Assembly (NCBI GenBank): GCA_013360745.1
Contig: JABWBA010000028.1
Coordinates: 1 to 38,177, forward strand
DNA: 38,177 bases
Reading direction: 5' to 3'
DNA from: Chthonomonadales bacterium
GTDB taxonomy: Bacteria; Armatimonadota; Chthonomonadetes; Chthonomonadales; CAJBBX01
Shown here one piece after another: positions 1 through 38,177 of this stretch. The notes beneath the pieces are model-generated. The model searched no databases. It had not been told where the DNA came from and saw only the letters and a list, made by a program, of their open reading frames with translations. The position numbers and the translations under genes were made by a program. Numbering within the stretch: the stretch's first letter is position 1; every line of letters starts with the position of its first letter.

Positions 1-1
1 G

Positions 2-556
2 TAGAAACTCGGCAAAGAGTGGGTGATAGCGATACCACTGGCGCAGGTTGTCAAGCGGCAGCAGAAAAAGATTGGCGCGCGCCAGTTCCTCAAGGAGGGA
101 TTGGCTGTCATTGTCACCCGTCACCGCGTCACATAATGGACCACATAACTGCTGCTACAGCGCAGTTTGCACGAGAAAGGCTTGCCGCTCTGCGCTTTGC
201 CGGTCAAAAACCTCCTCGGTGAGATAATCAAAGACATGGCGGTCATCGCCCCGAAAGTTCGCCAGCAAGGCGGCAACGCGCTCCGCGCGCGCGGTCGGAT
301 TGACGCCCTGTAAAACGACCGCAGCCAGCCGTAGGCCGGCCGCCCACCCTTCCGTGCGCAGATCCAGGGCGGTCACCATGTCCGGCGTCAATGACACACC
401 CACACTCTTCTCAAAAAATTCGGCCACCTCAGCCGCCGAAAAGCGCAGGTCAGCGGCTGTGATTTCAACCAACTCGCCCTGTGCGCGCAGCCGCGCCAGC
501 GCTAACGGCGGCGCCCGGCGGCCGATGATGACCAGATGGGCCTGTGGCGGCAGATA
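2..556 (-). pseudogene. MalT/LuxR-family ATP-dependent regulator, internal fragment with in-frame stop
   Basis: This is a fragment of a large MalT-like transcriptional activator (STAND ATPase with a LuxR DNA-binding end). The reverse strand reads LPPQAHLVI, then PPLALARLRAQGELVEI and then DLRFS. This is the usual order in the central ATPase region of these proteins. The frame continues to RQAFLVQTAL, meets TAG at 155-157, and then carries on in the same frame with [22 protein letters not shown] and [12 protein letters not shown] to the window edge. All of these are family motifs. The stop replaces a residue that is normally Leu, so it may be one base change from TTG or a sequencing error. Upstream of about 556 the family similarity ends abruptly in the RNase E/G gene. 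Such regulators are very abundant in Chloroflexota, and nothing else here resembles that source. Confidence 0.7.
541..556. other. Probable join between two unrelated sequences
   Basis: About 15 bases here fit both flanking genes. On the reverse strand they encode YLPPQ of the MalT-like fragment. On the forward strand they encode LWRQI of RNase E/G. Both genes lose their expected remainder exactly at this stretch. A short shared sequence joining two truncated, oppositely oriented genes is the usual sign of a metagenome assembly or amplification chimera, though a real illegitimate recombination is possible. Confidence 0.65.
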
Positions 557-1696
557 CAAGACGCGGCTATGGCGGCCCGCGGACCGACTCTATTGCATAG
601 AGACCTGACCATCGTCAGCAAAGCGATCCGGGACCTTTTCGGCTCCGATGTCGAGCGCTTGATCATCGATGATCCTGACGAATACCAGAAAATCCATGAA
701 GCGCTGCAGAGTGCATCCCCGCATCTTCGTCAGCGCATTCAACTCTACACCGATCGGGTTCCGATCTTCACGCAGTTTGGGCTGGAGCCGGAGATTGAGC
801 GCAGTCTTCAGCGCCGTGTCTGGCTCAAATCGGGCGGACACCTCATCATCGACGTCACCGAAGCGTTAACGGTCGTCGATGTTAATACCGGTAAGTTCAC
901 CGGCGGCGCCAACCTCGCCGAGACCATCGCGAAGACGAACGTCGAGGCAGCAGCCGAGATTGCTCGTCAGCTTCGCCTCCGCGATATCGGCGGCATCATC
1001 ATCATCGACTTCATCGATATGTCCAGCGTAAAGGACCGACAGCAGGTGCTCCAGACACTTGAGACGGCGTTCCGCAGGGATAAAGCGCGCACCAGGATCT
1101 CGCCCATCAGCCCTCTGGGCCTCGTCGAAGTCACACGCAAACGGACTGCCGAAACCGTAGCCGACTTTTTGAGCGATACCTGTGACTACTGTGGCGGTCG
1201 CGGCACGATCCCCTCTCCTGAGACGATGGCGATGACCATCGAGCGGGAGATCCTCGCGGCGGCGCTCGACATCAGTCCGCTAAAGGATGCACTCGTAGTC
1301 CGTTGCAGCCCTGCGACAGCCGAGGTGCTGATCGGCGAAGAGGGCGCCAATGTCGACCATCTGGAGCAGCGTCTACGGATGGCCGTCTACATTCGCGGCG
1401 AGACGACGATGGCTGTCGATAAATATGAGATCAGAGCCAAGCCGATGATCGAGATCGAACGCGCGATTCCGGCGCTGCGACACGATCAGATTGTCGAAGG
1501 AAAGGTGACCGCATCGAGGCTCCAGCCGGACACTGGCGCTGTCGCATGGACCGATGGGATTCTGATTTCCCTCGACAACGGACGCCGCCTCATCGGCCAA
1601 CAAGCTCGAATACGCCTTGGCACGGTCAAGCGATCCTGGTCGTCTGGAGCGCTGCTGAACGAGCGCCCCGAACCGGCGGGACGTCGAGGCCGTTGA
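542..1696 (+). CDS. rng: Ribonuclease E/G family protein, N-terminus missing
   Basis: This is an endoribonuclease of the RNase E/G family, acting in rRNA and mRNA processing. About 385 residues remain. The S1 domain and the start of the catalytic domain should lie upstream of 542 but are replaced by unrelated sequence. Visible catalytic signatures are DVNTGKF near residues 115-121, with the metal-binding Asp and Asn of DVN, and IIIIDFIDM near 154-162 with the second Asp. The zinc-link is CDYCGGRG near 216-223. The family often ends soon after the zinc-link. Here about 160 more residues follow, finishing in a segment (VEGKVTASRL to QQARIRL) that resembles a TRAM or OB-fold RNA-binding domain. 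The family call is secure. The TRAM call is tentative. The apparent ATG at 536 is not a true start. Confidence 0.9.
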   Translation: MWRQIQDAAMAARGPTLLHRDLTIVSKAIRDLFGSDVERLIIDDPDEYQKIHEALQSASPHLRQRIQLYTDRVPIFTQFGLEPEIERSLQRRVWLKSGGHLIIDVTEALTVVDVNTGKFTGGANLAETIAKTNVEAAAEIARQLRLRDIGGIIIIDFIDMSSVKDRQQVLQTLETAFRRDKARTRISPISPLGLVEVTRKRTAETVADFLSDTCDYCGGRGTIPSPETMAMTIEREILAAALDISPLKDALVVRCSPATAEVLIGEEGANVDHLEQRLRMAVYIRGETTMAVDKYEIRAKPMIEIERAIPALRHDQIVEGKVTASRLQPDTGAVAWTDGILISLDNGRRLIGQQARIRLGTVKRSWSSGALLNERPEPAGRRGR

Positions 1697-1814
1697 GCCT
1701 CGCGGGTCCGTTATCGCCAGGCCTCACGGCATGTCAGCGGCGCGATAATGGGTGTATCCGGCCAAAGCGTCCTTATGTGCGCGATCGTGCCTTTCGATCT
1801 GTGAGCATGCGTCA

Positions 1815-2282
1815 ATGGCCACACTGATCCGGGCTGGCTCGGCTGAGGCCGAGGTCCGCGCAGCAGCCGCGAACGGCGTCGAATCCGTGCTAGCGCTGCT
1901 TGGCATCGAGACCGCCGAAGTCAGTGTGCTTCTCACTGATGACGATACGGTACATCATCTGAACCGAACCTATCGAGCCATCGATGCTCCGACGGACGTC
2001 CTCGCATTTGCACAAGCGGACGCGCCGGCGGGAGGCCCGGAGACGCCAATCTACGAGGATAGCCTCCGCCTGCTCGGTGATGTGGTCATCTCGCTGGATA
2101 CCGCGGTTCGTCAGGCGGCTCTACGCGGCGTTTGTATTGCCGACGAGGTCTCGGAGTTGGCGGCGCACGGCACGCTCCACCTGCTTGGCTACAGAGACGA
2201 GACCGAGGAAGAAGCCGAAGTCATGCGGGCCCTGGTTGCCGATGCGCTGATCAGTCCGACGCGCAAGGGCCCGGCCGCATGA
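1815..2282 (+). CDS. ybeY: Endoribonuclease YbeY
   Basis: YbeY is a single-domain metal-dependent endoribonuclease for 16S rRNA 3'-end maturation and ribosome quality control. The 155-residue product has the expected length. It shows LNRTYRAIDAPTDVLAF near residues 49-65, LLGDVVIS near 87-94 and the signature HGTLHLLGYRD at 118-128. The family motif is usually H-x3-H-x5-H, but the third ligand position here (128) is Asp, giving H118, H122 and D128. ATG 1815 is preferred because homology begins there. A GTG frame from 1752 would add 21 residues of poor character. There is no convincing Shine-Dalgarno site. The stop overlaps the next start (ATGA at 2279-2282), so translation of the next gene is probably coupled. 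Confidence 0.9.
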   Translation: MATLIRAGSAEAEVRAAAANGVESVLALLGIETAEVSVLLTDDDTVHHLNRTYRAIDAPTDVLAFAQADAPAGGPETPIYEDSLRLLGDVVISLDTAVRQAALRGVCIADEVSELAAHGTLHLLGYRDETEEEAEVMRALVADALISPTRKGPAA

Positions 2283-3109
2283 GCGAAAAGAGCAGTCGGA
2301 TTGGTCTGCGTTACGCCGCAGAAGGGATCCTCCATTGCTTCCGCGGGCAGCGCCATATGCGTATGCACTTCCTGATGCTCGCGCTGGTCCTGATCAGCGG
2401 GCTGATGATGGGCCTTGGTTCGTGGGAAATGCTGCTGCTGTTGTTCGCAATCTCCATTGTGATCACAGCGGAAATGATCAACTCGGCCATTGAAGCCATC
2501 GTGGATCTAGTCGCCCATAGCTACAATCCTGCCGCCAAGATCGCGAAGGACGTCGGCGCTGGAGCGGTCCTGATCGCCTCTGCCAACGCCATCATCGTCG
2601 GCGTCGTCATCTTTCTCAGCGCACCTCCTTTACGGTCCCACACGGGCGCCCGCACTACAACGACGCCGGATGTCACCGTGGTCCTTGCGGTCGGCGTGCT
2701 GATCCTGGCTACACTGGTGATCATGACGAAGCTCGTCACAGGACGGGCGAACCCCGAGCTTCTCAGGGGCGGCGTCGTGAGCGGTCATTCCGCAATCGGC
2801 TTTTTCCTCGCCATGACCATCGTCTTTACGAGTGGCGATCGGATCGTCGGTATGCTCGCGCTCGCGCTCGCAGCTCTGGTTGCTCAGAGCCGCGTCGATG
2901 CGGGTATTCATACCGTACAACAAGTGATCCTCGGTGCGGTTCTTGCGATTCTCTTTACGGCATCGGTCTACTGGCTGATGCCCTATGTTCGAAGCTTCCT
3001 CATCCGCAACGCCGCTCAGCGGCCCATCGCACGATCCATGCAGGACTCAGCGCATACCATGTATAATATCGAGCATCGTGGACGATACGGACTCCGGTCC
3101 CCAACGTAA
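2279..3109 (+). CDS. Diacylglycerol/undecaprenol kinase fused to PAP2 phosphatase
   Basis: This 276-residue membrane protein joins two lipid enzymes. Residues 1-115 are a DgkA-type kinase. The motif EMINSAIEAIVD (65-76) and AKIAKDVGAGAVLIA (86-100) carry the conserved Glu, Asn, Lys and Asp. Residues 130-240 are a PAP2 phosphatase with K151/R156 (KLVTGRANP), SGH at 168-170 and SR-x5-H at 204-211. The canonical Asp four residues after that His is replaced by Gln. Kinase and phosphatase on one chain suggest control of undecaprenyl-phosphate or diacylglycerol pools for cell wall synthesis. Fused versions occur in several phyla. The start ATG 2279 overlaps the ybeY stop. Confidence 0.85.
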   Translation: MSEKSSRIGLRYAAEGILHCFRGQRHMRMHFLMLALVLISGLMMGLGSWEMLLLLFAISIVITAEMINSAIEAIVDLVAHSYNPAAKIAKDVGAGAVLIASANAIIVGVVIFLSAPPLRSHTGARTTTTPDVTVVLAVGVLILATLVIMTKLVTGRANPELLRGGVVSGHSAIGFFLAMTIVFTSGDRIVGMLALALAALVAQSRVDAGIHTVQQVILGAVLAILFTASVYWLMPYVRSFLIRNAAQRPIARSMQDSAHTMYNIEHRGRYGLRSPT

Positions 3110-4556
3110 GCGCCGATCAGCTATCTGTGCTGTTGCGCTGATCTCTGCGCTATACGTATCAGCGCCCGTACTGGCCCAGACGGGTTCCGGTCCGGCGGAA
3201 AGCGCACCTTCTTCGGCGACAGGCAATCTGATCGCGGTTTTCGTGCTGATCGTGATCAACGGCCTGTTCGCGATGACCGAGGCTGCGTTTCTTACGGTCC
3301 GACGAACGCGCATCGAACAGCTTGTAGAGGAAGGGAATCGAGCGGCTCGCACGGCCGCCTCCTTGCTCAATGAGCCGACACGGACCCTGTCTACAATCCA
3401 GGTTGGCGTGACCTTCGTCTCGCTCCTCTCTGCAGGCGCCGCCGCCGATGCCGCGGTTGCCCCGCTTCGGCGTTGGTTGGCTCATCAGAGCAGCGGGACG
3501 TTCGTCGCCCATTATGCGGGTCCCATCGCTTTCATTGCGATCATGGCAAGCGTTGCCTTTCTAACACTGGTTCTCGGTGAGATCACGCCAAAAAGCCTGG
3601 CCGTCCAGAGAGCCGAACCGATCGTGCTCGCCACCGCGTTGCCGCTGCGAGCTCTCCAGACCTGCCTCAGCCCCGCGATTACCGTGGTGACCCGTGTCTC
3701 GGACTTCATCGTCCGGCCGTTTGGAGGGAAGGCAACGTTCCATCCGACAGCGATGAGCGAGGAAGAGCTGAAGCTGATGGTCGAGCAGAGCGAGGAGTAC
3801 GGCGTCATCGAGCGTCAAGAGAAGGAGATGATCCATTCGATCTTCGAGTTCGCCGACACCGCAGTCCGGAAGGTGATGACCCCGCGGCTCGATATCACGG
3901 CGCTGCCTGACAAGGCAACACTTGCTGACCTGATCGGGATTGCCAAAGAGACGGGCCATTCGCGATTACCCGTCTACGAAGAGGATCTCGATCGGATCAT
4001 CGGCGTCATCCACGTCAAGGATGTGATCGACCACCTGACGGCCGATGATCCTGTGACCGTCAGGGATTTCGTTCGACCTCCCTACTTCGTACCGGAGAAT
4101 AAGCGTGTTGACGACCTCCTGACGGACTTCCGGCGTACCAAGAACCACATGGCAGTAGTGCGTAATGAGTATGGGACTGTGACCGGCATCGTGACGATTG
4201 AAGATCTACTTGAGGAGATCGTTGGTGAGATCCAGGACGAATACGATACCGAGGAGACGGAACTCGCTCAGATCGACGGCGCGACGATCATCGCAGACGC
4301 TCGAATGCCTCTCGAGGACTTCAACGATCGAATGGGCTGCGACCTCCCGACTGAGGAATCCGATACGCTCGGGGGCTTCGTGTTCGGATTACTCGGCCAC
4401 CAGCCCGAACAGGGTGAGGAGATCCAATGCGACGGGCTCTCGTTCCGGGTCGAGATCACCGATGGCCTCCGACTTCAGAAGATCCGTGTCACCCGCTCCG
4501 ATCCTCTCCCCACGGGGCAAGAGTCCGCAGCAACTCAGTCGGACACAACATCCTAG
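3078..4556 (+). CDS. CNNM/CorC (HlyC) family membrane protein with CBS domains
   Basis: This protein of about 492 residues has the standard order of the family. A signal-like N-terminus (RKRR, hydrophobic stretch, Ala-rich cleavage region) is followed by a DUF21/CNNM membrane domain at about 48-235 ([23 protein letters not shown]). A pair of CBS domains lies at about 255-375 ([47 protein letters not shown]). A CorC/HlyC transporter-associated domain lies at about 395-475. Members are Mg2+ or Co2+ efflux or transport proteins, and the older name haemolysin is misleading. GTG 3078 is chosen because it gives a clean positively charged N-region. It overlaps the previous gene by 32 bp. A longer frame from 2985 exists but would bury the signal segment. 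Confidence 0.9.
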
Positions 4557-4565
4557 GAGAACTCG

Positions 4566-5081
4566 ATGATGGAAGAGAGCGGTCAGCCCGCTCGCCAGGG
4601 TCCTAACATCCGTTCCGGCCTCACGATCTTAGCGGCAGCGGTACTTCTGGCCGCGTGCGGCTCGTTTGGCTACTGGCGATATATCCTCTACCCGCAGAGT
4701 CCCCAATACGCCCTCGGACAGTTCCTGGACGCCGCGATCAAGGAGGACTACGTTATCGCCTACAGGCGCCTGTATCTGCCGGCTCCCCTGAAGCTCATCG
4801 TGCCATCTGCCGAAGCCCTGGAGCGCCTGGCTCAGAATGCTGGCGGCGTTCTTCCGAAACTCCGGTCGTACCGCCTCGGGACGGTCAAGGTTGAGGATGA
4901 TCGAGCGACCATCCGGGCTGTCCTGCACTATAACCAGAATAACGACTCGCCAATGAAGGCTGCGGATGCCGATATCGTCATGATCAGGGATCGGGATGTG
5001 TGGAAGGTCGATGGGGCCTGGGTATTGATGGAGGCGAGTTCCCGGGGTGTTGATGCCTTAGGCCGTTCGCTGTTCCATTGA
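4566..5081 (+). CDS. Hypothetical single-span membrane protein, NTF2-like tail
   Basis: I do not recognise a named family. The 171-residue product has one hydrophobic segment at about 18-38 (LTILAAAVLLAACGSFGYW). A Cys inside it could suggest a lipoprotein, but the box is poor. The outer domain has the pattern PQYALGQFLDAAIKEDYVIAY, then a long beta-rich tail ending in WKVDGAWVL. This resembles DUF4878 or other NTF2-like domains exported by bacteria. AGGAGA at 4555-4560, overlapping the previous stop codon, sits 5 bases before ATG 4566. A second ATG follows at 4569. It is the last gene of the run from ybeY, so co-expression with the CBS protein is likely. Confidence 0.75.
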   Translation: MMEESGQPARQGPNIRSGLTILAAAVLLAACGSFGYWRYILYPQSPQYALGQFLDAAIKEDYVIAYRRLYLPAPLKLIVPSAEALERLAQNAGGVLPKLRSYRLGTVKVEDDRATIRAVLHYNQNNDSPMKAADADIVMIRDRDVWKVDGAWVLMEASSRGVDALGRSLFH

Positions 5082-5099
5082 CACGAATCGATGTCATGG
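5075..5099. terminator. Hairpin at a convergent gene junction
   Basis: CCAT-T-GACA pairs with TGTCATGG around an 8-base loop, with one bulged T. It covers the stop codon of the forward gene (5079-5081) and lies beside the end of the reverse gene. There is no clear T-tract on either side, so it may be a bidirectional terminator or an RNA 3'-end stabiliser. Confidence 0.4.
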
Positions 5100-5654
5100 A
5101 TCCTCGGCTGCAGGCGGCGTGGGCTCCAGTTCAGGGACTTTCGGCGCCGGCGTACTGTCCGTCACCTCCACCATGACTCGCCATCGATCCGCACGTTTGT
5201 ACAGGATCAGTTCGCCGAGATAGTCTCCTTCATCGGGCTTTGATTTCGGGCGGACGACGAATACCACTGTCGCAGTATTGCCCCCTAGAAATCGTATCTC
5301 AGCGCTATCGAACACCCTGAGCATGTTTTCGGCGATACGCTTCCGATCTTCCGCAGGCAACCCCCGGACGCCTGTACGCGCCGCGACGCTCTCGATGAGT
5401 TCGCGCATCGATTTCTCGTCTCGGATCGTGGCCTTCCCATTGCGAAGGGATACCATCGGATAGACAGCTCCATCGATCACGCGATCGGCATCGCAGAAAA
5501 CGAACGACGAAAAGAAGTCAAACGCAGCTTTCCGGACAGCGGCTTCCGTCTTCAAGGCATCCTGACGAGCGTGTGCGGCGACCGCGGCTATGCAGGCCAG
5601 TCCGGCGCAGGACAGCAGCAGCGGTAGGTTGCGCCGACGCGAGAAGCGCCGCAT
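5094..5654 (-). CDS. Secreted small protein of unknown function
   Basis: This protein of about 186 residues has a clear signal peptide: MRRFSRRR, then a hydrophobic core and a site near AAHA|RQD. The mature part begins with an alpha-helical segment (EAAVRKAAFDFFSSFVFCDADRVID). It continues as a beta-rich domain (AEIRFLGGNTATVVFVV, LGELILYKRADRWRVMVEV) and ends in a Pro-rich tail. The layout resembles NTF2-like or DUF4878-type exported proteins, like the convergent neighbour at 4566, but I do not recognise a named family. The ATG at 5654 lies one base after the stop of the RCK gene. This makes it the last gene of the potassium-transport operon. An in-frame upstream start would place the signal peptide internally, so it is rejected. 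Confidence 0.75.
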   Translation of the reverse strand: MRRFSRRRNLPLLLSCAGLACIAAVAAHARQDALKTEAAVRKAAFDFFSSFVFCDADRVIDGAVYPMVSLRNGKATIRDEKSMRELIESVAARTGVRGLPAEDRKRIAENMLRVFDSAEIRFLGGNTATVVFVVRPKSKPDEGDYLGELILYKRADRWRVMVEVTDSTPAPKVPELEPTPPAAEDP

Positions 5655-5655
5655 C

Positions 5656-6318
5656 CTATATATCCCCCGCGAATATAGCGCGAAGCTCCGGTTCCAGCTC
5701 AGCTCGGACAAGCGCGATGATGGTATCGCCCGCCTCAAAGCGCGTATCCTCTCGTGGGAGCATTGCGTGATCCTGACGAATGATACAGACGACGAGCGCC
5801 TCGGCAGGCATGGTCACGTCGGCAATCGCGCGATCCAGAACAGAGGAGCGCTCCGAGATCTCAATATCGACGATCTCGAGGTGTCCACGCCGGAGCGCAG
5901 CCAACGGTATTACTTCGTCCGACTGGATCTCTTGTTCGATCAGGTTGTAGATGATCTTCGTTGAACTGACCGTGGCGTCGATCCCGAGACGGTGGAACAG
6001 CGCTTCATTCGTCGGGTTATTGACCCGCGCGATCGTGCGCGGAACCGAGAACATCCGTTTGGCCATCTGACAGATCACCAGATTATCCGCATCGTCGCCG
6101 GTTGCGGCCACCACGACATCAGCTCGGGAGACACCTGCTTCTTCGAGCAGGCGCACTTCGCAACCATCTCCCTGAACCGCGATCTCGCCAAGCTCATCCG
6201 CTACGGTTTTGTGGATCTGCCGGTCCTTCTCCATCAGCAACACTTCGTGTGCTGAGGAGTTCAGGGCTTTAGCAAGGTAATATCCGACGTTGCCGCCGCC
6301 GATGATCACGATATACAC
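5656..6318 (-). CDS. TrkA-family potassium channel/transporter regulator (RCK_N + RCK_C)
   Basis: This 220-residue cytoplasmic regulator of K+ transport has the full RCK form. A Rossmann NAD-binding domain covers about 1-130: GGGNVGYYLA is the dinucleotide motif, MEKD lies at the end of strand 2, and GDGCEVRLLEEAGV is also seen. A TrkA_C domain at about 140-218 (ERSSVLDRAIADVTMP, RFEAGDTIIALV) is of the type that binds c-di-AMP or other ligands in related proteins. GGAGG lies about 9 bases before ATG 6318. The 106-bp gap from the upstream RCK gene is the largest in the operon and shows nothing convincing. No Trk/Ktr membrane subunit is near, so the KimA-like permease is the likely partner. 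Confidence 0.9.
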   Translation of the reverse strand: MYIVIIGGGNVGYYLAKALNSSAHEVLLMEKDRQIHKTVADELGEIAVQGDGCEVRLLEEAGVSRADVVVAATGDDADNLVICQMAKRMFSVPRTIARVNNPTNEALFHRLGIDATVSSTKIIYNLIEQEIQSDEVIPLAALRRGHLEIVDIEISERSSVLDRAIADVTMPAEALVVCIIRQDHAMLPREDTRFEAGDTIIALVRAELEPELRAIFAGDI

Positions 6319-6424
6319 GTATGGCCTCCGATTCCTTCGTCAATCCCCGAGTTCGCCCCTCGAGTAACTCCCCGTTCGCCGACTTCGCCCACGGCGGCTG
6401 AGACAGCTGCGGGCTCTCCCCTCG

Positions 6425-6877
6425 CTATACGTTCATCTCGATATACTCGTGGTTATAGTCATGTTCGAGAGCCCAGCGCTCATCGGTAAGAAAGTCCCGG
6501 ATGAGCCCAGAGACAATCGTCGGAGAGCAGATCGTAATCAGCCCTAACTCGCGATAAGCGTCTGCCCGGATCGGGTCATTGATCCGCGTAATAACCCTGG
6601 CTACCTGATAGACGACACGTGCGATCTGTGCGGCCATGATGTTTCGGTTATCGCCCTGAGTGACCGCTACGAAGACATCGCAGCCCTCGATCCCGGCTCG
6701 CTTCAGCACATCCTGATCAAGGCCGTTCCCCACCAGTCTTTGGCCTTTGAAGCGCGGTCCCAAGCGTCGGAAGGCTTCCCCCGAGAGGTCGATCACGGTC
6801 ACCGCGTGCCCATCCCGATATAGCCGACGCGCCAGGGTTGCGCCGACCCTACCACATCCAAGTATGATGGCGTTCAT
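6425..6877 (-). CDS. TrkA N-terminal (RCK_N-only) protein
   Basis: This 150-residue protein has only the NAD-binding RCK domain. GCGRVGATLARRL is the GxGxxG motif, VIDLS ends strand 2, and GNGLDQDVLKRAGIEGCDVF and ITRINDP follow. No TrkA_C domain follows; the chain ends with a charged segment (DEREWAL-like, then HDYNHEYIEMNV). The next gene encodes a complete RCK protein, so the pair may form a hetero-oligomeric gating ring. The start lies 2 bp after the stop of the STAS-USP gene. Pairs of TrkA genes beside an APC permease are also found in Actinobacteria. That parallel is from general knowledge, not from a search. Confidence 0.87.
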   Translation of the reverse strand: MNAIILGCGRVGATLARRLYRDGHAVTVIDLSGEAFRRLGPRFKGQRLVGNGLDQDVLKRAGIEGCDVFVAVTQGDNRNIMAAQIARVVYQVARVITRINDPIRADAYRELGLITICSPTIVSGLIRDFLTDERWALEHDYNHEYIEMNV

Positions 6878-6879
6878 TA

Positions 6880-7686
6880 TTACTCCAGTCCTCCAGACGC
6901 GGCCAGGGCGTCGATCATATCTACTCCAATCGCCGAACGGGCGACTACGACCTCACACGACGCCTTGTACATCAAGTAGTTGGTCAGAGCGATGAACTCA
7001 TCAATCGCCCCGCCCTCCGGGCTCCAGGCGAGAACGGCGCTCGATGCCCGATGCTCGCTCAATGCGGTCACCAATCCGTCTCGGATCTCGCGAACGCGCT
7101 CGATGCTCGTGCCGCAGGCGACGCCGAGCCGCAGCGCCTGGGCTGCGGCTTTACTCAGCGCGGCTTTGAGCTCCACCTCCTGATCCGGCAAGGGCGCCCC
7201 GATGGGAAGATCCCTGGGCACAACGAGAAATCCGAGCACACCCACGGGTCGGGTCTCGGCCGTCGCCGCGGCGACACGGACCGCAAGCGCAGCATCAAGA
7301 CAGGGAAGCAATGGCACGAGCACTGCCCCATCCTGCGGAAGCGCGCCGCATGCTTCGGCCGCTCGGAGCGATTGCCGCGCCTCATCCACGCTGAGGGAAA
7401 ACGCCAGCTGGGATCGTACCCCTGGGACCTGATTGAGCACATCCAGCGCGGGTTTGGATAGGTTGCATACCAGGATTCGGGCGCCGACCGCCTCAATATC
7501 CTTCGTGGCGGCAAGAAAGGTCCGCGCCCCCTCTTCTGTGACGCTGGTCAGCTCGCCGGCATCGATGAGGATCCCTTCCGGGTGTTCCTTCATCAGTACC
7601 CGCGCTGCGGCTTTAATCGTCTGCCATTCGTTCCGCTTCAACGCCCCGGACAGCTTGACGGTATCGTCCCGCGTGTAGACGATCAT
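6880..7686 (-). CDS. STAS domain fused to universal-stress-like domain
   Basis: This 268-residue cytoplasmic protein appears to have two parts. Residues 1-110 look like a STAS domain: IKAAARVLMKEHPEGILIDA, then a loop TSVTEEGARTFL, then GARILVCNLS and VLNQVPGV. The loop position that is Ser or Thr in phosphorylatable anti-sigma antagonists appears to be Glu. Residues 118-260 resemble a UspA fold: GAVLVPLLPCLDAALAV, PVGVLGFLVVPRDLP and LRLGVACGTSIERVREI. The gene sits between the permease (ATGA overlap at 7683-7686) and an RCK gene (2-bp gap). This implies a regulatory role in the same system. Both domain calls rest on pattern, and the USP part is the weaker. Confidence 0.7.
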   Translation of the reverse strand: MIVYTRDDTVKLSGALKRNEWQTIKAAARVLMKEHPEGILIDAGELTSVTEEGARTFLAATKDIEAVGARILVCNLSKPALDVLNQVPGVRSQLAFSLSVDEARQSLRAAEACGALPQDGAVLVPLLPCLDAALAVRVAAATAETRPVGVLGFLVVPRDLPIGAPLPDQEVELKAALSKAAAQALRLGVACGTSIERVREIRDGLVTALSEHRASSAVLAWSPEGGAIDEFIALTNYLMYKASCEVVVARSAIGVDMIDALAASGGLE

Positions 7687-9722
7687 CCTGTACGGCTCAT
7701 TTCATCCGGGTTGGCGCCGTCCGCTCTGGCTCCAAGCTGGTACCGGAAGTTACTTATGATCACACCAGGCAGGCCCCCAAGATAGTATTTCACAAGGAAT
7801 CCGTTCGCGTTGTGCAGCAGACTGTGGTACCACTTACCCGGGCTGAACTCCGGCACTACCACAGTGACGATATGCTCCTCACGTTCACGTCGGACTTCGT
7901 CCAGATACGCCATCAACGGACCGATCAACGATCGGTAGGGCGACGGAAGGATTACCAGCGGAATATCCTCTCCCACGAAGGTCTGCCACTCATTAGCGAG
8001 CCTCGGCGTATCCTCCGGATTATCTTCGATATGGATCGCTCTACAGTCCGGCGATAGGGTTCGAGCATAGCGAAGGGCCGGAAAGATCCCACGGTGAAGG
8101 GTAGGCACGAGGAGCAACACCGTGTTGGTCATCGGCGCCGTATTCGGCGCCCAGTTCGCGATCGAGAGAGCGCGACGGCAGCGGTCGTAGTGCGAGGAGA
8201 TACCCCGGAGGAGGGCAATCAAGACTCCTCCAACAACCAGAATAAGCCAGGCGCCGTCGGGCGTCTTTTCAACGACGAGGACCGCAAGGACGACACCCGT
8301 CGTGATCGCGCCGATAGTATTGATCGCGGCCTTATGGCGCCAGCCCGCCCCTCTTTCTTTCCGCCAATGCTTGACCATACCGCACTGGGAAAGAGTGAAA
8401 GCGGTGAACACACCGATCGCATAGAGCGGGATGAGCCCTTCGACGCTTCCGCGGAAGGCGATTACAAGCACTGCGGCGCAGACTCCTAGCAGGACGATCC
8501 CGTTGGAGTAGACGAGCTTATCACCCCTATTGGCGAGTTGGCGAGGCAGAAGGCGGTCCCGAGACATTACATAGGCCAGGCTCGGAAATCCGGCAAAGCC
8601 CGTATTCGCCGCCAGGACAAGGATCGTCGCAGTCGAGAACTGCATCATATAATACAGCCCGACCCGAAGCCAGTGCCCCTCCTTGCCGAAGACGGCTCCG
8701 GATACTTGATCCACTACAGGCATCGCCCGATGCAGTCCATGTTCATAGTAGACGACATGGAGGCTGGCGGCCAGATACGAGATTCCCAGGAACAACGCGC
8801 CGAGCAGAACGCCCATCCAAATCATCGTGATGCCGGCGTTCTTAGAGCGGGGTTCACGAAATGCGGGCACCGTATTGCTGATCGCTTCTGTGCCAGTCAG
8901 AGCCGCGCATCCGTTGGCGAACGCCTTTAGCAGCAGAAACAACATGCCCAGACCCGCCAGATCGGCTGGCTCCTTTCTCGCGATCTCCGGGATGGTCCGA
9001 TTGACGCTGTTCTGATCCACATGCCAACCAAAGGCAGGTCCGATGATGCCGAGGATGAGCATCAGGAACGCCATTACAACGAATGTATAGGTCATCGCCC
9101 CGAATATCCGGCCGCTCTCCTTCAAGCCACGCAGATTCGCGAGTACCAGTATAGCGATGGCCCCAACGCACACGGCAACAGTATGGTCGGTATAGCGAAC
9201 CAGGATCGGTGTCGCGAGGAGGTTCTGAATCCCGCTGGCAATCGACACCGCTACCGTCAATACATAGTCGAGCAACAGCGCCGAACCGGTAACCATCCCA
9301 GCATTCTTACCGAGGTTGTCCGTCGTAACAACGTAGGACCCTCCGCCCTGCGGATAGGCGTGCACGACCTGCAGGTAGGAGGCAACGACGATGGCCAGCA
9401 ATAGGACGATCGCTGTGGTGACTACCATGGTCAGGCGGCTGTAGGTCGCTGCATGACTGGCCGACCAGAGTCCGGCAGCGCCCAGAGCGAGCAGGATCTG
9501 CTGAGGTGCGTAGATACTCGATGAAATGGCGTCGGACGAGAAGACAGGCAGGGCCAGGATCTTCGGGAGCCGCTCCTGCTCCTGGTGTTCGGTGGGGATG
9601 GGTCGGCCGAAGAGCAGCAGTCGTAAGGGATGGATAGGAGGCCAGTAGGCGCGTCGCCTGTTGGAGCTCGGGTTGCTGCGGTCTAGTCCCCCGCGCGCCA
9701 ACTGTTCTACAGGCGAAGGCAT
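7683..9722 (-). CDS. KimA/YdaO-like APC-superfamily permease, probable K+ importer
   Basis: This 679-residue protein has about 12 membrane spans (about 60-500) and a soluble C-terminal domain. The N-terminal signature LFGRPIPTEHQEQERLPK followed by FSSDAISSSIYAPQQILL closely matches the KimA/KUP-like branch of the APC superfamily, not ordinary amino-acid permeases. GGGSYVVTTDNLG and ALTGTEAISNTVPAF are further transporter motifs. The tail (about 510-660) starts with NTVLLLVPTLHRGIFPALRYA and resembles the USP-like cytosolic domain of KimA. KimA proteins import K+ by proton symport and are inhibited by c-di-AMP. Two RCK genes downstream support a potassium role. ATG 9722 is chosen because GAGAAG lies about 6 bases upstream. 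An ATG-less extension toward 9839 is rejected. Confidence 0.82.
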   Translation of the reverse strand: MPSPVEQLARGGLDRSNPSSNRRRAYWPPIHPLRLLLFGRPIPTEHQEQERLPKILALPVFSSDAISSSIYAPQQILLALGAAGLWSASHAATYSRLTMVVTTAIVLLLAIVVASYLQVVHAYPQGGGSYVVTTDNLGKNAGMVTGSALLLDYVLTVAVSIASGIQNLLATPILVRYTDHTVAVCVGAIAILVLANLRGLKESGRIFGAMTYTFVVMAFLMLILGIIGPAFGWHVDQNSVNRTIPEIARKEPADLAGLGMLFLLLKAFANGCAALTGTEAISNTVPAFREPRSKNAGITMIWMGVLLGALFLGISYLAASLHVVYYEHGLHRAMPVVDQVSGAVFGKEGHWLRVGLYYMMQFSTATILVLAANTGFAGFPSLAYVMSRDRLLPRQLANRGDKLVYSNGIVLLGVCAAVLVIAFRGSVEGLIPLYAIGVFTAFTLSQCGMVKHWRKERGAGWRHKAAINTIGAITTGVVLAVLVVEKTPDGAWLILVVGGVLIALLRGISSHYDRCRRALSIANWAPNTAPMTNTVLLLVPTLHRGIFPALRYARTLSPDCRAIHIEDNPEDTPRLANEWQTFVGEDIPLVILPSPYRSLIGPLMAYLDEVRREREEHIVTVVVPEFSPGKWYHSLLHNANGFLVKYYLGGLPGVIISNFRYQLGARADGANPDEMSRTG

Positions 9723-9823
9723 GTTATTCTTCTCATTGATACCTGGCGCTCTGGCCCATGAATCGACATTGCATAGGAGGTCATACTCGGTCGCCGGAGG
9801 GATGCTCGGGCGCGCGACCGGAG

Positions 9824-9852
9824 AGTATACTCCCGCCATGAACGGAAGTCAA
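9824..9852 (-). promoter_or_regulatory. Sigma-70 promoter of the potassium-transport operon
   Basis: On the reverse strand TTGACT (9852-9847) and TATACT (9829-9824) are separated by exactly 17 bases. Transcription would begin near 9817, leaving a leader of about 95 bases before ATG 9722. The promoter overlaps the first codons of the divergent dehydratase gene. The -10 box lies in the perfect palindrome GAGTATACTC (9823-9832), which could also be an operator. Confidence 0.65.
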
Positions 9853-11382
9853 ACACAGATGATCGAACCGATCGGCGATTGGCTTCGGCTCGACAGCGCG
9901 GATGATGTCGCGATCTCGCTGAGGGATATCGATGCCGGCGCTCATGTAGTTCTGAATGGGGCGCCGATCCCTGTGCTCGATCCGATCCCACGCGGTCACA
10001 AGGTGGCGCTTCGCCCACTTGCCCGGCTCACCCCTATCGTGAAATACGGTCAGATCATCGGTCATGCCGCCGCCGACATCGCCGCTGGGGAGCATGTTCA
10101 CCTGCACAACGTCACCGTTCTGCCGGTTCAGCGTACGGAGGCTCGCCCAACGCGCAATCCATCTCCAGACGATTCCCGATTGCCGAACACCTTCCATGGA
10201 TTCAGGAATCACGGCCGACGGTCGGGTACGCGGAATGCGATCGGCGTATTGGCGACAGTGAACTGTTCTGCGGATGTCGTTCGCGCCGTCGTCGCCGAGA
10301 CCCGCCGCCGTATCCTTCCTGATCATCCGAGCGTCGATGGCGTTTTCGCGATCACCCACAGCGGCGGCTGCGGGATGCCTGTCGACGGTCGAACCCACAT
10401 CTATCTACGTCGCTGCCTTATTGGCGCGGCCATGAATCCGAACGTAGCAGGGGTGATCATCATCGGACTTGGCTGCGAAGTGATGGACGGTGGTGCAGTG
10501 CGCGACGCCGCCCAGATGGCCGGGATCCCAGCGATTCAGATTGGTATCCAGGAGATCGGCGGCACTGGCCGGGCCATCCGGGCGGGAGTCGAGGCTGCTG
10601 CGGGTCTCATCGCGACCGCGAATGCGCGCCGGCGGCAGCGGGTCCCAATATCCGATCTTATCATCGGCACGCAATGCGGGGGTTCGGATGCCTATTCCGG
10701 AATCACCGCCAACCCATTGCTCGGCCGCGCGGGCGATCTATTGATCAGTCGCGGGGCCAGCTGGGCGCTCGCGGAAACCCCTGAGACATACGGTGCGGAA
10801 CACTTGCTTACGGCACGGGCGACGTCACGCGAGGTTGCAGATCGCCTTCTCGCTATGATGCGCCGATGGGAACGGGAGGTCGCTGCCACCGGCGCCTCAC
10901 TCGATAATAATCCAGCCCCGGGCAATAAGGCCGGCGGCCTGACGACGATCTATGAGAAAGCGCTCGGCGCCGTTGCCAAGGCAGGATCCACCCCGCTTCA
11001 GAATGTGCTCGAGTACGGAGAAGCGATTACCAAGCCAGGTCTGACCTTCATGGACAGCCCGGGACTGGACGATGTCTCCACAACGGGCCTGGTCGCCGGC
11101 GGCTGCAATCTGGTCGCCTTTACGACGGGCCGCGGCTCCTGTCTCTCGATGAACCCGATACCGGTTGTCAAGATCGCCTCTACGACAGAGCTGTACAACC
11201 GGATGCGGGACGATATGGACTTTGACGCGGGCCGACTGATCACCGGCTGGGATATGGATGAGGCGGCGTACACGCTTGCGATGCAGATCATCCGGGTCGC
11301 ATCCGGCGATCAGACCGCGGGCGAACGCCAGGGTCTGGGCGACCATACCTTTGCGCCCTGGGATGTTGGTCCTACCCTCTGA
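9838..11382 (+). CDS. UxaA-family altronate / D-galactarate dehydratase
   Basis: This 514-residue enzyme belongs to the UxaA/GarD family, which dehydrates altronate or galactarate in hexuronate catabolism using a bound metal. A SAF domain covers about 10-90 (DWLRLDSADDVAIS, GHAAADIAAGEHVHLHNV). The catalytic part follows, with HSGGCGMP, LGCEVMD, TQCGGSDAYSGITANP, DNNPAPGNKAGGLTTIYEKALG, MDSPGLDD and FTTGRGS. The Cys- and His-bearing GGCG, TQCGGSD and DNNPAPGN motifs are typical. I cannot tell altronate from galactarate as substrate. ATG 9838 fits the SAF start. TATACT lies only 7 bases upstream on this strand but with a poor -35. No other uronate gene is in the window. The stop overlaps the next start by one base. 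Confidence 0.88.
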   Translation: MNGSQTQMIEPIGDWLRLDSADDVAISLRDIDAGAHVVLNGAPIPVLDPIPRGHKVALRPLARLTPIVKYGQIIGHAAADIAAGEHVHLHNVTVLPVQRTEARPTRNPSPDDSRLPNTFHGFRNHGRRSGTRNAIGVLATVNCSADVVRAVVAETRRRILPDHPSVDGVFAITHSGGCGMPVDGRTHIYLRRCLIGAAMNPNVAGVIIIGLGCEVMDGGAVRDAAQMAGIPAIQIGIQEIGGTGRAIRAGVEAAAGLIATANARRRQRVPISDLIIGTQCGGSDAYSGITANPLLGRAGDLLISRGASWALAETPETYGAEHLLTARATSREVADRLLAMMRRWEREVAATGASLDNNPAPGNKAGGLTTIYEKALGAVAKAGSTPLQNVLEYGEAITKPGLTFMDSPGLDDVSTTGLVAGGCNLVAFTTGRGSCLSMNPIPVVKIASTTELYNRMRDDMDFDAGRLITGWDMDEAAYTLAMQIIRVASGDQTAGERQGLGDHTFAPWDVGPTL

Positions 11383-12188
11383 TGTCCGATCCCGCTCAAC
11401 TGCGCGTTTGGGCCACACTGCGCCGGGGGATCTCGGCATGGTGGGACCATCTCGGATTGGGTGTCGCTGCCAGTCTATCGACCATCGCGCTGCTGGCCCT
11501 GGCATCCGCCGCGTGGCGGCTGATCACGCCGAAAACCGGACCCATCCTTGGCATCGCGACTGGCTTTGCGCTCCTGGCGGGCGCTGCTACGGGCACGGCT
11601 GCCGGGCTGGCACATACGGCCCATGCGATCGTCTACCGAGATGAAGCAGATGCGTCATTGCTGGTTCGCGTGCCACGTTCCATGCTGATACAGGCTTCGG
11701 CTCTACTATGCATCCAGCTCATGGGCAATGCCGCTGGCATGGCCGGCGTCTACTTCTATCTCCAACTCCGATCCCTCCTGGCTATGGCAGCCGGAGTGAT
11801 CGTCTTCTACATGTGGATGATCTGGCTGATCTGCTGCGCCTACCATTGGCCGCTACTCGCGGCAGCTCACAACAACGCGATTCCGAGCGCGAAGCCCAAC
11901 AGGCCCTCGCTCCGGGCTGTGTTTACGAACGGTCTTACGCTGATGATCGCGGCTCCGGGATACTCCATGCTGTTCGGCCTCAGCCTGATGGCCCTGAATC
12001 TGCCATTGATCCTATCGGGCATCGGACTGGCGATGGCCGCGCCGATGCTCACCGCCGTTCTAAGCGCTCAGGCGGTTCGAGATCATCTCGTACGCCTCGG
12101 AATGGCGGAACAGTATGACGAGAGGCCGGTAGAACCGGATGTATGGCGGATCTCGCCGCATCGGGAAGGCGCACAAGATCCGATGTGA
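11382..12188 (+). CDS. Multi-span membrane protein, DUF624-like
   Basis: This 268-residue integral membrane protein has about six hydrophobic segments, at roughly 28-45, 55-78, 105-128, 132-155, 185-205 and 207-232. The pattern LAHTAHAIVYRDEADASL after the second span and the closing VRDHLVRLG recall DUF624/YesL-type proteins. These often accompany sugar-uptake or polysaccharide genes, but I do not see a defining motif. ATG at 11382 shares one base with the TGA of the dehydratase (TGATG), so the two are co-translated. A role linked to the same sugar-acid pathway is inference from context. Confidence 0.7.
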   Translation: MSDPAQLRVWATLRRGISAWWDHLGLGVAASLSTIALLALASAAWRLITPKTGPILGIATGFALLAGAATGTAAGLAHTAHAIVYRDEADASLLVRVPRSMLIQASALLCIQLMGNAAGMAGVYFYLQLRSLLAMAAGVIVFYMWMIWLICCAYHWPLLAAAHNNAIPSAKPNRPSLRAVFTNGLTLMIAAPGYSMLFGLSLMALNLPLILSGIGLAMAAPMLTAVLSAQAVRDHLVRLGMAEQYDERPVEPDVWRISPHREGAQDPM

Positions 12189-12209
12189 GTCTATTGAGGG
12201 CAGAAAGGC

Positions 12210-12245
12210 CGCCAGGCCTTGCCGCGGATGCGACAGGGCCTGGCG
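12210..12245. terminator. Inverted repeat between convergent genes
   Basis: CGCCAGGCC at 12210-12218 pairs perfectly with GGCCTGGCG at 12237-12245 across an 18-base loop. It lies in the 80-bp gap between a forward gene ending at 12188 and a reverse gene ending at 12269. There is no T-tract on either strand, so termination is plausible but unproven. Confidence 0.4.
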
Positions 12246-12268
12246 AACCGAAGGTAATCGAAGTCAGA

Positions 12269-12775
12269 TCACAGATGGAGTCGAGCGGTGAGAAGCACCA
12301 TGGTCTTGGACTCGGAAAAGAGGATATTCCCTTCGACGCCTAGTTTGGGACCAACCTCGACGCCGAGGATACCCTTGGCCAGCAACTTGGCCTTGCCGCC
12401 CAGAAGAGTTCCGGCGCCGATGCCAAGATAGGCGGAATGGCCGCGGATGTTGTCGGAATAGCGCACCAGCGAAAACGTCACCGGAACCGCCGTCGACACG
12501 CTGGAGAAGTTTGCCTTGAAAATCACATCGGCATCGATTCGACCTTCCCAGCCGTCCATGATACTGACGCTCGGCACCGCGATATCGATACCGGCATGCC
12601 CTGCGGAACGAGGAGATACCATCAGGCCGCCACGCAGGCTCATCGTAACCGGCATGGATGGAGCGCCGTACTGGGCCCGCGCGTGGCCTGCAGCGCCAGC
12701 GGCCAGCACTCGCGTCTCAGCCGACGCGCCGATCGCAAGACCAAGAACCAGTACGGCAGTAGACAGGTACTTCAT
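12269..12775 (-). CDS. Secreted, probably outer-membrane beta-barrel protein
   Basis: I do not recognise a specific family. The 168-residue product starts with a typical signal peptide (MKYLSTAVLVLGLAIGASA). Alternating polar and hydrophobic strands follow: RIDADVIFKANFSS, VPVTFSLVRYSDN, SAYLGIGAGTLLGG, KAKLLAKGILGVEVGPKLGVEGNI (in two strands) and TMVLLTARLHL. It ends on a hydrophobic residue. This pattern and the GIGAG turn fit a small outer-membrane beta-barrel, which implies a two-membrane cell envelope. A Shine-Dalgarno site (AAGGGAG) precedes ATG 12775. It is transcribed alone, convergent with the gene ending at 12188. Confidence 0.7.
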   Translation of the reverse strand: MKYLSTAVLVLGLAIGASAETRVLAAGAAGHARAQYGAPSMPVTMSLRGGLMVSPRSAGHAGIDIAVPSVSIMDGWEGRIDADVIFKANFSSVSTAVPVTFSLVRYSDNIRGHSAYLGIGAGTLLGGKAKLLAKGILGVEVGPKLGVEGNILFSESKTMVLLTARLHL

Positions 12776-12888
12776 CCTGGACTCCCTTAAGATGTTGTCA
12801 TCCGCCAGTCGTGGACGGAGGCTCCGCCGCTATCCTTGGTGTCGCATACGTCGCACTGCCGCCCGATGTTTCTGGATCGGATCCTCTT

Positions 12889-12899
12889 ATTGTATACCA
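12889..12899 (-). promoter_or_regulatory. Possible extended -10 promoter of the beta-barrel gene
   Basis: The reverse strand reads TGGTATACAAT, which fits an extended -10 element. No good -35 is seen at 16-18 bases. The leader to ATG 12775 would be about 110 bases long. The rest of this 187-bp divergent region shows a TTGACA at 12935-12940 on the forward strand, but no matching -10 box before menG. Confidence 0.3.
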
Positions 12900-12962
12900 C
12901 AGGGCAGCCTATCGAGCCTCCGGCTGCGCTGCCATTGACAGCGGAAGGCATCGCAACGCACA

Positions 12963-13724
12963 ATGAAGCAAGGCCCCAGGGAGGGCCTTTCGGATAACTC
13001 GATCTTGCATTCAATAAACGAGAACCATCGCCCCGATCCCGAGTCCATTCGATCGATGTTTGGTTCGATCGCTCAGCGCTATGATCTCTTGAATGGGATC
13101 CTCAGCCTTGGACGGCACAGGTCATGGCGCCGCCGGGCGGCCGCAGCGGCAGCGCCGAGCCCAGGGGCGACGATTCTCGATGTCGCTTGCGGGACCGGTG
13201 ACCTCGTGAGAGAACTCGCAGGACATATGGGACCAACCGGGCTGGTTACCGGCATCGACTTCTGCGCGCCTATGATCGCCCTGGCAGTCACGAAACCCAC
13301 GAACTCCTCTTCAGCGCCAATGCGATATATCGTGGGCGATGCGCTCACGCTACCGTTCGCGAGCGATGCGTTTGAGTGTACGAGTATCGCGTTTGGATTG
13401 CGCAATGTGGCGAATCCAGAACAGGCTATTCGAGAGATGGCCCGCGTAACTGCTAGCGGCGGCCGCGTCCTCTGTCTGGAGTTCGCGGTGCCCCGCCGCC
13501 GGCTCACTCGCACGGTGGTACGCTTGTATGAGAGCACTGTCGTTCCGGCCATCGGTGGGGTACTCTCCCGTCGTGACGCATATCAATACCTGCGGACATC
13601 GATCGGCGCCTTCGCATCGCCGCACGAGGTGAGAGGCATGTTCGAAATGGCCGGATTAACCGCCATCAACACCACCGAGATGAACCTGGGCAGCGTGTGT
13701 TTGCACGTCGGGTTGAAGCCTTGA
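12963..13724 (+). CDS. menG: Demethylmenaquinone methyltransferase (MenG/UbiE)
   Basis: This 253-residue SAM-dependent methyltransferase carries out the last step of menaquinone synthesis. UbiE/MenG signatures are clear: RSMFGSIAQRYDLLN near 31-45, SLGRHRSWRR near 48-57, SAM motif I LDVACGTGDL near 71-80, GDALTLPFASDAFEC near 123-137 and FGLRNVANPEQAIREM near 142-157. The ATG start at 12963 gives about 25 residues before the first motif, slightly long for the family, and no strong Shine-Dalgarno site is seen. It leads a run of six forward genes. The next gene, a long-chain polyprenyl diphosphate synthase, would make the quinone side chain, so the pair forms a menaquinone unit. Confidence 0.92.
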   Translation: MKQGPREGLSDNSILHSINENHRPDPESIRSMFGSIAQRYDLLNGILSLGRHRSWRRRAAAAAAPSPGATILDVACGTGDLVRELAGHMGPTGLVTGIDFCAPMIALAVTKPTNSSSAPMRYIVGDALTLPFASDAFECTSIAFGLRNVANPEQAIREMARVTASGGRVLCLEFAVPRRRLTRTVVRLYESTVVPAIGGVLSRRDAYQYLRTSIGAFASPHEVRGMFEMAGLTAINTTEMNLGSVCLHVGLKP

Positions 13725-14737
13725 CGTCGCCGATCGTGCCGGCGTCCAACTGTCCCCGGCAAGCCACCGCGTTCCTTGATGTTATCCGAAGGGATCTCGA
13801 CGCCATCGAACGCAACCTCCACACGACGTCCTCCTCGGAGGTCCATCAGGTCGACGCCGTTGGCCAGCACGTGCTCCTTGCAGGAGGAAAACGCCTCCGG
13901 CCGGCGTGCGTCGTTCTCGCGGCTCGCAGCGTCTCATCCGCCCCTCCGCCCGAGCGGTTGGTCACCGTAGCGACAGCGCTTGAACTGGTTCATACCGCCA
14001 CCCTGGTTCATGATGATGTCGTCGATAACACCCGGATCCGGCGAGGCGCAGCTACAGCCAATGCCGTGTTCGGCAACGGCGTAGCGGTGCTGACGGGGGA
14101 TTTTCTACTGGCGAGAGCGGTCAGCATCCTGGCACGTGAAGATGATACACGGTTGATTCGAACCGTAGCGGATATCACGGGCGCAATGAGCGAAGGGGAA
14201 GTCCAACAGATGGTAGCAACAGGCGATCCTGAGGTCGCTGAGGACGCCTACTACGCGATGATACGGAAGAAGACCGCGACCTTCATCGAGGGCTGCTGCC
14301 GCTGCGGGGCGATTGTAGGCAATGCATCTTCCGCCGATGAAGAAGCGCTCGTCGCGTACGGCCAGCATCTGGGCCTCGCGTTTCAGATCACGGACGATTT
14401 GCTCGACTACATCGGCGACCCGGCCGAGACGGGTAAGCCGGTAGGCGGCGACCTTCGGGAAGGTCGGGCTACGCTCCCGCTGCTCTATGCCCTTCGCGCC
14501 GCCGTCGACGGCAAGCGTAATGCCATTCTGGAGGCGTTCGGCAACCCGGCCGTCCAGGATCCGGCCATTGCTTTTGTCGTGCGCTCACTCCGCACGCTGG
14601 GCGCGATCGATCGCACGACTGAGGTGGCGGCATCCCATGTCCGCCGTGCCAAAGAGGCCCTCCAATCGCTTCGGCCGTCCCCGTACCGCGACAGCCTCGA
14701 GCAGCTCGCTGACTACGTCATCGGTCGTGATCGATGA
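13721..14737 (+). CDS. Long-chain polyprenyl diphosphate synthase
   Basis: This trans-prenyltransferase of about 338 residues condenses isopentenyl diphosphate units to build a quinone side chain. Both Asp-rich motifs are present: LVHDDVVDNTRIRRG (first, DDxxD) and ITDDLLDYIGD (second). GGKRLRP and GDFLLARA, then FQITDD with GKPVGGDLREGRATLP, complete the family pattern. The fifth residue before the first Asp motif is Ala, not an aromatic residue, which favours a long product (heptaprenyl to nonaprenyl). The start is probably TTG 13721, whose TTGA overlaps the menG stop. GTG at 13697 or 13736 are alternatives. Pairing with menG fits menaquinone synthesis. The exact chain length cannot be read from sequence. 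Confidence 0.9.
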   Translation: MTSPIVPASNCPRQATAFLDVIRRDLDAIERNLHTTSSSEVHQVDAVGQHVLLAGGKRLRPACVVLAARSVSSAPPPERLVTVATALELVHTATLVHDDVVDNTRIRRGAATANAVFGNGVAVLTGDFLLARAVSILAREDDTRLIRTVADITGAMSEGEVQQMVATGDPEVAEDAYYAMIRKKTATFIEGCCRCGAIVGNASSADEEALVAYGQHLGLAFQITDDLLDYIGDPAETGKPVGGDLREGRATLPLLYALRAAVDGKRNAILEAFGNPAVQDPAIAFVVRSLRTLGAIDRTTEVAASHVRRAKEALQSLRPSPYRDSLEQLADYVIGRDR

Positions 14738-15573
14738 GCGGATCGCCCGGCGACTCGCAGATAGAGACGGGTGATCCGATGGGTGTTCTCGCTCGATACA
14801 AAGTCGTCGTGTTCGATATGGACGGTGTCCTCTGGACCATGAACGATCCGATACACCATAGCCGGGAGGCCGTCGAACGATGTCATACTGCGGGAGCCCG
14901 TGTGTTCTACCTTACGAACAATGCGTCCATAAGCCGCGAGGACTATGTTCATAAACTAGCGCGATTTGGCCTGATCACCGATACGAGCGCCGTGATCACA
15001 TCCGCCCATACGACTGCCGCCATCCTCAGCCAGGAGCGTCCGGACGCCAGGGTCGTGATGATCGGAGGCCCGGGCCTGCGCCAGGAGCTGGAGACCGTCG
15101 GACTGCGCATGGTACCATACGCTGAGGGCGATTCCGTCGACTACGCGGTCGTCGGTTGGGATACCGATTTGTCTTATCAGAAACTCGCTCAAGTACATGG
15201 AGCCATCGTACGAGGCGGTGCGGAGTTTATCGCTACAAACCGAGACGCCACCTATCCGGACGCGGGCGGGAGAACCCTGCCCGGCGGCGGCAGCATCGTC
15301 GCGGCCGTCGCCTGTTCAACTGGTCGAGAACCCAGGACGATCGGCAAGCCGGAACCTCATACGCTCCGTTATATCCTTGAGGTTGCGGGATGTGCGCCGC
15401 ACGAATGCTTGATGGTAGGCGACCGACTGGACACGGATATCGCCGTCGGCCGGCGCGTCGGCGCTGATACCGCCCTGGTGTTGACCGGCGTTACCACCGC
15501 TGCAGACGTCGCCGCCGCGGACCCGACGGAGCGCCCGGATCATGTGTGGGAGGACTTACGGGACCTCCGTTAA
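14734..15573 (+). CDS. HAD-superfamily class IIA phosphatase
   Basis: This hydrolase of about 280 residues belongs to the NagD / 4-nitrophenylphosphatase group. The nucleophile motif VVVFDMDGVLW is near 24-34, motif II is LTNNAS, the Lys is in TIGKPEPHTLRYIL, and motif III/IV is MVGDRLDTDIAVG. The C2-type cap lies between. Substrates in this group include phosphoglycolate and other small phosphate esters, and none can be chosen here. ATG 14734 overlaps the previous stop (ATGA). An internal ATG at 14779 would start at MGVLARYKVVVFDMDG, which is nearer to the usual family N-terminus, so the first 15 residues are doubtful. Confidence 0.87.
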   Translation: MSGSPGDSQIETGDPMGVLARYKVVVFDMDGVLWTMNDPIHHSREAVERCHTAGARVFYLTNNASISREDYVHKLARFGLITDTSAVITSAHTTAAILSQERPDARVVMIGGPGLRQELETVGLRMVPYAEGDSVDYAVVGWDTDLSYQKLAQVHGAIVRGGAEFIATNRDATYPDAGGRTLPGGGSIVAAVACSTGREPRTIGKPEPHTLRYILEVAGCAPHECLMVGDRLDTDIAVGRRVGADTALVLTGVTTAADVAAADPTERPDHVWEDLRDLR

Positions 15574-15579
15574 CCGATA

Positions 15580-16581
15580 ATGGAAACCGTTCTTGCTCAG
15601 AAATGCCTCGATGACGGGGCCGTCCTCAACATAAGCGTGGTGCGCGCGCCCGACGAGACTCGACGCGATGCCATCCTTCAGCTACTATCCCACAAGGGAC
15701 CCGATTGGGACGTCCACCTCGAATCGGCGCTGGCGGGTGAGGCGGAACCGCTGGAGACGCGCTGGTATCTCGGGAGTCTCGCGGGTGATCCTACAGCCAA
15801 CGTGATGACCGTAGAACGGCATGGCGTGGGCATCCTGGGGCACGTCTATACTCGGGAGGCGTACCGACGGCGCGGTATCGCCCGCTGTGTGCTCCAGGCC
15901 GCACTTGAGGACTTCGATCGCCGGGGCGGTCGGACCCTTCTCCTTGGAACCGGATACGAAAGCGTCGCGTATCGCCTCTACGAATCGCTCGGCTTTCGGT
16001 CGCTTCGTGGGGGTTTCATGCAGTATCTGCATGGATCCCGCGATGAGTTCACGTCTGCGTGGTTCGAGGCCGGCGAGGATCGTCTGGAACAGGCCGACTG
16101 GCAGCACTGGCCCTTGATCACCGTTCTCGGCGCCTATCCGAATCAAACGGGATCTAGAAGCCTGGCCTGGGGACTGTGGGACATCGCCAACCTCGAATCG
16201 GAATACTGCAGTTTCATGACGCTGGTTCAGCAAAGCCTGGCGGGCGGTATTGTTAGCGTCACAGCATCGGGAGCTGCAGTCGCCTGTGCGACCTGGACTC
16301 CGTTCAAAATCGGCCACTGCGGTGCATCGATCCCCGATACATGGCTCGTCGACGCCTTTTCGCACCCGTTACATAAATATAAACTGAACGGGGTTCTGGC
16401 AGCCCTCCGGTTGCCAGAGGGCAAGGCGATCGCAATCATACCGAGCGATGATCAGGAACGTATCTCGGCCTTCCAGAACGTCGGGTTCGCTCGGGAAGGG
16501 GCGCTGCAGGATTTCGTTCCTCTGTTGCACCGTCGGACGAGCGCGATGATCCTTGGACGTAGTTCGGAAGGCAGACCATGA
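15580..16581 (+). CDS. GNAT-family acetyltransferase with degenerate second half
   Basis: The first half of this 333-residue protein is a GNAT N-acetyltransferase domain. The acetyl-CoA motif A is clear around 85-105 (VYTREAYRRRGIARCVLQAA). It is followed by YESVAYRLYESLGFRSLRG, which is typical motif B. The second half, about 190-330, has no obvious acetyl-CoA motif. It ends with RISAFQNVGFAREGALQDF, which resembles the closing GNAT motif. The protein may therefore be a two-domain GNAT in which one copy has lost catalysis. The substrate is unknown. No clear Shine-Dalgarno site precedes ATG 15580. The stop overlaps the larC start (ATGA). Confidence 0.78.
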   Translation: METVLAQKCLDDGAVLNISVVRAPDETRRDAILQLLSHKGPDWDVHLESALAGEAEPLETRWYLGSLAGDPTANVMTVERHGVGILGHVYTREAYRRRGIARCVLQAALEDFDRRGGRTLLLGTGYESVAYRLYESLGFRSLRGGFMQYLHGSRDEFTSAWFEAGEDRLEQADWQHWPLITVLGAYPNQTGSRSLAWGLWDIANLESEYCSFMTLVQQSLAGGIVSVTASGAAVACATWTPFKIGHCGASIPDTWLVDAFSHPLHKYKLNGVLAALRLPEGKAIAIIPSDDQERISAFQNVGFAREGALQDFVPLLHRRTSAMILGRSSEGRP

Positions 16582-17756
16582 CACGGCTGGCGTATTTTGA
16601 CTGCTTCTCGGGCGCATCCGGCGATATGCTCCTAGGCGCCCTCCTCGATGCAGGACGGGACGATCTCGATCTATCGGTCCTTCTAAGCGGCCTCGCGATC
16701 GGGGATTGGACCTGCACAGTAGAAAAGATAGCGCGGCATGGTATTGGAGCATCCCGCGTCCATATCACCGCCCCGCCGGACCGAGGACACGGCCGGCGCC
16801 TGGCGGATATCGAGACGATCATTACGAACAGCCGGTTGCCTGAGTCCGTCGTGGACCGGTCCATTGCCGTGTTCCGCAGGCTCGCCGCAGCCGAGGCGCA
16901 CGTTCACCAGACGGACGTCCTGTCCATCCATTTCCATGAGGTTGGAGCGGTGGACGCCATCATCGATATTGTCGGCGTATGCGCCCTCCTGGACGCCCTG
17001 CACATCGACGCCGTGTACGCTTCGGCTCTGCCAGCGGGCCACGGTTTCGTCGAGTGCATGCACGGTACGATCCCCATCCCGGCTCCGGCCGTACTCGAAC
17101 TAACATCCGGCATACCGACCTATGGCGTCGCCGTCGAGGCGGAACTCGTGACGCCTACGGGCGCCGCGCTGCTCGTCGAGCTGGCGCAGGGTTTTGGTTC
17201 AATGCCCGCAATGCGGCCGGCCTCCGCGGGCTATGGCGCAGGCATTCGGGAGCTTCCAGATCGCCCGAACCTCCTGAGAGTGATCATCGGTGAACGCGCC
17301 GAGGTTCCGGAAGCCACGGAAGTCCTGAGGGTGGAGACCACGATCGATGACCTCTCGCCTCAGTTCTATGAGATCGCCATGGAGCGTCTGTTCGCCGCGG
17401 GCGCGCTCGATGTCACCCTGCAGCCTGTACACGGCAAGAAGAATCGGCCCGCCGTCCTGTGCACGGTTCTCTGCGAGCGTCCCGGTTTCGACGCTATCGC
17501 CGACGTGCTGTTCTCGGAGACAACGACGCTCGGGATACGCTATGCCCCCATGCAGCGCGTCTGCCTGGAACGGCGATCCGTCTCGGTCCGCACCGCCTAC
17601 GGACAGGTCCGGGTTAAGGTCGGTATGTGGAACGACCAGGAGAAACCGATGCCGGAATACGAGGATGTCCGCGCACTGGCGCAGAGCTCCGGCGTTCCCG
17701 CGCGTGTGATCGCTCAGGCCGCACTGCGAGCCTACAACGAGCGTGAGCGTTTGTGA
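16578..17756 (+). CDS. larC: LarC-type nickel insertion protein (nickel-pincer cofactor synthesis)
   Basis: This 392-residue protein is a full-length LarC homologue, which inserts nickel into the pincer nucleotide cofactor of lactate racemase-like enzymes. Family motifs are YFDCFSGASGDMLLGALLDAG at the N-terminus (split here: YFDCFSGASGDM then LLGALLDAG), HFHEVGAVDAIIDIVG near 115-130, PTPTGAAL-like VTPTGAALL, and in the C-terminal half ETTIDDLSPQFYEIAMERL, GALDVTLQPVHGKKNRPA and TTLGIRYAPMQRVCLERR. In some lactobacilli the two halves need a frameshift; here they form one open frame. No larA, larB or larE is in the window. ATG 16578 overlaps the preceding stop. Confidence 0.9.
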   Translation: MTRLAYFDCFSGASGDMLLGALLDAGRDDLDLSVLLSGLAIGDWTCTVEKIARHGIGASRVHITAPPDRGHGRRLADIETIITNSRLPESVVDRSIAVFRRLAAAEAHVHQTDVLSIHFHEVGAVDAIIDIVGVCALLDALHIDAVYASALPAGHGFVECMHGTIPIPAPAVLELTSGIPTYGVAVEAELVTPTGAALLVELAQGFGSMPAMRPASAGYGAGIRELPDRPNLLRVIIGERAEVPEATEVLRVETTIDDLSPQFYEIAMERLFAAGALDVTLQPVHGKKNRPAVLCTVLCERPGFDAIADVLFSETTTLGIRYAPMQRVCLERRSVSVRTAYGQVRVKVGMWNDQEKPMPEYEDVRALAQSSGVPARVIAQAALRAYNERERL

Positions 17757-17766
17757 GTGAACCCCG

Positions 17767-18291
17767 ATGGCGTCCTCAGGCTCAAGGATCGTCTGCGTCG
17801 GTTGCGGCGCCAACTCGTTCGTCGGAGCCGATCGATGCTGGCGCTGCGGGCGATCGCTTCCGCCTCCTGAAGAACCGACTGCCAGCCAGAGTGCGCCAGC
17901 AGCGGCCTCAGGGCCCTACACGGATCCCGGCGGTAAGCCACGGCGAGTTCGTCCATATGGACCCGCGATCGGGGCGCTCGCGCTCATCGGCATTGCAGCG
18001 CTCCTGCTTGCCCTGATCGTGACCCGACGGGCTGCATCCCCCAATAGCCAGACGGCCCGCCTCAACGCCCTCAAGGATCGATTGCTTCGAGAGCGGAACC
18101 CTTCGGCGTACGGAGCCGACGATGCGGATGGGCTCGAGTCTCGTGCACAGCGGGAGCTCTCGCGCCTCAGGGGTCAGCTGGACCAGATGCCCCTTGCAGG
18201 TCCCGGGGCGGATATCCGTCTGAAAGCGGGCGGTCGCGCAAGTGGCGACGAATACAACGATTGGCGAACGCGCGCACGCGACACGCGCTAA
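17767..18291 (+). CDS. Zinc-ribbon, single-span membrane protein of unknown function
   Basis: I do not recognise a named family. The 174-residue product begins with a Cys4 zinc ribbon (CVGCG at about 10-14 and CWRCG at about 24-28). A Pro/Ala-rich linker follows, then one membrane span at about 66-88 (PAIGALALIGIAALLLALIV). The tail is charged and helix-prone (LKDRLLRERN, RELSRLRGQLDQM). An N-terminal zinc ribbon, span and coiled tail recurs in many small bacterial membrane proteins. ATG 17767 lies 10 bases after the larC stop without a clear Shine-Dalgarno site, so it probably depends on upstream translation. Confidence 0.7.
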   Translation: MASSGSRIVCVGCGANSFVGADRCWRCGRSLPPPEEPTASQSAPAAASGPYTDPGGKPRRVRPYGPAIGALALIGIAALLLALIVTRRAASPNSQTARLNALKDRLLRERNPSAYGADDADGLESRAQRELSRLRGQLDQMPLAGPGADIRLKAGGRASGDEYNDWRTRARDTR

Positions 18292-18294
18292 CCG

Positions 18295-18786
18295 TCAGGG
18301 TTGGACTCCATCACCGTCATCGCACCGCGGCTCGGTCCCGGGCCGAAAGGTCCAGTACTTGCTCGCGCTGAAGTTCCAGAGCGACACACAGCCGATCGCC
18401 ACGACCTTGGCTAAGTTAAGAAGCCGGGCGGATGGATGGGCCGTGGCAACGACCTGACCGGTTATCGCGTACATCACCAGTTTCATCACACCGATGTTGA
18501 TCAGCAGGCCAATAATGTTGGTTAAATAAAACAGAACATAGCGCCGGTGATAGGTCCCCTGCCCCATTCCACGAAACGTCCAGCGGCTGTTCCAGATGTA
18601 ACCGTTCGTTACGGCCAGAGTAAAGCTGAGCACCTGAGCGATAACCCAATGCCAATCGAACACCTGGGTGAAGAGGTTCAGCAATCCGACGTCGATCACC
18701 GCGCTGGTTGCGCCGATCAGACAGAACTTGACGAACTGACGAACACCTCTGCGCTGAACGAAAGCCTCAAGGGCTGCGGAGCACAT
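18295..18786 (-). CDS. GtrA-family membrane protein
   Basis: This 163-residue protein has four membrane spans. The first (FVKFCLIGATSAVIDVGLLNL) carries the GtrA family pattern FxxxGxxxxxxD. FTLAVTNGYIWNSRWTF and LWNFSASKYWTF at the ends of later spans are the other two hallmarks. GtrA-like proteins are thought to help move polyprenyl-linked sugars across the membrane for polysaccharide or cell-wall modification. ATG 18786 is preferred because AGGAGG lies just upstream. An in-frame extension to 18846 lacks that support. It is convergent with the zinc-ribbon gene, 3 bp apart. No partner glycosyltransferase is adjacent. Confidence 0.88.
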   Translation of the reverse strand: MCSAALEAFVQRRGVRQFVKFCLIGATSAVIDVGLLNLFTQVFDWHWVIAQVLSFTLAVTNGYIWNSRWTFRGMGQGTYHRRYVLFYLTNIIGLLINIGVMKLVMYAITGQVVATAHPSARLLNLAKVVAIGCVSLWNFSASKYWTFRPGTEPRCDDGDGVQP

Positions 18787-18836
18787 GGAGCCTCCTGAAT
18801 GGCGGACCTCGAACACAGATGGGCTCGCCGTCGGTG

Positions 18837-18845
18837 AGTATAGCA
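18837..18845 (-). promoter_or_regulatory. Extended -10 promoter of the GtrA-like gene
   Basis: The reverse strand reads TGCTATACT, an extended -10 element. It would give a leader of about 45 bases before ATG 18786. No convincing -35 is seen. The element lies only about 12 bases from the -35 of the divergent tRNA promoter. Confidence 0.45.
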
Positions 18846-18856
18846 CTGTCGCACTA

Positions 18857-18887
18857 TTGACGGTATTACGAGGGTGGGTGGTATACT
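18857..18887 (+). promoter_or_regulatory. Promoter of tRNA-Glu
   Basis: TTGACG at 18857-18862 and TATACT at 18882-18887 are separated by 19 bases, slightly longer than ideal. Transcription would begin about 5-8 bases before the mature tRNA at 18900. Confidence 0.5.
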
Positions 18888-18899
18888 ACGCACCGTTCA

Positions 18900-18971
18900 G
18901 GCGCCATCGTATAGGGGTTAATACAGGGGGTTCTCAGCTCTCAAACCGGGGTTCGAATCCCCGTGGCGCCA
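18900..18971 (+). tRNA. tRNA-Glu(CTC)
   Basis: A full 72-base cloverleaf can be drawn. The acceptor stem GGCGCCA/TGGCGCC has 7 pairs with discriminator A at 18971. The D stem is GTAT/ATAC. The anticodon stem is GGGGG (18926-18930) with CTCTC (18938-18942), holding the loop TTCTCAG. The T stem CGGGG/CCCCG holds the loop TTCGAAT. The anticodon is CTC at 18933-18935, reading GAG (Glu). Two of the five anticodon-stem pairs are G-U. CCA is not encoded, so a nucleotidyltransferase must add it. No T-rich terminator follows. Confidence 0.93.
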
Positions 18972-19085
18972 GAAACTGCATTCCTTAGGTTGCGTACTTC
19001 CTCCCCCTTCATATCGTCCCTATGGAACGGTACACTGTGAGCGCTGCATAGCCGCGCAACTACGCTTCACGGATACGCGAACGAT

Positions 19086-20270
19086 ATGGAACAGTTACGA
19101 ATCGGCATGATCGGTGTGGGCGGTCGGGGCGGCCTTTGGCGCCACTGGCACCAGCCCGAGAAGGGCCGCTCTCAGATCGTCGCAGGCGCCGACATCAGCG
19201 AAACCGCCCTTAATCGATTCTCATCCGAACACGGGGGCGATCCGTTCGCCACGCTCGATTACCGCCGACTGCTGGAGCGTCGCGATGTGGATGCCATCGC
19301 AGTGTGCTCACCCGATTTCTGCCACGAAGAACACGCTGTTGCGGTCCTTGAGTCGGGCAAGCACCTGTTCCTTGAAAAGCCGATGGCGATCTCCATCGCC
19401 GGCTGTGATCGCATCCTGGCGGCATGGCGCGCCTCGAACCGACGGATGATGATCGGTTTCAACATGCGCTATATGAACATCTTCCGCGTGATGAAAGAGG
19501 TCATCGACTCAGGCGCGATCGGTTCCCTCAAGGCGGTCTGGGTTCGTCATTTCGTGGGCCATGGCGGGGACTTCTACTATCACGATTGGCATGCGAACAG
19601 GGACAACACGAACTCCCTATTCCTCCAAAAAGGCTCGCATGACATCGATATGATCCACTGGCTTTCAGGCAGCTACACCCGCCGTGTATGCGCCATGGGC
19701 CGCCTCGATTACTTCGGCGGCTCTTATCCGAACGAGCTGACCTGCGACGTCTGCCCGGACGCAGCAACCTGCGTTGAAGCGCAGCCAGATAGCCCACGGA
19801 GACAATGCGCGTTTCGGTCCGAAGTCGATGTCGAGGACAACCAGATGGCGATGCTCGAGCTGGACAATGGCGTACAGGCGGCCTACCTCCAATGCCACTT
19901 CACACCGGACTACCACCGAAACTATGTGTTCATCGGCACGGAAGGTAGGCTCGAGAACTCGGAACCGGATATGAAGGTCTGGTTGAAAACGCGCCGATCC
20001 AATACCTACCGGGAGCTAGCGGACCGTGAATACACGATAAAGCCGGCTCGAGGCGGCCACGGCGGCGCGGATCCGGTGATCTGTGAAGATTTTCTCGATA
20101 TGGTTCTCGACGGCCGGGAACCGCTGGCGGATCCGATTGCCGGCCGCATGAGCGTCGCAGCGGGATGTGCGGCCGCCCAATCCCTCCGCGAGGGGAGCCG
20201 GCCTGTCGAGGTACCGCCGATTCCGGACGGCGCGTGCGCCCCGCCGGCGGGAACAGGGAACCATTCCTGA
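19086..20270 (+). CDS. Gfo/Idh/MocA-family oxidoreductase with a Cys-rich insert
   Basis: This 394-residue NAD(P)-dependent sugar or inositol dehydrogenase-like enzyme has an N-terminal Rossmann fold (MIGVGGRGG near 8-16, VCSPDFCHEEHAVAVL, and EKPMAIS with the catalytic-pocket EKP). The C-terminal domain follows (NSLFLQKGSHDIDMIHWLSG). An insert near 215-240 holds four Cys (CDVCPDAATC and a later C), which could bind metal. That insert recurs in some Gfo/Idh proteins of Planctomycetota and Armatimonadota. Its stop shares one base with the next start (TGATG), so it is translationally coupled to the CBM9-GH5-like gene. The pair probably acts on the same glycan-derived sugar. The substrate is unknown. 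Confidence 0.87.
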   Translation: MEQLRIGMIGVGGRGGLWRHWHQPEKGRSQIVAGADISETALNRFSSEHGGDPFATLDYRRLLERRDVDAIAVCSPDFCHEEHAVAVLESGKHLFLEKPMAISIAGCDRILAAWRASNRRMMIGFNMRYMNIFRVMKEVIDSGAIGSLKAVWVRHFVGHGGDFYYHDWHANRDNTNSLFLQKGSHDIDMIHWLSGSYTRRVCAMGRLDYFGGSYPNELTCDVCPDAATCVEAQPDSPRRQCAFRSEVDVEDNQMAMLELDNGVQAAYLQCHFTPDYHRNYVFIGTEGRLENSEPDMKVWLKTRRSNTYRELADREYTIKPARGGHGGADPVICEDFLDMVLDGREPLADPIAGRMSVAAGCAAAQSLREGSRPVEVPPIPDGACAPPAGTGNHS

Positions 20271-21970
20271 TGAGCCTGCCATTCGTCCCTACCTACCACT
20301 GCGCGCAGACGACGGATACCGTCGTAATCGACGGTTCCCTCTCGGAGTCGTGCTGGACCTCTGCGCAGGCAGAGACCCTCGTAGCGGCGTCGTCCGGGAC
20401 GATGACCCGGCCGCGCACTATCGTTCGCGCCTGCTGGAATGACACGCATCTCTACATCGCCTTCCAGTGTGACGACGACGACGTTTGGGGGTCGTATGAC
20501 TCCCACGATGACCCGATCTACGATGAAGAGGTCGTTGAGGTATTCATCAGCCCCGAGCGGCTGGCACGGTATGTGGAGATTGAGATCAGCCCTCGCGGTG
20601 TAACCTTCGATGCTGCCATTCACAGTCCAGACCTGGACCGACAGACGATGCAGACCGACCTCGCCTGGGAGTGCGTTGGCATGAAGGCCCGGATTCAATG
20701 CAACACGGTCGTGCATACGACCCCGCCGAAGGATCGAGACGACCACGGGCCACCCGGCGTCTGGACGGCAGAACTCGCCATACCGTTCGCCTCGCTGGGG
20801 CTCACGAAGCCGCCTGTGCCGGGATCCGAATGGCGGATCAACTTCTATCGCATCGATCGGGGTCTCCGATCGAGCTATCAGGCATGGTCACCGACGCTGC
20901 GCCGTCCAGCCGATTATCACGTGCCGGAACGGTTCGGGATCCTCCGCTTCGAGGATGCCCATACGGTTGCGCTCCATGCCCGGCGCTGGTCCGCAGCGAA
21001 GGCAAGGGCATGGTATAGGCGACAGCCCTGGCTCGTCGGCTGCAACTTCGTTCCGAGCAGCGCCTCCAATCAGCTCGAGATGTGGCAGGCGGCTACGTTC
21101 GATCCAGAGACGATCGATCGGGAGCTGGGCTGGGCCGCGAGTCTGGGTATGAACGTCGTGCGCGTCTATCTGCACGACCTCGCCTGGCAACAGGATCCAT
21201 CGGATCTGCGCATACGCATGGCACGCTATCTCACGCTTGCGGCGCGACACGGCATTCGCACGATCTTCGTTCTGTTCGACGATTGCTGGAACCCGGATCC
21301 GAAGCCGGGACGGCAGGCCGATCCGATCCCTGGCGTCCATAACTCACGATGGCTGCAGAGCCCGGGCAGGGCGATCGTGAACGACCCACGCGAATGGGAC
21401 CGCCTGCAGAGTTACGTCCTTGATATCCTGGGTGTCTTCGGTCAGGATCGGCGTATCCTCATGTGGGATCTGTACAATGAGCCCGGCAACGAGGGACAGG
21501 CGGAACGCTCTCTGCCCTTGCTGCGCAAGGCGTTCGAATGGGCACGAACGGCGAATCCGACACAACCGCTCACCGCCGGCGTATGGTTCGATCATGAGAT
21601 CCTGAACCAGTTTCAACTAGCCCACTCCGACATCATCACCTTCCACAACTACAAGGACGCCGCGACACTGGAGCAGCAGATTAAGGATCTCCATCAATGC
21701 GGCCGTCCTCTTGTCTGCACCGAATGGATGGCGAGGCCGGAGAGCGCGATCCCAACGCACCTCTCAGTCTTCCGGCGCCATAGGGTGGGTTGTCTTTCCT
21801 GGGGGCTGGTCTCGGGCAAGAGCCAGACGATCTATCCGTGGGGATCGCCCGCGGGCGGGCCGGAGCCGGCCGTATGGTTTCACGATCTGCTCCATCCCGA
21901 TGGGACACCGTACAGCCCTGCGGAGATCATGATCCTCCGGCAGGAGACGAACCGACCCGTACGCCCCTGA
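20270..21970 (+). CDS. CBM9-like domain fused to GH5-like glycoside hydrolase
   Basis: This 566-residue protein has two parts. Residues 1-230 look like a CBM9/DOMON-type carbohydrate-binding fold (VVIDGSLSESCWTSAQ, THLYIAFQCDDDDVW, EEVVEVFISPE, AELAIPFASLGL, EWRINFYRID). Residues 255-560 resemble a GH5-clan TIM barrel. WDLYNEPGN holds E404 as likely acid/base and PLVCTEWMA holds E485 as likely nucleophile. GMNVVRVYLHD and TIFVLFDDCWNP fit the barrel. There is no signal peptide, so it acts in the cytoplasm unless exported in an unusual way. It is co-translated with the Gfo/Idh gene. The GH assignment is by motif and order only. Confidence 0.78.
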   Translation: MSLPFVPTYHCAQTTDTVVIDGSLSESCWTSAQAETLVAASSGTMTRPRTIVRACWNDTHLYIAFQCDDDDVWGSYDSHDDPIYDEEVVEVFISPERLARYVEIEISPRGVTFDAAIHSPDLDRQTMQTDLAWECVGMKARIQCNTVVHTTPPKDRDDHGPPGVWTAELAIPFASLGLTKPPVPGSEWRINFYRIDRGLRSSYQAWSPTLRRPADYHVPERFGILRFEDAHTVALHARRWSAAKARAWYRRQPWLVGCNFVPSSASNQLEMWQAATFDPETIDRELGWAASLGMNVVRVYLHDLAWQQDPSDLRIRMARYLTLAARHGIRTIFVLFDDCWNPDPKPGRQADPIPGVHNSRWLQSPGRAIVNDPREWDRLQSYVLDILGVFGQDRRILMWDLYNEPGNEGQAERSLPLLRKAFEWARTANPTQPLTAGVWFDHEILNQFQLAHSDIITFHNYKDAATLEQQIKDLHQCGRPLVCTEWMARPESAIPTHLSVFRRHRVGCLSWGLVSGKSQTIYPWGSPAGGPEPAVWFHDLLHPDGTPYSPAEIMILRQETNRPVRP

Positions 21971-21996
21971 CGCGTCGCCGGGCCGCCGGCGGCGTC
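21969..21996. terminator. Strong hairpin between convergent genes
   Basis: GACGC(GT)CGCCGG pairs with CCGGCGGCGTC around a 4-base loop, giving 11 pairs with a 2-base bulge. It fills the gap between the forward stop (21970) and the reverse stop (21997). It has no T-tract, but its position and stability suggest a two-way terminator or 3'-end protector. Confidence 0.5.
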
Positions 21997-23598
21997 TCAG
22001 TCGAACTGCGGCCCGCCGTCACTGGTGCCGGGCGCAGCGACAGCCTCGAACTGACGAAAGTTTTCCGCGAAGAGCGCTCCGACCTCCCGCAAGCGCGCAT
22101 CGTACAGCGCCGGGTCGGTCCAGGTGGAGCGAGGCCACAGGCAATCCGATGCGAGATCAGGGCATGTCTCAGGCACATCGAGGTTGAATACCGGGAGGCG
22201 ACGATATCGGACCGTATCAAGGGCGCCCGATAACGCGGCGGCAATAAGGGCTCGGGTGTCTCGAATGCTCATCCGATGACCGACTCCGACGGGTCCACCG
22301 GTCCAACCCGTATTGACGAGCCAAGCGCGGGTGCGATGCTGGCCCAGTCGTTCGCCAAGCATCCTTGAGTAGACCGTCGGATTCCGAGGAAGGAACGGCG
22401 CCCCGAAACAGGTGCTGAACGTAGCGGTCGGCTCGGCCAGTCCTGCCTCGGTGCCTGCGATCTTCGCCGTATAGCCGGCGATGAAGTGATACCGTGCCTG
22501 GACGGGACTGAGCCGCGCAATGGGCGGTAGAACGCCAAACGCGTCGCAGGCCAGAAAGAACACGTCCGAGGGATGGGCGCCGACCGCGGGATCGACGGAA
22601 CCGTCGACGAAGGTCAGCGGATAGGCCGCTCGAGTATTCTCGGTGTGCGCATCATCATCAAAATCCAGTCGACGTGTCGCGAGGTCAATGCTGACGTTTT
22701 CCAGTACCGTGCCGAATCGAACAGCGTTCCAGACCTGCGGCTCGGCCTCGCGCGACAGCCGAATGCATTTCGCATAGCAGCCGCCTTCGAAGTTGAACAC
22801 GCCCTGATCGCTCCATCCGTGCTCGTCGTCGCCGATCAGTCGGCGGCTCGGATCGGCCGACAGGGTGGTTTTTCCTGTTCCGCTAAGGCCGAAAAACAGG
22901 GCGACATCACCGTTCGGCCCCACGTTGGCCGCACAATGCATCGGAAGTACACCCTGCCCCGGAAGCAGGTAGTTCATGATCGTAAACACGGACTTCTTAA
23001 TCTCACCTGCGTACTCGGTGCCTCCGATCAAGACGATCCGGCGGTCGAAGTCCACGCAGATGTAGGCTTCGGAGTTCGTACGGTCGATCTCCGGATCGGC
23101 ATGGAACCCCGGCACGGAGATGATCACGAACTCGGGCACATGGTCTTCGGTCTTCCGCCAGTCCGGACGAATAAACAGCTGTCGTGCAAACAACGCATGC
23201 CAGGCGTATTGCGCGATAACCCGGATGGGGATGCGATAGCGCGGATCTGCCCCGACATAGCAATCCTGCACGTACAGGCGCTTGTCCTGAAGGTAGGCCA
23301 ACGCTCGGCGATACAGGGTGTCGAAGACCTCTCGGGGCATAGGGCGATTGACGTCACCCCACCATATATCCGCGTCCACGCTCTCGGAGCGGACGATGAA
23401 CTTGTCCTTCGGAGAGCGACCCGTCCGAACGCCGGTTCTGACGACGAGTGGTCCGCCGGCCGCCAGCAGGCCCTCACGCTGCGACAGCGCGTTCTCGATC
23501 AACGCCGCTGTCCCCAGGTTCCAGTGGGCGAACAAGGCCGTCTTGATACCGTGATGTTCGAGCCCATGACGACTGGGATTGACCCCTAGATTCTGCAT
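21997..23598 (-). CDS. pckA: Phosphoenolpyruvate carboxykinase (ATP)
   Basis: This 533-residue enzyme converts oxaloacetate and ATP to PEP, the first committed step of gluconeogenesis. ATP-type motifs are plain: TGRSPKDKF near 57-65, GGTEYAGEIKKSVFTIMNYL, the P-loop GLSGTGKTTLS, kinase-2 GDDEHGWSDQGVFNFEGG, and ENTRAAYPL with NTGWTGGPVGVG near the C-terminus. Length is normal for the family. ATG 23598 is chosen because GGAGG lies about 10 bases upstream and MQNLGVN matches the usual N-terminus. An in-frame ATG at 23643 would add 15 residues. It follows the PfkB kinase gene by 46 bp on the same strand. Confidence 0.95.
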   Translation of the reverse strand: MQNLGVNPSRHGLEHHGIKTALFAHWNLGTAALIENALSQREGLLAAGGPLVVRTGVRTGRSPKDKFIVRSESVDADIWWGDVNRPMPREVFDTLYRRALAYLQDKRLYVQDCYVGADPRYRIPIRVIAQYAWHALFARQLFIRPDWRKTEDHVPEFVIISVPGFHADPEIDRTNSEAYICVDFDRRIVLIGGTEYAGEIKKSVFTIMNYLLPGQGVLPMHCAANVGPNGDVALFFGLSGTGKTTLSADPSRRLIGDDEHGWSDQGVFNFEGGCYAKCIRLSREAEPQVWNAVRFGTVLENVSIDLATRRLDFDDDAHTENTRAAYPLTFVDGSVDPAVGAHPSDVFFLACDAFGVLPPIARLSPVQARYHFIAGYTAKIAGTEAGLAEPTATFSTCFGAPFLPRNPTVYSRMLGERLGQHRTRAWLVNTGWTGGPVGVGHRMSIRDTRALIAAALSGALDTVRYRRLPVFNLDVPETCPDLASDCLWPRSTWTDPALYDARLREVGALFAENFRQFEAVAAPGTSDGGPQFD

Positions 23599-23644
23599 CG
23601 ACTGCTCGCCTCCGTCTATCGCCGAACTTGCTTGAGAACGCATT

Positions 23645-24667
23645 CTACCTGAGCGGTAAGAGGTCGATAAGCTCTCTCGGCGAGGCGGTTCCCGTCGTCC
23701 CGAGTTTATGGATGGTGACGCTCGCGCAAAGATTGCCGATCCATGCCGCCTCCTCCAATGAAGCTCCGGCGCTCAGCGCGGAGGCGACACCGGCCGATGC
23801 ACTATCGCCTGCACCGACGATATCGATCGGCCCTCGCACCGGCAATGCCGGCACATGGACCGTCCCGGTGGCATCACATGCCAGAATACCTTCGTCCGCC
23901 ATCGTGATGAAGACCGGGCGTCCGTTCCGCTCAGCCAACGCTTGACCGAACCTCCTTGTTGATGCGAGGTCGGGCGCGTCATCGCCCGAATGACCCATGG
24001 CATGAGCTGCCTCCAATCGATTGGGTTTCACGACCATATTCCGAAACAGGTCGATTCGGACACGCGAATCCGCAAAGAACCGGGCTCCGCTCGCCGCAGC
24101 CAGCGCCGCCAACTCGGTCCGAACCCGGGTCGTAATCACCCCGCACTCCGCTTCCTGAACCTGATCGGCCAGCATGACCGCGTCAAACCGCTCATCGAGG
24201 ACCAGATGTCGCACGGCTTCAAGCGCCGCGTCTTCGAGCTCGGCCGGCAGAGGATCGCGGTTCTTGATATCGATCCGCTCCTTCTCAACCTCCGTAGCCT
24301 CGGAACGTTCCATCGGCTTGATGTACGTCGGGGTACGTCGATCACGAGTCACCGTCAGATGATCAACGCCCGATCCCAGCCGCGCCAGACCGGTTCGAAG
24401 CTCATACCCTTCGCCATCGTCGCCCATCACTCCGACGGCCTCGAGCCGGCCAATGCCCAGACTGCTCAGGTTGCCCATCACCGTGCCAGCGGCTCCCGGG
24501 CTGCATCGAATATCGACAACCTGATGCGCCTCAAGGCCCGTCTCGAGCGAGATCTCCGCAAGGTTCGGATCAATCACCAGGTATTTATCGAGAAAGAAGT
24601 CACCGACGACCACGATCTTCAGCTCGGGCAATCGGCCAAGGATCTCCTTGAGACGGTCTAAGGTCAT
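23645..24667 (-). CDS. PfkB-family carbohydrate kinase, RfaE/HldE-like
   Basis: This 340-residue ribokinase-like sugar kinase shows VVVGDFFLDKYLVIDPN near 18-34, PGAAGTVMGNLSSLG near 57-71, RTPTYIKPMERS and the catalytic GAGDSASAGVASAL near 283-296 with the Asp base. The N-terminal KIVVVGDFFLDKY and the QVVDIRCSPGAAGTV region resemble the RfaE/HldE heptose-7-phosphate kinase branch, but the substrate cannot be fixed. There is no cytidylyltransferase domain. GGAGGTC lies about 7 bases before ATG 24667. pckA follows closely, so the two probably share a transcript. Confidence 0.87.
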   Translation of the reverse strand: MTLDRLKEILGRLPELKIVVVGDFFLDKYLVIDPNLAEISLETGLEAHQVVDIRCSPGAAGTVMGNLSSLGIGRLEAVGVMGDDGEGYELRTGLARLGSGVDHLTVTRDRRTPTYIKPMERSEATEVEKERIDIKNRDPLPAELEDAALEAVRHLVLDERFDAVMLADQVQEAECGVITTRVRTELAALAAASGARFFADSRVRIDLFRNMVVKPNRLEAAHAMGHSGDDAPDLASTRRFGQALAERNGRPVFITMADEGILACDATGTVHVPALPVRGPIDIVGAGDSASAGVASALSAGASLEEAAWIGNLCASVTIHKLGTTGTASPRELIDLLPLR

Positions 24668-24789
24668 CGTTTCGACCTCCTTATCAAACGCGTTCCGTTC
24701 GATTCCGAAGCGCCCATGTCGTCGTTGAACCAGAGCGGAGCTGTGGCCTTCGGAGCCCCAGGAGGTTCGTTCGTTAGGCCGAGGCTCCT

Positions 24790-24820
24790 ATCCTGCGCAG
24801 GATCGCCTACTCCTGCGTAG
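24790..24820. promoter_or_regulatory. Candidate operator: palindrome with a repeated half-site
   Basis: ATCCTGCGCAGGAT at 24790-24803 is a perfect 14-base palindrome. Its half TCCTGCG recurs at 24811, 20 bases from the copy at 24791, about two helical turns away. The site lies in the 201-bp divergent region between the PfkB kinase and nagZ. No clear -10/-35 pair was found on either strand here. The regulator is unknown. Confidence 0.4.
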
Positions 24821-24868
24821 AACTCACGATTACCGACGTCAGTACGACAAGAGGAGGCATCGCACACC

Positions 24869-26440
24869 GTGCATCCGATACGACCGCTACCCGCAACCGA
24901 CGATCTCACCCTCGACGAGGCGATCGGACAGACGCTCTGCTTTGGATGGGGCGGCGAGAACCCTCAGGAAGCCAACGCCCACGCGCTCGAGCTCGTCGCG
25001 GACATGGGCGTTGGAGGCCTCGTTTTGCTCGGACGCAACGTCGCCAGCTCCGAGCGAATGTCAGCAACGATGGCCGATCTGCAAGCCCGCGCGGCGATCC
25101 CGCTCCTGGTCTCCATCGACCACGAAGGTGGCCTGGTCTGTCGATTCGCCGCGAGCCTCCACCGCTTCCCGGGCAATATGGCGCTGGCCGCAGGCGGGGA
25201 CCGGCGAACGACATCGGACCGCGCGTACCGACAGGGCGCCGCGCAGGCCGCCGAGCTCAGAAGCGTCGGGGTGAACTGGAACCTGGCTCCGTGCCTTGAT
25301 GTCAACAACAACCCCGACAATCCGGTCATCGGCGTCCGGTCCTATTCCGACGACCCGGAGGTTGTCGGCGCGCTGGGTGTGGCGGCGATCCGAGGGCTTC
25401 AAGACCATGGAGTCATGGCCTGCGGCAAGCATTTCCCCGGTCACGGCGATACCGATGTCGATTCCCATCTTGATCTCCCCACGATCCGAGGCGCCGTCGA
25501 GCGGTTGCGCCGCATCGAGTTGCCGCCCTTTATTGCCGCCATCAATGCCGGTGTCGGGGCCATTATGACCACGCACATTCGTTTTCCCTCGCTTGATCCT
25601 GAGTATCCCGCGACGCTTTCGTCGACGATACTTACCGAGCTCCTGCGTGGGTCACTCGGGTATGACGGCCTGATCGTGACCGATTGCCTCGAAATGGCGG
25701 CGATTGCAGCTTCTCCCGGCACGCCGCAAGGGGCCGTACGGGCGCTGCAAGCGGGCGCCGATATGGTTCTGGTCTGTCATACGCTGGAGACTCAGCGAGC
25801 GACGATCGATGCTATCCGAACTGCCATTCGATCGGGCGCCCTGCAGGAGGAGCGCATCAGGGAGGCTGCCGCTCGGGTCCTGGCGACGAAACGGCGTTTT
25901 CTCTTCCAGCCGCCCGCGCGTACTGTGGACCTCGGCGATATCGACGCATTGGAAACGGAGATCGCCAGAGCGTCAATCACGGTAGTCCGGGGTAAACCGA
26001 TTGCAGGCCTATCACCTGGATCGAGAGTTGCTGTTATCGGGTGCACCGATGTTAGCCATGACCTTACGGCGGCCCTCAGCATCCGTGGGATGGATGCGGT
26101 CGACCATCCGGTCACGACCGTAGAACCGGACGATGTCGCTTCGATCGTCTGTCGGCTCTCTGGCCTCAACGACGCGATCATCGCCGTTACCACATCCCGC
26201 ACTCCGTCGATCACCGCAGTTCAGACGGCGCTGATCCGAGCCCTGGACGCCGCTGCCGGCGACCGACTGATCGTGGCAGCCGTGGGAGGTCCCTACGATA
26301 TCCGCGCGTTCCCAGGTATTCGTCGCTATATCTGTACATACAGCAGCAGTGCAGCCAGCGTCGCTGCGTTGGCAGACGTACTCACCGGCGGCTATGAACC
26401 GTCAGGACGCCTTCCCGTTCGGATACCCGGCATCCACTGA
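24869..26440 (+). CDS. nagZ: Beta-N-acetylhexosaminidase (NagZ-like, GH3)
   Basis: This 523-residue GH3 enzyme removes N-acetylglucosamine from glycans or peptidoglycan fragments. IDHEGGLVCRF near 83-93, NLAPCLDVNNNPDNPVIGVRS (N-terminal barrel), KHFPGHGDTDVDSH near 187-200 and VTDCLEMAAI near 270-279 are the NagZ pattern. D272 is the likely nucleophile and D198-x-H200 the acid/base dyad. A second domain of about 190 residues follows, as in the longer NagZ proteins of Bacillus. No signal peptide is seen, which favours cytosolic muropeptide recycling. GTG 24869 is preceded by GAGGAGG about 11 bases upstream. ATP and sugar-kinase genes lie upstream in the opposite direction. Confidence 0.92.
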   Translation: MHPIRPLPATDDLTLDEAIGQTLCFGWGGENPQEANAHALELVADMGVGGLVLLGRNVASSERMSATMADLQARAAIPLLVSIDHEGGLVCRFAASLHRFPGNMALAAGGDRRTTSDRAYRQGAAQAAELRSVGVNWNLAPCLDVNNNPDNPVIGVRSYSDDPEVVGALGVAAIRGLQDHGVMACGKHFPGHGDTDVDSHLDLPTIRGAVERLRRIELPPFIAAINAGVGAIMTTHIRFPSLDPEYPATLSSTILTELLRGSLGYDGLIVTDCLEMAAIAASPGTPQGAVRALQAGADMVLVCHTLETQRATIDAIRTAIRSGALQEERIREAAARVLATKRRFLFQPPARTVDLGDIDALETEIARASITVVRGKPIAGLSPGSRVAVIGCTDVSHDLTAALSIRGMDAVDHPVTTVEPDDVASIVCRLSGLNDAIIAVTTSRTPSITAVQTALIRALDAAAGDRLIVAAVGGPYDIRAFPGIRRYICTYSSSAASVAALADVLTGGYEPSGRLPVRIPGIH

Positions 26441-26452
26441 CAGTGGACCCGG

Positions 26453-29400
26453 TTATTTCCAACGGATCTCCATCACATAGATGGAGCGCCCGGTCACCTC
26501 GAAACGACGGACGGCCCGGGCTGGAATGGGGACAGCTGGATCCGCTTCTGCCTGGTTCGTTCGCGTCTCGGTCACGGTCAGGCCGGCGCCCGGCAGGCCG
26601 TAGGTCGACGCGCTCCAATGGAACTCGCACCGCACGTTCTGTTCCTGGACGTTGGCGAAGATAAGCAGCAGTCGCTTCTCGTACGGGAGCCTCCAGGCGC
26701 CCGTCAGCACCGCAGGCGTGCTGACCCATGTCTCACCATACCAGGCCCAATCCGCCTTCACCATCGGCACAGATCCCCTGAGTACCGGCGGTCGCGCCAT
26801 CTCCCCTTGGGCGAAGTAGGAGACGAACCGATCTCTCAGACGCACCGCGTCCCGCAAAAAGGCTCCTGCAACGGGTTCTGCTGCAATAGCCGGGTTCATC
26901 CAACCGATCTGCTCGCCGAAGACGAGTTGCTGGCCGATTTTCATGCACAGCGCGAGATCGTGTGTGGTGGCTCCGGCGGCGTAGTTGCGACCGAAGTACT
27001 GAACGGCGCCGCCATAGATCGCCGGCAGCATCGGCACCATACCGTCATGCTGCCAGTCCCACGTTAACAACGCATCGACGTAGACCGCATACGGTTCGGC
27101 GGCGCATTCGGTGGTGATGAATCGGTCCGACGGCATCGCCTCGCGGATACGCTGCAGGAGTGGCCAATAGCCTAAGGTGGTCCACCAGCTTCCGCCGCCC
27201 AGCGGATGACCGTGGCTCGCATCCATGCAGAGTGCGGGAGCTGCGGCCGCGATCTGATCGATGTAGACCCCCTGGACGCCGACCTCAGTCATCAGACGGA
27301 GCACGATCTCACGCACCTTGTTCTGCCATAACGGAGTGGTCGGACACATTACGGCAAGCCGTACCGGACTGCCATCGGCTTCCTTGCTGCCATAGGTCTC
27401 GATAACGGGTTCGCCAGCGCTGTTCTTGGTGGCTGCCGGCGCCGCGACGCTCGTGAACTCGAAATCCGTTGCGCCTCGATCGCGTGTATCCCAGAGCCGT
27501 CCGTTGATATAGGGCATCACGCGGACTCCTGAGGACTGCAGATCGGCAACCGCCTCCGAGACACCGTCTCGCGTCGGGAAGTAATGGGGATAATCGTTAT
27601 CGAAGGGGATCTGATGCCAGTTGTACCAGTGGAAACCGATCGGAACACCCAGGGTTCGCTGCATGCCCTTCACGGGTTCAACGCAATCCGCGGGAGCGCC
27701 GCCCGTCTGCGCCCAAACATTCAGACGCTTGAGCCACTCCGGCGTGTCGGTACGGCCTTCAGCCCCAAGACGGGGATACCACGGCGCCCGAGCAATGACC
27801 CATGATCGATAGATTCGTGCGGCATCGAACCAGTCCCCTCGGAGCAGTCTCCAGATGGCGACGCCCGACTGTCGGTACGACCGGCCAGCAACGCCCATCT
27901 CCGGCGTCGGCGTCTCAAAGGCGAGATAGACGGTGCGTTCGTCGTCCCACCGCTGTCGTATCTCCTTCGCCGAGGCGCCCGGGTCATGGAAGGCGTAGTA
28001 GAGGCCGGTTCCAGCTCTGGGGGCGTAGACCGCCATCAGCTGCATCGTACACCAACCATTCGGGTATAGCGCAGAATGATCCAGGGTAGTCGAGTGGACG
28101 CTGCGGAGGACACCGGGTCCTGTCGGATAGAGCGCGATTGTGTCGGCGCCAAGGTCCCGGATCACTATGGAGGGATACGAGATTCGCTCGATACCACATC
28201 GCTCCGATGTATTCGCGACTTCGACATCCCAGGACCACGCAGCGGCCTTAGCGTCGCCTCGTGCCTTGAGCGTAACGGAGATCCCGCGGAACCTCGTATC
28301 CTCGTGGTCCCGCAGGTCCACATCGAAGCCGCCTCGTCGGTTGATCCAGCGGACCGTCTTCCATCCCTGATCCGAATCGGCGGAACAGGATTGGGCGTCG
28401 TCGGAGTTGCGATATGTCGCGCTTATTGACAGGATCGGCGGCTGTCGGGAGGCGGCGATCTCGGTTCTGCGCCCAAGGTCGTACAGACTGAGCAGACGGA
28501 TACCTCCCGATCCGAGATCGAATGCAGCAGCAGCGTCACCGGCCCGAACGAGGCGCACCGTCGACGTCGCAAGCGCCTTTGGCTCGCTTGCCGAACGGAG
28601 CACTGCCTCGGCATCTGGGAGCTTACCCTGCTCCAGCAGTCTCCGGGCGATTGAACCTCGCCACATCAGGCTCGGTGCGGCATCTGGCTTTTCAAATGGT
28701 GCGATCATTCGCTCGAACGATTCCGTCGTAACGACGACACGGCCCACGGCCCCTTGCCGGACAATCTTCTCCATCATCTGATCCACCTTCGTTGGCGCAC
28801 CGATCGACAATACCGCGCGTGTCGCATGGGAGGACGTGGCCCACGGCTGCCAGTACCCGTGCAGATATGTTCCGTATTCGCCACGGCCATCGTAGAACCG
28901 GACCGTGTTTGCTGCCAGCCCGATGGCGGCGCCGCTGCCGGACATCGATCCCCACCCCGATGAGGTTAACGACTTCATGGAGGCTGTGAACGTTCCGCCT
29001 GACGGAGCCTCACGACTGGCCCAATGATCGAAGAACGCGCTGGCTACATTGAGTTCGAGATGGTGCAGTTCCTCCCATCGGGTCGGCCTGGCCTGAACCA
29101 TCCACCCCTGACAGAGGATCGTCCCCAGACGGCGATCGAAGTACCAATCATAGACCGCGCGCGCTCCGTCCGGCGCCGGTGTACCATCGGGTGCGCAGTA
29201 CCGCGCTGAAGACCGGACGACGGTCATATCCTCCGTCTCCAGCAGGATTCTGGCCTCGGCCTTACGATCGTTCCTTAGGGAGTACGAACCGATGGCTGCC
29301 GTATGGATCCGATCGTTCCAGGTGTACTCCTTGAGTTCAGGGCCGTTCGGAAGCCATCGTATCGAAGTTGGCATGCCGCCCATTTCGCCCGGGACGAAGC

Positions 29401-29800
29401 CGATGGCGGCGGTAGCCATCGTAACCGTATAAGGAATAACGAGGGGACGCGTCGGCGCCGGCTCCAGGCGCGTCACCGTAACCCGTTGGCGGGATACCGC
29501 TCCCCGTGGCAGCACGAGCGTCGCTTCGTGTGGCTGCCTGTCGCGAACGATCGGATCCGGAATCACCCATCCGACGGCGCCCGTCGCGGGACCGAGCTTG
29601 AGCTTCAGCACGTTGCCGCCCCTATGGCGGCGATCCTGGAGCATCGACCAACCCGACAGACGCGCGATCGTCGTATCACGGGAGGGTATCCGATCGAGCT
29701 GAAGCATAAAACGTTGGGAAACAGGCGCAGCTCCCGCATCCGAATGCGCAATGGCAACCGCCGCCATGACGTATACTATGAATAAGCAACCATGCCGCAT
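26453..29800 (-). CDS. Secreted DUF6259-like putative glycoside hydrolase
   Basis: This is the largest gene, about 1115 residues. A signal peptide (MRHGCLFIVYVMAAVAIAHS) precedes a long beta-rich region (about 30-640). A TIM-barrel-like region covers about 690-1000. There GVYIDQIAAAAPALC gives a likely catalytic Asp, followed by HGHPLGGGSWW and TTECAAEPY. The closing part is a beta-sandwich. The order and the YIDQ, HGHPLGGG and TECAAEPY motifs match DUF6259-type proteins, which are related to retaining glycosidases of clan D or GH101 type. The substrate is unknown. ATG 29800 is preferred over 29812 because GGAG lies 6 bases upstream of it, inside the longer frame. It is transcribed alone, from its own promoter. 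Confidence 0.8.
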   Translation of the reverse strand: MRHGCLFIVYVMAAVAIAHSDAGAAPVSQRFMLQLDRIPSRDTTIARLSGWSMLQDRRHRGGNVLKLKLGPATGAVGWVIPDPIVRDRQPHEATLVLPRGAVSRQRVTVTRLEPAPTRPLVIPYTVTMATAAIGFVPGEMGGMPTSIRWLPNGPELKEYTWNDRIHTAAIGSYSLRNDRKAEARILLETEDMTVVRSSARYCAPDGTPAPDGARAVYDWYFDRRLGTILCQGWMVQARPTRWEELHHLELNVASAFFDHWASREAPSGGTFTASMKSLTSSGWGSMSGSGAAIGLAANTVRFYDGRGEYGTYLHGYWQPWATSSHATRAVLSIGAPTKVDQMMEKIVRQGAVGRVVVTTESFERMIAPFEKPDAAPSLMWRGSIARRLLEQGKLPDAEAVLRSASEPKALATSTVRLVRAGDAAAAFDLGSGGIRLLSLYDLGRRTEIAASRQPPILSISATYRNSDDAQSCSADSDQGWKTVRWINRRGGFDVDLRDHEDTRFRGISVTLKARGDAKAAAWSWDVEVANTSERCGIERISYPSIVIRDLGADTIALYPTGPGVLRSVHSTTLDHSALYPNGWCTMQLMAVYAPRAGTGLYYAFHDPGASAKEIRQRWDDERTVYLAFETPTPEMGVAGRSYRQSGVAIWRLLRGDWFDAARIYRSWVIARAPWYPRLGAEGRTDTPEWLKRLNVWAQTGGAPADCVEPVKGMQRTLGVPIGFHWYNWHQIPFDNDYPHYFPTRDGVSEAVADLQSSGVRVMPYINGRLWDTRDRGATDFEFTSVAAPAATKNSAGEPVIETYGSKEADGSPVRLAVMCPTTPLWQNKVREIVLRLMTEVGVQGVYIDQIAAAAPALCMDASHGHPLGGGSWWTTLGYWPLLQRIREAMPSDRFITTECAAEPYAVYVDALLTWDWQHDGMVPMLPAIYGGAVQYFGRNYAAGATTHDLALCMKIGQQLVFGEQIGWMNPAIAAEPVAGAFLRDAVRLRDRFVSYFAQGEMARPPVLRGSVPMVKADWAWYGETWVSTPAVLTGAWRLPYEKRLLLIFANVQEQNVRCEFHWSASTYGLPGAGLTVTETRTNQAEADPAVPIPARAVRRFEVTGRSIYVMEIRWK

Positions 29801-29847
29801 GTACTGCTCCATCGTATCGGATCGGTTCGTCTACACCGTCGACCATC

Positions 29848-29876
29848 ATTCTAGATGTTTCCTCGGGACAGGTCAA
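29848..29876 (-). promoter_or_regulatory. Sigma-70 promoter of the DUF6259-like gene
   Basis: On the reverse strand TTGACC (29876-29871) and TAGAAT (29853-29848) are separated by exactly 17 bases. The leader to ATG 29800 is about 40 bases. The -10 matches that of the promoter at 37885. Confidence 0.7.
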
Positions 29877-29986
29877 GGGCCGTGGATGGCCGCGTACGGA
29901 TCAGGGTGTCATGGGTACTGAGACTCGGTACGGTCCCAGAGATGCCGTCCTATTCTCGGGAGCGCAACGCCAATCGAGGAGTCTAG

Positions 29987-31810
29987 ATGAATCAGGAGAC
30001 ATCGACGTCTGCTGCAGCGACTGATGTAGTCATCCGTCTGGTCGGCGAATCAGGCGAAGGCACCGTAACCCTTGGCGATGTAATGGTCGAGATGTTCACT
30101 CAGATGGGCCTCGACATTTACACCTTCCAAACGTTCCCCGCCGAAATCAAAGGCGGTACCGTGATGTATCAGATACGCGCTCGAAGCGGTACCACGCTCT
30201 CGCCGGGCGATTCTGTGCAGATTCTGGTCGCTCTCAACAAGGCGGGATTCTCGTTGTTCGGAACAGGGCTCGCCGATGGGTCGATTCTGCTCTACAACTC
30301 GGATGTGTTCTCGCCCCCTCCCGACCCTAATCGTGTTGATATCTCCCTGCCGGTCACGACCCTGGCCCGTGAGCAGAAGGAAGCGGTGCGGCATGAGATC
30401 AGCGGCGAAGCGCTCAAGCGGCTGCCTGCGCCGATCAATACGGTTGGCCTGGGCGCCCTGATGACCCTCGTGAACGCCCCTCTGGAGCCTGCGGAAGCCT
30501 ACCTGAATAAAGTCTTCGGCCGTAAAGGTGAGGCCGTAGTCCGGATGAACATCAGCGCTCTACGAATCGGAGCCGAGCATGTCCGCGCACAAATCGGCGA
30601 ACACAGGCTGCCGAGCGTGTTCCCCAAGCCGATCCTCGCCCCTCGCATGATGGTCACGGGTAATCAGATGACCAGTATCGGCTCTCTGGCGGCCGGACTG
30701 CAGTTCTATGCAGGATATCCGATCACGCCGGCCACGGAGATCATGGAGTTCCTGGCTCGTGAGTTGCCTGCGTTCGGAGGCACCCTGGTCCAGGCTGAGG
30801 ATGAGATCGCAGCGCTCGCCATGTGTATCGGGGCTGCCAACGCAGGCGCCAAGGCGATGACGGCAACATCGGGTCCGGGCCTGAGCCTGATGGCGGAACT
30901 CCTGAACCTCGCTGGGCAAGCCGAGATCCCGGTCGTCGTCATCGATGTGCAGCGCGGCGGGGCGAGCACGGGCCTGCCAACCAAGGCCAGTCAGGGTGAC
31001 CTGAACCTCGCCATCTACGGTATGCACAACGAATCCCCTCGCATCGTTATCGGGTCGACCTCGGTCGAGGACGCCTTTTGGACGGCGATCGAGGCCATGA
31101 ACCTTGCTGAGGAGTATCAGGTTCCGGTGATCCTGTTGAGCGACCAGTCGCTCGCGACGCGGCGGTCCACCGTGCCGCCGCCGGAGATCTCCAATATATC
31201 GATCACCAACCGCCTTCTGCCGTCTGAGGACGAACTCGGGCCCGACTATCACCGATACCGGGATACGCCCAACGGAATCTCGCCGATGGCGCTGCCCGGC
31301 ATGATCGGCGGCATGTATACGACCACCGGCATCGAGCATAACGAGAAGGGCGATCCGGCCTACACACCTGAGAACGCGACCAAGATGAAGGCCAAACGTT
31401 TCCGTAAGATGGATGCCGTAATCGAGAAACACGGCGAACGGCTCGTACGACATTGGGGTGTGGGCGGCGACGCCGATATCGGGATCATCGCCTATGGATC
31501 GTTGGAGGGAATCGTCCGCGAAGCGACGCAGCGGGCGCTCGATGATGGAATCAACGTCGCCCATCTCCATCTGCGGCTCCTGCAGCCGTTTCCCACTGAG
31601 GTCGTCCAGCAGTTTGCGGCCCGATGTCGCACGCTGCTTGTCCCAGAAATGACCTGGAGCGGCCAACTCGCAAACTGGATCCTGATCAACACCGGCCTGA
31701 ACGTAGAGCGACTTACCAAGGACGACGGTATACCGTTTCGACCAAGTCAGGTCTATGCGCGGATCCGATCACTCTACGACCAGATCACAGGAGGCGCCTC
31801 CCATGAGTAA
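29987..31810 (+). CDS. korA: 2-oxoacid:ferredoxin oxidoreductase, fused gamma-alpha subunit
   Basis: This 607-residue subunit joins the gamma and alpha domains of the two-subunit enzyme that oxidises 2-oxoglutarate or pyruvate and reduces ferredoxin. The N-terminal gamma domain (about 10-190) starts VVIRLVGESGEGT and contains TFPAEIKGGTVMYQIR. The alpha domain starts near 220: FYAGYPITPATEIMEFLA is the diagnostic YPITP motif, followed by QAEDEIAALAMCIGAANAGA, TATSGPGLSLM and QRGGASTGLPTKASQGDL. The length matches KorA of Actinobacteria and Armatimonadota. GAGGAG lies about 5 bases before ATG 29987. The stop overlaps korB by 8 bp, so the two are made together. Confidence 0.93.
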   Translation: MNQETSTSAAATDVVIRLVGESGEGTVTLGDVMVEMFTQMGLDIYTFQTFPAEIKGGTVMYQIRARSGTTLSPGDSVQILVALNKAGFSLFGTGLADGSILLYNSDVFSPPPDPNRVDISLPVTTLAREQKEAVRHEISGEALKRLPAPINTVGLGALMTLVNAPLEPAEAYLNKVFGRKGEAVVRMNISALRIGAEHVRAQIGEHRLPSVFPKPILAPRMMVTGNQMTSIGSLAAGLQFYAGYPITPATEIMEFLARELPAFGGTLVQAEDEIAALAMCIGAANAGAKAMTATSGPGLSLMAELLNLAGQAEIPVVVIDVQRGGASTGLPTKASQGDLNLAIYGMHNESPRIVIGSTSVEDAFWTAIEAMNLAEEYQVPVILLSDQSLATRRSTVPPPEISNISITNRLLPSEDELGPDYHRYRDTPNGISPMALPGMIGGMYTTTGIEHNEKGDPAYTPENATKMKAKRFRKMDAVIEKHGERLVRHWGVGGDADIGIIAYGSLEGIVREATQRALDDGINVAHLHLRLLQPFPTEVVQQFAARCRTLLVPEMTWSGQLANWILINTGLNVERLTKDDGIPFRPSQVYARIRSLYDQITGGASHE

Positions 31811-32702
31811 TCTTGCAGTGTCAGCGGACAAAGCGCTCACGCCCCGCGACTATAAGAGCGATCTAGCGCCGATCTGGTGCCCCGGGTGCGGCGACTTCGG
31901 CGTTCTCAGCGCCATGTTCAAGGCGATGAGCGTGTGCAACCTCGATCCGGTGAAGACGGTCATTATCTCCGGCATCGGTTGTTCGTCTCGTCTGCCCGGG
32001 TTTGTGGCCACCTATGGCTTTCACGGCGTCCATGGGCGGGGACTGCCTATCGCGACGGGGATCAAATGCGCGCGGCCGGACCTGAACGTTATCGTTGTCG
32101 GCGGCGATGGCGACGGCTATTCGATCGGAGGCGGTCATCTGCCCCATATAGCCCGCCGAAATCCCGATATCACCTATCTCGTGATGAACAACAATACCTA
32201 TGGTCTGACCAAAGGACAGGTCTCGCCTACCTCCATGGTGCCGCTGGCTTCGATGGAAGCCAGGATCGACCCGAAGAGATGGAAGACGACGCCGTACGGC
32301 AGCACCGAGGACCCGATCAACCCGGTGGCGCTCGCGGTGGCCATGGATTGCTCCTTCGTAGCCCGCGGCTTCTCTTATAAGCCCAACCAGCTTGCCGATC
32401 TGCTGGTCGAGGCGATGCGCCATCGCGGCTTCTCGCTCGTCGATGTGTTCTCTCCCTGCCCGACCTTCAATCAAGATCAAACGGATGAGTTCTATAAGCG
32501 GACAACGTATGACATCCCGATGGACCACGATCCCACGGACCGGCTGAAAGCGTTTGAGCTCGCGAGCAACATGGAGAGCTATCCGCTTGGTATCCTGTAT
32601 CAGCGACCTGATAAGGCGAGCATCCTGGACGAACAAGAGGCGCTTCGGACCAGGTTCCAGGGGCACGGATCGCTCTCTGAGTTGATCAGTCGGTTCTCCT
32701 AA
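31803..32702 (+). CDS. korB: 2-oxoacid:ferredoxin oxidoreductase, beta subunit
   Basis: This 299-residue subunit binds thiamine diphosphate and a [4Fe-4S] cluster. Cys residues at CPGCGD (26 and 29), GIGCSSR (60) and SPCPTF (near 217) are the expected cluster ligands of the two-subunit enzyme. [13 protein letters not shown] near 100-112 and [11 protein letters not shown] near 129-139 form the thiamine diphosphate site. Substrate choice between 2-oxoglutarate and pyruvate is uncertain. AGGAGG lies about 8 bases before ATG 31803, inside korA. Together with MenG and PckA it points to an oxidative or partly reversible TCA cycle using ferredoxin. Confidence 0.94.
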
Positions 32703-32757
32703 CCGTGGCAGCCCGGCTCACCGATGCTTGTTGCATAGGTTACAGATCGGTGCACGG

Positions 32758-33852
32758 ATGAGCTCGGGCGATAGCCACGTTGAGGAGGAGCGGACACTCG
32801 ATCCGAGATTGGGCTCGAGTGATCCCGATGAACTGTCCCTTCGTCCACGCCGCTTAGGAGAGTTCATCGGACAGGATCGGTTAAAGGCGAATCTTGATGT
32901 TGCGATTCAGGCAGCGCGAGTTCGCCGGGAGGCGCTCGATCATGTGCTCCTGTACGGCCCGCCCGGGCTCGGAAAGACGACGCTGAGCCATGTATGCGCC
33001 ACGGAGATGGAAGCCTCGCTCCGCGCAACATCAGGCCCGGCTATCGAGCGTCCGGGCGATCTCGCGGCAATCCTCACCAATCTCGAGCCGGGCAGTGTCC
33101 TCTTTATCGACGAAATCCACCGTCTCAGTCGGATTGTCGAGGAGATCCTGTACCCGGCGATGGAGGATTACACGCTCGACCTCGTAATCGGCAAAGGCCC
33201 GAGCGCTCGGACAATGCGCCTGCCGCTGCCTCGGTTTACCCTCGTAGGCGCCACGACCCGAGCTGGCCTGATCTCCTCGCCGCTTCGCGATCGCTTTGGC
33301 ATCCAGTGTTATCTGGACTTCTATAGCGCCGACGACCTTGCGACGATCGTGACGCGCAGCGCTGCGATTATGTCGATCGAGATCACGCCCGAAGGCTCAG
33401 CGGCTATCGGCGCCAGGTCTCGAGGAACACCGCGGATCGCCAACCGACTCCTCCGGAGGTGCCGTGACTACGCTCAGGTCCGAGGCGAGGGGCAGATCGA
33501 CCCGGACGCCGTTACAGAGACCATGGCGATGCTAGGCATCGATCACCTCGGGCTCGATGAGTTCGACCGTCGGTACCTCACGATAATCGGAGGGAAGTAC
33601 GGCGGAGGACCGGTCGGCATCGAAACCCTTGCAGCAGCGCTCGGTGAGGAGCGGGACACGATCGAGGATATGTGCGAGCCGTACCTGCTGCAGCTGGGAT
33701 ATCTGCAACGCACGCCGAGGGGTAGATGCATCACGACGTCGGCGTATAGCCATCTTGGCCTGCCAACTCCGAGATCGGCTTGTGCCGCCATCCAGAACGG
33801 CTTGTTCGATGCCGAGGGAACGGCACGTGATGGCGATCTCGACGTGTGTTGA
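32758..33852 (+). CDS. ruvB: Holliday junction branch-migration helicase RuvB
   Basis: RuvB is the AAA+ motor that drives Holliday-junction migration with RuvA. The 364-residue protein has the N-terminal [18 protein letters not shown], Walker [11 protein letters not shown] near 67-76, Walker [11 protein letters not shown], sensor I GATTRAG and the arginine finger region SPLRDRFG. The C-terminal winged helix carries [19 protein letters not shown]. ruvA and ruvC are not in the window. The gene follows korB by 55 bp. An inverted repeat CACCGAT/ATCGGTG (32719-32752) precedes the start, and the Shine-Dalgarno site is weak. Confidence 0.96.
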
Positions 33853-33853
33853 C

Positions 33854-33881
33854 GGCGGCGCAACCATCCGGTTGCGCCGCC
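33854..33881. terminator. Strong hairpin after ruvB
   Basis: GGCGGCGCAACC (33854-33865) pairs perfectly with GGTTGCGCCGCC (33870-33881) around a 4-base loop: 12 pairs, nearly all G-C. It starts one base after the ruvB stop and lies before the convergent prepilin gene. No T-tract follows on either strand. Confidence 0.65.
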
Positions 33882-33931
33882 CTCCACTGCGTCCGATCAC
33901 GCCGACGAGATAGCCGGCTCGATAACGCCTG

Positions 33932-34648
33932 TCAGTCTTCGTACTCGATCGTACACCAGCGATGATCGGTACGCAAGCCAGCGGTATTGCGGTGCTTGGC
34001 GTGCCCGTCAACGAATGCCATATTCGTACCGCCGCTGTGCCGAGGATAGATGGTCTCGCCGAGAACCCCGACCAGAATCGTCTCGCCCTGCGCGTTTACC
34101 TGATAGTTGTTCCAACCGGGATGCCACAGCCAGTGGCACCACCAGGCGTTGGAGCTCTCCTGAACGAGGGCCGTCTCGGACGCATGGCGGAACATGCTAT
34201 CTCGGACCGGGTACTCAATCGACGCCCAGCCGGTACCGTTGATCGTACCCTCCGGCCAGTGCCAGCCGTGCACCATGTTCATCGAATAGCGGGTGCCCTG
34301 CAGATTGTTCGGCCAGGTACCCGGTTCGGGGGTCAGATTGATGGTGTTCGGGCCGCCAGGACACGCGAAAATGTCGCGGTTCTTGATGTAGGGCATGATC
34401 TTGTCGGCCCAGATGATGCGGCCGGCCGGATAGCCCAGACTATCGTCGTAGACCGATGGAAAACAACCATCCTGATCGATCTGGTACATGTTGAAGGCTA
34501 GAGCGATCTGCTTCATATTGGATAGACAACTCGTTGCTCTGGCCTTTTCGCGCGCTTGCGCAAATACGGGGAACAGGATTGCGGCGAGGATAGCGATGAT
34601 GGCAATCACCACTAGAAGCTCAATGAGTGTGAAACCCTGTCGCTTCAA
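33932..34648 (-). CDS. Type IV pilin-like / pseudopilin protein with H-x9-DG C-terminus
   Basis: This 238-residue protein begins [20 protein letters not shown]: a prepilin leader with the cleavage G|F after residue 5, Glu at mature position 5 and the long hydrophobic helix. [12 protein letters not shown] follows the helix. The C-terminus has [12 protein letters not shown], the H-x9-DG pattern of DUF1559-like prepilins. Such proteins are greatly expanded in Armatimonadota and Planctomycetota. The start is TTG 34648, supported by AAGGAG about 7 bases upstream and by the leader. Related genes are thought to be surface or secretion pseudopilins, but their work is unknown. It closes a small reverse run that includes the membrane protein at 34682. 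Confidence 0.9.
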
Positions 34649-34681
34649 AGTACGTCTCCTTTCGTTTGCGATGATCCTCGA

Positions 34682-34933
34682 TCATCGCGGTGAGGGCGGC
34701 ATCGGCACGCCGGCCCCGCCGGGAGCGCCGGGCGGTAACCCGAGCGTGCCGCTTGGCGTCGGAGGGGCTGGCATCTGGCCGCCTGGCTTGAGATCGAGAG
34801 GTTTGAGGAACTTCGCTTCCTCCTCCTTGGTAAGACCGGTTCGATTCATCCTGGACCAGCCGAACCATCCGAGCGCAGCGACCACCACCACAAGGATGGC
34901 GATGACAACCCCCATCGGCATTTCTTTCTTCAA
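34682..34933 (-). CDS. Small single-span membrane protein with Pro/Gly-rich tail
   Basis: I do not recognise a family. The product of about 83 residues has a lysine-rich start (LKKEMPMG), one membrane span (VVIAILVVVVAALGWFGW) and a Pro/Gly-rich tail (PAPPTPSGTLGLPPGAPGG). TTG 34933 is favoured because GGGAGA lies about 7 bases upstream. Starts further upstream at an ATG would add 12-24 polar residues. The TTGA overlap with the reading frame ending at 34930, and the 33-bp gap to the prepilin, suggest an operon. The close link to the prepilin hints at a shared envelope role. Confidence 0.65.
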   Translation of the reverse strand: MKKEMPMGVVIAILVVVVAALGWFGWSRMNRTGLTKEEEAKFLKPLDLKPGGQMPAPPTPSGTLGLPPGAPGGAGVPMPPSPR

Positions 34934-35130
34934 CGTTTCGTCTCCCGTGCCGCTTCGTCTATAGGACATCCGAACCGGTCCTCTCCTGCAGCCGCCTCGC
35001 TCCACATGCGTTGCGTCAGGCGATCGATGCGCCGGTTTGCGATAACCTTATGTTCTACGGCGCCAGTCCGAATCTCCTGCTGGGAATACGCAAAAGGAAT
35101 GCAATATCGAAAACCGAGGACTCCATACAT
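34930..35130 (-). CDS. Possible 66-residue protein of unknown function
   Basis: This frame lies in the 320-bp stretch between the glycosyltransferase and the small membrane protein. Its last 48 residues look like a real protein (EHKVIANRRIDRLTQRMW, DEAARETKR), hydrophilic and helix-prone. Its stop overlaps the next TTG start (TTGA). The start is uncertain: ATG 35130 has no Shine-Dalgarno site, while a GGAG at about 35080 has no standard start codon after it. It may be a coding remnant or a small regulator. The remaining bases, 35131-35253, hold nothing I can support. Confidence 0.35.
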   Translation of the reverse strand: MYGVLGFRYCIPFAYSQQEIRTGAVEHKVIANRRIDRLTQRMWSEAAAGEDRFGCPIDEAARETKR

Positions 35131-35253
35131 CAGCCGCCCGGTATCTGGCTTTTCGGTCCACCAACCAGACGAGGATGGGCAGCCGCCCAGAGGCTCCTAT
35201 GACGGTTGCGGCCCCACCCCCGCGGGCGTACGCAAGCCGCATACCCGATGAAG

Positions 35254-36480
35254 CTACCAACCGGACGCCAGGTACTCACTCCAGACTCGATCGTAGATCC
35301 CTCGTGTCTGATTCGCGACGCGATCCCAGTTATAACGATCCTGTACGACGCTCTGAGCGCGAACGGCGAGAGCCCTCGCTCGTGATGGATCGTCGAAGAC
35401 CCGGCGCAAGCCCCAGACAAGGCTATCAACACTTCCGGACCAGACCACGGTACCGGTACTGTCATGGGCCACGATCTCCTTCAGCCCGCCCGCGTCGGAG
35501 ACGACGACCGGCGTTCCAGCCGCCATCGCCTCGAGTGCGACGATGCCGAATGGTTCGTACAAACTGGGGAATACAGCGGCGTCGGCAACGCGATACAGTC
35601 GGAGAAGGACATCATCAGGCACGAAACCGGTGAAGTACACATGCGGCGCAATACCCAGGTCCGATGCACGACTCACCAGCGCGCCCCTGTCCCCTCCCCC
35701 AACCACGACAAGCTTCACCTGAGTCCCAGCGTGCCGGAGTGCGGCAACGGCTTCGATCAGGATATGGCAGCCCTTTTCCCGAACCATCCGACCCGAAAAG
35801 ACGATCAATCGCTCCTCTTGCGCCGCGTACTGGGCTCGGAACGCCAGCGCTTCCTCTGCCGGGAAGTCAAAGGCGAACTTCTCGGCTGCGATCGCGTTTG
35901 GAATGACATCGAGCGCATCGTCACGCGCTGCCAGCACATGCCGCACCTCATCCCGCATGAAATCAGAACAAACGATGGTACGCCAACTCTCCGCAACGAG
36001 CTCTGTTTCGACCGATGCGATATATCTCTGCTGGGGCGTGTGGATACCCTGATTCCTGCCGTGCTCGGTGGCGTGAATCGTGGCGACGAGAGGCAGCTTC
36101 ACCTCGTGCTTCAACCGGGCTGCGCTGTAATGAGCCACCCAATCATGGGCATGGAGGAGGATGGCCGGCGATTCCCCGTCCCGTTTCCCGTCCCCGTGCG
36201 AGCGAAGCCAACTGCCGATGAGATCAGCCGCGCTGTCGTACATCGCCGCATTCAGCTGCTGCACCCAATGGACGAAATCGTTGGTTGGTTGGTAGGGCTC
36301 AACGCGTCGGATATGAACCCCGTTGTACGTCTCCTCGGCGGCAGCCCCGGGAAAGGCACAGGTTACGATATGGACATCGACACCCGACCGTGCCAGCGCC
36401 CAGGACAGCTCCTCAACGTGTCTGGCAATGCCGCCCACAATCCGGGGCGGATACTCCCATGAGAGCATGAGAACCCGCAA
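35254..36480 (-). CDS. GT4-family glycosyltransferase (glycogen synthase-like)
   Basis: This GT-B-fold glycosyltransferase has about 408 residues. The N-terminus LRVLMLSWEYPPRIVGGIARHV is family-typical (starting at L5 of the longer frame). HAHDWVAHYSA, IHATEHGRNQG, VFSGRMVREKGCHILIEAV and FPSLYEPFGIVALEAMAAG follow. The last carries the catalytic E-x7-E motif. Such enzymes make glycogen, trehalose or cell-surface glycans. The substrate is unclear. TTG 36480 is preferred because GGAG lies 6 bases upstream and the product then starts as in homologues. ATG 36492 is the alternative, with 4 extra residues. It may share a transcript with the small genes and prepilin downstream. Confidence 0.88.
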   Translation of the reverse strand: MRVLMLSWEYPPRIVGGIARHVEELSWALARSGVDVHIVTCAFPGAAAEETYNGVHIRRVEPYQPTNDFVHWVQQLNAAMYDSAADLIGSWLRSHGDGKRDGESPAILLHAHDWVAHYSAARLKHEVKLPLVATIHATEHGRNQGIHTPQQRYIASVETELVAESWRTIVCSDFMRDEVRHVLAARDDALDVIPNAIAAEKFAFDFPAEEALAFRAQYAAQEERLIVFSGRMVREKGCHILIEAVAALRHAGTQVKLVVVGGGDRGALVSRASDLGIAPHVYFTGFVPDDVLLRLYRVADAAVFPSLYEPFGIVALEAMAAGTPVVVSDAGGLKEIVAHDSTGTVVWSGSVDSLVWGLRRVFDDPSRARALAVRAQSVVQDRYNWDRVANQTRGIYDRVWSEYLASGW

Positions 36481-36524
36481 GACCTTCTCCATCCTGGCCG
36501 GTTGCTCCGGACCAGTTCCGCCGA

Positions 36525-36533
36525 ATCATAGCA
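36525..36533 (-). promoter_or_regulatory. Extended -10 promoter of the glycosyltransferase gene
   Basis: The reverse strand reads TGCTATGAT, a good extended -10 box. It gives a leader of about 38 bases before TTG 36480. No clear -35 was found, as expected for extended -10 promoters. Confidence 0.5.
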
Positions 36534-36566
36534 CAACTCCAGCCAACCCTCCGACGAACAACGAGC

Positions 36567-36596
36567 TTGACGAATCGGGATGCGTTGAGGTACCTA
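36567..36596 (+). promoter_or_regulatory. Possible promoter of greA
   Basis: TTGACG at 36567-36572 is a good -35. The only -10 candidate at a suitable distance, TACCTA (36591-36596, 18-base spacer), is poor. The leader to ATG 36624 would be about 20 bases. Confidence 0.3.
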
Positions 36597-36623
36597 CAGC
36601 GCCCAGAATCGATAGGAGTTATC

Positions 36624-37100
36624 ATGCGTAATCAAACCATCCTCACCGAGAGCAGTCTTCGACAGCTTCGTGAAGAGTTGGAATATCTAAAGACGTCCAA
36701 GCGTCGGGAACTGGCCGAGGCCTTACGGACCGCTCGCGCCTATGGCGATCTCTCAGAGAACTTCGAATATCATGCGGCACGCCGCGATCAAGCGATCGTC
36801 AATGGGCGCATTGCCCAGATCGAGGCGATGATCGAACACGCTACCATCGTATCGGATGAGCCGGCTGGCGACCCGGATGCGATCGGGCTCGGTAGTCGCG
36901 TACGTGTGCGGATCATCGACGATAACGAGGAATGGGAGTTCACGCTGGTGGATCCTGTTCAGGCGGATCCCATTATGGATCTCATATCCATCCAATCGCC
37001 GATGGCGAGCGCACTGCTCGATAAGACGGTCGGAGACGTCGTCGATGTGGCTGCGCCAGGCGGCGTTATCCGATACGAGATCCTCGGGATTCAGCGCTAA
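36624..37100 (+). CDS. greA: Transcript cleavage factor GreA
   Basis: GreA rescues backtracked RNA polymerase by stimulating RNA cleavage. The 158-residue protein has the N-terminal coiled coil (LREELEYLKTSKRRELAE) with the tip motif GDLSENFEYHAAR at about 41-53. D42 and E45 are the catalytic acids. The C-terminal FKBP-like domain follows (IGLGSRVRVRII, EWEFTLVDPVQADP, SPMASALLDKTVGDVVDV). Length is standard. AGGAG lies 5 bases before ATG 36624, which settles the start. The 3' end overlaps the convergent hydrolase gene by 35 bp. Confidence 0.95.
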   Translation: MRNQTILTESSLRQLREELEYLKTSKRRELAEALRTARAYGDLSENFEYHAARRDQAIVNGRIAQIEAMIEHATIVSDEPAGDPDAIGLGSRVRVRIIDDNEEWEFTLVDPVQADPIMDLISIQSPMASALLDKTVGDVVDVAAPGGVIRYEILGIQR

Positions 37101-37815
37101 GAGCCTCGAGCCATTCCGCAAGGTGGCCCCGGCACCGGATCGGGAGATCCATATGACCTCCGTCTACCTGAATACACGAGGCGCGGCCGGGAAATCGAAC
37201 CAGTAGGCCGCGGACGCTCTCCGCGCGGACGACGACATCGTTGCGCGCGGCGATCAACAGGAGTCGGATATGTTCGGCATGCTCGGCAGCACGGGCTCGG
37301 ATCGCCGCCTGCGAAAGAACCTCCTGGGCCGGGGCTCCCTCCACATAGGAGCTGCGTTGCTCCAGCAGGGCTTGTCCGGCGGGTGTATCGAAGCCCAACT
37401 CACCTCGAACACCGATACCAAGCGCTGCCACACCTGCAATATCCGGATCCGATGCGGCCAGAGCCAACCCTACCGTACCCCCCATGGAATGGCCGACCAA
37501 GACTATTGGTTGTACGCGCCAGCGTTCGCGCGCGAACGCGACAGCCGCGGCGAGATCGTTGATTGCTGCCTCAGCGCCATCCATAACGCCGGAGCTCCCG
37601 CCAAGTTTATGGCCTCGGAAGTCGAAGGTCAGGCACCGCCACCCCCTGGAGCACAGATAACTGGCAGTAGGATCGAGCGACTCTTTCGAACCCGTGAATC
37701 CGTGAGCCAGAACGATCGTCATTCCACGTGGATCGACGGTGTCGTACACCACACCAGCCAACGAAGCGCCCGTTGCCGAGAACGAGACGCGCGTCAGGTT
37801 AATCGATGATTCCAT
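37066..37815 (-). CDS. Alpha/beta hydrolase
   Basis: This 249-residue alpha/beta-hydrolase has the oxyanion-hole motif LAHGFTGSKES near 36-46. GHSMGG near 108-113 holds the nucleophile Ser. A likely acid is in AARNDVVV near 189-196, and GGHMDLP near 220-226 holds the catalytic His. TFDFRGHKLGGSSG near 63-76 is typical of the serine aminopeptidase / BAAT-like group of cytosolic esterases. No signal peptide is present. The substrate is unknown. Its last 35 bp overlap the end of greA in the opposite direction. Confidence 0.88.
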   Translation of the reverse strand: MESSINLTRVSFSATGASLAGVVYDTVDPRGMTIVLAHGFTGSKESLDPTASYLCSRGWRCLTFDFRGHKLGGSSGVMDGAEAAINDLAAAVAFARERWRVQPIVLVGHSMGGTVGLALAASDPDIAGVAALGIGVRGELGFDTPAGQALLEQRSSYVEGAPAQEVLSQAAIRARAAEHAEHIRLLLIAARNDVVVRAESVRGLLVRFPGRASCIQVDGGHMDLPIRCRGHLAEWLEALSAESRGSRIG

Positions 37816-37884
37816 GGTCGATACCGTACCATAGTCACGGATATCGATTTACTGTTCATGAAGCCGGTTCGGTGGATGGAGCCA

Positions 37885-37913
37885 TTGACGGCGCCGATGG
37901 ACTCTGTTAGAAT
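37885..37913 (+). promoter_or_regulatory. Sigma-70 promoter of the last gene
   Basis: TTGACG at 37885-37890 and TAGAAT at 37908-37913 are separated by exactly 17 bases. The leader to ATG 37939 is about 20 bases and contains GGAGG. It is the clearest forward promoter in the window. Confidence 0.7.
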
Positions 37914-37938
37914 CGTAGCGAACCTGGAGGCGGACGAT

Positions 37939-38177
37939 ATGAACCAGCATCTGCCGGCATTATATGCCGTGCAGCGTATTGATACGCAGTTACTGCACAT
38001 TCTGAAAAAGCTCCGATCGCTCGATCCCGGTACGAAAGAGAAAGAGGCTATCCATGTTCTTCGGGGAGAACACGCGATCCTGGTGGAGGAGCTTCGTTCG
38101 CATCAAACGAATCTCGCTGATGCCGAGTTGGAACTCCGCTCCATCGAAACGAAGCGAAAACAGCACCGCGAACAGCT
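37939..38177 (+). CDS. COG1579-type coiled-coil / zinc-ribbon protein, 5' part
   Basis: The gene runs off the window end; 79 codons are visible. The start MNQHLPALYAVQRIDTQLL followed by a long helical, charged segment (LKKLRSLDPG, LRGEHAILVEELRSHQTNL, ELELRSIETKRKQ) is characteristic of the N-terminal coiled coil of COG1579 proteins. These end in a Cys4 zinc ribbon, and that part is beyond the window. Their work is poorly known; some are linked to RNase HI or nucleic-acid metabolism by context. GGAGG lies 8 bases before ATG 37939 and a strong promoter lies just upstream. Confidence 0.7.
   Translation, partial: MNQHLPALYAVQRIDTQLLHILKKLRSLDPGTKEKEAIHVLRGEHAILVEELRSHQTNLADAELELRSIETKRKQHREQ

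Follow-up and report, generated by a model that had tools for sequence, protein, structure and literature searches.

The window, i.e., the whole stretch of 38,177 nucleotides that was analysed, carries on its minus strand an open reading frame (26453..29812) of 1119 amino acids. An in-frame ATG at 29800 gives a product of 1115 residues (26453..29800) and is the better start, since a GGAG, read from the sequence at 29810..29807, lies six bases upstream of it; the 1115-residue protein proposed by the first-pass annotation was thus borne out. Its start resembles a signal peptide, as had also been claimed: mean hydropathy over residues 5-18 was 2.75, followed, by reading, by AGA/AP, which would place the cleavage site after about residue 24 (29729..29800, minus strand). 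Judging from these features, the protein is probably secreted. On one side, a plus-strand gene for a GH3, NagZ-like beta-N-acetylhexosaminidase (24869..26440) is arranged tail-to-tail with it across a gap of 12 bases, and on the other side a plus-strand KorA gene begins. The flanking genes being oppositely oriented, the suggestion of a single-gene unit holds by geometry.

The near-consensus promoter noted earlier was recovered as a sigma-70-like TTGACC-17-TAGAAT (29848..29876, minus strand), which agrees with the consensus in 10 of 12 letters. At a threshold of 9 of 12, one site was found in 3.8 kb, where shuffles yielded 1.2. When the upstream gap of 186 bases was shuffled 5000 times, 0.4% of the shuffles contained a site of 10/12 or better and 6% one of 9/12; across the window's minus strand as a whole, only two sites reached 10/12. 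The match in the upstream gap is rarer than chance allows. Near-identical hexamers, TTGACG-17-TAGAAT, were located at the corresponding place upstream of the G010 orthologue, and the other nine of the ten upstream regions scanned contained no site of at least 9/12. The exact core TTGACN18TAGAAT occurred six times in the genome (reversed control, 0).

The protein matched the DUF6259 profile (PF19773) over the full length of the profile (1-300) with an E-value of 2e-92 and a score of 310 bits (cut-off, 28.7), in agreement with the initial DUF6259-like assignment. At E up to 1, this was the only Pfam family listed, with no GH129 (PF11308), GH101, GH36, or GH31 profile; the NCBIfam profiles gave no family, and a PDB sequence search with the protein alone returned nothing useful (best E 0.98). 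Of 41 related genomes, 24 contained a match to the profile with E no higher than 0.001, and in 21 the cut-off was exceeded; with the window protein as query, 87 of the phylum's 291 genomes gave a match with E no higher than 1e-30. The family is widespread, yet no paper naming it was found in the literature searched for DUF6259, PF19773, and cd14736, and the literature searched on new glycoside hydrolase families gave no match. An alignment of 41 related sequences from at least five named phyla (the partial L075 left out) revealed that much of the HWYNWHQIPFDNDYPH, PYINGRLWDTRD, and HGHPLGGG stretches is invariant or nearly so. For HGHPLGGG, described previously as conserved, this applies to the two His and the GGG. 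The other proposed motif, TECAAEPY, is not the family form, which reads TTECNAEP.

The AlphaFold model, which as a prediction is confident (pLDDT 88.4, pTM 0.85), placed an extra N-terminal super-sandwich before a second super-sandwich, a (beta/alpha)8 barrel, and a C-terminal beta domain, all encoded on the minus strand. The core super-sandwich spans about residues 415-652 (27845..28558), where the alignment with NagBb begins at residue 415. The barrel anticipated by the first-pass annotation occupies about residues 656-1000 (26801..27835) and carries the DUF6259 profile match; DSSP on the model assigned its strands to residues 695-700, 721-726, 759-766, 844-848, 894-897, 910-913, 933-937, and 964-968, and the C-terminal domain to about residues 1013-1115 (26456..26764).

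The N-terminal module (residues 25-410; 28571..29728, minus strand) was predicted as a mutarotase-like super-sandwich with a helical linker, in a model with a pLDDT of 86.3 and a pTM of 0.87. Its fold resembles super-sandwiches of many contexts, including PL26 and GH38. The module of the window member matched nothing in Pfam at E up to 1, TPR-like Pfam matches were weak and best in 3 of 12 members, and no match better than E 0.85 was obtained against PDB sequences. The module was absent from 31 of 72 aligned rows; these include L105, cut by a contig end, and L101, whose gene is split and has the module in its other frame. A search of 41 genomes gave 16 module matches in 14 of them, 15 in frames that also matched the core. 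The remaining one (G006:C110, 324 aa) appears to be the complementary half of a gene broken between two contigs. When the fetched loci were scanned in all six frames, 62 of 63 module matches shared a frame with the core, a proportion biased by the choice of loci by DUF6259. The exception was a short piece in L038 that overlaps the DUF6259 frame in another frame, probably due to a frameshift. The role of the module may be to shape the substrate site, to extend it, or to aid oligomerisation.

The model was compared with solved structures by VIA and Foldseek. Among the 50 VIA matches listed, the GH129 enzyme NagBb (5wzp_A) was at the top with Z 26.5 (rmsd 3.1, 541 aligned, model residues 415..1109); Z was 24.3 for DagB (5opq_D; rmsd 4.4, 561 aligned), 23.4 for FpGalNase (9ayu_A; rmsd 4.7, 593 aligned), and 21.3 for the GH36 chain 4fnp_A (rmsd 6.8, 611 aligned). 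By VIA Z, the solved fold nearest to the predicted one is thus that of GH129, with NagBb first and DagB second; FpGalNase and GH36 follow. The Foldseek order was FpGalNase, DagB, GH36, NagBb, and then GH31 and GH101, with 2.1e-20 for 8x1b, 1.0e-19 for 5opq_A, GH36 from 3.4e-18, GH31 from 6.3e-15, and 9.9e-15 for the GH101 chain 3ecq (5a59 was also found). NagBb (5wzq_A, 1.4e-16) was 21st there, with FpGalNase, DagB, and numerous GH36 chains above it; its target-normalised TM of 0.68 was the highest among the 50 Foldseek matches listed. Of the three families proposed earlier for structural comparison, GH101, GH36, and GH31, all were matched in Foldseek, but the best VIA Z belonged to GH129 instead; GH31 and GH101 were not among the 50 VIA matches listed, which we do not take as exclusion. 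Since GH13 and GH36 chains also had a VIA Z of about 20-21, the fold alone cannot fix which bond is cut. A characterised family of known substrate with a matching structure, named at the outset as evidence against a family of no established substrate, was found for the fold only: identity was 12-15%, the GH129 Pfam match was lacking, and the substrate cannot be transferred. Without a PF11308 match, the protein is not filed as GH129 either. At the sequence level, a profile of the relatives reached DagB at E 0.0049, mainly over its N-terminal sandwich.

Two acidic residues stand out as catalytic candidates. D848 (27257..27259, minus strand) of the YIDQ motif, which had been singled out as a candidate, terminates strand 4 in the model and was invariant in the 40 rows of the 41-row alignment with a letter there; the motif around it is nearly invariant. 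E898 (27107..27109, minus strand), in the TTEC motif derived from the same alignment, comes directly after strand 5 and was kept in 39 of 39 rows. In NagBb, we take D435 to lie at the end of strand 4 and E478 to be the catalytic Glu. An hhalign comparison of the DUF6259 alignment (40 of the 41 rows) with 9 GH129-profile rows gave E 4.9e-5 with a probability of 67.9% and paired D848 with the GH129 Asp; when the barrels alone were aligned, the probability was 3.9% (E 0.011), and D848 was again paired with this Asp. The latter aligns with the Asp of 'AYLDV' in NagBb, counted as D435, which is named as catalytic (PMC5698469). Overall, the resemblance in sequence to GH129 is thin. E898 was left unpaired with the GH129 Glu in both runs; its proposed acid/base role is based on the strand position and on a similar motif. 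An acid/base after strand 5 points to the GH129/GH101 arrangement, not to that of GH31/GH36.

We therefore consider it likely that the protein is a secreted retaining alpha-glycosidase, predicted to work like GH129/GH101 with D848 as the nucleophile and E898 as the acid/base. The catalytic core (about residues 415-1115) would act in the manner of the GH129/GH101 alpha-N-acetylgalactosaminidases: D848 would attack the anomeric carbon, and E898 would first protonate the leaving sugar and then activate water, so that an alpha-linked sugar would be removed or cut by a two-step retaining mechanism. With the two candidate residues and the closest solved fold named, two point mutants make the activity testable.

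In addition, the changes N900A, H915D, and F925L mark a clade made up of the window protein and two orthologues. In a 72-row alignment, from which frames under 350 aa and rows identical to an earlier one over the last 200 residues had been removed, these were the only changes the clade shares at 186 conserved core positions. The tree (71 rows) and the barrel comparison both lack one row that had too many gaps, and column 945, filled in a single other row, was dropped from the clade comparison. On the minus strand, A900 (27101..27103) replaces an Asn present in 65 of the 67 relatives outside the clade (Ala in none), D915 (27056..27058), just after strand 6, a His of 62/67, and L925 (27026..27028), in the helix after strand 6, a Phe of 64/67. 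All three changes fall between strand 5 and that helix. Their position beside the predicted active site, together with the tail-to-tail GH3 gene of the clade genomes, suggests a specificity shift. Tentatively, DUF6259 could be a separate, as yet unassigned GH family whose substrate is the same throughout Armatimonadota, Planctomycetota, Verrucomicrobiota, and Hydrogenedentota, with the active site retooled in the Armatimonadota clade such that the enzyme there would cut a different alpha-linked sugar or would share acid catalysis between E898 and D915. The clade with three linked changes offers a natural comparison pair for the residues that set substrate choice.

It is doubtful, although compatible with the GH129-like reading, that the GH3 and DUF6259 proteins share a single substrate that contains GlcNAc or GalNAc, such as a cell-wall or mucin-like glycan. 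The GH3 protein exceeded the NCBIfam cut-off for beta-N-acetylhexosaminidase (217.8 vs 207), the window, G010, and G007 all have the two genes tail-to-tail, and the nearest folds by VIA include GalNAc-releasing enzymes (PMC8106489). However, the two genes are convergent and form no operon; in G009, G011, and G006, PfkB and an unnamed ORF X adjoin DUF6259 and no GH3 intervenes, and in G004 the stretch searched contained neither PfkB nor GH3. Moreover, no signal peptide was read in the GH3 sequence, so the two proteins are probably in different compartments. A polysaccharide-utilisation context was sought among 83 neighbour ORFs, which are unvalidated frames nearest to the DUF6259 gene hand-picked from 190, and no substrate followed from it. 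L048, L057, and L059 are not in this list, as the simple gene caller had kept an antisense ORF there in place of the DUF6259 ORF. Among the 25 most frequent families of the 83, GFO/IDH/MocA oxidoreductases occurred in 6, eleven others in 2 each, including CBM_4_9, CstA, and TatC, and the rest once each, a sulfatase and a GH95 among them. Neighbourhoods in other phyla were not conserved.

A GH31/GH36-type, alpha-galactosidase-like enzyme, with D848 as the nucleophile and D915 as the acid/base, appears quite improbable. Foldseek matched GH36 and GH31 strongly, with GH36 chains above NagBb, and in the clade D915 directly follows strand 6; however, VIA placed NagBb above GH36, and with His at 915 in most relatives and E898 retained throughout, position 915 cannot be the acid/base of the family. 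It is very unlikely that this is a carbohydrate protein that keeps the fold while being non-catalytic or acting in another way (binding, lyase, or structural surface), for despite the many contexts of the N-terminal fold and the lack of a paper naming the family, both acidic residues and much of the three motif stretches are invariant or nearly so across the phyla sampled.

Among the known systems, GH101 endo-alpha-N-acetylgalactosaminidase was matched in fold by Foldseek, is absent from the 50 VIA matches listed, and is larger, with 1100-1336 residues in the chains listed; PDB titles give D764 and E796 as its mutated pair. GH36, GH31, and FpGalNase, which we take to be labelled GH36, resemble the window protein over most of the core in Foldseek, FpGalNase and GH36 in VIA as well, but GH36 has a lower VIA Z than GH129. 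The acid/base of GH36/GH31 is an Asp after strand 6, where most DUF6259 proteins carry His. DagB (ZgGH129, 5OPQ), a 3,6-anhydro-D-galactosidase, was second in both comparisons and had the faint sequence signal in the N-terminal sandwich, but is only 14-15% identical. It additionally requires Asp202 from a partner subunit (PMC5698469). NagBb (5WZN/5WZP) shares the super-sandwich, the barrel, and the C-terminal beta domain over residues 415-1111, the Asp of YID/YLD, and, judged by position, a putative counterpart of the Glu motif after strand 5, whereas the window protein is about 12-13% identical to it, lacks the PF11308 match, and has the added N-terminal module. With the other DUF6259 proteins, it shares the full-length profile match, the two acidic catalytic candidates, and the main motifs; it differs from part of them in the extra N-terminal super-sandwich, and from those outside the clade in the three clade changes.

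The DUF6259 gene described in the first-pass annotation is real. It lies on the minus strand in an open frame running from 29812 to 26453 (1119 aa), within which the ATG at 29800, preceded by GGAG six bases 5' of it, gives a protein of 1115 aa. The Pfam search of this protein matched DUF6259 alone, and the NCBIfam search returned no family; residues are numbered on the 1115-aa form, and the Pfam match range refers to the 1119-aa form. The window is the entire contig C123 of a draft genome (3.32 Mb, 127 contigs, 97% complete).

By geometry, the gene stands alone, as had been proposed, because its neighbours are GH3, which converges on it across a gap of 12 bases, and KorA, which is divergent from it. 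The near-consensus promoter claimed for it was also recovered: the site TTGACC-17-TAGAAT ends 47 bases 5' of the ATG. A scan of 3.8 kb at a threshold of 9 of 12 gave one site against 1.2 expected; within the 186-base gap, a site matching at least 10 of 12 arose in 0.4% of 5000 dinucleotide shuffles. The orthologue in the related genome G010 has TTGACG-17-TAGAAT upstream, the sole site of at least 9 of 12 among the 10 scanned orthologue upstream regions, of which that of locus L024 comprised just 110 bases and several had uncertain start codons. The exact promoter core was present in six copies in the genome, versus none for the reversed control and none for a scrambled pattern. The predicted promoter is thus credible. 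A second copy of TTGACN18TAGAAT was located at 37885-37913 on the plus strand, close to the right end of the window.

The gene order PEPCK, PfkB, GH3, DUF6259 was shared by the window and the related genomes G010 and G007. In the latter two, which were the ones searched for it, an unnamed ORF, designated X, lies between PfkB and GH3. In G009, G011, and G006, the DUF6259 gene, X, and PfkB were present and GH3 was absent; the stretch of G004 searched contained X, GFO/IDH, and a GT4 relative and neither GH3 nor PfkB. ORF X (10652-11674 of locus L026, minus strand) has relatives in loci L022, L023, L024, L028, and L031, and it recurs near DUF6259, mostly beside PfkB. It matched no Pfam or NCBIfam family and overlaps the PfkB match on the opposite strand in several loci, and its limits are unsure. 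The neighbouring GH3 protein belongs to the NagZ-type beta-N-acetylhexosaminidases of NCBIfam, its best solved sequence relative being the beta-N-acetylglucosaminidase 6k5j. Since its gene is convergent and the protein by sequence reading has no signal peptide, we claim no pathway shared with DUF6259. In other phyla, GFO/IDH/MocA was the commonest neighbour (6 of 83 ORFs), every other family occurring at most twice. The window itself has a GFO/IDH/MocA oxidoreductase ORF at 19086-20270 (plus strand) that overlaps a CBM9-domain ORF at 20165-21970 (plus strand) by about 105 bases, one start possibly having been called too early; a CBM9 relative with 58% identity also lies near the DUF6259 gene of G007.

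Matches to the DUF6259 profile were found in 24 of 41 genomes of the family, order, and phylum, the window's own genome included, 21 of them above the cut-off, and in none of 14 control genomes. When the phylum was searched with the window protein, matches with E up to 1e-30 came from 87 of 291 genomes. A genome-contig scan reduced 48 pattern matches to 41 relatives, whose records are labelled Armatimonadota, Planctomycetota, Verrucomicrobiota, Hydrogenedentota, Lentisphaeria, Poribacteria, one Prevotellaceae, and a few unplaced bacteria. The window's own genome also encodes a second, distant DUF6259 protein (C41:2524-3084, E 4.9e-15) and a distant GH129-profile protein (C28:74901-75797, E 1.6e-19). 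The DUF6259 genes in L038 and L101 (G188:C22) are split across two overlapping or adjacent frames, which look like frameshifts in the records.

The N-terminal part, modelled separately from 12 sequences (pLDDT 86.3, pTM 0.87), was predicted to form a second mutarotase-like super-sandwich. VIA matched it to 9ayu_A (Z 16.0, rmsd 3.1, 213 aligned) and the GH174 fucanases 9k1g_A (Z 16.0, rmsd 3.2, 241 aligned) and 8jd7_A (Z 16.0, rmsd 3.5, 243 aligned), followed by GH38 and PL26 at Z 15 to 16. Rows at most one Z apart were counted as tied; therefore, no single nearest relative is named. The module was present in 39 of 72 aligned rows, intermediate in two, and absent from 31, among which L105 is cut by the contig end and L101 is half of the two-frame gene whose other half carries the module. 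In a quick tree, long and short forms were intermingled within supported clades, which suggests that the module was probably lost or gained more than once.

The window protein formed one clade with L077 (G010) and L105 (G007) (SH-aLRT 97) in a quick tree of 71 rows from which columns 900, 915, and 925 were excluded. It departs at 11 of 186 core columns, defined as at least 85% conserved among the other 69 rows, and six of the 11 lie between 900 and 928. Since some distant rows depart at up to 60 conserved columns, the number of changes is unremarkable; what is remarkable is their sharing within the clade and their clustering. The sole departures common to the clade were Asn to Ala at 900 (Asn in 65 of 67 others), His to Asp at 915 (His in 62 of 67), and Phe to Leu at 925 (Phe in 64 of 67), although L105 covers residues from about 717 onward, so that earlier columns compare two members; the clade letters occurred in no other row. 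These positions span from just past strand 5 to the helix following strand 6, and from this location we propose a change of specificity in the clade.

The AlphaFold model built from 41 sequences (pLDDT 88.4, pTM 0.85) placed the core, by VIA, nearest to GH129 NagBb (5wzp_A; Z 26.5, rmsd 3.1, 541 aligned), followed by DagB (5opq_D; Z 24.3, rmsd 4.4, 561 aligned), FpGalNase (9ayu_A; Z 23.4, rmsd 4.7, 593 aligned), and GH36 AgaA (4fnp_A; Z 21.3, rmsd 6.8, 611 aligned), with GH13-type chains next over the barrel part (Z near 20-21). Foldseek returned the same group in a different order: FpGalNase 8x1b headed the list, with DagB next; GH36 chains began at rank 6, GH31 at rank 27, and GH101 at rank 28; NagBb ranked 21 (1.4e-16) and had the highest target-normalised TM, 0.68, among the best 50 listed. 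The protein is best read as a predicted secreted retaining alpha-glycosidase of GH129/GH101-like build; it is left outside GH129 because the GH129 profile test fails. The broad interpretation in the first-pass annotation was right in part. The type of enzyme is recognisable though uncharacterised, and the lineage-specific change is worth testing.

Of the two candidate catalytic residues, D848 closes barrel strand 4 in the model, and E898 comes immediately after strand 5; they were invariant in the rows with a letter at the column (40 of 40 and 39 of 39). Alignment of DUF6259 with nine GH129-profile rows by hhalign (probability 67.9%, E 4.9e-5) paired D848 with the GH129 Asp, and the pairing was retained with barrels only, although the signal then dropped (probability 3.9%, E 0.011). 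Neither alignment paired E898 with the Glu residues of NagBb or DagB; we propose it as the acid/base from its strand position, invariance, and motif likeness. AYLDV of NagBb ends at 436, which makes the Asp D435, and by counting LTSSE ends at 478 and NGTE of DagB at 517; E478 is the NagBb acid/base. In the alignments, E478 and E517 share one profile column. The DagB paper names NagBb D435 as catalytic and reports DagB mutants at D486, E517, E531, and D202 as inactive (PMC5698469). It also states that, of the two NagBb catalytic residues, the Asp alone is conserved (PMC5698469), against which the column shared by the two Glu residues stands.
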